Origin: Clostridium sp.
GTDB lineage: Bacteria; Bacillota; Clostridia; Clostridiales; Clostridiaceae
Length of the DNA: 49,003 nt
NCBI GenBank assembly: GCA_022767515.1
Contig: JALENK010000015.1
Span: 1-49,003, forward strand
Reading direction: 5' to 3'
Shown: positions 1 through 49,003 of the stretch, piece after piece
Numbering within the stretch: position 1 is the first letter of the stretch
Layout of the letters: each line of letters opens with the position of its first letter
Notes under the pieces: generated by a model
What the model saw: only the letters and a program-made list of their open reading frames with translations
Told to the model about the DNA's origin: nothing
The model's database searches: none
Program-made: the position numbers and the translations under genes

Positions 1-6
1 TTCCTC

Positions 7-291
<285 letters not shown>

Positions 292-371
292 TTAGAACTC
301 CTCCTTAAATATATTTATATTATATTTCTTTATATTATAACTATAATAGTTATAGTACTTTGCTTCTTTTG

Positions 372-398
372 TTAGCACTCACTTTACTAGAGTGCTAA
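372..398 (-). promoter_or_regulatory. CIRCE operator (HrcA binding site) upstream of groES
   Basis: A perfect 9-bp inverted repeat, TTAGCACTC, then 9 bases, then GAGTGCTAA, is identical to the CIRCE consensus bound by the HrcA repressor. It lies in the groES leader, just downstream of the predicted -10 box. HrcA control of groESL is inferred from the established role of this element. Confidence 0.97.
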
Positions 399-408
399 TA
401 CAATTATT

Positions 409-437
409 ATAATATCCTTTCCACCCATTTTATTCAA
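409..437 (-). promoter_or_regulatory. Predicted sigma-A promoter of groESL
   Basis: On the minus strand a -35 box TTGAAT (432-437) and a -10 box TATTAT (409-414) are separated by 17 bp. Transcription would start at the edge of the CIRCE element, the usual arrangement for HrcA-controlled groESL operons. The rest of the 325-bp gap between groES and the hydrogenase holds only the groES leader and the hydrogenase terminator. Confidence 0.7.
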
Positions 438-547
438 ATATTCCATTATTTATTATTTGAACAAATAATCTTATAATATTAAATTATATCCATTTTCCTT
501 TGATTTACTCATTTTTTCTTTTATTATCATATAAAATCCAAAAAAAT

Positions 548-575
548 AAGGCAAAGACTATTATGTCTTTGCCTT
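548..575 (-). terminator. Rho-independent terminator of the hydrogenase gene
   Basis: An 11-bp perfect stem (548-558 with 565-575) and a 6-nt loop are followed on the minus strand by a T-rich tract. It lies about 40 bp beyond the hydrogenase stop codon. Confidence 0.9.
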
Positions 576-617
576 AACACTAAGCTCTTAGCCTAGTTTC
601 TTCAATAACTTAAATTT

Positions 618-2099
618 CTATTTTTCTAAATTAATATCTTTAAATTCATCTAATGATTCATTAGCTAATACACTCTTTTTATCTGTATCAGCATTATTTT
701 TTATAAACATACCTTTAGCCTTCATACTAGGAACAACTTTTCCTGCACCATTAATACAGCCGCCTTCACACATCATACCTTCAATAAAGTTTCCAGCAAT
801 CTTTCCTACTTTAGCCATTGTCATTGTCTTTTTAATTTCTGCTCCACCTGATACTTTAATAGGTTTAAACTCAACTTCTAATCCTTTATCCTTAACAAAA
901 CTTTGAATTGCATTTGTAAGTCCACCTGAAGCGCCAAATCCTCTACCAAAAATTGAAGCATCATCAACTACTTCATCTTCACATTCTGCTGGATCTATAT
1001 TAAATGCTTCAAATAATGCAAACAATTCTTGGAATGTTAATACATAATCTACTGCATCTTTTAAGTTTGGTTTAGCTGCTTCAGCTTTTTTAGCTGTACA
1101 TGGTCCAATAAATACTACTTTTGCATTTGGATGTTCTTTCTTAATATATCTTCCTGCAGCAACCATTGGTGATACTGTTCCTGATATTCTATCTTTTTGA
1201 TCTGGGAACATTTTTTCAATATAGCTATGGAATCCTGGGCAACATGAGTTAGTCATATATTTATCCCCTTTTTCCATTCTTTCAGCAAATTCAAGAGTTT
1301 CATGTACTGTAACAGCATCAGCTCCACAAGCTGCTTCTATCATATCTGTAAAACCTAACTTTTTAATTGCATTTTTTACTTGTCCATATTTTACATTTCT
1401 CTCTATTTGGCCAGTAATTGCAGGTGCTACTATTGCATATACTTCTTCTTTATTAACTAAGGATTTTGTAACAGGAACAACTAAACTTTTATCTGAAATT
1501 GCTCCAAAAGGACATGCATCCATACAAGCACCACAGTTAACACATTTTGCTTCTTCAATTTCAGATATCTTAGTATTTTCATTAATTTCTAAAGCTCCTG
1601 TAGGGCATGCTTTTTTACAAGGTCTCATTACTTCTGCAATTGCATCATATGGGCATGCCTTTTTACACATTCCACATTCTTTACATATTTCTTGATTTAT
1701 ATAAGCTCTTCCTGCTACATATTGAATAGCTCCAAAATTACATGCTTCTTTACACTTATGAGCAACACAATTTCTACAAGAATCTGTAACATTAAATCTA
1801 TTAATTGGACACTTATCACAAGCTGCTTCTATAACATAAATAACCTGTTCACTATCTTTGTTATTTTTTTCACTATCTTCTGTAACTTTACTAAAACCTG
1901 CTGCTAATTTAGCTCTTTCTTCAACAATTGCTCTTTCCTTATAAACACAGCACCTATATGTAGGTGTATTTCCAGTTATAATTTCATAAGGCAATTTAGC
2001 TAGTTCTTCATTAGTAACTTTATCTTCTATTGCTAATTTTATAACTCCAGTAAGAACCCTATGCTTTAATTCATCTAATCGATTTTCAAACTTAAACAT
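618..2099 (-). CDS. [FeFe] hydrogenase, group-B-like, with N-terminal ferredoxin-type clusters
   Basis: This 493-residue cytosolic protein carries the H-cluster signatures of an [FeFe] hydrogenase in order: NSCCPGF (about 284-290), GPCTAKKAE (332-340) and MMCEGGCINGAG (442-453). The first motif lacks the TSCCPxW tryptophan of classic group A enzymes, and the third reads CEGGC rather than CPGGC. Both features suit the less-studied group B enzymes. Residues 94-200 hold several CxxCxxCxxxC [4Fe-4S] motifs, so ferredoxin is the likely electron partner. It is monocistronic, with RBS GGAGG and a strong terminator. A Rex-like half-consensus site lies upstream. The physiological direction (H2 evolution, uptake or sensing) cannot be told from sequence. 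Confidence 0.9.
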   Translation of the reverse strand: MFKFENRLDELKHRVLTGVIKLAIEDKVTNEELAKLPYEIITGNTPTYRCCVYKERAIVEERAKLAAGFSKVTEDSEKNNKDSEQVIYVIEAACDKCPINRFNVTDSCRNCVAHKCKEACNFGAIQYVAGRAYINQEICKECGMCKKACPYDAIAEVMRPCKKACPTGALEINENTKISEIEEAKCVNCGACMDACPFGAISDKSLVVPVTKSLVNKEEVYAIVAPAITGQIERNVKYGQVKNAIKKLGFTDMIEAACGADAVTVHETLEFAERMEKGDKYMTNSCCPGFHSYIEKMFPDQKDRISGTVSPMVAAGRYIKKEHPNAKVVFIGPCTAKKAEAAKPNLKDAVDYVLTFQELFALFEAFNIDPAECEDEVVDDASIFGRGFGASGGLTNAIQSFVKDKGLEVEFKPIKVSGGAEIKKTMTMAKVGKIAGNFIEGMMCEGGCINGAGKVVPSMKAKGMFIKNNADTDKKSVLANESLDEFKDINLEK

Positions 2100-2155
2100 T
2101 AATTACCTCCTATAATAAATGTCATAATTTATATCATGTGTTATAAAAACACACT

Positions 2156-2173
2156 TTGTTAATATTATATCAT
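2156..2173 (-). promoter_or_regulatory. Possible weak Rex site upstream of the hydrogenase gene
   Basis: The 18-mer at 2156-2173 begins TTGTTAATATTA, identical to the first 12 bases of the operator before crt. It differs from the clostridial Rex consensus TTGTTAANNNNTTAACAA at three positions, two of them in the second half. AT-rich DNA produces such sequences by chance, so this is only a candidate. Confidence 0.35.
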
Positions 2174-2233
2174 AGTTATATAATTTTTACATTAAAGCAT
2201 GAATTGTTACAATTTTCAGATTTTTGCCTATTA

Positions 2234-3112
2234 TTAGATTTTAATTTTATTTTCTCTAGCATAATAAAAAAGATACTGTTGTGCAAAACCTGCTAACTTT
2301 CCAAATCTTTCCCTTCCAAATATTCTTATTTTATTTAATGAACCCCCTTCTGCATTATAAAAATACATCATTGCCCTTTTTACCCACACATCTACAGGAA
2401 ATGCTGATGTTTTTTCCATTGAAAAAAACATTATACAATCTGCCACCTTAGGACCTACACCTTTAAATTCTTGAAGTGCAGTATGACATTCATCATCATT
2501 TAATAATAATATTTTATTTAATATATCAGGGTCCTTATTAACAGCTTCTATAGCACTTATTATGTATTTACTTCTAAATGATGCACCTGTTTCTCTAATT
2601 TCTTCTTCTAATACATCCTTTAAATCTTCTGGTGTTGGAAAAGTATAATAGCAGTTTCCTTTGTATTCTATTTTATTTCCCCATTTTTCACTTATTTTTT
2701 TTATTGTCTTTTTTATAGATGGTATACTATTTCTTGCTGATATTATGAAACTAATTAATATTTCAAATGGTTCTTGATTTAATGTTCTAATGCCATATCC
2801 ATAATCTATGCTTTTTCTTAATATTTCATCATTATATAATTCCTTTTTTATCTTTGAATAATCTCTTTCTAAATCAAAATATTTAATCCATATACTTTCA
2901 AAATCTTCTTTGTTAGTATTTTCTATTATAACTGTATCATCTTTTTGTGATACTTCTATTAACTTTCCAAAGGCTACTCCAATATAATTCATTTCTTTGA
3001 TTTTATCCCATCTAAAACACTGACCACACTCAACTATTTGCTTTATATTGAAATTAACAACACCTTCTAAAATTATCTTATTATCTAAATACTTTACATT
3101 TGTAAAATCCAC
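2234..3112 (-). CDS. ogg: 8-oxoguanine DNA glycosylase (OGG1 type)
   Basis: The 292-residue protein is an HhH-GPD base-excision repair glycosylase. Residues around 200-235 read FKGVGPKVADCIMFFSMEK followed by FPVDVWV. This matches the OGG1 helix-hairpin-helix with its catalytic lysine (GVGxKVADC) and catalytic aspartate (PVDV). The N-terminal third, with CGQCFRW, matches the OGG N-terminal domain. It removes 8-oxoG from DNA, a likely benefit for an anaerobe exposed to oxygen. The start codon follows GAGGTGAT. The upstream gene's terminator ends almost on this RBS, so the promoter must overlap that hairpin. Family assignment is firm; substrate is by homology. Confidence 0.93.
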   Translation of the reverse strand: MDFTNVKYLDNKIILEGVVNFNIKQIVECGQCFRWDKIKEMNYIGVAFGKLIEVSQKDDTVIIENTNKEDFESIWIKYFDLERDYSKIKKELYNDEILRKSIDYGYGIRTLNQEPFEILISFIISARNSIPSIKKTIKKISEKWGNKIEYKGNCYYTFPTPEDLKDVLEEEIRETGASFRSKYIISAIEAVNKDPDILNKILLLNDDECHTALQEFKGVGPKVADCIMFFSMEKTSAFPVDVWVKRAMMYFYNAEGGSLNKIRIFGRERFGKLAGFAQQYLFYYARENKIKI

Positions 3113-3131
3113 TTTATCACCTCAAAAAAAA

Positions 3132-3170
3132 ATAATTGATATATATTAATTATTAACATATATCAATTAT
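3132..3170 (-). terminator. Terminator of the ChW/GH19 gene, overlapping a possible ogg promoter
   Basis: A perfect 13-bp stem (3132-3144 with 3158-3170) and a 13-nt loop are followed on the minus strand by about nine T residues. The same DNA contains TTGATA (3161-3166) and TATATC (3138-3143) on the minus strand, spaced 17 bp. This is a fair sigma-A promoter that would start transcription in the T-tract, immediately before the ogg RBS. Confidence 0.75.
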
Positions 3171-3192
3171 ATTATTATTTCAACTTTATTTT

Positions 3193-5691
3193 TTACTTAA
3201 ATATATTACAACATTTGTTATAATAATCTATTCTAGAAGAAAGCCCTCTAGTTCCTCCATTAACTTTTCTAGTTACTTCTGTAACTGAAGCTCCTCTATC
3301 TGCTACTGCATTCATATTGTTTCTATACCACCAATAAGCTGAAATAGACCATGGATATTTAGAAGCTACATATGAACATCCTTCCATAACTCTTTTATCA
3401 CCTATATAATTGCAAAAAGATTGATAATTACTTCTTCCAGTTACTTGAATATATCCTGCTCCCTTAAATTTTGCCCCATCACCTTGGTATATATTACCTA
3501 AATCTCTTCTTCCATCATATTGATTACCACTAGTTAATTCTTTTGTATACTTACCAAGTCCGGATTCATATGAACATTGAGAAATAAAATGTCTTATTCT
3601 CGCAGTATTAGTTATACCAAATTTCTTTAATGCATTATTACATTCCTTTACCATACTGTTACTAACATTTTTCCATCCTAAAGAAATTAATTGATTCTTA
3701 GTTACATATAATTTTTCCTCAATTGCTGTCATAGCAGATTTAACATTAACTTTTTTCTCCATATCAATGCATTCATTAGTTCCTATCTTTCTTACGCATA
3801 TTTGAATTGCCTTTATTGATAAACCTTTTCCCGTAGTTCCTGCTTGTTGTCCATCTTTAGTCCAGCCAAGCCATCCTAAACCAGAATAAACTCTATAATA
3901 AATTGAATAATTTTCAGATTGTTTTCCATTTCTATCAACTAAACTAAGTTTTAATGATTCAATAGGCAAAGATTTTCCTATTGTGCCTATTGTTACATTT
4001 TTACCTGTTACTGCTTTTGTCCATCCAACTTTAGATACATGGGCTTGTGCTTTAATACTAATTCCTATTGAACTTGAATAACCTAAATTAATAGCTTCTA
4101 TATTATTGGCATTAGAAGCACCTTTACCAGCTATTGATTCATTACTTATTGTATTTTCCCATCCTACCTTAGATGCATGAACTTTATATGTTATTCTTTC
4201 AAAATTATTATTACATAAGTCTTCCATTTCACAATATTTCGAAGTGCCTTTTTTTACTACACATATTTCTATTGCTTGAACTTGTTTAGATTGTCCTGTT
4301 GTTCCTGCTACTTTATTATCCTTTACCCATGTCTGCCATCCTATTTTAGCTACATGGGTTCTATAATAAACAGAATATTCTTCTGATTTTTTTCCTGATT
4401 TATCTTCTAAATATATTTGAATTGCTTCTATAGGTAAATTCTTACCTTTTGTTCCTGATACTTCACCTGAATTTTTATAATCCTGCCATCCTACCTTAGC
4501 TACATGAGCTCTATACCTTACTTTTATTCCAATTGAATTATCATAACATATCTTTATAGCTTCAATGCTTAAAGACTTACCTACAGTTCCTGCTATTTGT
4601 CCATCTTTTACTTCAGCTTGATCTCCTATTTTTTGAACATGAGCTCTATACCTTATTGAATCATTATTGGAATTATTGCTTGAATTATAATTTTTATTAC
4701 TAATGACATTTTCAACACGTATTTCAATTGCATTTATCTTACTTGAATTTTCTTTACCAGCTATATTCCCATCACTAGTCCATTCACACCATCCTCCATC
4801 AGTGTAAACTCTATAAGAAACAGAATAACTTTTTGATTTCACTCCATTTTCATCTTCTAGCCATATTTTAACTGCCTTCAGGGATTTTGACTTTCCATTA
4901 GTACCACATAACTCCCCGTCATTTACTTCATTTTGCCAGCCACTTCCTGCTACATATCCTTGATATTTAACTAATATTCCTAAATTATTATTATATTTTA
5001 TTCTTATGGACTCAATTCCATAATCCTTATTAGTTGTTCCTGCTAAATCTCCATCTCTTACTGGCTTTTGATTTCCTATTTTAGCTACATGAGTTTCATA
5101 AATTATTGAATTATTAGTATTATTGTTTAATAAGAATTCCATCTTATTATATTTTTCTGTATCCTTTTTTGCTATACATATTTGTATTGATTCAATAAAT
5201 GAATCAGTATCAATTTCTCCAACTTCTTCACCATTTTTACCCCATTTAAGCCATCCACTATCACTTGTATATACTCTGTAATAAATTGAATAATTTTGTT
5301 CTTCCTTAAACTTATCATTTAATATGTTAATCTTTATTGCTTTTATATTTTTTCCTATAACTCCAGCCGTTTCATCATTATTGTTTACTTCATTTTGCCA
5401 TCCTAACGTTTCACTATAAACCTGATATTTTAATTTCAATCCTAAATTGTTAGTGCAGTTAATGTTTATTGACTCAATCCCCATATTTTGTAATGGTGTA
5501 TTAGACAACTCTCCATTACTTCTTAAGTCCTGCCAGCCTTTACCTTTTAAGCTGACTTTATAACTTATTTGTACTTTTTCATTTGTATCGTTTACATAAC
5601 TTTCTCCTTTTACACTAATATTCACTATGCCGCTAATTAAGAATAAAAAAATTGAAATAAATAATATAAGGCTTCTAATTGATTTTTTCAA
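3193..5691 (-). CDS. Secreted ChW-repeat protein with C-terminal GH19 (chitinase/endolysin-like) domain
   Basis: This 832-residue protein starts with a signal peptide (basic start, hydrophobic core to about residue 25). It then carries twelve clostridial hydrophobic-with-conserved-W (ChW) repeats arranged as four triplets, separated by short linkers ending in variants of KKDTEKYNKMEFL. The last 170 residues form a GH19 lysozyme/chitinase-like domain: RHFISQCSYESGLGKYTKE with the presumed catalytic Glu, then KFKGAGYIQVTGRSNY. GH19 enzymes cut beta-1,4-linked GlcNAc polymers, so chitin or peptidoglycan is the likely target. ChW repeats are thought to mediate surface or substrate attachment. The start codon is TTG, placed 7-8 nt after GGGGGAAG. 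It is monocistronic with its own terminator. Confidence 0.9.
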   Translation of the reverse strand: MKKSIRSLILFISIFLFLISGIVNISVKGESYVNDTNEKVQISYKVSLKGKGWQDLRSNGELSNTPLQNMGIESININCTNNLGLKLKYQVYSETLGWQNEVNNNDETAGVIGKNIKAIKINILNDKFKEEQNYSIYYRVYTSDSGWLKWGKNGEEVGEIDTDSFIESIQICIAKKDTEKYNKMEFLLNNNTNNSIIYETHVAKIGNQKPVRDGDLAGTTNKDYGIESIRIKYNNNLGILVKYQGYVAGSGWQNEVNDGELCGTNGKSKSLKAVKIWLEDENGVKSKSYSVSYRVYTDGGWCEWTSDGNIAGKENSSKINAIEIRVENVISNKNYNSSNNSNNDSIRYRAHVQKIGDQAEVKDGQIAGTVGKSLSIEAIKICYDNSIGIKVRYRAHVAKVGWQDYKNSGEVSGTKGKNLPIEAIQIYLEDKSGKKSEEYSVYYRTHVAKIGWQTWVKDNKVAGTTGQSKQVQAIEICVVKKGTSKYCEMEDLCNNNFERITYKVHASKVGWENTISNESIAGKGASNANNIEAINLGYSSSIGISIKAQAHVSKVGWTKAVTGKNVTIGTIGKSLPIESLKLSLVDRNGKQSENYSIYYRVYSGLGWLGWTKDGQQAGTTGKGLSIKAIQICVRKIGTNECIDMEKKVNVKSAMTAIEEKLYVTKNQLISLGWKNVSNSMVKECNNALKKFGITNTARIRHFISQCSYESGLGKYTKELTSGNQYDGRRDLGNIYQGDGAKFKGAGYIQVTGRSNYQSFCNYIGDKRVMEGCSYVASKYPWSISAYWWYRNNMNAVADRGASVTEVTRKVNGGTRGLSSRIDYYNKCCNIFK

Positions 5692-5854
5692 TTTTCTTCC
5701 CCCTTTTAAAGCCTACATAAGTAATGATACCACTAATTAAGAACATTGTGTTAACTTTTTTGAATTTTTTACATAATCTTCACATATAAACCAATAATTT
5801 GTATATGATAATCTTAATTATTATGGTAAAAAGCAAAGTTTCTTTAAATAAAAA

Positions 5855-5882
5855 TAGTTCAAGGCATAGCTACCTTGAACTA
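5855..5882 (-). terminator. Terminator of the nfnAB operon
   Basis: A 10-bp perfect stem (5855-5864 with 5873-5882) and an 8-nt loop are followed on the minus strand by TTTTTATTT. It lies 30 bp after the nfnB stop codon. Confidence 0.88.
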
Positions 5883-5912
5883 AAGTAAAATCAAAAAAAT
5901 TTACTATTAAAA

Positions 5913-7298
5913 TTATTTATTTCTTAAATATTCATCTATTCCCTTAGCAGCTTTCTTTCCAGCTCCCATAGCTAATATTACTGTAGCAGCACCAGTTACT
6001 GCATCTCCACCAGCAAATACTCCCTCTCTTGAAGTAACACCAGTTTCTTCAGATGCAATAATACATTTTCTCTTGTTAATATCTAATCCCTTAGTAGTTG
6101 AATGTATTAATGGATTTGGAGATGTACCAAGTGACATAATTACAGTATCAACATCCATAACAAATTCTGAACCTGGAATTTCTACTGGTCTTCTTCTTCC
6201 AGATGCATCAGCTTCACCAAGTTCCATTCTAATACATTTTATTCCTTTAACCCATCCTTTTTCATCTTCAAGAATTTCAACTGGATTAGTTAATAAATCA
6301 AAGATTACACCTTCTTCTTTAGCATGATGTACTTCTTCTCTTCTTGCTGGAAGTTCTTCTTCACCTCTTCTATATACTATGTGAACTTCAGCTCCTAGTC
6401 TTAATGCAGTTCTTGCAGCATCCATAGCAACGTTACCACCACCAACTACAACAACTTTCTTACCAGCTCTTATAGGTGTAGCATAATCTTCATTAAATGC
6501 TTTCATTAAATTATTTCTAGTTAAAAATTCATTAGCAGAAAATACTCCATTAGCATTTTCACCTGGAATTCCCATAAATCTAGGAAGACCTGCTCCTGAA
6601 CCAATAAATACAGCATTAAATCCTTCTTCATCCATTAATTCATCTATTGTTATTGTTTTACCAATAATAACATTAGTCTCTATATTAACACCTAGTTTTT
6701 TAAGATTTTCTATTTCGCTTTGTACTACTTTATCCTTTGGAAGTCTGAATTCTGGAATACCATATTCTAATACTCCACCTGCTTTATGTAATGCTTCAAA
6801 TATAGTAACATCATATCCTAATTTAGCTAAGTCCCCTGCACAAGCAATTCCTGAAGGGCCACTTCCTATTACAGCAACTTTTTTACCATTCTTAGGTGCA
6901 GTTTCAGATAAGTCAATTTTATTTTCTCTAGCCCAGTCTGCAACAAATCTCTCTAATTTTCCTATTGCAACAGCTTCACCCTTAATTCCAAGTACACATT
7001 GACCTTCGCATTGATTTTCTTGTGGACATACTCTACCACATACAGCTGGTAATGCAGATGATTTTGAAATTATCTTTATAGCAGATTCAAAATCTCCTTC
7101 TTTTACTTTAGCTATAAATTCTGGAATTGAAATACTTACAGGACACTTACTAACACATCTTGGATTTTTACAATGTAAACATCTTGATGCTTCAGCCATT
7201 GCTTCTTCCTTTGTGTATCCTAAACATACTTCATCAAAGTTAGTAGCTCTTACCTTTGGATCTTGTTCTCCCACTTTAACTCTTTTCATTCTATCCAT
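5913..7298 (-). CDS. nfnB: NADH-dependent ferredoxin:NADP+ oxidoreductase, beta subunit NfnB (GltA-like)
   Basis: This 461-residue flavoprotein belongs to the glutamate synthase small-subunit family. The N-terminus has two [4Fe-4S] motifs, CLHCKNPRCVSKCP and CGRVCPQENQCEGQC. These are followed by an FAD-binding GSGPSGIACA and an NADP-binding GGGNVAMDAA. No glutamate synthase large subunit is nearby, and the partner gene is the NfnA-type subunit, so the NfnAB transhydrogenase is the better call. That complex couples NADH and reduced ferredoxin oxidation to reduction of two NADP+. Its ATG overlaps the nfnA stop by one base (TAATG), with RBS GGAGGTGA inside nfnA, indicating translational coupling. 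Confidence 0.92.
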   Translation of the reverse strand: MDRMKRVKVGEQDPKVRATNFDEVCLGYTKEEAMAEASRCLHCKNPRCVSKCPVSISIPEFIAKVKEGDFESAIKIISKSSALPAVCGRVCPQENQCEGQCVLGIKGEAVAIGKLERFVADWARENKIDLSETAPKNGKKVAVIGSGPSGIACAGDLAKLGYDVTIFEALHKAGGVLEYGIPEFRLPKDKVVQSEIENLKKLGVNIETNVIIGKTITIDELMDEEGFNAVFIGSGAGLPRFMGIPGENANGVFSANEFLTRNNLMKAFNEDYATPIRAGKKVVVVGGGNVAMDAARTALRLGAEVHIVYRRGEEELPARREEVHHAKEEGVIFDLLTNPVEILEDEKGWVKGIKCIRMELGEADASGRRRPVEIPGSEFVMDVDTVIMSLGTSPNPLIHSTTKGLDINKRKCIIASEETGVTSREGVFAGGDAVTGAATVILAMGAGKKAAKGIDEYLRNK

Positions 7299-8188
7299 TA
7301 TTTGTCACCTCCGCAATGTCCACATCCGCCATGATGTGTAGCTCCTTCTTCAACCTTAAGCTTAGCTCTACCTTCTTCAGTCTTATACATAGCTTGTCTC
7401 TTCATAGCTTGGTCAAAGTCAACTAAATGGCCATCAAATTCTGGTCCATCAACACATGCAAATTTAACTTCATTTCCAACAAGTACTCTACATGCACCAC
7501 ACATACCAGTTCCATCAACCATTATTGGATTTAAACTTACTATAGTTGGAATATTTAATTCCTTAGTTAATAAGCATACGAATTTCATCATTATCATAGG
7601 TCCTATAGCAATAACTTTATCGTATTTCTTACCTTCTTTTTGTACTAAGTCTTTTAATTTATCTGTAACTAATCCTTTATATCCAGATGAACCATCATCA
7701 GTAGCTAAATAAAAGTTTCCTGCTACTTCCTTCATTTCATCTTGAAGGATAGCTATATTTTTGCTTCTTGCCCCAACAATAACATCTGCTTTAATACCTT
7801 TAGAGTGTAAATATTTCACTTGTGGATATACTGGTGCAGTACCTACTCCTCCAGCTATAAATAAAATATTTTTCTTTTTTAATTCTTCAACATCTTCGTC
7901 AACTAGTTCAGAAGGGACACCTAATGGTCCAACAAAATCTTGAAAATAATCTCCCTCATTATATTTTGCCATTTCTTCAGTTGATGCTCCAACTGTTTGG
8001 AATACTATTGTAACTGTTCCCTTTTCAGGATCTAAATCACAGATTGTTAATGGTATTCTTTCGCCCTTTTCATCAGGTTTTACAATTATAAATTGACCTG
8101 GCTTTCCTGCTTTGGCAACTCTTGGTGCCTCTATATCCATTAAGAATATATTTTCGTTTAGTCTTTTCTTCTTTGTAATTTTGTACAC
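7298..8188 (-). CDS. nfnA: NADH-dependent ferredoxin:NADP+ oxidoreductase, alpha subunit NfnA
   Basis: The 296-residue protein resembles the ferredoxin-NADP reductase / dihydroorotate dehydrogenase electron-transfer family. It has an FAD-binding N-terminal barrel (RIPLTICDLD), a nucleotide-binding IAGGVGTAPVYPQ segment, and a [2Fe-2S] motif, DGTGMCGACRVLVG followed by FACVDGPEFDGH. The C-terminal tail HHGGCGHCGG carries an extra CxxC. It pairs with NfnB to make the bifurcating transhydrogenase that balances NADH, NADPH and ferredoxin in butyrate-forming clostridia. The start codon is GTG behind GGGGGTCGAG. It is the first gene of a two-gene operon ending at 5855-5882. Confidence 0.92.
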   Translation of the reverse strand: MYKITKKKRLNENIFLMDIEAPRVAKAGKPGQFIIVKPDEKGERIPLTICDLDPEKGTVTIVFQTVGASTEEMAKYNEGDYFQDFVGPLGVPSELVDEDVEELKKKNILFIAGGVGTAPVYPQVKYLHSKGIKADVIVGARSKNIAILQDEMKEVAGNFYLATDDGSSGYKGLVTDKLKDLVQKEGKKYDKVIAIGPMIMMKFVCLLTKELNIPTIVSLNPIMVDGTGMCGACRVLVGNEVKFACVDGPEFDGHLVDFDQAMKRQAMYKTEEGRAKLKVEEGATHHGGCGHCGGDK

Positions 8189-8359
8189 CTAACTCGACCC
8201 CCACTTTTACTTATTTATTTTATTTTTACCTAAAAATTAATATACATCCTATTATACATTAAATTTAGATATTTTTACAGATTATCCTAAGAAATAATTG
8301 AGAATTTTGGCAAAACAAAGTTATATTAGTCTTTAATGCAATTTTTATAATTACAAAAT

Positions 8360-8385
8360 CAGCCTCTGGCAAAAGCCAGAGGCTG
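8360..8385 (-). terminator. Terminator of the crt-bcd-etfBA-hbd operon
   Basis: An 11-bp GC-rich perfect stem (8360-8370 with 8375-8385) with an AAAA loop is followed on the minus strand by ATTTTG and a U-rich tail. It sits just beyond the hbd stop. Confidence 0.92.
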
Positions 8386-8401
8386 TAAAACTCCTATGAG
8401 A

Positions 8402-9250
8402 TTATTTGCTATAATCGTAGAATCCTTTTCCTGTTTTTCTTCCAAGCCATCCAGCTCTAACATACTTTCTTAATAAAGTACAACATCTGTATTTGCTATC
8501 ACCAGTTTCACTAAATAATACATCCATAATAGCAACAACAATATCAAGTCCTACTAAATCACCTAAAGCTAAAGGTCCCATTGGGTGATTAGCTCCAAGT
8601 TTCATAGCATTATCTATATCTTCAGCAGATGCAACACCTTCTTGAAGTATAAAAGCAGCTTCATTAATCATTGGAATTAATATTCTATTTACAACAAATC
8701 CAGGAGCTTCCTTAACTTCAACTGGAGTCTTGCCTATTTCTTCAGCAATAGTTTTTACTGTTTCATAAGTTTCTTGAGATGTAGCAGCACCTCTTATTAC
8801 TTCAACAAGCTTCATTACTGGAGCAGGGTTAAAGAAATGCATTCCTATAACTTTTTCTGGTCTCTTTGTTGCTGCAGCAACTTCAGTTATTGATAATGAA
8901 GATGTGTTTGAAGCTAAAATAGTGTCAGGCTTACAAATTCCATCTAATTCAGCAAATATTGATTGCTTAATTTTCATGTTTTCAACAGCAGCTTCAACTA
9001 CTAAATCACAATCAGCAGCTAACTTCATATCAGTAGTTCCAGATATTCTTGAAAGAATTGCATCTTTATCTTCTTCGCTCATCTTTCCTTTTGCTACTCT
9101 TTTTTCTAATCCCTTTGTTATATTAGAAATTCCTCTGTCAACAAATTCTTGTTTTATGTCTCTAACTATTACTTCACAACCTTTTTGAGCAAAAGCTTGA
9201 ACTATTCCAGAACCCATAGTTCCAGCACCAAGTACAAATACCTTTTTCAT
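8402..9250 (-). CDS. hbd: 3-hydroxybutyryl-CoA dehydrogenase
   Basis: The 282-residue protein has the normal length for clostridial Hbd. It begins [20 protein letters not shown], the NAD-binding GxGxxG fingerprint. It also contains the catalytic region [18 protein letters not shown] and the C-terminal [13 protein letters not shown] with [11 protein letters not shown]. It reduces acetoacetyl-CoA to 3-hydroxybutyryl-CoA in the cytosolic butyrate pathway. It is the last gene of the operon, about 45 bp after etfA, with RBS GGAGGGG and a strong terminator. The gene order crt-bcd-etfB-etfA-hbd is the classic clostridial one. Confidence 0.97.
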
Positions 9251-9294
9251 TTATTTCCCCTCCAAAATTATATAAACATTTAACTATTATTATA

Positions 9295-10302
9295 TTATTC
9301 TGCTTCTTTTAAAGCTTTAACTTGAGCTATTAATTCAGGTAATACCTTTTTAACATCTCCAACTATTCCATAATCAGCAACTTGGAATATTGGTGCAGTT
9401 TCATCTTTATTAATAGCAATAATCATATCAGAATCTTGCATACCAGCAACGTGTTGAATAGCTCCTGATATACCACAAGCTATATAAATTGATGGTTTAA
9501 CAGTTTTACCAGTTTGTCCAACTTGGTAAGCATTTTCAATCCATCCTTTTTCAACAGCAGCTCTTGAACCAGCAACAACTCCACCTAAAACATCAGCTAA
9601 TTCTTGAAGCATTCCAAAGTTTTCTTTAGAACCTACTCCTCTACCACCAGAAACTATTATTTTAGCTTCTGAAATATCTATAATATCTTTAGCTGTTTTA
9701 ACTGTTTCAATAACTTTAGTTCTAATATCAGAATCAGCTAAATTTACAGAAACTTTTTCTATTTTACATTTGCTTGGATCTGATTCAACCTTTGTAAATA
9801 CTCCAGGTCTAACTGTAGCCATTTGAGGTCTATGTTCAGGACAAGCAATTGTAGCCATTAAGTTACCACCAAATGCTGGTCTTGTAGCTAAAAGTCCTCC
9901 AGTTTCAACTTCAACATCAATTGAAGTACAGTCAGCTGTTAATCCAGTAGATAATCTAGCAGCTATTCTAGGTCCTAAATCTCTTCCTATGAAAGTAGCT
10001 CCTACAAATAAGATTCCTGGTTTCTTTTCATTTACTAAATCACAAATAACTTTTGTATAAGCATCTGTTGTATAATGTTCTAAGTTTTTATCATCAGCAA
10101 CTAAAACTTCATCAGCTCCATGAGCAGCTAAAGTATTAGCTAAACCTTCTATGTTATTTCCTAATAATAAAGCTGTTAACTTTACTCCTAATTTATCAGC
10201 AACTCTTCTACCTTCACCAAGTAGTTCTAAAGATACTTTTTGTAATTGGCCTTCTCTTTGTTCAGCAAAAACCCAAACGCCTTTGTAATCTGCTATACTC
10301 AT
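9295..10302 (-). CDS. etfA: Electron transfer flavoprotein, alpha subunit
   Basis: The 335-residue EtfA has the FAD-domain signatures SGGRGVGSKENF, GSRAAVEKGW, QVGQTGKTVKPSIYIACGISGAIQH and INKDETAPIFQVADYGIVGD. It partners EtfB and butyryl-CoA dehydrogenase. In clostridia the Bcd-EtfAB complex uses two NADH to reduce crotonyl-CoA and ferredoxin together. The gene follows etfB after 21 bp with an AGGAGG-type RBS, in the same operon. The start, MSIADYKGVWVFAEQREGQ, fits the N-terminal alpha/beta domain of the clostridial form. Confidence 0.97.
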   Translation of the reverse strand: MSIADYKGVWVFAEQREGQLQKVSLELLGEGRRVADKLGVKLTALLLGNNIEGLANTLAAHGADEVLVADDKNLEHYTTDAYTKVICDLVNEKKPGILFVGATFIGRDLGPRIAARLSTGLTADCTSIDVEVETGGLLATRPAFGGNLMATIACPEHRPQMATVRPGVFTKVESDPSKCKIEKVSVNLADSDIRTKVIETVKTAKDIIDISEAKIIVSGGRGVGSKENFGMLQELADVLGGVVAGSRAAVEKGWIENAYQVGQTGKTVKPSIYIACGISGAIQHVAGMQDSDMIIAINKDETAPIFQVADYGIVGDVKKVLPELIAQVKALKEAE

Positions 10303-10323
10303 TATATTTTACCTCCTATAATC

Positions 10324-11103
10324 TTAGATGTAGTGTTTTTCTTGTAATTTTCCTAAAACGTAACTTACAGCATCCTTAGGTGCTTCCTTAACTAATTCTC
10401 CTGCACCTTTAACTTCTTTAGTCATAGACTTCTTAACTTTTGTTGGTGAACCTTTAAGTCCTAATTCAGACTTATCTACATCTATATCATCTGCAGTTTT
10501 TACAATGATTTGATCATCACTTGTAGCAAATATATTAGCTACATTCATATATCTAGCTTCATTTAATTCTTCAATTGCAGTTAATAGACATGGTGTCTTA
10601 ACTTCTACTACTTGATATCCATCTTCTAATGCTCTGTTAACTTTTAATGTATCTCCATTAACTTCAACATTTTGAACATAAGTAACTTGAGGTATTCCTA
10701 AATGTTCAGCAATTTCTGGTCCAACTTGTGCAGTATCTCCATCAATTGCTTGTCTACCTGCAAATACTAAATCATAATCTAATGTTTTTATAAGTCCTGC
10801 TAATGCTTTTGAAGTTGCTAATGTATCAGCTCCTCCTAATGCTCTATCTGTTAAAAGAATAGCTTCATCAGCTCCCATACATAAAGCTTCTCTAAGTGCT
10901 GCTTTTGCCATTGGAAGACCCATTGATATAACTGTAACTTTTCCTCCAACTTGTTCTTTTAATTGAAGAGCACCTTCAAGTGCATGCTTATCTTCTGGGT
11001 TAATAATTGATGGAACACCATCTCTAATTAATGTACCAGTTTTTGGATCTATCTTTACTACTGTAGTATCTGGAACTTGTTTTAAACAAACTACTATATT
11101 CAT
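10324..11103 (-). CDS. etfB: Electron transfer flavoprotein, beta subunit
   Basis: The 259-residue EtfB starts MNIVVCLKQVPDTTVVKIDP, typical of the clostridial bifurcating form. It contains MGLPMAKAALREALCMGADEAILLTDRALGG and the nucleotide-binding FAGRQAIDGDTAQVGPEIAEHLG segment. In the Bcd-Etf complex this subunit carries the bifurcating FAD and the NADH site. It lies 13 bp downstream of bcd in the same operon, with RBS AGGAGGC. Confidence 0.97.
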   Translation of the reverse strand: MNIVVCLKQVPDTTVVKIDPKTGTLIRDGVPSIINPEDKHALEGALQLKEQVGGKVTVISMGLPMAKAALREALCMGADEAILLTDRALGGADTLATSKALAGLIKTLDYDLVFAGRQAIDGDTAQVGPEIAEHLGIPQVTYVQNVEVNGDTLKVNRALEDGYQVVEVKTPCLLTAIEELNEARYMNVANIFATSDDQIIVKTADDIDVDKSELGLKGSPTKVKKSMTKEVKGAGELVKEAPKDAVSYVLGKLQEKHYI

Positions 11104-11116
11104 TTCTTAAAGCCTC

Positions 11117-12256
11117 CTATTTTAAAATGTTTCCTGAAATAACCATCTTTTGAACTTCTGAAGTTCCTTCATATATTTCAGTAATCTTAGCATCTCTCAT
11201 CATTCTTTCCATTGGATATTCCTTAGTAAATCCATATCCACCGAATATTTGAACTGCTTTAGTTGTAACTTCCATTGCAGTTTCTGCAGCAAATAATTTA
11301 GCTCTTGCAGCATCTACTGTATAAGGAACACCATTTTGCTTATTCATTGCAGCTTTATATACTAAATGTTTAGCAGCTTGAATCTTAACATCCATTTCTG
11401 CAATGTACCATTGTAATCCTTGGAATGCAGCAAGTGGTTTCTTAAATTGTTTTCTTTCTTTCATATATGCTACTGCTTCTTCAAAAGCACCTTCCGCTAT
11501 ACCTAAAGCTTGAGCAGCAATACCAATTCTACCACCATCAAGAGTATGCATTGCTATCTTGAATCCTTTTCCTTCTTTTCCAATTAAGTTTTCTTTTGGA
11601 ACTATACAATCTTCCATAATTAATTCAGTTGTAGAAGATGCTCTAATACCCATTTTATTTTCAACTTTACCAATTGAGAATCCTGGGAATTTCTTATCTA
11701 CGATAAATGCAGATATTCCTCTAGTTCCTTGACTCTTATCTGTCATAGCAAATATTATGAAAGTATCAGCAACTCCACCATTTGTTATGAATATTTTAGA
11801 ACCATTTAATACATAATGATCTCCATCTAAAACAGCTGTTGTTTGTTGTCCAGCAGCATCAGTACCGGCATTTGGTTCAGTTAAACCAAATGCACCAATT
11901 TTTTTACCAGTACATAAGTCTTTTAAATATTTTTCTTTTTGTTCTGGAGTACCATTTTCATCAATTACTGATGCACATAAAGATGTGTGAGCTGAAAGTA
12001 TAACTCCAGTAGTTCCACATACTTTAGATAATTCTTCAACAGCGATTATGTAAGATAATACATCTCCGCCTGCTCCTCCTACTTCCTTAGGAAATGGAAT
12101 ACCCATCATTCCTAATTTTCCCATTTTCTTAACATTTTCCATTGGGAATTGTTCTGTTTCATCGATTTCTGCAGCAATTGGCTTAACTTCATTTACTGCG
12201 AATTCTCTAACCATTTGTTGTACTAATTGTTGTTCCTTAGTTAATTCGAAATTCAT
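11117..12256 (-). CDS. bcd: Butyryl-CoA dehydrogenase
   Basis: The 379-residue acyl-CoA dehydrogenase has FAD and substrate motifs: GAFGLTEPNAGTDAAG (about 125-140), FITNGGVADTFIIFA, the RASSTTEL stretch, and EIYEGTSEVQ near the C-terminus with the catalytic-base glutamate. It reduces crotonyl-CoA to butyryl-CoA, taking electrons through the EtfAB pair encoded immediately downstream. It is the second gene of the operon after crt. RBS AAGGAGGATT precedes the ATG. Confidence 0.97.
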   Translation of the reverse strand: MNFELTKEQQLVQQMVREFAVNEVKPIAAEIDETEQFPMENVKKMGKLGMMGIPFPKEVGGAGGDVLSYIIAVEELSKVCGTTGVILSAHTSLCASVIDENGTPEQKEKYLKDLCTGKKIGAFGLTEPNAGTDAAGQQTTAVLDGDHYVLNGSKIFITNGGVADTFIIFAMTDKSQGTRGISAFIVDKKFPGFSIGKVENKMGIRASSTTELIMEDCIVPKENLIGKEGKGFKIAMHTLDGGRIGIAAQALGIAEGAFEEAVAYMKERKQFKKPLAAFQGLQWYIAEMDVKIQAAKHLVYKAAMNKQNGVPYTVDAARAKLFAAETAMEVTTKAVQIFGGYGFTKEYPMERMMRDAKITEIYEGTSEVQKMVISGNILK

Positions 12257-12292
12257 TAATTAATCCTCCTTAAATATTTTTAAAACAATTTA

Positions 12293-13078
12293 TTATTTGT
12301 TTTGGAAGTTCTTTTCTTTTCTTTTTTCTAAGAATGCAGACATTCCTTCCTTTTGATCTTCTGTTGCAAAACACTTACCAAAATCTTCTTCTTCGATTGC
12401 AACTGCCTTATCAATTGAAACTTGCATTCCTCTATTTATAGCATCCTTACATAATCTTACTGCTACTGGAGCGTTAGCAATAATCTTGCTAGCCATCTTC
12501 TTAGCTTCATCCATAAGATTTTCTAGAGGCACAACCTTATTAACTAATCCTATTCTATAAGCTTCATCTGCTTTGATGTTCTTAGCTGTATAAATTAATT
12601 CTTTTGCAATACCTAATCCAACTATTCTTGCTAATCTTTGAGTTCCACCAAATCCTGGTGTAATTCCTAGACCAACTTCTGGTTGACCAAATAAAGCTGT
12701 TTCTGAAGCAATTCTTATATCACATGCCATTGATATTTCGCAGCCACCACCTAAAGCAAAACCATTAATTGCAGCTATAACAGGCTTGTTTAAGTTTTCT
12801 AATCTTAAGAAAACATCATTACCTAATTTACCGAATTCTTGTCCTTGTTTTTCATCTAAATCTTTCATTTCTGCTATATCTGCTCCTGCAACGAAAGATT
12901 TTTCTCCAGCACCTGTTAAGATTACTGCATAGATGTCATTATCATTTTCAAGATCAGTAATTACAGCATCTAAGTCCTTTAATGTTTCAGAGTTTAAAGC
13001 ATTTAAAGCCTTTGGTCTGTTCATAGTAACAATAGCTAAATGACCTTCTTTTTCAAGAATTACATTCTTTAATTCCAT
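12293..13078 (-). CDS. crt: 3-hydroxybutyryl-CoA dehydratase (crotonase)
   Basis: The 261-residue enoyl-CoA hydratase family protein has the oxyanion-hole segments FVAGADIAEM and AINGFALGGGCEISMACD. It also has the two catalytic glutamate regions, ALGGGCE and GQPEVGLGITPGFGGTQRL. It converts 3-hydroxybutyryl-CoA to crotonyl-CoA. It is the first gene of the five-gene butyryl-CoA operon. A Rex-type operator lies about 80 bp upstream, so induction when NADH/NAD+ rises is expected. RBS AGGAGGAC. Confidence 0.97.
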   Translation of the reverse strand: MELKNVILEKEGHLAIVTMNRPKALNALNSETLKDLDAVITDLENDNDIYAVILTGAGEKSFVAGADIAEMKDLDEKQGQEFGKLGNDVFLRLENLNKPVIAAINGFALGGGCEISMACDIRIASETALFGQPEVGLGITPGFGGTQRLARIVGLGIAKELIYTAKNIKADEAYRIGLVNKVVPLENLMDEAKKMASKIIANAPVAVRLCKDAINRGMQVSIDKAVAIEEEDFGKCFATEDQKEGMSAFLEKRKEKNFQNK

Positions 13079-13159
13079 GTTCTTTAGTCCTCCTTATATT
13101 ATAAAAATATATTTACAAAACCCCTATCATTCGAGGTGATTTGTCTTTAAATTTTAATT

Positions 13160-13177
13160 TTGTTAATATTATAACAA
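13160..13177 (-). promoter_or_regulatory. Rex operator upstream of crt
   Basis: TTGTTAATATTATAACAA matches the clostridial Rex consensus TTGTTAANNNNTTAACAA at all but one defined position. It forms a 20-bp palindrome when one base is added on each side. A TATAAT hexamer on the minus strand lies inside it, consistent with repression by promoter occlusion, although no good -35 box at standard spacing was found. The rex gene itself is the next gene upstream. Confidence 0.85.
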
Positions 13178-13256
13178 AGTTAATCAAAAAAAATGCTGAG
13201 TTTATAACTCTACTACTAATTATAATGCTTTAATGCATATTTTGCAATATATTTTA

Positions 13257-13889
13257 TTATTCTTGTACACTACAAAGCATATATATCAATGTCATTAAAC
13301 TATCACTCAAATGTACATTCTCAACTCTTACATCTGTAGCGACTTCTAAATCGATGGGAGCAAAATTCCATATTCCTTTAATTCCATTGTTTGTCATCCT
13401 GTCACATACTTCTTGAGCATTTTCTTTTGGTACACATATTATTCCAATACTTACTTTATTTTCAGATAAATATTCCTCCAATTTTACTATATCTTTAACT
13501 TCAATACCTTTTACCTTTTGTCCAACTAAATTTTTATTAGAATCAAATATTGCACACAATCTCATACCTAATCTATCAAATTTGTAGTTTGCAATTGCTT
13601 GTCCTATATTCCCAGCTCCAACAATTATCGTATTGTAAATTTTATTTATACCTAATATCATACTAATATGATTATATAATTCTTTAACGTTATATCCATA
13701 TCCTTGTTGTCCAAAATCGCCAAAACAATTTAAATCCTGACGTATCTGTGATGCCGTAAATCCTATTTTTTCTCCAAGCTCTTTAGAAGATATTCTATCA
13801 ATATCATTTTTCAATAATTCGTTTAAATATCTATGGTATTTAGGTAATCTTTTTATTACTGCCATAGAAATATTCTTTTTCTTTTCCAT
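13257..13889 (-). CDS. rex: Redox-sensing transcriptional repressor Rex
   Basis: The 210-residue protein has an N-terminal winged helix (about 5-75, with SSKELGEKIGFTASQIRQDLNCFGDFGQQGYGY, the canonical Rex recognition region). The Rossmann domain beginning IIVGAGNIGQAIANY (about 90-105) binds NADH or NAD+. Rex leaves its operators when NADH/NAD+ is high, which derepresses fermentative reductases. The gene lies directly upstream of the crt operon, with a Rex operator between them, as in other butyrate clostridia. RBS GAGGGGAAAG lies about 12-14 nt before the ATG. It has its own consensus promoter at 13949-13977. Confidence 0.96.
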   Translation of the reverse strand: MEKKKNISMAVIKRLPKYHRYLNELLKNDIDRISSKELGEKIGFTASQIRQDLNCFGDFGQQGYGYNVKELYNHISMILGINKIYNTIIVGAGNIGQAIANYKFDRLGMRLCAIFDSNKNLVGQKVKGIEVKDIVKLEEYLSENKVSIGIICVPKENAQEVCDRMTNNGIKGIWNFAPIDLEVATDVRVENVHLSDSLMTLIYMLCSVQE

Positions 13890-13948
13890 ATACGAATACT
13901 TTCCCCTCTAATTTCACACTTCTTATGAGTGGTAATTTTACTACAAAA

Positions 13949-13977
13949 ATTATAAATTCTAATTGATATGTTGTCAA
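13949..13977 (-). promoter_or_regulatory. Consensus sigma-A promoter of rex
   Basis: On the minus strand TTGACA (13972-13977) and TATAAT (13949-13954) are both perfect and separated by exactly 17 bp, about 60 bp before the rex start codon. Confidence 0.88.
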
Positions 13978-13989
13978 TTAATAGCAATA

Positions 13990-14009
13990 AAAAGGCTATA
14001 CAGCCTTTT
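13990..14009 (-). terminator. Terminator overlapping the end of the phospholipase-C-like gene
   Basis: An 8-bp perfect stem AAAAGGCT / AGCCTTTT with a 4-nt loop includes the last codons and stop of the gene ending at 13996. TTATTGC follows on the minus strand. The tail is short, so strength is uncertain. Confidence 0.7.
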
Positions 14010-14577
14010 CATTACCATTATACTCATTAGATTTTACCTCTTCTAGAATTGAACTTAAAATCTGAGTTGATACCTTATACGAAAAAAACAAATCATTCCT
14101 AAAGCCTTTTTCTTTTTTATACAAATTTAAGTTATCATTAATATATTGACTGACTTCATCAATATTAAAATTTGAATCCAAAGCAAATCTAGGTTTATAA
14201 TTTTTAGCTCTTCTTCCTAATACCTTTTCATAAAAAATATGAATTTTCATTGAATCCTTAAACTGCCATCTCTCATAATGAGGCAAACAAAAATAGTCAC
14301 ACAGAAAATGACATACTATCCCCATTTCCTCACTAAATTTCTTCTTTCCATACTCATATTTAATTTGTTCTGCTGATAAAGCGGAAAGAAACTTTATCTT
14401 TTCAATAATCACAGGATGACTTTCACTATAATAATGCTTAATAAGCTTATACTTAGAAACACAATCAGGCTTTACACATCCCCAAATAAACCACTTATCT
14501 TCAATCAAACCATCCGCATCATTTCCTAATAAAGACATAATGTAATTTGCCATAGTTATATGGGTATTAATCATCAT
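13996..14577 (-). CDS. Zinc-dependent phospholipase C-like protein
   Basis: The 193-residue protein resembles the zinc-dependent phospholipase C domain family. Metal-ligand-like positions are spread along it: INTHITMA (about 3-10), WGCVKPDCV (32-40), KHYYSESH, EMGIVCHFLCDYFCLPHYERW and MKIHIFYE. There is no signal peptide, unlike secreted alpha-toxin-type enzymes, so a cytosolic role or a non-toxin function is likely. The start is an ATG-ATG pair after GGAGGAAAA. It directly follows the broken radical-SAM gene and may once have shared its transcript. The family call is fairly good; the substrate is unknown. Confidence 0.7.
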   Translation of the reverse strand: MMINTHITMANYIMSLLGNDADGLIEDKWFIWGCVKPDCVSKYKLIKHYYSESHPVIIEKIKFLSALSAEQIKYEYGKKKFSEEMGIVCHFLCDYFCLPHYERWQFKDSMKIHIFYEKVLGRRAKNYKPRFALDSNFNIDEVSQYINDNLNLYKKEKGFRNDLFFSYKVSTQILSSILEEVKSNEYNGNEKAV

Positions 14578-14609
14578 AAAATTTTCCTCCTCAAAATAAT
14601 ATACCTAAT

Positions 14610-15760
14610 TTATTCCCACAGTCCTTTGTATGGATTATACTTACACTTCCCTGTTTTTTTATTTTTTTCATCACATATGGGTCTACAATCACTACACGCA
14701 TATCTATATTCACAGTCCCTACATATCTCGATACAATCCATAGATAAATTCCAAAACTCTTTTTTTACATACTCTTCCATTATTTGTCTCAAACTATTTT
14801 GTTTCACATTATAACTGTAATCAATATATTTATTCCCCATTATGCATGGAGATATAAAACCATCACAAGTTATATTTATTTTTCCTTGCCAACAAGAATT
14901 TCCACTTATGTTCTTTACAAAATCATCCCTTGAAATAAGTTTAAAATTAGGTCTAATAGCTTGACTATCTGACTGTATTACTAGACTCTTCTTTGAAATG
15001 CCAACATCTCGTATCAAATCACATTTTGGTTTTACTCCAGTTAAGTCATAAACAAATTTGATAATATTTTCACTTATTTTATAATTATCGTTCATTATTG
15101 CAATATTTGCTTTTACATATATATTATGTTGCTTTAATTTTTTTATTGCTTTAATTTTTTTATCAAAGCTACCTTTTCTTCTTCTAACAAGGTTAAATTT
15201 GAATATAATACAATTTTTGCATTTGGAAATATTTTTCTAACAAATAGCACCAACTTATTGATTCCATCAAATATTAATGGCTCTCCACCAATTAATATTA
15301 TTTTACTCACATTGTAATTATTTAATTCCATTATAACACTTTTCCATTCATCAAGTGTTAATTTTTCTAAATTTTTATCTGTTTGATAATCAGAATCTAA
15401 ATAACAATGCTTACAATTAAAATTACATGACCTTCTTAGCTCCAGCCACACAGTATCTATATTGTCATATTCAATTTTTTCGATTTTCTCCCCTACTTTT
15501 TTTGTTTCTGAAAACTTTCCAAGACTATTTTTTTGAAGTAAAAATAAATACTCAATAAATCTTGTTTTATCCGCATCATCTAAATCTATTAATGCTTCTT
15601 TAATAGTTGAACCATTAATAAGTCTATTCAGATACGTCTTTGTATCGTGATCTATTGAGTATAACTTCTTATTATTAAAATTATGTATTAATCCCCTATA
15701 AGCACCATTAACTAAAACAATGCCCTTATTAAAAATAAAATATTTATTCTCTTTTGATAA
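14610..15760 (-). pseudogene. Radical SAM / SPASM-domain maturase, disrupted by a 17-bp tandem duplication
   Basis: Two minus-strand reading frames make one protein. The upstream frame (from a stop at 15761-15763 down to 15143) contains an N-terminal segment NKYFIFNKGIVLVNGAYRGL. It then has the radical-SAM motif RRSCNFNCKHCYL and IILIGGEPL. The downstream frame (15095 to 14610) has a C-terminal SPASM-like cysteine cluster, with CWQGKINITCDGFISPC and CRDCEYRYACSDCRPIC. The break is a perfect 17-bp tandem repeat at 15130-15146 and 15147-15163. Removing one copy joins the frames as LIKKLKQHNIYVKANIAIMN. No ATG, GTG or TTG with an RBS begins the N-terminal segment either, so the start may also be lost. 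Intact relatives modify ribosomal peptides or enzymes, but no peptide substrate gene is visible here. Confidence 0.85.
15130..15163. repeat. 17-bp perfect tandem duplication inside the radical-SAM pseudogene
   Basis: TGCTTTAATTTTTTTAT occurs twice head to tail (15130-15146 and 15147-15163). As 17 is not a multiple of three, it shifts the frame. The two flanking coding frames are offset so that deleting one copy restores continuity. Confidence 0.97.
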
Positions 15761-15772
15761 TCAATTAAATAT

Positions 15773-15810
15773 AAAATCAGAGGAGTTATATAATATATCT
15801 CCCCTGATTT
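15773..15810 (-). terminator. Terminator of manC
   Basis: An inverted repeat of AAAATCAG, one mismatch, then GGAG pairs with CTCC and CTGATTTT around an AT-rich loop. TTTTATATTT follows on the minus strand. It lies directly after the manC stop. Confidence 0.8.
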
Positions 15811-15812
15811 TA

Positions 15813-16880
15813 TTACAAATACTTATTATACTTACATTCTTTACCTATATCATTAATTAAATGTTTTATCTCTTGTTCCCTCGTTTTATCCACAACCAAA
15901 AGAACATCTTCTGCTTGAACAACTATCAAGTCCTTTATTCCAAGACCGATAATTAATTTTTCATTACCGAAAATAAAACAGTTTTCACACTCCTCTAAAT
16001 ATACTTCTTTTGATACTCTATTTTTCCCTTCTCTTTTTAAAAACTTACTTAATGCCGAAAAACTTCCAATATCGTCCCAAATAAAATCACATTTAATTAC
16101 ATATGCCTTTCTTGTTTTCTGCATTATTCCAAAATCTATAGAAATTCCATCAATTAAAGAATACTTTTCATTAATTACATCCTCTTCATTTTCCTCTCCT
16201 ATAGATTTATAAATCTCCATAAGATATTTATAAATAATAGGTAAATATTTCTGATATTCCCTTAGAATTATATCCGCTCTAAATACAAATATCCCAGAAT
16301 TCCATAAATAATCACCTCTTGAAAGAAAATCACGTGCAACCTCTATATTAGGCTTTTCTGTAAATCTTTGGACTTTATAAGCCTTAATATTTCCTTGCAC
16401 TTCTTCTCCCATTTCAATATAACCGTATCCAGTTTCAGGACTTCTAGGTTCTATCCCAAGAGTTACTATTGCCCTCTTCTTATTAGCAAGTTCAATTGCT
16501 TCTTTAAGAGTTTTTATAAACTTATCATTCTCTTCTATATAGTGGTCAGAAGGCAAAACCACAATAGTAGCATCTGCATCCTTTTTTAAAAGCTTTACTG
16601 CTGAAAGTCCTATACACGTAGCAGTTTCCTTATTATTTGGTTCTGTAAAAATATTACCTTTATTTATCCAATCAAGTTCATCAATAACCTTATCCTTATA
16701 GCATTTATTGGTTATAATGTATAAATTTTCTTTTTTAATCAATGGAGTTACTCTATCTACTGTGTTAGCTAAAAAACTCTTATCATTAATTATTTTTAAA
16801 AACTGCTTTGGCTTATTTATTCGAGATAGAGGATACAATCGGCTTCCTTTCCCTCCTGCTAAAATTAACCCATATATCAC
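15813..16880 (-). CDS. manC: Mannose-1-phosphate guanylyltransferase
   Basis: The 355-residue protein starts MIYGLILAGGKGSRLYPLSR, followed by NKPKQFLKI, the nucleotidyltransferase signature of GDP-mannose pyrophosphorylases. It also contains VVLPSDHYIE, RFTEKPN, LWNSGIFVFRAD and a C-terminal IKCDFIWDDIGSF. It lacks the isomerase domain of bifunctional ManC/AlgA. It makes GDP-mannose from mannose-1-phosphate and GTP for glycan synthesis. The start is GTG after GGTGGAG. It lies 79 bp after the aldehyde dehydrogenase with no clear terminator between, so the two may be co-transcribed. It is well separated from the polysaccharide locus at 35.9-45.7 kb. Confidence 0.92.
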   Translation of the reverse strand: MIYGLILAGGKGSRLYPLSRINKPKQFLKIINDKSFLANTVDRVTPLIKKENLYIITNKCYKDKVIDELDWINKGNIFTEPNNKETATCIGLSAVKLLKKDADATIVVLPSDHYIEENDKFIKTLKEAIELANKKRAIVTLGIEPRSPETGYGYIEMGEEVQGNIKAYKVQRFTEKPNIEVARDFLSRGDYLWNSGIFVFRADIILREYQKYLPIIYKYLMEIYKSIGEENEEDVINEKYSLIDGISIDFGIMQKTRKAYVIKCDFIWDDIGSFSALSKFLKREGKNRVSKEVYLEECENCFIFGNEKLIIGLGIKDLIVVQAEDVLLVVDKTREQEIKHLINDIGKECKYNKYL

Positions 16881-16959
16881 AACCTTTCAACTCCACCTTA
16901 GTGCTTTAGTTTATTATATGTCTTATTATATTCTTATGTGATATATTAAAAAGCCCTTA

Positions 16960-18330
16960 TTATTTCATTAACTTCTTAATAAGTTTTAATTTATCCTTAT
17001 ATGGTGGAAATCTAAATGGAAATTCCATTAATGTACTTCTTTTCACTACAGATTTTTTGTGAGTAAATGTATCAAAACTAGCCTTTCCATGATAATTTCC
17101 CATTCCACTATTTCCAACTCCACCAAATGGTATATGTGTAGATGATACATGAATAATAGTATCATTTATTGTTACACCACCTGATGTTGTAGAGCTAAGC
17201 ACCGTTTCAATTTTATTTTTATCCTCAGAAAAATAATATAAAGCAAGAGGTCTTTCCTTAGAATTAACATACTCTATTACTTTAGTTATATCTTCAAATT
17301 CATATACAGGAAATATAGGTCCAAAAATCTCTTCCTCTAAGATTTTAGAATTTTCCTTTATATTAGTTAATATTGTTGGTGAAATATACCTATCCTCTAT
17401 GTCTACTTCTCCTCCATAGTATATTTCCCCCTCATCTAAATAACCTTGAAGCCTCTTTACCTCTTCCTTTCTTATAATTCTTGCATAATCTTCAGACTTC
17501 TTTGCATCTTTACCATATTCACTTTCAATTTCCTTAACCATCTCTTTTAATAATTTTTCCTTAACATCCTTATGGACATATACATAATCTGGTGCAACAC
17601 AAGTCTGACCTACATTTAAATACTTCCCCCACACTATTCTCTTTGCACTAAGTTTAATATTAGCATCCTTATCAACAATACAAGGACTTTTACCTCCAAG
17701 CTCTAATGTAACTGGTATCAAATTCTTAGAAGCTGCTTCCATAACAATCTTTCCAACTCTAACACTACCAGTAAAAAATATATAATTAAACTTCAATGAT
17801 AATAATTCCGATACTGTTTCCTTCCCACCTAAAGGGTCAATTACATTTATATATCTCTTATCAAAAGTGCTATTAATTATCTCCTCAATAACCATTGCTG
17901 AATTTATAGCATATTCTGATGGTTTTATAATTGCACAATTACCTGCTGATATTGCCCCAATTAAAGGACTAAAAGCCAACTGAATTGGATAATTAAATGG
18001 AGATATTATAAGTACTACTCCATAAGGCTGTTTATAAATATAACTTTTAGCTGGAAAATATACTATATCTGTTCTTTTCTTTTCTCTTTTTGCCCATTTC
18101 TTTACATTTTTTATTGCATAATCTATCTCTTGATATAATATTCCAATTTCTGTAACATAGCCTTCAAAATTTGATTTATTCAAATCTTTTTTTAGAGCAC
18201 TTAATAATTTCTCTTCATTGTCCTTTATTACTTTCTTTAATAACCTTAACTTTTCTATTCTAAATTTTACTGATAAAGTCTCACCTGATAGATAATATTC
18301 TTTTTCATTATTAAAAATTTTACTATACAC
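16960..18330 (-). CDS. NAD(P)-dependent aldehyde dehydrogenase (class 3-like)
   Basis: The 456-residue protein has the aldehyde dehydrogenase fold of the class 3 / AlkH type. Residues about 105-140 read YKQPYGVVLIISPFNYPIQLAFSPLIGAISAGN. These are followed by FFTGSVRVGK, the catalytic-base region TLELGGKSP, and the catalytic cysteine in NVGQTCVAPDYV. The C-terminus has a short hydrophobic/basic tail (FPFRFPPYKDKLKLIKKLM), which in some relatives aids membrane association. It oxidises aldehydes to acids; the substrate is unknown. The start is GTG 8-9 nt after GGAGG. Its upstream region overlaps the DnaA-box cluster. Confidence 0.93.
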   Translation of the reverse strand: MYSKIFNNEKEYYLSGETLSVKFRIEKLRLLKKVIKDNEEKLLSALKKDLNKSNFEGYVTEIGILYQEIDYAIKNVKKWAKREKKRTDIVYFPAKSYIYKQPYGVVLIISPFNYPIQLAFSPLIGAISAGNCAIIKPSEYAINSAMVIEEIINSTFDKRYINVIDPLGGKETVSELLSLKFNYIFFTGSVRVGKIVMEAASKNLIPVTLELGGKSPCIVDKDANIKLSAKRIVWGKYLNVGQTCVAPDYVYVHKDVKEKLLKEMVKEIESEYGKDAKKSEDYARIIRKEEVKRLQGYLDEGEIYYGGEVDIEDRYISPTILTNIKENSKILEEEIFGPIFPVYEFEDITKVIEYVNSKERPLALYYFSEDKNKIETVLSSTTSGGVTINDTIIHVSSTHIPFGGVGNSGMGNYHGKASFDTFTHKKSVVKRSTLMEFPFRFPPYKDKLKLIKKLMK

Positions 18331-18351
18331 TATAATAACCTCCAGTATTCT

Positions 18352-18483
18352 TTATCCACAATTCTACAAATATATTTATTTTTCTTCAAATCCTTTATCT
18401 ACAATACTTTATAATGTTATTAACATAATCATTCACAAGTTTTTCCCAAGTTATCCACAAGTCAATGTGGATAATGTGGATAA
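18352..18483. promoter_or_regulatory. Cluster of four perfect DnaA boxes plus one near-match
   Basis: TTATCCACA occurs at 18352-18360 and 18451-18459, and its reverse complement TGTGGATAA at 18466-18474 and 18475-18483. TTATCTACA at 18395-18403 is a one-mismatch box. They lie in the 240-bp divergent gap between the aldehyde dehydrogenase and polysaccharide deacetylase genes. No dnaA, dnaN or other origin gene is present, so this is more like a DnaA-box cluster outside oriC than an origin. Confidence 0.85.
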
Positions 18484-18510
18484 CATCCTTTTTTTTCCAA
18501 GCTTATTTAT

Positions 18511-18539
18511 TTGTTTTATTTATCTCATTGTGCTACAAT
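18511..18539 (+). promoter_or_regulatory. Predicted promoter of the polysaccharide deacetylase gene
   Basis: TTGTTT (18511-18516), 17 bp and TACAAT (18534-18539) lie about 30 bp before the start codon and about 28 bp after the last DnaA box. DnaA bound there could affect this promoter. Confidence 0.7.
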
Positions 18540-18570
18540 TTAATAAATAAATCAACATTAGGAGAATACT

Positions 18571-19458
18571 ATGCCAAGAAGAAAGAAAATGAATATAATT
18601 GTAATTTCATTATTAGGGATATTAGCAACATTAGTAATTTATATACTTATTTCCAATGATAATAATTCTAATAATGAAATTGCAAATAGCTCTATTACAA
18701 CTAATATTATTGAAGATGATAAAAATACTGACCAGAATACAGATAATAAAAAAGATAATCAAAACTTAAATGATACTATTTTACAGGTTAACAATAATAT
18801 TAATATTCCTGTTCTTTATTATCACTCCGTTAATCCTTCAGAAGAGAATGAATTAATAATCTCTCCAGCTAAGTTAAAACAACAACTACAATATATTAAA
18901 AATCTAGGATATAGTTCCATAACTATGAAAGAGTATATAAGCTATTTAAAAAACAATACTCCTCTTCCTGAAAAAAGTGTTTTAATAACCTTTGATGATG
19001 GATATATGGATAATTATACATATCTATTTCCTATATTAAAGGAACTAGATTTTAAGGCAACTATTTTCTTAATCACATCAGGAATCGATGATGGTTACTA
19101 TCTATCTACAGACCAAATATTAGAAATGCATAAATATGGAATAGATTTTGGTAGTCATACTGTAAATCATTCTCATCTAGCAGAATTAACAAACCATGAA
19201 ATAATAAGTGAGCTTACAAATTCACGTGATGTACTTAAAAAAATATTAAAAACAAATATAACTTCAATAGCTTTTCCTTATGGAAATTATGACGAAAGAT
19301 GTATTGAGGCAGCCCAAAAAGCTGGGTACTCGGTGGCCTTTACAACAACATATGGAACCACTAATAGAAGCTCTAATATGTATGAACTAAAAAGAATTTA
19401 TGTAAGTTCAAATTATAGCTTTGAACAGTTCAAACAAAGATTTGAAAATGCAAAATAA
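18571..19458 (+). CDS. Membrane-anchored polysaccharide deacetylase (NodB domain)
   Basis: The 295-residue protein has a short basic N-terminus, one transmembrane segment (about 8-28) and an Asn/Asp-rich linker. A NodB deacetylase domain follows from about residue 88. The catalytic motif TFDDGYMDN, the metal-binding SHTVNHSHL and FPYGNYD are all present. It probably removes acetyl groups from peptidoglycan or an exopolysaccharide on the outer face of the membrane. RBS TAGGAG lies before the ATG at 18571. It is monocistronic, with a strong bidirectional terminator. Confidence 0.92.
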   Translation: MPRRKKMNIIVISLLGILATLVIYILISNDNNSNNEIANSSITTNIIEDDKNTDQNTDNKKDNQNLNDTILQVNNNINIPVLYYHSVNPSEENELIISPAKLKQQLQYIKNLGYSSITMKEYISYLKNNTPLPEKSVLITFDDGYMDNYTYLFPILKELDFKATIFLITSGIDDGYYLSTDQILEMHKYGIDFGSHTVNHSHLAELTNHEIISELTNSRDVLKKILKTNITSIAFPYGNYDERCIEAAQKAGYSVAFTTTYGTTNRSSNMYELKRIYVSSNYSFEQFKQRFENAK

Positions 19459-19489
19459 GTGTGCTTAATTTACAAAGCACACTTATTTT
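19452..19489. terminator. Bidirectional terminator between the deacetylase and SigI/RsgI-like genes
   Basis: A 15-bp perfect stem (19452-19466 with 19475-19489) has an 8-nt loop and A/T-rich flanks on both sides. It serves the two convergent genes. Confidence 0.93.
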
Positions 19490-19498
19490 ATTAAAATC

Positions 19499-20512
19499 TT
19501 ATAATATATTTTCTATACTTTCTAATAGTTTATGTTGTTGGCCTGCATTATTTACAAGAACATTTATCTCTCTACTTTTTAAATATGCACCAGTTTTTCT
19601 TAATATTCCATAATCAAGTTCTTTGCCCAAAACAGTTATTAAAATTTTTTTATCATATATCATTTCATTTTTTTCTGCATAACGTAATGCCTCAACTAAG
19701 GCCTCATCTACAGTACAACCTATAAGAGTTGTGTTATCTATTAGTTCTTGTCCTCCCTTATCCTTTGCAGTAGCAACTATAACCTTATCATACTCATTAA
19801 CCTCTAAACGTATATCAGACGAAGTTTGTAACATTATTGTTGTTACTACTTTAGTATAGTTTAAGTATAAGGCATATCCTATAGCCGCAACAAATAAACA
19901 AACAATCAATATTTTTATTCCCCAATTTTGGCTTTTCTTACTATTTTGTCTATGAACTTCTAATCCAATTGCATCTCCCTTATCTTTTCTTACCCTAAAG
20001 AATAACCCTTGTTTTGTCATAATAATATTGCTATTACTAGTGGTTGCAATTATTAAACCTTTAAAGCTATTTTGATTATGTATTTTAGACTCTTCATTTT
20101 TTTCTTTCAATGATTCTGTTAGTCTAATCGTTAAATAATTTTTTAAAATTTTATATTTTTTTTCACCTAATATTAATGTATATATAATTATATAATCATT
20201 CCATTTTTCAAAAAATAAATTATTTCTTCTTGTATACTTTACAAGTTTAGGAACTGGTAATGCCTTATTTAATAACATTTCTTCATATAATGACTTATTA
20301 TCCACAATATAATATGCTACATTTAATATTAAATTTGCTTCTGATTCTATTGGCTTTATTTTATATAAATCTCTAAAAAATATTTTATATTCAGCAAGTT
20401 CTATTGCTAAACTTGATATAGCATTTTCTCTCTGCTTAACAACTGATTCACTAATATCTGTCATTGCCATTGACTTACTAAAGCAATATTGATTTTTCAA
20501 AAATTCATTCAC
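19499..20512 (-). CDS. SigI C-terminal domain fused to an RsgI-type membrane anti-sigma factor
   Basis: Residues 28-130 align without gaps to the C-terminal region of Bacillus SigI: ELAEYKIFFRDL to QLKDYGLSFKEL, and KALPVPKL to KQLPVKQL. However, the DNA-recognition segment (SRKTIERNRKYI in SigI) is degenerate (RRNNLFFEKWNDYI). Residues 149-186 match the cytosolic RsgI N-domain (KGLIIATTSNSNIIMTKQG). A transmembrane helix follows at 200-216, then the extracellular RsgI middle domain (219 to about 320). The Asn-Pro autocleavage site of RsgI proteins is SS here (231-232). No sigma-2 domain is present. The start is GTG after GAGGGGTGAT. It may be an intramolecular sigma-domain/anti-sigma unit of unknown role. 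Confidence 0.78.
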   Translation of the reverse strand: MNEFLKNQYCFSKSMAMTDISESVVKQRENAISSLAIELAEYKIFFRDLYKIKPIESEANLILNVAYYIVDNKSLYEEMLLNKALPVPKLVKYTRRNNLFFEKWNDYIIIYTLILGEKKYKILKNYLTIRLTESLKEKNEESKIHNQNSFKGLIIATTSNSNIIMTKQGLFFRVRKDKGDAIGLEVHRQNSKKSQNWGIKILIVCLFVAAIGYALYLNYTKVVTTIMLQTSSDIRLEVNEYDKVIVATAKDKGGQELIDNTTLIGCTVDEALVEALRYAEKNEMIYDKKILITVLGKELDYGILRKTGAYLKSREINVLVNNAGQQHKLLESIENIL

Positions 20513-20615
20513 TAATCACCCCTCTCTTTCTTATTGATTATTATATCACAATTTATATATGTATGTTAAAATATGAATTAATACATTAATTATTTATCGA
20601 AAGGAGCTATTTTTT

Positions 20616-21083
20616 ATGAGAGTTGGACTTGGATATGATGTACATCGCTTAGTTGAAAATCGTGATTTAATTATCGGAGGAGTAAAAATCCCACATAACT
20701 TAGGACTTCTTGGACATTCTGATGCTGATGTATTACTTCATGCAATTATGGACTCCATCTTAGGAGCAGCATGCCTTGGAGATATAGGAAAGCATTTTCC
20801 TGATACAGATGACAAGTATAAAGGTATATCAAGTATTCTTTTATTAAAAGAAGTAGGCAAATTAATATTAGATAAAGGATATACTATAGGAAATATAGAT
20901 GCCACTATCATTGCTCAAAAACCAAAGATGTTACCCCATATTGATACTATGCGAAGAAATATAGCCGAAGCTTTAAATATTGATATAAATAATATTAATA
21001 TAAAAGCAACTACTGAGGAAAAGCTTGGATTTACTGGTCAAGAACTTGGTATTTCATCACAAAGTATTTGTTTGTTAATATAA
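20616..21083 (+). CDS. ispF: 2-C-methyl-D-erythritol 2,4-cyclodiphosphate synthase
   Basis: The 155-residue protein has the normal length for IspF. The opening [12 protein letters not shown] carries the zinc ligands Asp8 and His10. [16 protein letters not shown] carries the third ligand, and [11 protein letters not shown] follows. The C-terminal [18 protein letters not shown] is the CDP-binding loop. It makes MEcPP in the non-mevalonate isoprenoid pathway. RBS AAAGGAG. It is monocistronic, divergent from the SigI/RsgI fusion, and ends at a strong shared terminator. Confidence 0.97.
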
Positions 21084-21107
21084 ACAAATACTCACTATTT
21101 ATTTTAC

Positions 21108-21157
21108 AAAACAAAAGAGCTATTACCTATTGTCGTCAGTAATAACTCTTTTGTTTT
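21108..21157. terminator. Bidirectional terminator between ispF and the convergent unknown gene
   Basis: The stem has 12 bp, one mismatch and then 6 bp (21108-21126 with 21139-21157), with A and T tracts on either side. Confidence 0.88.
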
Positions 21158-21830
21158 ATAATACCTCTGTTAGACTTTTTTGTAGAATTTCTCTAAAGCG
21201 TACTCCTACATCATCATTATTAATTGCTTCTTTACAAATTTCTTTCCATTCATCAATTTCTACACCAATTTTGTTTTTAAAATTTTCTTCATTTTCTATC
21301 ATTAAAATTGATTTAACAACAAAATCTCCAAGACTCTTTGCATCCTCAAAAACCTTTAAATACAAAAATCTTTTATTATTACCAAACCACTTCTTATTAA
21401 AATTTCTTGCGAATTTTATTAACTCTGGTAATATTCTGTTATGTGGTATATCCCACATTCTTTCTACCTTCTCATAACATTCCTTCATGTCTTTGGCAAC
21501 TTCTTTAGTAATCCTTCCTTCATTTAGGCTAGTCTTTATTAATTTTTCTACTGTAATAGATGGGATTTGTGTAATTAACTTATCTCCACCATATATCCAC
21601 TTAAAAAAAGCTTCTTGCAAAAATGAATATTGGATATAACCTAATAAAACTTTTGCATCTGGAAAATATGCATAAATATTATCAATTCCACTTTTCTTAG
21701 TAAAAATTAAAGTATGAATAAATAGTGATCTAGGAGTAGGAAGCTGATTCATAAACATATGGCCTCTTATTGTTTGATTCTTATTTGCCATCTCATCCCA
21801 ATATTTAAAGGAATTATAGCTTTGTCTCAT
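21156..21830 (-). CDS. Conserved hypothetical protein of unknown function
   Basis: I do not recognise this protein of about 224 residues. It has no signal peptide, transmembrane helix or cysteine cluster. It is rich in aromatic and basic residues (FKYWDEMANKN, KKWFGNNKRFLYLKVFEDAKSLGDFV) and predicted mostly helical by eye. The start chosen is the ATG at 21828-21830, which follows GGTGAT at a good distance. An in-frame GTG three codons earlier overlaps that RBS. Transcription converges on ispF and the two genes share a terminator. Confidence 0.6.
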   Translation of the reverse strand: MRQSYNSFKYWDEMANKNQTIRGHMFMNQLPTPRSLFIHTLIFTKKSGIDNIYAYFPDAKVLLGYIQYSFLQEAFFKWIYGGDKLITQIPSITVEKLIKTSLNEGRITKEVAKDMKECYEKVERMWDIPHNRILPELIKFARNFNKKWFGNNKRFLYLKVFEDAKSLGDFVVKSILMIENEENFKNKIGVEIDEWKEICKEAINNDDVGVRFREILQKSLTEVL

Positions 21831-22005
21831 AGATATCACCCTACCTTCTGCAAATATTACAACGTTTACTTATAATTTTATTATAGAATATAATGCACAT
21901 TCTTTCAATAATTTTATATAAAATATTCAATGTTTGAACTAAATTATAATATACTATATAATATAATAGTAGTACTTAAAATTTATAATTTTTAGGGGGT
22001 AAACT

Positions 22006-22410
22006 TTGTTTTATTGCGAAATTTGTAATAATAAAGCTGATATACATCATATTGTTCATAGGAGCGAAGGTGGTTTAGATATTGCAATAAATTATAAATA
22101 TTTATGCGAAGAACATCATAGAGGTAAAGACGGACCTCATCATTGTTTAGAAACAGATTTAAAATATAAAATAGAATTACAAAGTAAACTCTATAAATTA
22201 CTTCCTAAAGCTTTTTATCCTTTTAAGGACTTATTACACCTATTAAACCTATCAACTAATACATTAAAAAAAATAACAAAAGAACTAAAATTATATAAGG
22301 AAGGATATAAAAAAGAAGAAGTTATTTTATTTTTAATGGGTGGAAAATCTTATACAGATGAAACCTTAGAAAATTACAAATTAGAACTTCTATTTAATAA
22401 ATTAAGATAA
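22006..22410 (+). CDS. Small HNH-type protein with a C-terminal helix-turn-helix-like region
   Basis: The 134-residue protein starts at a TTG codon preceded by AGGGGG. The N-terminal 45 residues form an HNH-like zinc motif: CEIC, IHHIVHRSEGGLD, an Asn in INYKYLC, and CEEHH. The remainder (LLNLSTNTLKKITKEL followed by KEGYKKEEVILFLMGGK) looks like a small MerR/excisionase-like DNA-binding region. A nuclease or DNA-binding role is inferred, but no toxin, phage or restriction neighbour supports a specific function. It sits directly before the thrS T-box without an evident terminator. Confidence 0.65.
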   Translation: MFYCEICNNKADIHHIVHRSEGGLDIAINYKYLCEEHHRGKDGPHHCLETDLKYKIELQSKLYKLLPKAFYPFKDLLHLLNLSTNTLKKITKELKLYKEGYKKEEVILFLMGGKSYTDETLENYKLELLFNKLR

Positions 22411-22417
22411 TTTTTCA

Positions 22418-22446
22418 TTGACATATAAATTTTAAATAACTATAAT
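22418..22446 (+). promoter_or_regulatory. thrS: Perfect sigma-A promoter of the thrS T-box transcript
   Basis: TTGACA (22418-22423), 17 bp and TATAAT (22441-22446) match consensus exactly, just after the HNH gene. Confidence 0.93.
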
Positions 22447-22470
22447 AAACATTAATTAAGTAAATACTTT

Positions 22471-22690
22471 GACGAGGACAGTAGGTTAAATGCTACATTT
22501 TACAGAGAGGGAATACTCTAGCTGAAAATATTCCTATATGATTTTAACTGAAGACTACCTCTGAGTGACTCTAATCCAGTCCGTTATATCTCGTTACGAT
22601 ATCTTGAGTGATTTATGTTTTTACATAAATAATTAGAGTGGAACCACGGAATTTATTCGTCTCTATAGTTTATCTATAGAGACGTTTTTA
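22471..22690 (+). ncRNA. T-box riboswitch (threonine) upstream of thrS
   Basis: The leader has the AG-bulge AGAGAGG, a specifier region GAAG-ACT-ACCT with codon ACT (Thr) at 22554-22556, and the hallmark T-box AGAGTGGAACCACGG at 22635-22649. An 11-bp terminator follows at 22658-22668 / 22674-22684 with a T tail. Uncharged tRNA-Thr should stabilise the antiterminator and permit thrS transcription. Confidence 0.96.
22658..22690 (+). terminator. Regulated terminator of the thrS T-box
   Basis: An 11-bp perfect stem (22658-22668 with 22674-22684) is followed by TTTTTA. It is the alternative to the T-box antiterminator. Confidence 0.93.
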
Positions 22691-22728
22691 TTTTATAAAA
22701 ATTGGAATTTTGAAAGGAGTAAACAGAA

Positions 22729-24660
22729 ATGATTAAAATCACACTAAAGGATGGAGCGGTTAAAGAATTTGAAAATAGCTTATCTGTCTTAGACATTGCA
22801 AAATCAATAAGTGAAGGCTTAGCAAGAAATGCTTATTGTGGAATATTAAATGGAAAGGTTGTAGATTTAAGAACAGTAGTAACTGCTGATGCAGAACTTA
22901 GTATATGCACATTTGACTCTCAAGAAGGAAAAGATACTGTAAGACATACTGTATCCCATGTACTAGCAGCTGCAGTTAAAAGACTATTCCCAGAAACAAA
23001 GCTTGCTATAGGACCATCAATTGAAAATGGCTTTTACTATGATTTTGATAAAGAAGGAGCTTTCTCTAGTGAAGATGTAGAAGCTCTTGAAGAAGAAATG
23101 AGAAAAATAATCAAAGAAAATCCTGAAATAGAAAGATTTGAATTACCAAAAGATAAAGCTTTAGAATTAATGAAAGATGAACCTTATAAAGTAGAATTAA
23201 TAAATGACTTACCAGAAGGAGAAATAATATCCTTCTATAAGCTTGGTGATTTCACAGATTTATGTGCTGGACCTCACGTTATGTCCCTAAAAGCAATTAA
23301 AGCAATAAAATTAACTAGAACTGCTGGTGCTTATTGGAGAGGTGATGAAAAGAATAAGATGCTTACTAGAATTTATGGTACTGCATTCTTAAAGAAATCT
23401 GACCTTGATGCTTATCTTGAAGCAGTTGAAGAAGCTAAGAAAAGAGACCACAACAAACTTGGTAGGGAGCTTAAGATATTTACAACAGATGAAAATATCG
23501 GGCAAGGACTTCCATTATTAATGCCTAAGGGTGCTAAATTAATGCAAATTCTTCAAAGATGGATTGAAGATGAAGAGGCAAAACGTGGATATGTACTTAC
23601 TAAGACACCTTATATGGCAAAAAGTGATTTATATAAAGTATCTGGTCACTGGGATCACTACAAAGATGGAATGTTCATACTAGGTGATGAAGAAAATGAT
23701 ACTGAAGTTCTAGCTTTAAGACCTATGACTTGCCCATTCCAATTCACTATATATAATGCTGAACAACACAGTTATAAGGATTTACCTATAAGATATGGCG
23801 AAACTTCTACTTTATTTAGAAAAGAAGCATCTGGAGAAATGCACGGATTAATCAGAGTTAGACAGTTTACTTTAGCTGAAGGTCACTTAGTAGTTACTCC
23901 AGAACAATTAGAAGAAGAATTTAAGGGTGTTGTAGATTTAATAAACTATGTTATGACTACTCTTGGAATTGAAAATGATATAACATATAGATTCTCTAAA
24001 TGGGATCCAAACAATAAAGAAAAATATATTGATGCTCCAGAGGCTTGGGAAAAGACTCAAAATATAATGAGAAATATATTAGATCACTTAGAAATTGATT
24101 ATACAGAGGCTGATGATGAAGCTGCTTTCTACGGTCCAAAGCTAGACATTCAATTTAAAAATGTACATGGAAAAGAAGATACAATAATCACAGTTCAAAT
24201 CGACTTTGCTTTAGCTGAAAGATTTGATATGACATATATTGATAGCAATGGGGAAAAGAAGAGACCTTACATCATCCATAGATCTTCTATAGGATGCTAC
24301 GAAAGAACTATCGCTATGTTAATTGAAAAATATGCCGGTGCCTTCCCAACATGGATGTCTCCAACACAAGTTAAGGTTCTTCCAATCTCTGATAAATATA
24401 ATGACTATGCACAATCAGTTAGCGATGAATTAACTAAATATAATGTAAGAGTTGAAACAGACTTTAGAGCTGAAAAGATTGGTTATAAAATAAGAGAAGC
24501 TAGACTTGAAAGAACACCTTACATATTAGTTGTAGGTGAACAAGAAGCTGAAAATAACACTGTTTCTGTTAGAAGCAGAAAAAATGGTGATGAAGGAAGC
24601 ATTGATTTTGAAACATTTAAGAATAGGCTTCTTAAAGAAATTGCTGATAAAGAACACTAA
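22729..24660 (+). CDS. thrS: Threonyl-tRNA synthetase
   Basis: The 643-residue class II synthetase has the full domain set. A TGS domain is at 1-61. The editing domain follows with HTVSHVLAAAVKRLFP and the DLCAGPHV metal site. The catalytic core contains RPMTCPFQF (zinc cysteine), FRKEASGEMHGLIRVRQF (motif 2) and HRSSIGCYERTIAMLIE (motif 3). The C-terminal anticodon-binding domain ends the protein. It charges tRNA-Thr. Control is by the T-box at 22471-22690. RBS AAAGGAG; the downstream bidirectional terminator is shared with the cyclo-ligase gene. Confidence 0.98.
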   Translation: MIKITLKDGAVKEFENSLSVLDIAKSISEGLARNAYCGILNGKVVDLRTVVTADAELSICTFDSQEGKDTVRHTVSHVLAAAVKRLFPETKLAIGPSIENGFYYDFDKEGAFSSEDVEALEEEMRKIIKENPEIERFELPKDKALELMKDEPYKVELINDLPEGEIISFYKLGDFTDLCAGPHVMSLKAIKAIKLTRTAGAYWRGDEKNKMLTRIYGTAFLKKSDLDAYLEAVEEAKKRDHNKLGRELKIFTTDENIGQGLPLLMPKGAKLMQILQRWIEDEEAKRGYVLTKTPYMAKSDLYKVSGHWDHYKDGMFILGDEENDTEVLALRPMTCPFQFTIYNAEQHSYKDLPIRYGETSTLFRKEASGEMHGLIRVRQFTLAEGHLVVTPEQLEEEFKGVVDLINYVMTTLGIENDITYRFSKWDPNNKEKYIDAPEAWEKTQNIMRNILDHLEIDYTEADDEAAFYGPKLDIQFKNVHGKEDTIITVQIDFALAERFDMTYIDSNGEKKRPYIIHRSSIGCYERTIAMLIEKYAGAFPTWMSPTQVKVLPISDKYNDYAQSVSDELTKYNVRVETDFRAEKIGYKIREARLERTPYILVVGEQEAENNTVSVRSRKNGDEGSIDFETFKNRLLKEIADKEH

Positions 24661-24666
24661 AATATT

Positions 24667-24699
24667 AAAGATTGGCACAAATTTAATGTGCCAATCTTT
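24667..24699. terminator. Bidirectional terminator between thrS and the 5-formyl-THF cyclo-ligase gene
   Basis: A 13-bp perfect stem (24667-24679 with 24687-24699) and a 7-nt loop have T-rich DNA after it on the plus strand and AAT-rich DNA before it. Confidence 0.92.
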
Positions 24700-24711
24700 T
24701 TTAGCTTTTAT

Positions 24712-25275
24712 TTAACATTCAATTTCTCTTTTCTCTGTAATAATATAATCAACTTTAATATCATGCTCTTCCTTAGGCACTTCTTGAACTATTTGAAAGT
24801 CATAGGCAAGTGCTACCTTTGAAAGATTGCCTGTAATTTTTTGAAGATATTTATCATAATATCCCCCACCATAACCAAGCCTTCCTCCATTTGTATCAAA
24901 GGCAAGTCCTGGCATTATAACCAGGTCTAATTCATTCTTATTCATAGCTTCAATATCTTTTGTAGGCTCTAAAATTCCGTACTTGTCTTCTTTTAGATTG
25001 GTTAAATCTACAATTTTTACAGCTTCCATAGTTTTATTTTCAATATCAGTTCTTGGAACATAAATATTCTTTCCTAAATCAACAAATTGCTTTACATATT
25101 TCTTTGTATCAATTTCACTTGAATATCCTAAATACATAAAAATATTTTTACTTTCCTTAAAATAATGACTATTAATTAATTTTTGAATAATTAAATCATC
25201 ATATATAGTCTTATTTTGAATATCCATATTATTTCTTATGTTAATTATTTTACTTCTTAAAGCTTTTTTGTTCAT
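24712..25275 (-). CDS. 5-formyltetrahydrofolate cyclo-ligase
   Basis: The 187-residue protein has the usual length of this family. It opens MNKKALRSKI, contains IFMYLGYSSEIDT, and has the signature PGLAFDTNGGRLGYGGGYYDKYL. It also has VALAYDFQIV and EHDIKVDYIITEK near the C-terminus. It converts 5-formyl-THF to 5,10-methenyl-THF with ATP, recycling folate. RBS AAAGGGAG precedes the ATG. It is divergent from the asnB transcription unit; the 452-bp gap between them holds the asnB promoter, a T14 tract and the asnB leader. Confidence 0.95.
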   Translation of the reverse strand: MNKKALRSKIINIRNNMDIQNKTIYDDLIIQKLINSHYFKESKNIFMYLGYSSEIDTKKYVKQFVDLGKNIYVPRTDIENKTMEAVKIVDLTNLKEDKYGILEPTKDIEAMNKNELDLVIMPGLAFDTNGGRLGYGGGYYDKYLQKITGNLSKVALAYDFQIVQEVPKEEHDIKVDYIITEKREIEC

Positions 25276-25352
25276 AATATCAACTCCCTTTCACTATACA
25301 TTTATAGTATAATACATTAAAAGTTATTTTTTTTAAGTTTTTTTTTTTTTTA

Positions 25353-25381
25353 TTGTATTTAATTATTGAAAGGAATATAAT
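25353..25381 (+). promoter_or_regulatory. asnB: Predicted promoter of the asnB leader, preceded by a T14 tract
   Basis: TTGTAT (25353-25358), 17 bp and TATAAT (25376-25381) make a good sigma-A promoter. Runs of eight T (25327-25334) and fourteen T (25338-25351) lie directly upstream of the -35 box. Confidence 0.75.
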
Positions 25382-25414
25382 TTACTCACAACATTAAAAC
25401 TAAGAAATAAAAGG

Positions 25415-25688
25415 CTATGACAAGGAGAGTACTCTATAACAGAAGTTTCAGCGAGCTAGGATATGGTGTGAGCCTAGTAATGGAGTTATTGACGAAGAAC
25501 ACCTTCGAGCTGTCTACCGAAAGTTTAATTAAAATTAGTAGGCTAGAACGTTTCCAGTAACGTAACTGCTGGCGGGTATCGAGTACTCTTTGAAGTATTT
25601 TCCGTACCATGTAACTAAGTTATATTTCTATCTTTAGTTATATTTTAAGGAAGCTCGATAACTCGCTAGTATAAAGCGAGTTTTTTTA
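25415..25688 (+). ncRNA. Divergent T-box-like leader (asparagine) upstream of asnB
   Basis: Stem I features are recognisable: CAGCGAGCTAGG and GGTGTGAGCCTAGT in the distal part, and a specifier region GAAG-AAC-ACCT with codon AAC (Asn) at 25498-25500. This region aligns with the same part of the thrS T-box. The canonical T-box sequence is absent. Instead TGGC (25570-25573), complementary to a GCCA tRNA end, precedes GGGTATCGAG. That segment can pair with CTCGATAACTCGC at 25654-25666, excluding the terminator stem. The mutually exclusive pairing supports a tRNA-sensing attenuator. Confidence 0.75.
25660..25688 (+). terminator. Regulated terminator of the asnB leader
   Basis: An 8-bp stem AACTCGCT (25660-25667) / AGCGAGTT (25675-25682) is followed by a run of T. 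Its left arm is shared with the alternative pairing to 25573-25583. Confidence 0.85.
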
Positions 25689-25728
25689 TTACATAAAATT
25701 AGATTTATAATCAAGGGGGTTTTTAACA

Positions 25729-27312
25729 ATGTGTGGTTTTTTAGTATTAAATGAAGAACTATCAATTCCAGAATTCAAATTAGCTTTAAAGAAAGTATAT
25801 CATAGAGGACCTGATAACTGTAGTGCTACAGTAAATAATGGTATCTGTTGGGGATTTAATCGTCTATCTATAATGGATTTATCAGCTAATGGTAATCAAC
25901 CATTTTTATATAAAGATTACGAGGTTGTTTGCAATGGAGAACTATACAACTATCCTGCTTTAAAAGAGATGTTAAAGGATGAATATACCTTTAAATCATC
26001 AAGTGACTGTGAAGTAATAATACCTTTATACGAAAAATTTGGCATAGAAACTCTATGTAAATTCTTAGATGCAGAATTTGCTTTCGTTTTATATGATGCA
26101 AAAAAACAATCAATTATGGCAGCAAGAGACCCTATGGGAATTCGTCCAATGTTCTATGGTTATACAAAATCAGAACATAAAATATCCTTCTCAAGTGAAG
26201 CTAAAGGCTTAGTTGACTATTGTGAAGATATTATGCCATTTCCTCCAGGACACTACTATAAGGATGGAGAATTTATCTGCTACAATGATTTATCAAATCC
26301 AAAAACAATAATAGATGATTCTATTGATAATATCTGTAATAACATTCGTGAAAAATTAGAACTTGCAGTTAAAAAGAGACTTCAAGCAGATGCTCCAATA
26401 GGTTACCTTTTAAGTGGTGGACTTGATTCATCATTAGTTTGTGCAATTGGACAATCTATAACAGATAAACCAATTAAAACATTTGCAATTGGTATGGAAA
26501 CTGACCCAATAGATTTAAAATATGCAAGGCAAGTTGCAGACTACCTACATACAGACCACACTGAAGTAATAATGACAAAAGAAGATGTTTTATCTTCACT
26601 TAGAGAAGTAATCTATCATTTAGAAACTTGGGATATAACTACAATTAGAGCTAGTATAGGAATGTATATCTTATGTAAATATATTAATGACAATACTGAC
26701 TTAAAGGTTATATTAACTGGAGAAGTAAGTGATGAATTATTTGGATATAAATATACTGATTTTGCTCCAAATGCTGAAGAATTCCAAAAAGAATCAGCAA
26801 AGAGAATTAAAGAATTATATATGTATGATGTATTGAGAGCAGACCGTTGTATATCAGCACATGAGCTAGAAGGACGTGTTCCATTTGCAGATATAGACTT
26901 TGTTAACTATGTTATGAGCATCAATCCAGCTAAAAAAATGAACACTTACAATAAAGGTAAATATCTATTAAGAAAAGCATTTGATGGATGCAACTATTTA
27001 CCTGAATCTATCCTTTATCGTGAAAAAGCTGCATTTAGTGATGCTGTTGGTCACTCAATGGTAGATTACCTAAAGGCTTATGCTGAAGAAAAATATACAG
27101 ATGCTGATGTGGAAGCTGCTAAACAAAAATATCCTTATGGCACTCCATATACAAAGGAATCATTATTATATAGAGATATCTTTGAAGAATTCTATCCTGG
27201 AAATGCAAAATGGATATGTGACTTTTGGATGCCTAATAAATCTTGGGATGGATGTAATGTTGATGACCCAAGTGCTAGAGTATTATCAAACTATGGAGAT
27301 AGTGGTAAATAA
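25729..27312 (+). CDS. asnB: Glutamine-hydrolysing asparagine synthase
   Basis: The 527-residue protein starts MCGF, exposing the Cys2 nucleophile of the class II glutaminase domain. That domain continues with HRGPDN, CNGELYNY and AARDPMGIRPMFYG. The synthetase domain begins near residue 200 with APIGYLLSGGLDSSLVCAIG, the PP-loop that binds ATP, followed by TGEVSDELFGYKY and the ELEGRVPFAD stretch. It makes Asn from Asp, Gln and ATP. RBS AAGGGGG. The upstream leader has an Asn specifier codon, so expression should rise when tRNA-Asn is uncharged. It converges on pabC with a shared hairpin. Confidence 0.96.
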   Translation: MCGFLVLNEELSIPEFKLALKKVYHRGPDNCSATVNNGICWGFNRLSIMDLSANGNQPFLYKDYEVVCNGELYNYPALKEMLKDEYTFKSSSDCEVIIPLYEKFGIETLCKFLDAEFAFVLYDAKKQSIMAARDPMGIRPMFYGYTKSEHKISFSSEAKGLVDYCEDIMPFPPGHYYKDGEFICYNDLSNPKTIIDDSIDNICNNIREKLELAVKKRLQADAPIGYLLSGGLDSSLVCAIGQSITDKPIKTFAIGMETDPIDLKYARQVADYLHTDHTEVIMTKEDVLSSLREVIYHLETWDITTIRASIGMYILCKYINDNTDLKVILTGEVSDELFGYKYTDFAPNAEEFQKESAKRIKELYMYDVLRADRCISAHELEGRVPFADIDFVNYVMSINPAKKMNTYNKGKYLLRKAFDGCNYLPESILYREKAAFSDAVGHSMVDYLKAYAEEKYTDADVEAAKQKYPYGTPYTKESLLYRDIFEEFYPGNAKWICDFWMPNKSWDGCNVDDPSARVLSNYGDSGK

Positions 27313-27330
27313 TTAAAATGGCAACAAAAA

Positions 27331-27361
27331 ACAGAGCCTATCAGATATTGATAAGCTCTGT
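27331..27361. terminator. Shared terminator of asnB and pabC, overlapping the pabC 3' end
   Basis: ACAGAGC, one mismatch and TATCA pair with TGATA and GCTCTGT around a short loop. The hairpin contains the last codons and stop of pabC (stop at 27341-27343) and is flanked by A-rich DNA on the left and TATTATATTT on the right. Confidence 0.8.
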
Positions 27362-28084
27362 ATTATATTTATTCATAATTTCAAGCGTAATATTTCTATT
27401 TTTAAATCTAATATTATTATAATTAATGGAGTAAACTGGCATAATTCCCATTAGTGAATTGGTTAAAAATGCCTCATCAAATTCACACATATTCTCCTTA
27501 TTTATTACAACTTCATTTACCTTATAATTTTCAATAATATATCTTCTTACAATCCCATTTAATAATCCACATTCTAATTTAGGAGTGTATATCTCTTTGC
27601 CCTTTATAAAAAATATATTACTAGCTGAAGTTTCTACCACTTCCCCTCTAGAATTAAAAAATAACACTTCATCATACCCCTGTTTCTTTATTTTAGACTT
27701 TTCCATTAAATTATCCCCATAATGAAATGACTTTATATAAGTTAATTTTGAAGTTTCATTTCTATAAACATCTGTTATACCTAACCTAAAACCTTTTTCA
27801 TAATCCTCCTTTGTATAGTTATTATCTCTTTTGGTAAATGTAATATTTTTTTCAGAAACCATAATTTTAAGTACTCCATGTTGCATTGGATTGTCCATTA
27901 AATACTTTTCTATTTTTAAAACATTAACTTCCTCTTCAAATTTATCATTATGTATATTTAATATACTTAGCCCTTGCACCATTCTCTCCAAATGCCACTC
28001 TAAAAATAATGGCTTACCCTTTTCTATAGCTATAGTTTCAAATACTCCCATTCCAAAATAATATCCTGAATCTATATCAATCAT
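27341..28084 (-). CDS. pabC: Aminodeoxychorismate lyase (branched-chain aminotransferase-like, PLP-dependent)
   Basis: The protein has about 247 residues from the chosen start (MIDIDSGYYFGMGVFETIAIEKG) and belongs to the fold-type IV PLP enzymes. It contains LFLEWHLERM, KKQGYDEVLFFNSRGEVVETSASNIFFIKG and CGLLNGIVRRYII, the classic aminotransferase class IV signatures. It releases pyruvate from aminodeoxychorismate to yield 4-aminobenzoate for folate. An in-frame ATG nine codons earlier lies inside pabB, but GGAGGG sits 6-7 nt before the ATG at 28082-28084, so the later start is preferred. It is the third gene of pabA-pabB-pabC. Confidence 0.92.
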   Translation of the reverse strand: MIDIDSGYYFGMGVFETIAIEKGKPLFLEWHLERMVQGLSILNIHNDKFEEEVNVLKIEKYLMDNPMQHGVLKIMVSEKNITFTKRDNNYTKEDYEKGFRLGITDVYRNETSKLTYIKSFHYGDNLMEKSKIKKQGYDEVLFFNSRGEVVETSASNIFFIKGKEIYTPKLECGLLNGIVRRYIIENYKVNEVVINKENMCEFDEAFLTNSLMGIMPVYSINYNNIRFKNRNITLEIMNKYNTELINI

Positions 28085-28094
28085 TTTATCCCTC

Positions 28095-29438
28095 CTATAA
28101 CATAATTGCATCTAACAATGCTTTAGCTTTCTGCCATGTTTCTTCATATTCAAATTCCTTTTCTGACTCATAGGTAATCCCACCACCTACCCCTATATGA
28201 TATTCACCATCCTTATGAATAGCTGTTCTAATTGCAATATTGAAATCACAATCTCCATTTAATGAGATATATCCAATAATTCCTGTGTATATTCCTCTTT
28301 GACTATTTTCTAACTCATCAATAATCTCCATTGCCCTAACTTTAGGAGCTCCAGTAATTGACCCTCCTGGAAATACTGCTTTAAGTATATCAACTATAGT
28401 AAAATCATCTCTTAACCTTCCAATTACATCTGCTACCAAATGAAATACTGTTGCATATGTTTCCATCTTAAATAATTCCCTAACCTTAACAGTCCCTGGA
28501 ATACATATTTTATTTAAATCATTTCTTTCAAGGTCTACAATCATTAATAATTCGCTCTTATCTTTTTCTGAATTTTCTAATTCTAACTTTAATATTTCAT
28601 CCTCCTCCTTTGTATCTCCACGTTTTCTTGTTCCCTTGATAGGTCTTGTCTCAATTATTTGGTTTTTAATCCTTATAAATCTTTCAGGTGAAGCACTAAT
28701 AATCTCAAAATTTTCACCTTTTATATATGCTGAAAATGGGGCTTTATTATTCTTTTGTAGTATTTTAAATACTTCATATGGTTCTCTACTACTATTTACT
28801 ACAATCTGATGAGTTAAATTCATAACATAAATATGTCCTCTTTCAATGTAATCACGAACCATATCAATCATTTCTAAATATTGCTCCTTATTAATACTCC
28901 TATTAATAAAAGACTGTGCTTTTTCTTTACTCCCTAAATTATATTCATTATTGATTATCTTTTCTAAATACTCTAAACTCTCTTCACTAGGTTTAAGCTT
29001 TCCATTTGAAACAATATATATATTCTGATTTTCTATATCTTCAATAATAAAATTATCATAAAAAGTTACCATAGCATCAGGAATATCTATATCTTTTTTA
29101 TGTCTAGAAGTTATTTTTTCAATTTTTCTTCCATAATCATAAGAAAAGTATCCTATTCCTCCTGATATTATAGGTAAATTTGAATTATTTTCTTCCCTGT
29201 TATCTTTTAAGTATTGACTTAAATAATTCTCTAATGCCTCCTCAGTCTTTTTTCCATTTATGTATAATACAGCCTCCTCTTCTTTTAATTCTAGATATGG
29301 CTCAATTCCTATAATAGAATATTTGCCTAGCTCTCCTGTTTTTGATGAATCTAAAAATACAGATTTATAATCCTTTACCTTATCAAATATTATTTGAGCT
29401 GAAATATACTTATCTAATTTCTTTATACTTACTGCCAT
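28095..29438 (-). CDS. pabB: Aminodeoxychorismate synthase component I
   Basis: The 447-residue chorismate-binding enzyme has the family motifs SASPERFIRIKNQIIETRPIKGTRKRG, DLERNDLNKI, VFPGGSITGAPKVRAMEIIDELE and IAIRTAIHK followed by GVGGGITYESE. The PIKGT motif favours PabB over anthranilate synthase (PIAGT in TrpE). The pabA and pabC partners confirm it. It uses ammonia from PabA to convert chorismate to 4-amino-4-deoxychorismate. Its ATG overlaps the pabA stop by 10 bases, indicating translational coupling. Confidence 0.95.
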   Translation of the reverse strand: MAVSIKKLDKYISAQIIFDKVKDYKSVFLDSSKTGELGKYSIIGIEPYLELKEEEAVLYINGKKTEEALENYLSQYLKDNREENNSNLPIISGGIGYFSYDYGRKIEKITSRHKKDIDIPDAMVTFYDNFIIEDIENQNIYIVSNGKLKPSEESLEYLEKIINNEYNLGSKEKAQSFINRSINKEQYLEMIDMVRDYIERGHIYVMNLTHQIVVNSSREPYEVFKILQKNNKAPFSAYIKGENFEIISASPERFIRIKNQIIETRPIKGTRKRGDTKEEDEILKLELENSEKDKSELLMIVDLERNDLNKICIPGTVKVRELFKMETYATVFHLVADVIGRLRDDFTIVDILKAVFPGGSITGAPKVRAMEIIDELENSQRGIYTGIIGYISLNGDCDFNIAIRTAIHKDGEYHIGVGGGITYESEKEFEYEETWQKAKALLDAIML

Positions 29439-30016
29439 AAACTCTCTCCCTCACAAATTTTCTTAAAGTTTCTTATCAATTCATATCCATACTCTGTTAG
29501 AACTGCTTCTGGATGAAACTGTACCCCAAATATAGGTTTACTTATATGACTTATTGCCATAATACAACCATCTTCACTTATTGCATCAATACTTAATTCA
29601 TCTTTAGGAAAATTAGATTTATCCACCATTAATGAATGATACCTTGTAACTTTAAACTTTTCAGGAAGTTCATAAAAAAGCCTCTTACCTTTGTGGGTAA
29701 CATTACTCAATTTTCCATGCATTGGTTTTTCTCCTTTTACTACCTTTGCCCCAAAGTTATAGGCTATCATCTGATGCCCTAAACATACTCCTAATATAGG
29801 AATTTTACCCTCGCTAAACTCAATAAGCTTAGATATATAATCATAATCTTTTGGATGCTTTGGTCCTGGAGATATTATAATTCCCTCTATATCATCTTTT
29901 GGTACATCAAAAATACTATCATCACATTTTACTATTTTTATCTTCATTCCTATTTCCTTCATATATGCTATCAAATTATAGACATATGAATCATAGTTAT
30001 CAATTACACAATACAT
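29429..30016 (-). CDS. pabA: Aminodeoxychorismate synthase glutamine amidotransferase component
   Basis: The protein has about 195 residues and is a class I glutamine amidotransferase. MYCVIDNYDSYVYNLIAYM is at the N-terminus, IISPGPKHP is the oxyanion region, GVCLGHQMIAY carries the nucleophilic Cys, and FGVQFHPEAVLTEYG carries the catalytic His. It supplies ammonia to PabB. The start at 30014-30016 follows AAGGAGGAAATT; an in-frame upstream ATG lies before that RBS. The preceding gene's 19-bp hairpin ends about 15 bp before the RBS, leaving no room for a separate promoter. Confidence 0.94.
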   Translation of the reverse strand: MYCVIDNYDSYVYNLIAYMKEIGMKIKIVKCDDSIFDVPKDDIEGIIISPGPKHPKDYDYISKLIEFSEGKIPILGVCLGHQMIAYNFGAKVVKGEKPMHGKLSNVTHKGKRLFYELPEKFKVTRYHSLMVDKSNFPKDELSIDAISEDGCIMAISHISKPIFGVQFHPEAVLTEYGYELIRNFKKICEGESLWQ

Positions 30017-30038
30017 AATTTCCTCCTTAATAATAAAA

Positions 30039-30084
30039 GCCAAGAATAGATATGTTACATTATAATAACATATCTATTCTTGGC
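30039..30084 (-). terminator. Terminator of the signal-peptidase-like gene, abutting pabA
   Basis: A 19-bp perfect stem (30039-30057 with 30066-30084) and an 8-nt loop are followed by TTTTATTATT on the minus strand. A second small hairpin, AGCATA / TATGCT (30094-30099 with 30106-30111), precedes it. The loop contains TATAAT on the minus strand, 16 bp from CTGCCA, a possible weak pabA promoter. Confidence 0.9.
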
Positions 30085-30121
30085 AGTTTTCAAAGCATAC
30101 CTCGCTATGCTGACACACCAC

Positions 30122-30718
30122 TTAATTTAATTCTTTTGACCTATCTCGTGGAAATACAATTTTAATTACTTCTCCTATAATATCTTCCTTATCAACAAAC
30201 TTTTCACTCCAGTATCTTGAATCCCAAGATTCCTTTCTATTGTCTCCCAAAAAGAAATATTTATTTTCTGGAACTAAAACATCTATATTAATTTTTTCTG
30301 TTGCCTTAGATGATATATATGGTTCAACTAATTCTATATTGTTGATATACACCTTGTCATTTGAAATCTTAACATGATCCCCACCTACTGCTATACACCT
30401 AGCAATCATTTTTTTATCATCTTTGAAAAATTCATATATTTTTCCGACTTCAACCTTATCATAACTTTTCTTAACAAGTACAGTATCCTCATAATTTATT
30501 GTTTCACTCATATTTATAGACTTAACCTTATACATATCATAATAAAAAATCTTAATGACCAAAAATACTACTAATAATACTAATAATGAAAATAAACCTA
30601 CTATTAGTTTGGTTTTATTCTTCTTAATAAACTTTCTTCTATTTTCTTCTTTTATTTTCTTTAATAACTTTTCGCTCTCTGTATTTTTATTTATGGACGA
30701 ATTTGACTTGTTATCCAT
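30122..30718 (-). CDS. Signal peptidase I-like membrane protein lacking the catalytic Ser/Lys dyad
   Basis: The 198-residue protein has a basic cytosolic N-terminus, one transmembrane helix (about 37-58) and an extracellular S26 signal-peptidase domain. It aligns well with Bacillus SipS, including NDKVYINNIELVEPY and the box LGDNRKESWDSR. However, the catalytic motif xSMxPT reads I-N-M-S-E-T, with Asn69 at the Ser position. The lysine of YVKR is Ala106 (M-I-A-R). Both dyad residues are therefore missing and it should not cleave signal peptides by the usual mechanism. It may be a regulatory or binding pseudoenzyme. It is monocistronic with a strong terminator. Confidence 0.82.
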   Translation of the reverse strand: MDNKSNSSINKNTESEKLLKKIKEENRRKFIKKNKTKLIVGLFSLLVLLVVFLVIKIFYYDMYKVKSINMSETINYEDTVLVKKSYDKVEVGKIYEFFKDDKKMIARCIAVGGDHVKISNDKVYINNIELVEPYISSKATEKINIDVLVPENKYFFLGDNRKESWDSRYWSEKFVDKEDIIGEVIKIVFPRDRSKELN

Positions 30719-30821
30719 ACCATTATCCCCTCAACACTAAAATTATAATTAAAATATTAACCCTATACTATATATAATAATTATTAAATATAAAAATTAC
30801 AATATTTATATCTAAAATAAA

Positions 30822-31973
30822 TTATTTAAAATGTACTACTCCTGGCAAAATTACCTTAAAACTATTATCTATTCTTGAATTAACAAATTTAACCCTTCCT
30901 TTTCCTTTAAAAGACTTTATCATTCTATTAAATCCTCTACCATCATTTACAAACAGGTGTGCATCATCAAGTGTGATTAATTTTTCATAAATCCACATAT
31001 TTCTTTTAATATATTTATCATTTTGGGCCTTATTATTGGATTCAATCCTATCTCCTGGACTTTCAACAACTACACTTTTGTCGGTTATAATAACCTCAAT
31101 CACCCTATTCATTTCTGTATACTCTCTGTATAATACAGCATTTTTTATCGCTTCTAATACAGCATCTACAGGGTAATCCTTTGGTAATACTTTTTTTATT
31201 ATTTCATCTGCTGAATAAATCATAGTAAGTAAGCTACCTTGAATCACATTAACTGTATCAGTATTTTCATTAAGCTTATTTATTATCTTAATGACATTAT
31301 TTGAAATACATAAGCTATTAATTTCAGAAAAAACAATAAGTCCGCCATAAGTACATTTTATTTTATTACTTTCTTTTTCTCTAAAGGTAATTCCTACACT
31401 CTCTAATAAAAACTCTTCATTCTCTTTATTTATAAATATTCCTTTTTTAGTAAAATATTTATTAATTAAATCCATATTAAGAAAATTTTTATTGCTTTTC
31501 ATAATTGGAAAAGTTTCAATTGATAAATCTAAATTCTCTTCAAAAGCTTTTAATACTTCATATTTTCTCATTACATCTGTGGTTGAACCCCTTCTAATAT
31601 GAAAAGCACCTGTTTCTCTAATTTGATATGGCTTTTGATACCCATCAAATACTGTTATAACTTCTATTTTTTTATTATTATATTTTAAAATATCCACCTG
31701 AATAGGTATTGGCGGTTCACATCTTGAACTTATAATCTGTTGTACTCTCTCTTCTGCAAATATTTTATCATCATCTAAACCAACTATTTCCTTAGTCTTA
31801 TCTTTAACTCCAACTATTAAATAACCTCTTCCACCTTTAGAATTTGCAATAGCACATACATCCTTAGCAAATTCCTTCTTCCCACTTTCAGAATTAAGGT
31901 CTAAAAATAATTTGTAATCTAATTTTGTACCCTCATCTTTTTGAAGCAATGTCATCAGTTTCTTAATATTCAT
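30822..31973 (-). CDS. AlbA_2 (Schlafen-like) putative DNA-binding / RecG-like regulator
   Basis: The 383-residue protein has an N-terminal AlbA_2 domain: EGTKLDYKLFLDLNSESGKKEFAKDVCAIANS followed by GGRGYLIVGVKD and a later FHIRRGSTTDVM. The C-terminal part contains DAVLEAIKNAVLYREY, resembling the ATPase-like helicase-associated region of RecG-like proteins. Such proteins are usually annotated as putative DNA-binding transcriptional regulators; the true substrate is unknown. RBS GGGGGGAGG. It lies 90 bp after gerKC, beyond a hairpin at 32017-32050. Confidence 0.75.
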   Translation of the reverse strand: MNIKKLMTLLQKDEGTKLDYKLFLDLNSESGKKEFAKDVCAIANSKGGRGYLIVGVKDKTKEIVGLDDDKIFAEERVQQIISSRCEPPIPIQVDILKYNNKKIEVITVFDGYQKPYQIRETGAFHIRRGSTTDVMRKYEVLKAFEENLDLSIETFPIMKSNKNFLNMDLINKYFTKKGIFINKENEEFLLESVGITFREKESNKIKCTYGGLIVFSEINSLCISNNVIKIINKLNENTDTVNVIQGSLLTMIYSADEIIKKVLPKDYPVDAVLEAIKNAVLYREYTEMNRVIEVIITDKSVVVESPGDRIESNNKAQNDKYIKRNMWIYEKLITLDDAHLFVNDGRGFNRMIKSFKGKGRVKFVNSRIDNSFKVILPGVVHFK

Positions 31974-32016
31974 GCCTATCCTCCCCCCGTTTATACTTTA
32001 ATTATATCAAAATAAT

Positions 32017-32050
32017 AAGATATACTACAAGTAACCTTATAGTATATCTT
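32017..32050 (-). terminator. Terminator of the gerKA-gerKC operon
   Basis: An 11-bp perfect stem AAGATATACTA / TAGTATATCTT (32017-32027 with 32040-32050) with a 12-nt loop is followed on the minus strand by ATTATTTTG. Confidence 0.75.
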
Positions 32051-32063
32051 TATTTAAATAGAC

Positions 32064-33179
32064 CTAAATCTTATTTTTCATCATACCATCATTTTCTATA
32101 TCTATGCTTATTGTAATATTCAACACACTATTTTTTAGAACCTCCTCGCTTAATATATAATCGGGATGTCTTTTTTCACAAAAATCCTTTAAATGAAATA
32201 TATCAATACCTTGATTATAATACTTTCTATAAAAATCACTAGCTCTCTTAGTTAATACTTCTGCTACTTCTTTTTCTATCTTATATAAGCTTTCATTATC
32301 AACCACTAATTCCTCTTGAATTTCTGCTATCACACTCTTTATATTAATTTTTTTATTTAATACTAATTTATCATTAATTATATTTACATTACTCTTTATA
32401 TCATTTTTTAAAATCTCCATACTTATAAGGCTAGTTTTCTTATTAGGATTTACAACCTCAAATTCACCCTTATTTACATTATCATTTAGTATTTTATAAA
32501 TACATACATCTTCTTCATTCATAACATTTATAAGCCTATTATTTTTCATTACTACAGCCCCATCTACTTTTATCTTAGCTTCCTCCTCTTTATCTTCCAT
32601 AGCTAATTTAGTAATAAATGAAATATTCCCACTTTTACTACTATCTGATACATATTTATTAATATCCGACTCTAATATTCTTGCATTATCTTTATTGGTA
32701 TTAATTAAATCCTCTAAATATACACCAAGATACTCTTCATCAATATTTTTAGTTTGCAATAAATCTTTAACATCTCCAAAATATGCAAATATATTAGCCT
32801 TATATGCAAAACTTTGATTACTCTTTATAATATCTAGATATTTATCTATTCCTTGTCTACAACAGGCTTCTGTAAATATATAAGACTTAATTTGACTAAA
32901 ATTCAAATGATTGCTTGACTCTGATTTTATTTTTTCTATAGCTTGCATTATCGTTTTGCCACTACCCTCAAAAATAATTCTCTTTGCTTTTTCTTGACTT
33001 TCCTTAGCATTTTTATATGATGTAACACAATCTATATAAACAGAAACTTCATTGTTATAATTTATATCAACTATCATTGCATTAACAAAAGTTATTTTGT
33101 TTATCTCATCATAATCAAAGCAACTAACTAAAGAAGATATAAATATTATAATAAAACTTATTGAAATAATTTTTTTCAA
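32064..33179 (-). CDS. gerKC: Spore germination lipoprotein, Ger(x)C family
   Basis: The 371-residue protein starts with a lipoprotein signal peptide (hydrophobic core then LVSC, with the lipobox Cys at about residue 20). It continues with FDYDEINKITFVNAMIVD, the typical start of GerAC-type proteins. Later segments such as LNFSQIKSYIFTEAC and the C-terminal FYRKYYNQGIDIFHLKDF also fit. It is the C subunit of a germinant receptor in the spore inner membrane. The start is TTG, two bases beyond the gerKA stop, with RBS AGAGGG inside gerKA, so translation is probably coupled. Confidence 0.93.
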   Translation of the reverse strand: MKKIISISFIIIFISSLVSCFDYDEINKITFVNAMIVDINYNNEVSVYIDCVTSYKNAKESQEKAKRIIFEGSGKTIMQAIEKIKSESSNHLNFSQIKSYIFTEACCRQGIDKYLDIIKSNQSFAYKANIFAYFGDVKDLLQTKNIDEEYLGVYLEDLINTNKDNARILESDINKYVSDSSKSGNISFITKLAMEDKEEEAKIKVDGAVVMKNNRLINVMNEEDVCIYKILNDNVNKGEFEVVNPNKKTSLISMEILKNDIKSNVNIINDKLVLNKKINIKSVIAEIQEELVVDNESLYKIEKEVAEVLTKRASDFYRKYYNQGIDIFHLKDFCEKRHPDYILSEEVLKNSVLNITISIDIENDGMMKNKI

Positions 33180-33180
33180 T

Positions 33181-34593
33181 TTATATCCCTCTCTTTTCTT
33201 CTATAATCTTTTTAGATATTCTTCTTAAATCTCCTCGAATAATAACGTCTTTAAACTTATATGTTCCAACACTTCCTATTGGAAACAAATAAGAATAACC
33301 TCCTGTCCTTAACTCAGCAAGTCTAATTAGTAAAATCATTGCACCAATAAAAAATCCTGGCAATCCAAATAATGCACTTATTATAGTAATTAATATTGAT
33401 GTTATTGATAATGCTCCATATATCTTGGGAATTAAAAAATAACTAAGTGAACTAATTGCAATAATAATAATTGTTATTCTAGATGCTATTCCTGCACTAA
33501 CTACAGCATCACCTAAAATTAATGCCGATACAATGCTCATAGCTCCTCCTATAGGTGCTGGAAGTCTTAGACCTGCTTCCTTTATGATTTGAAAAGAAAA
33601 TATCATAAGTAATGCTTCAACTATTGTTGGAAGAGGTACTCCTGCCCTTGCTATAGCTAACCTAAATAAAAATACTGTTGGAAGTAAAGCATAGTGATAA
33701 GTAAGTACTGCTATATAAAATCCTGGTAAAAATGTTGCAATAAAAAATGCTATCCATCTTAGAACCCTTGTAAAGTTTGCAAAATATTTATTTATGTAAT
33801 AATCATCTGGTGCTTGAAAATTTTCTAAGAAAAAATAAGGAACAGTTATGCAAAAAGGCGTACCATCTACAATAACTCCTACTCTACCCTCCATAAGCTT
33901 AGATGCTATTTCATCTGGTTTCTCTGTATATCCAACAGTATCAAAGGTTGATTTTTTGCCTCTAAGAACATCTTCTATATAATTTGTGTCTAGTATAAAT
34001 TTTATATCTTCTTTCAAAATCTTCTGTTTAACTTCGTTAACTAAATATTTAGGAGCTACGCCTTCTATATATGTTATTGCTATTTTTGTTTTACTCATAC
34101 TACCAACACTATAGGCCTCAAACTTTAAAGCGGTGTTTCTAATCTTACGTCTAATCAAAGATACATTATCTACTATTGACTCAGTAAATCCCTCTCTAGG
34201 TCCTTTAACTACTGCCTCTGTTTCGGGAACTGACACACCCCTCTTTACATATCCCTTAACTTCACAAACTATTAACCTTTCATAATTTTCAAAAATTAAG
34301 ATGCTATCTCCTGATAATATATGCTCTATAGCATCATCTATATCCTTTGCAAAATCGCTTATATTTATATCTAGAACACTCTCTATTACATAATTTAAGT
34401 CCTTATCAGCATAACTTTGTTCAATCAAAGGAGCTACCACATACTCACTCACAAGAGATGAGCCCACCAAATCATCTATAAAAACAACTGTACACTTCCC
34501 TAAATCTGTCTCTAATGTTCTATATTTAACATCAAAACACTTGCTTAACTTTTGCTTTATTATTTTTAAATTTTCATTCATCTGCATCACCAT
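33181..34593 (-). CDS. gerKA: Spore germination receptor A subunit (GerA family)
   Basis: The 470-residue GerA-family protein has a soluble N-terminal region (to about residue 280) with SGDSILIFENYERLIVCEVKGY, GPREGFTE and LMEGRVGVIVDGTPFCITVPYFFLENFQ. Several membrane segments follow, with RLAIARAGVPLP and LPAPIGGAMSIVSALILGDAVVSAG. Together with GerKC and GerKB it forms a germinant receptor. Starts at codon 1, 3 or 5 are all possible (ATGGTGATGCAGATG); the first is kept, behind AGGGATAA. The bicistronic KA-KC arrangement divergent from KB matches that described in Clostridium perfringens. Confidence 0.95.
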   Translation of the reverse strand: MVMQMNENLKIIKQKLSKCFDVKYRTLETDLGKCTVVFIDDLVGSSLVSEYVVAPLIEQSYADKDLNYVIESVLDINISDFAKDIDDAIEHILSGDSILIFENYERLIVCEVKGYVKRGVSVPETEAVVKGPREGFTESIVDNVSLIRRKIRNTALKFEAYSVGSMSKTKIAITYIEGVAPKYLVNEVKQKILKEDIKFILDTNYIEDVLRGKKSTFDTVGYTEKPDEIASKLMEGRVGVIVDGTPFCITVPYFFLENFQAPDDYYINKYFANFTRVLRWIAFFIATFLPGFYIAVLTYHYALLPTVFLFRLAIARAGVPLPTIVEALLMIFSFQIIKEAGLRLPAPIGGAMSIVSALILGDAVVSAGIASRITIIIIAISSLSYFLIPKIYGALSITSILITIISALFGLPGFFIGAMILLIRLAELRTGGYSYLFPIGSVGTYKFKDVIIRGDLRRISKKIIEEKRGI

Positions 34594-34681
34594 TATTATT
34601 ATCCCTAAAATTGTGATAATTATTCTTATTTTGGTTAATACTAATAATAAATTTTTATATATCTAAAGGATGTGCTATTAA

Positions 34682-35758
34682 ATGAACAAAATTTCTTCAA
34701 GACATTATATTTTTTTATTATTGTCTGTTAGTACAATAGCATTAAGAAGCTATTCATCAATATTTATATCAGACGGTGGTCATAACACGTGGTTACTTGT
34801 TATAATTGCTTACTTAATAACATTATTTATAGCTATACTATTTTTTAAAAAATACATAAAGCTAGAACTTTATGATTTTTACTCACTTTTAACTTATATA
34901 ACCCCTAAAATAATAGGAAAAATATTATTATTACTATTTTGCTTTGGCCTATACCTAAATGCTATTGAAGCTACTGCTACCCAAACCAATTCAATTCATA
35001 TAAACTTTTTTATAAACACTCCCATTTGGTACTGTTTAATATTTTTTCTTATTCCAAGTACCTATGCTATATCTCGAAACTTCAACACTATAATCATTAC
35101 TTGTATTGTAACTGTTACCCTAGTTCTTATTGGTGATATCATTTATCTTGTACTTATTGCTAAATACATAGATTTTAGTAATCTTCTTCCGATACTAAAA
35201 AATATACCATTAAAAAATAGTTTATTGTGCATCATAAAGCTCATAGGGGCATCCTCTTGCATATTTATTACGCTTCCATTTATTCATTACATTACAGACT
35301 CAAAAAAACTAATTTTAAATGCTACCTTAGCAATTATAATTACGATTTTTCTTATTTCTACAGCCCTAATATCTGTCATAGGATTTTATGGTTATGAAAA
35401 TGCTCAAAACATCTATTATCCAGAATATATTTTATGCCAACAAATCGAAATTGGAGACTTCTTTGAATTTGGAGAATTCTTCTATATATTTAGAAATGTC
35501 TGCCTTTGGTTCTTAAAATATATTATTTGCTCTTTGGGTATATTATTTGCATTTAAAAATAAAATAAAAAATAAAGCAGTATTTATCTCTCTATATACAG
35601 TTATTGTATTTATTCCTTCAATGATACTTGCAAATAATCAATTATATTTATTTGATATGCTAAATTTTTTACAATATACTAATATACTAACATTTTTAGT
35701 TATTCCAGTTATATCACTTATACTTATTAGAAATAATAGTCTAAATGCAAATGCTTAG
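34682..35758 (+). CDS. gerKB: Spore germination receptor B subunit (GerAB family transporter)
   Basis: The 358-residue integral membrane protein has about ten hydrophobic segments across its length and belongs to the GerAB / APC-type transporter family. It opens NKISSRHYIFLLLSVSTIALRSYSS, a typical GerAB start. It is the transmembrane subunit thought to bind the small-molecule germinant. It is transcribed alone and divergently from gerKA, only 88 bp away. RBS AAAGGATG; a strong terminator follows. Confidence 0.88.
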   Translation: MNKISSRHYIFLLLSVSTIALRSYSSIFISDGGHNTWLLVIIAYLITLFIAILFFKKYIKLELYDFYSLLTYITPKIIGKILLLLFCFGLYLNAIEATATQTNSIHINFFINTPIWYCLIFFLIPSTYAISRNFNTIIITCIVTVTLVLIGDIIYLVLIAKYIDFSNLLPILKNIPLKNSLLCIIKLIGASSCIFITLPFIHYITDSKKLILNATLAIIITIFLISTALISVIGFYGYENAQNIYYPEYILCQQIEIGDFFEFGEFFYIFRNVCLWFLKYIICSLGILFAFKNKIKNKAVFISLYTVIVFIPSMILANNQLYLFDMLNFLQYTNILTFLVIPVISLILIRNNSLNANA

Positions 35759-35766
35759 ATTTAATG

Positions 35767-35822
35767 AAAAGTTCAATCTACAAACAACATATGATTTTTG
35801 TTTATAGATTGGACTTTTTATT
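35767..35822 (+). terminator. Terminator of gerKB
   Basis: AAAAGTTCAATCTACAAAC (35767-35785) pairs with GTTTATAGATTGGACTTTT (35800-35818) with two G-U pairs, and a T run follows. Confidence 0.9.
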
Positions 35823-35879
35823 ACATTATTTGCTATTACTTAAATCATAAAGTATAATTTTAACTGAGGTGACTATACT

Positions 35880-37079
35880 ATGAAAAAATTCATTAATTTA
35901 TGTTTAGATAATTTTTACTTTTCTATTTTTTACTTATTTACATGCTTTACCTTTGTCTCTTGTATGCAATATCTCCCCTACATTAATTACCTTCCAAAAA
36001 TTGCACTTATATGGGGAATATTAATATCTTTTTACCACATATATAAAATGATAAAAAGAAGACCAACTATGGTTGAATGGTTTATACTATCTTTTTTAAT
36101 TATAACCTTAATTTTAAATTTACTTGCATACTATTCAGCTGAAAATCTAAAGATATGGCTAGTTAACTTTGTCATAATGCTTTCATTTGCATATGTTAAT
36201 CAAGACAAAAGTAAAGAAAAACTGAATTTTGAACTTAATGTAATATCAATTTTTTATTTGATTATTACTTTCTTTACATCTGCTATATCTTTATACTATC
36301 ACTTTAGTAAAACTAAAACTGTTATAGGAGATATTGTATTAAATGATACTAATGGTGTATTTACTAATAAAAACACCTTAGGAATAGCTTGTGCAATTTC
36401 TATAATAATAGCCTTATATATTATTTTCTCTACTAAAAATAATATATTACATTTTTTTAGTATCATTAATTTATTAATTCAATCTGCTACACTCTACTTC
36501 TCTAAAGCTAGAGGCCCCCTACTTATGCTTATAGGATTAATTCTTGTTCTTGTTATGATATTAATTAAAAATAAAGTTTTACAACTAATATTATTTATTT
36601 GTCCTTTTATTGCTAACTTAATGCTATTATTTTTTGATTATGAAACTATGTATAAATATACTACAGGCAGAAACGGAGTATGGTTATCTACATTTGAAGT
36701 TATAAAGAAAAACTACTTATTCGGTGTAGGTAATGATGGTTTAGTTGAAAAAATTAAAACTGCAATTCCAAAACTAAATCTACCACCATTTGATTTAGGT
36801 GGAACACATAATATATATATACAAATATTATCTGTAAATGGACCTTTTGCACTAATAATTTTTTTAGGAATCATATTATTATCCGTATTTTCCTTATTAA
36901 AAGCATATAAAGATTATGAAAATAAAAAACAACTATATGCCATTCTATCTATGATAATTGGACTAGTTCTTGTAAATTTATTTGAAAGCAACCTAGTATA
37001 TATGGTTAGTTTTGTTCCAATAATATTTTGGATTTTCATTGGTTACTCATTATCCCTTATACAAAAAAACAAGCTGTGA
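35880..37079 (+). CDS. O-antigen ligase / polysaccharide polymerase family membrane protein
   Basis: The 399-residue protein has about ten hydrophobic segments and a large extracellular loop after residue 255. That loop contains TGRNGVWLSTFEVIKKNYLFGVGND and LGGTHNIYIQILSVNGPFALIIFL. The R-x-x-x-W, GxGxxx and H-N pattern is typical of Wzy/WaaL-type proteins. It likely polymerises or ligates the glycan made by the convergent locus to its right. It has its own plus-strand unit, RBS TGAGGTGA, and its stop overlaps the hairpin shared with galU. Confidence 0.85.
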   Translation: MKKFINLCLDNFYFSIFYLFTCFTFVSCMQYLPYINYLPKIALIWGILISFYHIYKMIKRRPTMVEWFILSFLIITLILNLLAYYSAENLKIWLVNFVIMLSFAYVNQDKSKEKLNFELNVISIFYLIITFFTSAISLYYHFSKTKTVIGDIVLNDTNGVFTNKNTLGIACAISIIIALYIIFSTKNNILHFFSIINLLIQSATLYFSKARGPLLMLIGLILVLVMILIKNKVLQLILFICPFIANLMLLFFDYETMYKYTTGRNGVWLSTFEVIKKNYLFGVGNDGLVEKIKTAIPKLNLPPFDLGGTHNIYIQILSVNGPFALIIFLGIILLSVFSLLKAYKDYENKKQLYAILSMIIGLVLVNLFESNLVYMVSFVPIIFWIFIGYSLSLIQKNKL

Positions 37080-37099
37080 AAAAATGATTTTTCACAGCT
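37072..37099. terminator. Shared hairpin terminator of the polymerase gene and galU
   Basis: A 12-bp perfect stem (37072-37083 with 37088-37099) has a 4-nt loop. On the minus strand it is followed by TTGTTTTTTTG, so it is best suited to galU. The stem contains the stop codon of the polymerase gene. Confidence 0.85.
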
Positions 37100-37117
37100 C
37101 TTACTTTATCACAACTT

Positions 37118-37987
37118 TTATTTTTTCCATGGAGAAGCTTCTAAATATTTTATAAAATTATCTCTTAACTCCGGTTTTTTCAATGCAAACTCTATATTAG
37201 CTTGAAGAAAGCCTAATTTATCTCCAACATCATATCTCTGACCTTCAAAATTATAAGCATATATTGCTTCTTCTTCTCTTAGTTTCTTTAATGCGTCAGT
37301 TAACTGAATTTCTCCACCTTTTCCTGGAGTAGTATTCTTTAAAATATCAAATATCTGAGGAGTAATTATGTATCTTCCTAAAATAGCAATATCACTAGGT
37401 GCCTCTTCAACAACTGGCTTTTCAACTAAATCTTTAACCTTATATACTCTGTCTTCAATAAAAATTCCATCTACTATTCCATACTTGCTTACATCTTCTT
37501 TTTTTACCTTTTGAACACCTAATATATTAGTTTGATATTCTGAATAACAATCAATTAATTGCTTTAAGCAAGGTACTTCACTATCAACTAAATCATCTCC
37601 AAGCATAACTGCAAATGGTTCATTTCCAACAAAAGTCTTAGCACAATAAATTGCATTCCCTAATCCTTTAGGTTCCTTTTGTCTTATATAATGTATATCA
37701 ACCATATCTGATATATCTCTAACTAATTCTAAAAGTTCTTCTTTACCTGACTTCTCTAATTCTAATTCTAATTCTACAGACTTATCAAAATGATCTTCTA
37801 TACACTTTTTATTTCTACCTGTAATAATTAATATTTCCTCAATTCCAGAAGCAACTGCTTCCTCTATAATATATTGTATTGTTGGCTTATCAACTATTGG
37901 TAACATTTCCTTTGGTTGTGCTTTTGTCGCAGGTAAAAATCTTGTTCCTAAACCTGCTGCTGGTATTATTGCTTTTTTAACCTTCAT
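37118..37987 (-). CDS. galU: UTP-glucose-1-phosphate uridylyltransferase
   Basis: The 289-residue protein opens MKVKKAIIPAAGLGTRFLPATKAQPKEMLPIVDKP, the canonical GalU nucleotidyltransferase motif. It also has AVMLGDDLVDSE, KYGIVDGIF, LVEKPVVEEAPSDIAILGRYI and GGEIQLTDALKKL. It makes UDP-glucose for surface glycans and glycolipids. It follows the priming transferase by 29 bp, so the pair is an operon ending at the shared hairpin. Confidence 0.97.
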   Translation of the reverse strand: MKVKKAIIPAAGLGTRFLPATKAQPKEMLPIVDKPTIQYIIEEAVASGIEEILIITGRNKKCIEDHFDKSVELELELEKSGKEELLELVRDISDMVDIHYIRQKEPKGLGNAIYCAKTFVGNEPFAVMLGDDLVDSEVPCLKQLIDCYSEYQTNILGVQKVKKEDVSKYGIVDGIFIEDRVYKVKDLVEKPVVEEAPSDIAILGRYIITPQIFDILKNTTPGKGGEIQLTDALKKLREEEAIYAYNFEGQRYDVGDKLGFLQANIEFALKKPELRDNFIKYLEASPWKK

Positions 37988-38016
37988 ATTTTTTCGTTTC
38001 CCTTCTTACTTTAAAA

Positions 38017-38631
38017 TTATAAACATATAATTATTGTTTTAAATATTATATATATATCATAAAAAACATTGCTTTTTTCTATGTATTCTAAATTAAGCTT
38101 TAACTTATCTGGCATTATCTCATTAATATACATATCTTCTGCTTCATCTGCATTCTTAGCTCTTCCTAAAATTTCATTTTCATTTCTATATCTTATAGAA
38201 GCTAAGTCTGTTATTCCTGGTCTAACAGATAATACCTCTCTTTGAGTTTCATTGTACATCGCTACATATTTAGGCACTTCCGGTCTAGGTCCTACAAAAC
38301 TCATTTCACCAATAAAAACATTGAATAACTGTGGCAACTCATCAATTTTATACTTTCTTAAAAAGTGTCCTATTTTTGTTATTCTCTTATCTTTACCTAT
38401 AGTAATTTGAGTCCCTAAACTCTCAGCATTAACTACCATAGTCCTAAACTTAAAAATCTTAAATTCTTTTCCACTTTGACCCACTCTTATTTGCTTAAAA
38501 AATACAGGTCCTTCTGATGTACATTTAATTATTATAGAAATAATAATTAGAAATATACCTAAGATTATTATCCCTATAAGCGATACTATTATATCAAAAA
38601 ATCTTTTAAAAAATTTATTAATTATATTCAT
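38017..38631 (-). CDS. Undecaprenyl-phosphate sugar phosphotransferase (priming glycosyltransferase)
   Basis: The 204-residue protein has one N-terminal membrane segment and the bacterial sugar-transferase domain. RFFDIIVSLIGIIILGIFL is at the start. GPVFFKQIRVGQSGKEFKIFKFRTM, then LRKYKIDELPQLFNVFIGEMSFVGPRPEVP, then RPGITDLASIRYRNE follow. This short PglC/WcaJ-C-type enzyme transfers a sugar-1-phosphate to undecaprenyl phosphate, starting repeat-unit assembly at the inner leaflet. The exact sugar is unknown. It is the first gene of a two-gene unit with galU. Confidence 0.93.
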   Translation of the reverse strand: MNIINKFFKRFFDIIVSLIGIIILGIFLIIISIIIKCTSEGPVFFKQIRVGQSGKEFKIFKFRTMVVNAESLGTQITIGKDKRITKIGHFLRKYKIDELPQLFNVFIGEMSFVGPRPEVPKYVAMYNETQREVLSVRPGITDLASIRYRNENEILGRAKNADEAEDMYINEIMPDKLKLNLEYIEKSNVFYDIYIIFKTIIICL

Positions 38632-38723
38632 AATATATTTATCCTTACAAAAACAGTTTCATAATTATTTTAGCATATATATATAATCATTTCTATGTAA
38701 ATTTATAAAAAAATAAAAATAAA

Positions 38724-38745
38724 GGATAAGTTTTTAAACCTATCC
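38724..38745 (-). terminator. Terminator of the glucosaminidase/amidase gene
   Basis: GGATAAGTTT pairs with AAACCTATCC (one mismatch) and is followed on the minus strand by TTTATTTTTATTTTTTT. Confidence 0.8.
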
Positions 38746-38758
38746 CTCATTATTTATT

Positions 38759-41437
38759 CTAATATCCACATTGTACAATTGCCTTTACCAAATTGTCTGC
38801 TATCTTTCCTTGTACACTTTCTTTTGATACAGTTGAAGCATCTGTTCTATTTGTAATAAATCCTGCTTCTAACAAAATAAATGGCATATATGTATTTCTT
38901 CCTACACATAAATTCATTGCCTTAGATCCTCTATTATAAAGTCCAGTTGCACTTGAAAGTAAAGGTGCAAATTTATCAGATAATTTTTTACTCTCAGATA
39001 CTTTACTTGTATGGGTTGTATTCGGATCTTTTTTACCTTGTGCTATTATCTTATTTCTAATATTCGAGTCCATATATTCAGTTGTATAATATACCTCTGT
39101 TCCATGTGCTGCTGATGATGTAAATGAATTGTGATGTACACTAATGCACAAATCAGCATTTTTATTATTTGCTATCATAGCTCTATCATTTAACCCTACA
39201 TATACATCTGTAATTCTTGTCATTTGAACATCATAGCCATAATCAATTAGTGATTTTCTAATAGCCAAAGATAATTTCAAATTCATATTCTTTTCAATAT
39301 ATCCGCCACTAATTGCACCTGGATCAGTTCCACCATGACCTGGATCAATAACAATCAACTTATTAGCACTTATAACTATTTTTTGTTTCTTTATATCATC
39401 ACAAGTTGTATCAGAATATCTATTCTTAACCTTAACTGAAATTTCATAAGCTCCAGCTTTATCGGGAACAAATTGCACTTTATTCACATTCTTCCAATTT
39501 ACTAATACTTTAGTTTCTTTTGTATTCTTATTAGTTGCAAAAATCTTATAATATGTGTCCTTACTTGGTGATGCATTAACACTTATTGTTATTGCCTTTC
39601 CAACCTTTTTTTCTCCAGTCACATTAATAGAATTAATTTTTGACCTTACAGGTGTAATCACTTTAGTTACAGTCCTCTTATCGTCATATTCTAGATTACT
39701 TGCTTTACTTTTAACATACATATATATAGTATATGTTCCAGGTTTAAACGGTGTATATGACATAACTTTACTTGTAGACCAATCCTTTACAATAACATTT
39801 TTATTTGTTGCATTATCACGCATAACAAATTTATAAAGCACATTTTTAGTCTCAGAAGTTCTTAAGCTAACTGAAGATTTTTCATTTGCTTTATCTGTAC
39901 CTAAAAAAACATAATCTATAATCTTTGGCCTATTATAAACATCTACTTTTTTCATTATCATATGATCATAACTTTTTGTGATGCTATACTTATTTTTTAC
40001 ATAAATAGAAATCATATATTGTGATTCTATTGTAGAAGTATATTTACAAACTTTACTAGTACTCCAACTACTATTAAGTACCGTCCTTCCTGTTGCTAAT
40101 TCTTTTATTGTATACTTATATAATGTTGAATCAGCAGGAGTTGCTGTTGCTTTTATAGTTATTGTTTCCCCTACCTTTTGATATTCATTAACTTTTACAT
40201 CTGAAATAACCGACACCATTGTTACCTTATGAGAAACATATTTATAATCATCATAACTATTAGGAGACAGTTTATTTTTAGCATAAACCCTTATCCAATA
40301 ATCTGAAGCTTTATTTACAACATATGAAATCTGAGTACTGCTAGTCCAATTTTTTATAACTGTAGATTCTTTTGTAGCCTTATCAACTAAAACATAACGA
40401 TATAAATTATCATTATTTTGTTCTGCAGCAACCTTTATTGACATACTCTTGCCTACAACACTGCCACCTGTAATTGTAATATTATTAATTTTTGCTGGTT
40501 TAAATTGAACAATACTAGCTGATACTGATTTATATGAATCATAGCTAGCAATACTAGACTGATTTTTAGCATAAATCTTAAATGTAAACTTTCCTACTTT
40601 TTTAGGTGTATACTTAAAAATATTGCTTTTTTGCCAATCAGATGTATGTACTATCTTACTTTCTGCAACATCATATACAGTAAATTTATATAAAGATGTT
40701 ACTTTTGATGTTAAATTAGCCTTAATTGTTAATTCATTTCCTAATATTTTACTTCCTGATAATGTTAAACTAGAAATTTTAGAAGGTTTATATGAAGCTA
40801 CTGATTTAGTTTGTTCTATAACACTTAATATTGACTTTCCATAGTTATAACCACTTGCCCATCCTTTTCCATAAGGATTTTCATGTATTCCAAGCCATTC
40901 GACATACTTTGCACAACCCCTTTGCACATATACAAATCTTGGGTCTACACAAGCTTTATTAAGAGCTTCAGTCGAACCATATGCTTTTAAATGTTGTACC
41001 ACTGCTCGTACACCTATTTGTACTGAAGAAAAACTTAATCCTGGATTGCCGTTTCCAGTTGCTCCTAATCCCCCAAAATTATTTTGTTTAAACTTAACAT
41101 CTCCACCAAATCTTAAATAAGATGTTTCTAACATTGTTAATCCAAAAACTACATCATAGTTTACACCTTCTGCATTTGCCTCATCAATTACATATTTAAC
41201 GTATTTTTCTATATAAGAATTACTTAATGATGTATTATTCTTTCTTAAGATTGACATCATTTTTTCTTTTGCCAAACTACCCTTACCCATAATTAAATGT
41301 AAACCTGCATTTTCCTGATAAACATCTGTTAAATCACTCTGAGTTTTTTCTAATGCTTGTACATTTATACCTGTAAAAAACGGTATTATAAATGTAAAAA
41401 TTAGAATTACAGAAAATAACCTCTTAATTGTTTTCAT
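38759..41437 (-). CDS. Secreted bifunctional cell-wall hydrolase: glucosaminidase plus N-acetylmuramoyl-L-alanine amidase
   Basis: The protein has about 892 residues. From the ATG at 41435-41437 (after GAGGGGAAAAG) it has a signal peptide to about residue 28. An in-frame start 27 codons upstream would precede that RBS, so it is rejected. A glucosaminidase-like domain follows (EGVNYDVVFGLTMLETSYLRFGG, NNFGGLGATG). Then come five Ig-like repeats of about 90 residues, each with a GKSMSIKV-type strand and ending Y-x-V-YAKN. The C-terminal amidase_3 domain has zinc ligands in DPGHGGTDPGA, the Glu of EKNMNL and SVHHNS, with the catalytic Glu in LLEAGF. It probably remodels wall around the polysaccharide assembly site. 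It has its own promoter. Confidence 0.93.
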   Translation of the reverse strand: MKTIKRLFSVILIFTFIIPFFTGINVQALEKTQSDLTDVYQENAGLHLIMGKGSLAKEKMMSILRKNNTSLSNSYIEKYVKYVIDEANAEGVNYDVVFGLTMLETSYLRFGGDVKFKQNNFGGLGATGNGNPGLSFSSVQIGVRAVVQHLKAYGSTEALNKACVDPRFVYVQRGCAKYVEWLGIHENPYGKGWASGYNYGKSILSVIEQTKSVASYKPSKISSLTLSGSKILGNELTIKANLTSKVTSLYKFTVYDVAESKIVHTSDWQKSNIFKYTPKKVGKFTFKIYAKNQSSIASYDSYKSVSASIVQFKPAKINNITITGGSVVGKSMSIKVAAEQNNDNLYRYVLVDKATKESTVIKNWTSSTQISYVVNKASDYWIRVYAKNKLSPNSYDDYKYVSHKVTMVSVISDVKVNEYQKVGETITIKATATPADSTLYKYTIKELATGRTVLNSSWSTSKVCKYTSTIESQYMISIYVKNKYSITKSYDHMIMKKVDVYNRPKIIDYVFLGTDKANEKSSVSLRTSETKNVLYKFVMRDNATNKNVIVKDWSTSKVMSYTPFKPGTYTIYMYVKSKASNLEYDDKRTVTKVITPVRSKINSINVTGEKKVGKAITISVNASPSKDTYYKIFATNKNTKETKVLVNWKNVNKVQFVPDKAGAYEISVKVKNRYSDTTCDDIKKQKIVISANKLIVIDPGHGGTDPGAISGGYIEKNMNLKLSLAIRKSLIDYGYDVQMTRITDVYVGLNDRAMIANNKNADLCISVHHNSFTSSAAHGTEVYYTTEYMDSNIRNKIIAQGKKDPNTTHTSKVSESKKLSDKFAPLLSSATGLYNRGSKAMNLCVGRNTYMPFILLEAGFITNRTDASTVSKESVQGKIADNLVKAIVQCGY

Positions 41438-41474
41438 CTCTTTTCCCCTCTCTTTGTATACTATTACATAAAAA

Positions 41475-41503
41475 ATTATATCACATAGATACTGTTTTAT
41501 CAA
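41475..41503 (-). promoter_or_regulatory. Promoter of the glucosaminidase/amidase gene
   Basis: On the minus strand TTGATA (41498-41503), 17 bp and TATAAT (41475-41480) lie about 40 bp before the chosen start codon and support that start over the upstream one. Confidence 0.85.
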
Positions 41504-41521
41504 AATATTAATATACAAAAA

Positions 41522-41556
41522 TAAGTTTTCTAAACTAATTTTATTTAGAAAACTTA
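41522..41556 (-). terminator. Terminator of the CapD-like gene
   Basis: A 13-bp perfect stem (41522-41534 with 41544-41556) with a 9-nt loop is followed by TATTTTTG on the minus strand. Confidence 0.92.
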
Positions 41557-41563
41557 CTTAACA

Positions 41564-43414
41564 TTATTCTATTGCTACCTCTTCTGAAGTATCCTCTCTA
41601 TGATATGTTGGAACTATACTAGTCATCTTTTCTTTTATAATATTTATATCATCTTCATATAAAAGAGCCCTAAGCTCATCAAGCTTCTTTTGCAAAACAT
41701 CCATACTTTCAAATGTAGGCTTTCCTATGTATATTTTATTATGTGAAGTATTCTTTAATCCTTCTTCACTCATTAATAATTCTTCATATAATTTTTCACC
41801 AGGTCTAAGCCCTGTAACCTCTATTTTTATATCTACATTAGGCTCAAAACCTGAAAGCTTAATTAAATCATAAGCTAAATCATAAATTTTAACTGGTTTA
41901 CCCATATCGAGTACAAATATTTCTCCACCCTTAGCAAAACATCCTGCTTGAAGTACCAGCTGAGCAGCTTCTGGTATGAGCATAAAATATCTTGTTATTT
42001 TTTTGTGTGTTACTGTTACTGGTCCACCATTAGCTATTTGTTTTTTAAATAATGGAATTACAGAACCATTACTTCCAAGTACATTTCCAAATCTAACAGC
42101 TACAAACTCTGTTTTGCTCTGTTTATCCATAGCTTGAATTATCATTTCACATAATCTCTTTGTTGCTCCCATTATGTTAGTTGGATTAACAGCCTTATCT
42201 GTTGATATAAGTACAAATCTATTAACATTATACTTACTAGCCATCTTTGCTACATTTAATGTACCAAATACATTATTTTTAATTGCTTCTTTAGGACTAT
42301 CCTCCATTAGTGGAACATGCTTATGTGCTGCAGCATGAAATACTACATTTACTTTATATTCTGAAAATACCTCTTCTAATCTATCAATATCTCTAACTGA
42401 ACCTATTAAGGTTGTAAGTTTCAAATTAGGATATTTATACTTTAACTCATTTTGAATATCATAAGCATTATTTTCATAAATATCAAATATTATTAACTCT
42501 TTAGGACTGTATAATGCTATCTGCCTACATAATTCTGAACCAATGGAACCACCTCCACCAGTTACTAATATTACCTTATTAGAAATATATGTTTTTATTC
42601 CCTCATTGTCTAATGTTATTGGGTCTCTTCCAAGTAAATCCTCAACATCTACATCTTTTATTCTGCTAATAGTAGCCTCACCTTTAATTATCTCATATAT
42701 ACCAGGTATAATTTGCAATTTACATGTTGTCCTCTTACATATATTAATTATTTCTGTTTTTTCCTCTGTCTCTAATGTTGGGATTGCAATTATTATAACA
42801 TCAATTTCATATTCTTTAACCAAATCTGGTATATCATATCTATTTCCAACGACTTTAACTCCTGAAATTCTTTTACCCCTTTTGTACTGTGAATCATCCA
42901 CTAAAATTACTGGATTATATTTCATTTCACGCCTTGCAAGCATCTCATTTATTATCATAGTTCCTGCTGAACCTGCACCAACAATAAGAACTCTCTTTTG
43001 ATCTGATGAATTTTTATAAGGCATATAAAGTAACATTCTTCTATATATTCTATATAAAATTCTTAATCCAAGAACTGATACCATAATAATAATAATTCCC
43101 ATTACACTTACATTTAACGGTATAGTTGCTCCAAAAAATCTTGTATATGCTATAGTTATTAATCCAGCTAGTATACATCCTCCGACACCCAAAATAAACT
43201 CATCTGTACCTGTAAGGTCCCATAAAGAATGATATAACTTAAAACATAAGAAACAAACCAAATATATAATTGATACTACTATGCAATCATGAGAATATAT
43301 CTCAGCTATTTCTGTAAAACTACCTACATTAGTCATATTAATTGCTATTAAATAACCCATATTTACAAGAAACATATCTATAATTATTAATAGTGCAGTT
43401 CTCCAATATTTCAT
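41564..43414 (-). CDS. Membrane nucleotide-sugar 4,6-dehydratase/epimerase (CapD/PglF family)
   Basis: The 616-residue protein has four N-terminal membrane helices (to about residue 125) and a CoA-binding-like domain with VLIVGAGSAGTMIINEML. The C-terminal SDR domain begins ILVTGGGGSIGSELCRQIALYSPKEL, with FHAAAHKHVPLME and the LISTDKAVNPTNIMGATKRLCE segment. The SDR active-site Tyr is replaced by Met, as in the FlaA1/PglF group. It makes 4-keto-6-deoxy UDP-sugars for the surface glycan. RBS GGAGGAAATATT. It is transcribed from its own promoter at 43453-43481 and terminates at 41522-41556. Confidence 0.93.
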   Translation of the reverse strand: MKYWRTALLIIIDMFLVNMGYLIAINMTNVGSFTEIAEIYSHDCIVVSIIYLVCFLCFKLYHSLWDLTGTDEFILGVGGCILAGLITIAYTRFFGATIPLNVSVMGIIIIMVSVLGLRILYRIYRRMLLYMPYKNSSDQKRVLIVGAGSAGTMIINEMLARREMKYNPVILVDDSQYKRGKRISGVKVVGNRYDIPDLVKEYEIDVIIIAIPTLETEEKTEIINICKRTTCKLQIIPGIYEIIKGEATISRIKDVDVEDLLGRDPITLDNEGIKTYISNKVILVTGGGGSIGSELCRQIALYSPKELIIFDIYENNAYDIQNELKYKYPNLKLTTLIGSVRDIDRLEEVFSEYKVNVVFHAAAHKHVPLMEDSPKEAIKNNVFGTLNVAKMASKYNVNRFVLISTDKAVNPTNIMGATKRLCEMIIQAMDKQSKTEFVAVRFGNVLGSNGSVIPLFKKQIANGGPVTVTHKKITRYFMLIPEAAQLVLQAGCFAKGGEIFVLDMGKPVKIYDLAYDLIKLSGFEPNVDIKIEVTGLRPGEKLYEELLMSEEGLKNTSHNKIYIGKPTFESMDVLQKKLDELRALLYEDDINIIKEKMTSIVPTYHREDTSEEVAIE

Positions 43415-43452
43415 AATATTTCCTCCACTTTTTTCTCATTTTTCTATACTGA

Positions 43453-43481
43453 ATTATACTATCAATATTTATCATTGTCTA
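43453..43481 (-). promoter_or_regulatory. Promoter of the CapD-like gene
   Basis: On the minus strand TAGACA (43476-43481), 17 bp and TATAAT (43453-43458) lie between the cpsB terminator and the gene. Confidence 0.82.
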
Positions 43482-43496
43482 CTTAAGAACGAACAA

Positions 43497-43523
43497 AAGA
43501 GTATAATAATCAATTATACTCTT
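43497..43523 (-). terminator. Terminator of the cpsC-cpsD-cpsB operon
   Basis: A 10-bp perfect stem AAGAGTATAA / TTATACTCTT with a 7-nt loop is followed on the minus strand by TTTGTTCGTTCTT. The U tract is imperfect. Confidence 0.75.
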
Positions 43524-43541
43524 AAAATTCTAACTATAAAT

Positions 43542-44303
43542 CTATCTTTTTCTCATAAATGAGAAGAATGATTTTTTTTCTTTTATCTTTTCTCCAATAA
43601 ACTCAACAGCTTTATTTTCAATCAAATTAATTGAAGAATCCTCTATTACCTGTCTATAGTCTGCTTCAATCATATTAAATGCCTGCTTCATTTTAGTATT
43701 TCTACTTTTAATATTATGTGCATCAGAACCAACAAAATTATATATATTATTGTTAAGTAAGATTTCACTTGTCTTTTTAACATCTTTCCCAAAATTACCC
43801 AATATACTACCTGCATTCATTTGAAACAAAACTTCTTCTTCGATAAATTTATTAATATACGAAGGCTCCTTAATAATTTGAGAATATCTTTCTGGATGTG
43901 CTAAAACTACAAAATATCCTAACACTCTCAATTCATAAAACACATCAAATACATCTTCATCGAACTTATGCATTGGAAGCTCAATTAAAAGATATTTTGT
44001 ATCATTTAAGCTACCTATTTCGCCACTTTTTAAGTTTTCTAATAACTCATGACTATAATATATCTCTTGTCCATGATATACATCTATATTTAGATTTTCA
44101 CTTTTAATCAATATATTCAACTTTTTTACTAACTCTTTCACATTTTCATATGGTTCTTCTGCATATTCTCTACAAAAATGGGGAGTTGCTATTATCTTTT
44201 TTGTTCCATCTTCAACAGCTTGTCTAAGCATTTCCAATGTCATATCAATATTCTTTGAGCCATCATCTATTCCAGGTAATATATGTGAATGTATATCTAT
44301 CAT
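43542..44303 (-). CDS. cpsB: Protein-tyrosine phosphatase CpsB/YwqE (PHP family)
   Basis: The 253-residue PHP-family metallophosphatase starts MIDIHSHILPGIDDGSKN. It contains KKIIATPHFCREY, YHGQEIYY, VVLAHPERYSQI and FVGSDAHNIKSR, the metal-binding His and Asp sites of this family. It dephosphorylates the tyrosine cluster of the CpsD kinase encoded just upstream, so together they set polysaccharide chain length and export. Its ATG lies two bases beyond the cpsD stop, with RBS GAGGGAGA inside cpsD. Confidence 0.93.
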   Translation of the reverse strand: MIDIHSHILPGIDDGSKNIDMTLEMLRQAVEDGTKKIIATPHFCREYAEEPYENVKELVKKLNILIKSENLNIDVYHGQEIYYSHELLENLKSGEIGSLNDTKYLLIELPMHKFDEDVFDVFYELRVLGYFVVLAHPERYSQIIKEPSYINKFIEEEVLFQMNAGSILGNFGKDVKKTSEILLNNNIYNFVGSDAHNIKSRNTKMKQAFNMIEADYRQVIEDSSINLIENKAVEFIGEKIKEKKSFFSFMRKR

Positions 44304-44305
44304 TA

Positions 44306-44968
44306 TTATTTATCTCCCTCGCGACCATAATAATAATAATATTTTCTTCTACTATTTTCTACACCGTTTAATACAGTTCCAACAACATTAGCCCCAACCT
44401 TATCTAATAATCCTTTTGCTGCCACTACTGAATCTTTCTTTGTAGCTTCAGCTCTTACAACTAATATAATACCATCTATTTTAGTTGATAATATCTGTGC
44501 ATCAGTAACAGCTTGAAGTGGTGCTGTATCAAGAATTACCATATCATATTTTTCTTTTAATACTTCTAGTAATCTTTCCATTGTTTTTGAGCCTAACATT
44601 TCTGATGGGTTAGGAGGTAGTTTACCTGATGTAAGAACATCTAGATTGTCACTAAACTTATATACTGTATCCTCTAATTTTTCTTTTCCAATTAATACCT
44701 CAGTTACCCCTGTAGTATTTGATATTTTAAACTTTTTATGTAATGATGGCTTACGCAAATCACAATCTACTATTATTGTTTTCTTTTCAGATTGACTAAA
44801 CGCAATAGCTATATTACCTGCAACAGTAGATTTTCCTTCTCCAGGTTCTGCACTTGTCACTGCCAAAGTGTGTAATTCACTATCAAATGAAGAATATTGA
44901 ATATTAGTTCTTAAAACTCTGTATGCCTCTGCAGTAATTGACTTTGGTTTCTTATCCATTATAAACAT
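44306..44968 (-). CDS. cpsD: Polysaccharide-associated tyrosine kinase CpsD (BY-kinase)
   Basis: The 220-residue BY-kinase has Walker A TSAEPGEGKSTVAGN, Walker A' TIIVDCDLRKP and Walker B MVILDTAPL. It ends in a tyrosine cluster (five Tyr at about 210-214), the autophosphorylation site. It requires the membrane partner CpsC, encoded immediately upstream, for activation. An in-frame ATG three codons after the chosen start is an alternative. It is the second gene of the three-gene cpsC-cpsD-cpsB operon. Confidence 0.95.
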   Translation of the reverse strand: MFIMDKKPKSITAEAYRVLRTNIQYSSFDSELHTLAVTSAEPGEGKSTVAGNIAIAFSQSEKKTIIVDCDLRKPSLHKKFKISNTTGVTEVLIGKEKLEDTVYKFSDNLDVLTSGKLPPNPSEMLGSKTMERLLEVLKEKYDMVILDTAPLQAVTDAQILSTKIDGIILVVRAEATKKDSVVAAKGLLDKVGANVVGTVLNGVENSRRKYYYYYGREGDK

Positions 44969-44986
44969 ATCTACTCATTTTCTCCT

Positions 44987-45676
44987 TTACTTAATTTTTT
45001 CACTATTAGGTATAACACCAATAACAGGTAATCCTATACTTTCTTCTAAATCTTCCTTATCTTTAAATGTAGTATCTAGCATATATAATGCTACCGCAAC
45101 ACATACTCCAAGAATAAATCCAAAAATAAAGGCTATTAAAATATTAATTTTTTTATTAGGACTAACTGGATCAGTTGGAAGCTTTACTGATTCAATGACA
45201 TTTACAGATGTATCATAATAATTAGGTGATACCTTTATAAATTCTTTTGTAATTGCTTCAACTACATCTTTAGCTAATTGCTTATTTGTATTAGTATATT
45301 TAATAACAATAATTTGTGTATCTGTTTGCGGTTCAACAACTAGTGATGATTTAGCTTGATTGGCACTTATATCTGTAATTCCAGCAGATTCAAATGCATT
45401 TGATATTAAATCTGTTGTATTTATTAAAGAGGCATATGTTTTTAACATCTTTTGATACATTTGTATTTCTGAATTATTATAACTAGCAGCTTCATCTTTT
45501 TTATCTTTAACATTTTTACCTATAAAGATATCTGTTGTTGCTTGATACTTTGGTTTTATCAAAAAGAAATTTGCAACTGTTGCTATAATTGTCACAGCTA
45601 ATGTGATACTTACTATAAGTTGCCATCTCTTTTTGACTCCATCTAATATATCTTCAATTCTAATTTCTTCTTTCAT
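44987..45676 (-). CDS. cpsC: Polysaccharide chain-length regulator / kinase activator CpsC (Wzz family)
   Basis: The 229-residue Wzz-family protein has transmembrane helices near residues 18-40 and 178-198 and an extracellular domain between them. Its end, SIGLPVIGVIPNSEK, is the cytosolic activator tail for the CpsD kinase. Motifs include the N-terminal DILDGVKKRWQLIVS and KLPTDPVSPNKKINI before the second helix. It controls chain length and activates CpsD. RBS GGAGGAAAAG; its promoter lies at 45715-45743. It is the first gene of the polysaccharide operon. Confidence 0.94.
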   Translation of the reverse strand: MKEEIRIEDILDGVKKRWQLIVSITLAVTIIATVANFFLIKPKYQATTDIFIGKNVKDKKDEAASYNNSEIQMYQKMLKTYASLINTTDLISNAFESAGITDISANQAKSSLVVEPQTDTQIIVIKYTNTNKQLAKDVVEAITKEFIKVSPNYYDTSVNVIESVKLPTDPVSPNKKINILIAFIFGFILGVCVAVALYMLDTTFKDKEDLEESIGLPVIGVIPNSEKIK

Positions 45677-45714
45677 TAATCTTTTCCTCCATACTCATAT
45701 ACTTACCAAAGAAT

Positions 45715-45743
45715 ATTTTAATTGATTTTAACTAATGTTTCAA
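45715..45743 (-). promoter_or_regulatory. Promoter of the cpsC-cpsD-cpsB operon
   Basis: On the minus strand TTGAAA (45738-45743), 17 bp and TAAAAT (45715-45720) lie between the prfC stop and cpsC. No terminator is visible after prfC, so some read-through into the operon is possible. Confidence 0.75.
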
Positions 45744-45763
45744 TATCTTTAAACATAATAAAT

Positions 45764-47356
45764 TTATTCATTTTTTCCAACTCCAGATAATACTAAACCT
45801 TTATTATGATCTAATGCCCAGCTTATTCCCCAATCGTTTTGGAATATCAAAAGGTTTCTATCTCTTAAATCTTTTACCTTTTTAGTGTCTGAAGTAAGAT
45901 TTAAAGAATCAACTTCTATATCTTCATTTTCAATCCATCTAATATTTTTATAAGGTAATCTTTCGATTTTTATATCAACCCCATACTCATTATTCAATCT
46001 GTATTCTAAGACTTCAAATTGAAGAACTCCAACAACTCCAACTATTATTTCCTCCATTCCTATATGAAGCTCTTTAAACACCTGTATAGCTCCTTCTTGA
46101 GCTATTTGTGTTACACCCTTTATGAATTGTTTTCTCTTCATTGTATCAACTGGTCTAACTCTAGCAAAATGTTCAGGTGCAAAAGATGGTATACCTTCAA
46201 ACTTAAACTTATCAGAAGTAGAACATAAAGTATCCCCAATTGAAAATATTCCCGGATCAAATACACCAATAATATCTCCAGCATAAGCCTCTTCTACAAT
46301 TTCTCTATCCTGTGCCATAAATTGTTGTGGTTGTGCAAGCTTAACCTTCTTGCCACCTTGCATATGCATTACTTCCATACCTTTTTCAAATTTTCCAGAA
46401 CATATTCTCATAAATGCTATTCTATCTCTATGTGCCTTATTCATGTTTGCTTGTATTTTAAATATAAAAGCTGAAAAATTTTCATCAAAAGGATCTATTT
46501 TACCTTTACTTGAATTTCTAGAAAGAGGTGCTGTAGTCATATCTAAAAAGTGTTCTAGAAAAGGTTCTACTCCAAAATTAGTTAAAGCCGAACCAAAAAA
46601 TACAGGTGTTAATTCTCCCCTTCTTACCTTTTCTAAATCAAAGTCATCTCCAGCAATATCTAATAATTCAATATCTTCCATTAACTTAGAGTGAAGGGCT
46701 TCTCCTAATATTTCCTTAAACTTTTCATCTTCTACATTACCTTCTATTGTAGTTGCTTCCCTCTGTCCATGGTCACCACCATCAAATGCTATAATTCTCT
46801 TGTTATCTCTTTCATATACACCTTTAAAATCTTTTCCTGAACCAATCGGCCAGTTCATAGGATATGTTTTTATACCTAATTCACTTTCTACATCATCTAA
46901 AAGCTTAAATGGGTCCTGTGACTCTCTATCCATCTTATTTATAAATGTAAATATAGGAATTTCTCTCAATGCACAAACTTGGAATAATTTTCTTGTTTGC
47001 TCCTCTACTCCCTTTGCCGCATCTACAACCATTACTGCTGAATCAGCTGCCATTAATGTTCTATATGTATCCTCTGAGAAATCTTGATGTCCCGGTGTAT
47101 CTAATATATTGATACAATGGTCATTGTAATTAAATTGCATTACAGATGAAGTTACAGAAATACCTCTCTGTTTTTCTATCTCCATCCAGTCTGAAACTGC
47201 ATGCTTTGAAGCCTTTCTTGCTTTAACCGAACCAGCTAATCTTATCGCTCCTCCATATAACAAAAACTTTTCTGTTAATGTTGTTTTTCCAGCATCCGGA
47301 TGGGAAATTATTGCAAAAGTTCTTCTTTTTTTAATTTCATTTATATAATCTGACAA
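45764..47356 (-). CDS. prfC: Peptide chain release factor 3
   Basis: The 530-residue GTPase has the RF3 features: RRTFAIISHPDAGKTTLTEKFLLYGGAI (G1), the GISVTSSVMQF region (G2), ILDTPGHQDFSEDTYRTL (G3) and INKMDR (G4). C-terminal domains follow, with VEPFLEHFLDMTTAP and GVVGVLQFEVLEYRL. It recycles RF1/RF2 from ribosomes after termination. The start is a TTG codon 6-7 nt after AGGAGGATA. It is probably monocistronic and lies between the SGNH-like gene and the cps promoter. Confidence 0.97.
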   Translation of the reverse strand: MSDYINEIKKRRTFAIISHPDAGKTTLTEKFLLYGGAIRLAGSVKARKASKHAVSDWMEIEKQRGISVTSSVMQFNYNDHCINILDTPGHQDFSEDTYRTLMAADSAVMVVDAAKGVEEQTRKLFQVCALREIPIFTFINKMDRESQDPFKLLDDVESELGIKTYPMNWPIGSGKDFKGVYERDNKRIIAFDGGDHGQREATTIEGNVEDEKFKEILGEALHSKLMEDIELLDIAGDDFDLEKVRRGELTPVFFGSALTNFGVEPFLEHFLDMTTAPLSRNSSKGKIDPFDENFSAFIFKIQANMNKAHRDRIAFMRICSGKFEKGMEVMHMQGGKKVKLAQPQQFMAQDREIVEEAYAGDIIGVFDPGIFSIGDTLCSTSDKFKFEGIPSFAPEHFARVRPVDTMKRKQFIKGVTQIAQEGAIQVFKELHIGMEEIIVGVVGVLQFEVLEYRLNNEYGVDIKIERLPYKNIRWIENEDIEVDSLNLTSDTKKVKDLRDRNLLIFQNDWGISWALDHNKGLVLSGVGKNE

Positions 47357-47432
47357 GATAATATCCTCCTATTTTCTTTTTACGTACTTTCTAGTATATC
47401 ATATTTTATATTAATTAACTATAAAAAAAGAT

Positions 47433-47461
47433 AATAAATAATCTGTAAAAAATTATTTATT
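47433..47461 (-). terminator. Terminator of the SGNH-like gene
   Basis: A 10-bp perfect AT-only stem (47433-47442 with 47452-47461) with a 9-nt loop is followed on the minus strand by ATCTTTTTTTAT. Confidence 0.82.
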
Positions 47462-47473
47462 ACCTAAAATTCT

Positions 47474-48301
47474 TTACTTATTGCTTAATGTTTTCAACAC
47501 ATCACCAATGGCAACTGTATAACATTGATATCCAATGTCATTAGGCAAATCTCCATTCATTAATCCACCATCAACTACACCATTAACTTCAAAATACTTT
47601 CTTGTATCAATAGTTTTTATTCCAAGAATATCAGACACCCCAATAATAATTTGCTTATTCATATTATCGTTAGCCAATGTACTAGGTATTAACACTAATA
47701 TTTCCATAGATGGATTCTTTTCTTTGATTTTTTCTAAAAACGCAGTATATTCATCCTTAAATGTTGTGGCATCTACACCTTGTGCATTATCATTATGTCC
47801 TAAACATACTATAGTTAAATCAATTTGAGAAAAATCTTGCTTTGAAATAAAATTACTAGCATCCTTTGTCAATAAATCTGATTTAGCTAACAAATTGACA
47901 TCAGCCTTACTACCAAAATTTTGACCAATTATGTATGAAACTCCTCCACTCCAAATACCAGCTTCTGATGTTCTTCCTTCACTTAAAGCTAATTTATCAC
48001 CAATTATAGCTACATTAACATCCTCTTTATCCTTTAACTTTAGATAAAAATTCTTTCTTGGCTCTTTTTTCTCTTCTTTCTTATCATCCTTATTGTTATT
48101 ATCATCTGATGAGCTACTGTTTTGGTTTTTATCTTTAGTTTCTTCCTTTACAACACTACTTGAAGTATTATTTTTCCAATTCTCATAATCTTGAACATTC
48201 TTAGCAGTATCGTTCTTATCTTTCACAATACCATACCCCAATAATCCAATAAGTATAACACTTAAGGCAATAATCACAATTATACCTTTTTTATTTTCCA
48301 A
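47474..48301 (-). CDS. Membrane-anchored SGNH/GDSL-hydrolase-like protein with degenerate active site
   Basis: The 275-residue protein has an N-terminal transmembrane anchor (about 6-26), a linker rich in Lys, Ser and Asp (45-82), and an SGNH-hydrolase-like domain. Block I reads AIIGDKLALSEG, where the nucleophile of GDS is Lys103. Block III is intact (CLGHNDN, the GxND motif). The C-terminal DxxH region reads NGDLPND, with Leu252 where His is expected. Catalytic Ser, Asp and His therefore all appear lost. Relatives de-acylate or acylate surface sugars, and the polysaccharide locus lies nearby. The start is TTG after AGGTGT; a non-catalytic role is inferred. Confidence 0.7.
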   Translation of the reverse strand: MENKKGIIVIIALSVILIGLLGYGIVKDKNDTAKNVQDYENWKNNTSSSVVKEETKDKNQNSSSSDDNNNKDDKKEEKKEPRKNFYLKLKDKEDVNVAIIGDKLALSEGRTSEAGIWSGGVSYIIGQNFGSKADVNLLAKSDLLTKDASNFISKQDFSQIDLTIVCLGHNDNAQGVDATTFKDEYTAFLEKIKEKNPSMEILVLIPSTLANDNMNKQIIIGVSDILGIKTIDTRKYFEVNGVVDGGLMNGDLPNDIGYQCYTVAIGDVLKTLSNK

Positions 48302-48441
48302 ATAAATACACCTACTTCCTAAACCAATACAATATTAATTTTACACATTTTTCATTCTATTGTAAACATTTTTTATGCATCAGTAGCTCTAAAGAGTAAA
48401 TTTATTTTTATCATCATATTCTCTCCTAAAGATGAATATAC

Positions 48442-48756
48442 TTATGATTTTTGTTCTGTCTTGTTGTTTTTGCCCTGTCGATATATCCTCTCTTTAATAA
48501 AAATTCTCAGTTCAAAGAACAGCATAAACAGCGTTGCAATTAAAAATCCAATCATCAAAATCCTATGGCAGACAGCAAAATAGGCGATATATGCCACGAT
48601 GGCCAATAAGTACACGATAACCAATATGTGCCATTTCTTAGCGGAGCTATCAGCAATTATTTTCTTTTTTACAGCAACATCTCCCTTAATCAGCTCGTCC
48701 AAGCTAAGCCCAAATTCATCACTGATTGCAATCAGATTGGCAACATCGGGAATGCC
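48442..48756 (-). pseudogene. 5'-truncated XRE-family regulator with C-terminal membrane segments
   Basis: The frame reads GIPDVANLIAISDEFGLSLDELIKGD, the end of a Cro/CI-type helix-turn-helix domain. KKKIIADSSAKKWHILVIVYLL and two hydrophobic segments follow. The DNA-binding helices that should precede PDV are missing because an IS3-type element begins at about 48757. Local GC content is clearly higher than in neighbouring genes, suggesting acquisition from another Firmicute or a mobile element. An internal ATG at 48700-48702 could express only the 86-residue membrane part. Confidence 0.78.
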
Positions 48757-49003
48757 TGTAGTAGTATACTAAATTTGTAACACCTTGTTCGAATAATATA
48801 GTATAATATTATTCAAATCAAGGAGGATATAAATATGTCAATACGTTACAGCAAAGACTTCAAAAAAAAAGTAGTTAAAGCCTATATGGCTGGTAATAAA
48901 TCAACAGTTGAGATTGCTGCTGATTATAATATTGCCAAGAGTACTGTTAGCCAATGGGTTAAGCAGTACAAGGAAGAATGCCTTTATACCACTAATACAA
49001 CAT
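48757..49003 (+). mobile_element. IS3-family insertion sequence, left end (continues past window)
   Basis: The element appears to start at TGTAGTAG, exactly where XRE homology stops, and carries the start of an IS3/IS911-type orfA. A 9-bp inverted repeat GAATAATAT / ATATTATTC (48791-48799 with 48806-48814) lies in its leader before GGAGG. The right end, orfB and any target-site duplication are outside the window. Confidence 0.75.
48835..49003 (+). CDS. IS3-family transposase OrfA (partial, 5' end only)
   Basis: The 56 visible codons read MSIRYSKDFKKKVVKAYMAG followed by NKSTVEIAADYNIAKSTVSQ and WVKQYKE. This is the HTH_Tnp_1 (IS911/IS3 OrfA) domain that binds the element's inverted repeats. 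RBS AAGGAGGA lies 8 nt before the ATG. The frame is open to the window edge. OrfB should follow, normally by -1 frameshifting. Confidence 0.9.
   Translation, partial: MSIRYSKDFKKKVVKAYMAGNKSTVEIAADYNIAKSTVSQWVKQYKEECLYTTNTT

Follow-up and report, generated by a model that had tools for sequence, protein, structure and literature searches.

Does a single membrane protein carry in cis both the C-terminal domain of the sigma factor SigI and its anti-sigma factor RsgI, and if so, what is such a protein kept for? The question is raised by a gene in a stretch of 49,003 nucleotides from Clostridium sp. (contig JALENK010000015.1, hereafter the window), whose product had been described in a first-pass annotation as a fusion of this kind with no sigma-2 region. 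The gene lies on the minus strand at 19499..20512 and comprises 337 codons and a stop, with a GTG start. A ribosome-binding site, GAGAGGGGTGA (20516..20526, minus strand), and an inverted repeat, AAGTGTGC-12-GCACACTT (19457..19484, assigned to no strand), were read from the sequence; the repeat is a possible bidirectional terminator, and the terminator/promoter scan of the window made no call at this position. A putative sigma-A-like promoter, TTAACA-18-TATAAT, was located at 20540..20569 (minus strand) by its match to the consensus.

Domain composition of the fused protein

The product begins with a motif at residues 4-12 (20477..20503; minus strand, as for all the features of this gene), with the approximate family pattern FxKxKYxFS and a predicted short strand at residues 9-11. 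The SigI C-terminal domain was matched by profile and structure model at residues 22-131 (20120..20449), and is followed by an RsgI_N domain at residues 151-187 (19952..20062), a predicted membrane helix at residues 197-220 (19853..19924), and an extracellular RsgI_M (SEAL-like) domain, found by profile and model, at residues 222-323 (19544..19849). At the Asn-Pro autocleavage position the protein has Ser-Ser, residues 231-232 (19817..19822). RsgI_N and RsgI_M both scored above the Pfam cut-offs, the former with 31.5 bits against 25. The best SigI family score, 46.8 bits, fell far short of the cut-off of 244, and the nine SigI models that matched (9/9) begin at profile position 103 or later, indicating that sigma-2 (SigI-N) is absent. 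The SigI-C half showed the same predicted fold as SigI1C, with 23% identity across the 115 residues of the model alignment; this is a clear structural match for residues 28-130, the part that the annotation had assigned to SigI-C. Collectively, the profiles and the predicted fold confirmed that this is a real SigI-C/RsgI membrane protein with the two partners joined in cis and sigma-2 missing, as had been proposed.

All the domains of the fusion are already known, and what seems new is their joining in one protein. With SigI (spore_sigI, TIGR02895; PDB 8i23, 8i24 and 6ivu) it shares the C-terminal domain, but it has no sigma-2, its -35 contacts are eroded, it is membrane-anchored, and it falls far under the SigI family cut-offs. 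With RsgI (RsgI_N PF12791, RsgI_M PF23750; B. subtilis RsgI, 8t9n) it has in common RsgI-N, the helix and the extracellular domain, and it differs by its SigI-C in cis and by its cleavage and degradation motifs, described below. It also has no cognate sigI beside it: in the surrounding 14 kb, the profile search picked up the fusion alone. To our knowledge, no fused SigI-C has been reported for RsgI8 of C. thermocellum. Like the fusion, RsgI8 is an RsgI devoid of the self-cleavage motif, but it is a separate protein that gives a ClpXP-degradable fragment, whereas RsgI9, an 'orphan' RsgI of the same organism, does autocleave and has an extra cytoplasmic stretch described as disordered (available text of PMC12203970). 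Among the titles and abstract beginnings of the open-licence literature, no description of a SigI-C/RsgI fusion was found; the accessible parts of PMC6362236, PMC7690194 and PMC6056542 deal with SigI or RsgI as separate proteins.

Conservation and altered residues

Within the same genus, a relative of the window protein was detected in 65 of 68 genomes, each in a frame of at least 330 residues; in some of the matches counted, a stop interrupts the matched part, and G011, G036 and G054 are included as listed. The three genomes with no match have an estimated completeness of 59, 78 and 90%, and when the genus was restricted to genomes at least 95% complete, the fusion was present in 55/55. In the family, a profile of 30 orthologues matched 183/206 genomes at E 1e-8, a figure that mixes fusions with separate sigI-rsgI pairs. 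A single frame spanning SigI-C to RsgI was found in at least 104 of the 206 family genomes and in 17 of 46 genera; the number is made up of the 65 in the genus and 39 others counted from the matches listed, and it includes partial matches in G186, G187 and G181, whose fused ORFs were seen at their loci. Among species that bear a name, the fusion occurs for example in Clostridium cibarium, C. vincentii, C. paraputrificum, C. uliginosum and C. gasigenes; a scan of named genomes in which the window protein itself was the query found no carrier. RsgI_N and RsgI_M were each detected in all but one of the aligned members (29/30). Fusions of 366, 390 and 409 residues were observed at L143, L144 and L145 (genomes G024, G030 and G055), and the matches in these genomes came in two pieces parting near query positions 130-160, suggesting that the linker from SigI-C to RsgI-N is longer there.

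Outside the Clostridiaceae, no fused frame was seen in the order and class genome searches, within their limits. The class search covered 391 genomes at a cut-off of E 1e-28, which weaker fusions could escape, and gave nine matches: seven from the same genus plus G235 and G352, in both of which the matched stretches contain stop codons. Among the matches listed for the 19 genomes of the order outside the family, L164, L168, L169, L170 and L181 are separate sigI and rsgI genes, and ORF calling in G221 (L172) gave no match.

The analysis of 13 close pairs by the Nei-Gojobori method gave dN/dS ratios of 0.08-0.52 in 12 of them, the thirteenth being saturated at synonymous sites, and the first 140 codons gave 0.07-0.50 in the same twelve; the values of several pairs are rough because dS was near or above 1. 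As judged from these ratios, purifying selection acts on the fusion in the close pairs. The earlier view that the gene looks maintained is thus supported by its presence in 65 of the 68 genomes and by the ratios below 1, and the survey and the dN/dS analysis did not give the outcome named against that view, i.e., a fusion confined to this strain with a decaying sequence.

Next, the DNA-contact residues were compared in 59 SigI and 56 distinct fusions, with the contacts and numbering taken from the available text of the SigI1/SigI6 open-complex paper (PMC10575876). The expected residues were more frequent in SigI than in the fusions at K/R170 (40/59 and 13/56, respectively), H/Q171 (55/59 and 3/56), K/R172 (28/59 and 17/56), S/T174 (58/59 and 11/56), K/R215 (58/59 and 8/56), K/R219 (54/59 and 27/56) and K/R221 (59/59 and 21/56). 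Positions 215, 219 and 221 were all basic in 53/59 SigI and in one of the 56 fusions, and a one-residue gap at 173 was found in every fusion (56/56) and in no SigI (0/59). Position 222, which is not a listed contact, was K/R in 56/59 SigI against 3/56 fusions, 42/56 of which have Asp/Glu instead. In the window protein, the -35 contacts H/Q171, K/R215 and K/R221 are replaced by Glu, Leu and Asn, respectively, so the DNA-recognition segment is degenerate, as the annotation had stated. The protein keeps Lys at 219, and the mean net charge of positions 200-224 was +6.2 in SigI and +1.8 in the fusions, with +3 in the window; since 27/56 fusions are basic at 219 and the segment is net positive, weak DNA binding is still possible. 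Two residues are newly conserved in the fusions: Tyr227 (53/56, against 0/59 SigI) and Asn176 (51/56, against 10/59).

For the cleavage motifs, 56 separate RsgI were also included. The Asn-Pro site was present in 45/56 separate RsgI and in none of the 56 fusions, in agreement with the Ser-Ser replacement noted in the annotation. Ala-Ala occurs in the membrane segment of 48/56 separate RsgI (mean of shuffled segments 18.1, maximum 26), and its frequency in the fusions, 8/56, is at chance level (shuffled mean 7.3); the window protein is one of these eight, with Val-Ala-Ala in its membrane helix. In C. thermocellum, XAA motifs in the RsgI membrane helix are ClpXP signals, and the XAA ends are recognised by ClpXP once RseP has cleaved (available text of PMC12203970). 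The same source reports that RsgI8, with no self-cleavage motif, still yields an N-terminal fragment that is a ClpXP substrate, and that blocking the cleavage of B. subtilis RsgI leaves signalling partly intact. Therefore, a protein may lack Asn-Pro and still be a signalling RsgI, and a release route besides self-cleavage could exist.

The N-terminal motif, defined as basic/polar-aromatic-any-Phe, was found in 50/56 fusions (shuffled mean 2.2, maximum 8) and in 0/59 SigI, and a looser pattern in 53/56 fusions (shuffled mean 9.7). When a remnant of the SigI N-terminus was searched for with a profile of the 59 SigI, none of the 56 fusions rose above the shuffled 99th percentile. With a profile of 24 nearer SigI, which 34 of 35 other SigI passed as a positive control, two of 56 fusions passed, with 0.56 expected: L117 with 16.3 bits, a score reached by 0/5600 shuffles, and L183 with 11.4 bits (p 0.0004). 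These two were also the only positives among the lineages listed in a fixed-register score, which is biased because it is anchored on the motif's own Phe. It is no more than possible, on these comparisons, that the motif is a leftover of the SigI N-terminus.

The locus and the origin of the fusion

The divergent neighbour of the fusion gene at 20616..21083 (plus strand), which we take to be ispF, belongs to a cluster found in 44 of 50 distinct fusion loci, and another neighbour presumably encodes an aldehyde dehydrogenase. The convergent gene at 18571..19458 (plus strand) encodes a polysaccharide deacetylase (PF01522, E 7.1e-34), with its cluster in 26/50 loci. In the 50 loci, rluF lies directly downstream in 25, in 22 of them with a gap below 60 bases or an overlap, and a sortase gene directly upstream in 12; the neighbours were named as sortase (PF04203), RluF (NF007784, above cut-off), PdaC/DUF3298 and polysaccharide deacetylase. 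The window has no adjacent sortase and rluF, and the best matches elsewhere are 28% and 46% identical, respectively. The gene of C. perfringens sortase D, possibly the counterpart of the sortase gene at these loci, is reported to share its operon with the gene of a cell-wall anchor protein (available text of PMC4498605). Next to ispF, the genes at 21156-21839 (minus strand) and 22006-22410 (plus strand), of 227 and 134 residues, gave no Pfam match at E 0.01; in a set of 53 fusion loci that contains three duplicate records, their clusters occur 35 and 34 times, respectively. It was also observed that two adjoining ORFs at 14610-15451 (minus strand) look like one broken radical SAM gene, with the N-terminal part (PF04055) at 15143-15451 and a Cys-rich part at 14610-15095.

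Among the separate-SigI loci fetched, two of 32, from two other genera, lie at the fusion locus. In L161 (G121), the genes for rluF, deacetylase and sortase come after sigI-rsgI; the RsgI there carries Asn-Pro, and the full-length SigI narrowly misses the TIGR02895 cut-off (172.4 against 185). L153 (G160, 5839-7055), beside deacetylase, sortase and ispF genes, encodes a full-length divergent SigI (83.6 against 185) with altered DNA-contact positions, and an RsgI of 184 residues with no Asn-Pro. L117 (G117) has both arrangements, with a separate sigI-rsgI pair immediately before the fusion.

Trees were built with the 56 distinct fusions, 59 SigI and 56 separate RsgI, drawn from part of the genomes known to carry them. 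In the SigI-C tree, obtained by a quick method, unrooted and with 123 columns, 56/56 fusion domains lay to the same side of a single branch (SH-aLRT 97), and L153 grouped with SigI, apart from the fusions. In the RsgI tree, 54/56 fusion halves grouped with the short RsgI of L153 (SH-aLRT 97); also on this side (SH-aLRT 90, midpoint root) were the separate RsgI from L117 and L161 and four short third-gene RsgI; L125 and L183, from one genus, stood outside the main group on another long branch, a placement flagged by the tree program as possibly false. The four short RsgI are the third gene of sigI-rsgI operons in L156 (7506-8090), L157 (7525-8103), L158 (4649-5233) and L179 (7052-7639); they are 192-195 residues long, show Pro-Pro where Asn-Pro would be expected, and may be degenerate RsgI. 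They resemble the fusion in the loss of Asn-Pro and in their side of the RsgI tree, but they have no SigI-C, lie behind a separate sigI-rsgI pair, and are outside the fusion clade. The loci and trees make a sigI-rsgI pair at the ispF/rluF/sortase locus the probable ancestor of the fusion: a local or duplicated pair would have degenerated, lost sigma-2, and then fused.

What the fusion may do

When the C. cibarium orthologue (L100) was modelled over residues 1-195, the prediction had a pTM of 0.85 and a pLDDT of 86.7, with confidence below 50 in the linker residues 141-145. The high pTM despite this linker led us to infer that SigI-C and RsgI-N are packed in one chain, and the cytoplasmic part is thus predicted by the model to be one packed unit, a pre-formed SigI-C/RsgI-N complex. 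According to the available text of PMC10575876, one SigI-C surface binds both the RNA polymerase flap and RsgI, in competition, so the cytoplasmic module would probably be in a locked state. A stable membrane protein is the simplest account of a chain that has lost sigma-2, most DNA contacts, self-cleavage and Ala-Ala. We therefore give about an even chance to the proposal that a sigma/anti-sigma pair was domesticated into a membrane-anchored, non-transcriptional protein, kept after losing its job as a switch. The DNA-reading domain of the sigma factor would have been bound for good to the anti-sigma domain on the cytoplasmic side; the protein would stay anchored in the membrane, with its outer RsgI-type domain meeting the cell wall, and another protein may use the locked module together with the N-terminal motif for docking or as a structural unit. 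The sortase, polysaccharide deacetylase and PdaC/DUF3298 neighbours suggest a cell-wall role. Reuse for another job is probable, and its place is perhaps the cell envelope. More tentatively, and at somewhat short of even chances, the conversion would have happened, perhaps once, in an ancestor within the Clostridiaceae and given a non-transcriptional envelope protein, with L153 as a living lineage that shows the step before fusion.

The protein could also still be a regulator, in which a wall signal acts through another protease, the SigI-C/RsgI-N unit is released or opened, and free SigI-C touches the flap or a new DNA site and changes the expression of envelope genes. The retention of the SigI-C fold and the outer domain, the envelope genes often clustered with the fusion, and the Val-Ala-Ala kept by the window protein fit this idea, as do the SigI-C surface that serves both flap and RsgI (PMC10575876) and the ClpXP-degradable fragment of RsgI8 (PMC12203970), both as given in the accessible text. 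Nevertheless, sigma-2 is absent, the DNA contacts are eroded, Asn-Pro is missing in 56/56 fusions with Ala-Ala at chance level, and, to judge from the predicted model, RsgI-N in the same chain probably covers the surface that would bind the flap; hence, we regard continued signalling as rather unlikely. The protein may still be the 'new membrane regulator' put forward in the annotation, although we lean to a non-transcriptional protein.

The annotation had also considered a decoy, which would titrate further SigI or RsgI proteins by presenting a partner domain. Both partner domains are indeed present in one protein, and a SigI match at E <1e-30 was obtained in 31/68 genomes of the genus (model NF006173; the match in G021 has three stops). 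However, with the same model and threshold no full-length SigI was found in 34 of the 65 fusion-bearing genomes of the genus, nor in 25 of the 55 that are at least 95% complete; the window's genome (88.75% complete) yielded neither a SigI above the cut-off nor another RsgI_N, and SigI-C and RsgI-N are predicted to pack onto each other. As a main role, titration is thus very improbable. The last suggestion, a decaying fossil of a deleted sigI-rsgI operon, agrees with the missing sigma-2, with a genome-search SigI match that stretches upstream of the fusion through four stop codons, and with the separate sigI-rsgI at the same locus in L161 and L153. Although the gene probably does come from a local sigI-rsgI pair, decay is contradicted by the matches in frames of at least 330 residues in 65/68 genomes, the dN/dS below 1, and the conserved N-terminal motif and domain cores, and we assign it a negligible probability.

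The fusion would be a membrane protein with wide conservation in clostridia, for which the libraries searched report RsgI_N, RsgI_M and a far sub-threshold SigI, and nothing else. An RsgI_N match in Clostridium need not signify a sigma-I circuit, because 34/68 genomes of the genus have the fusion with no full-length SigI found. If domestication into a non-transcriptional protein is the right reading, this would be a transcription switch turned to another use, with steps of the change visible in living genomes.
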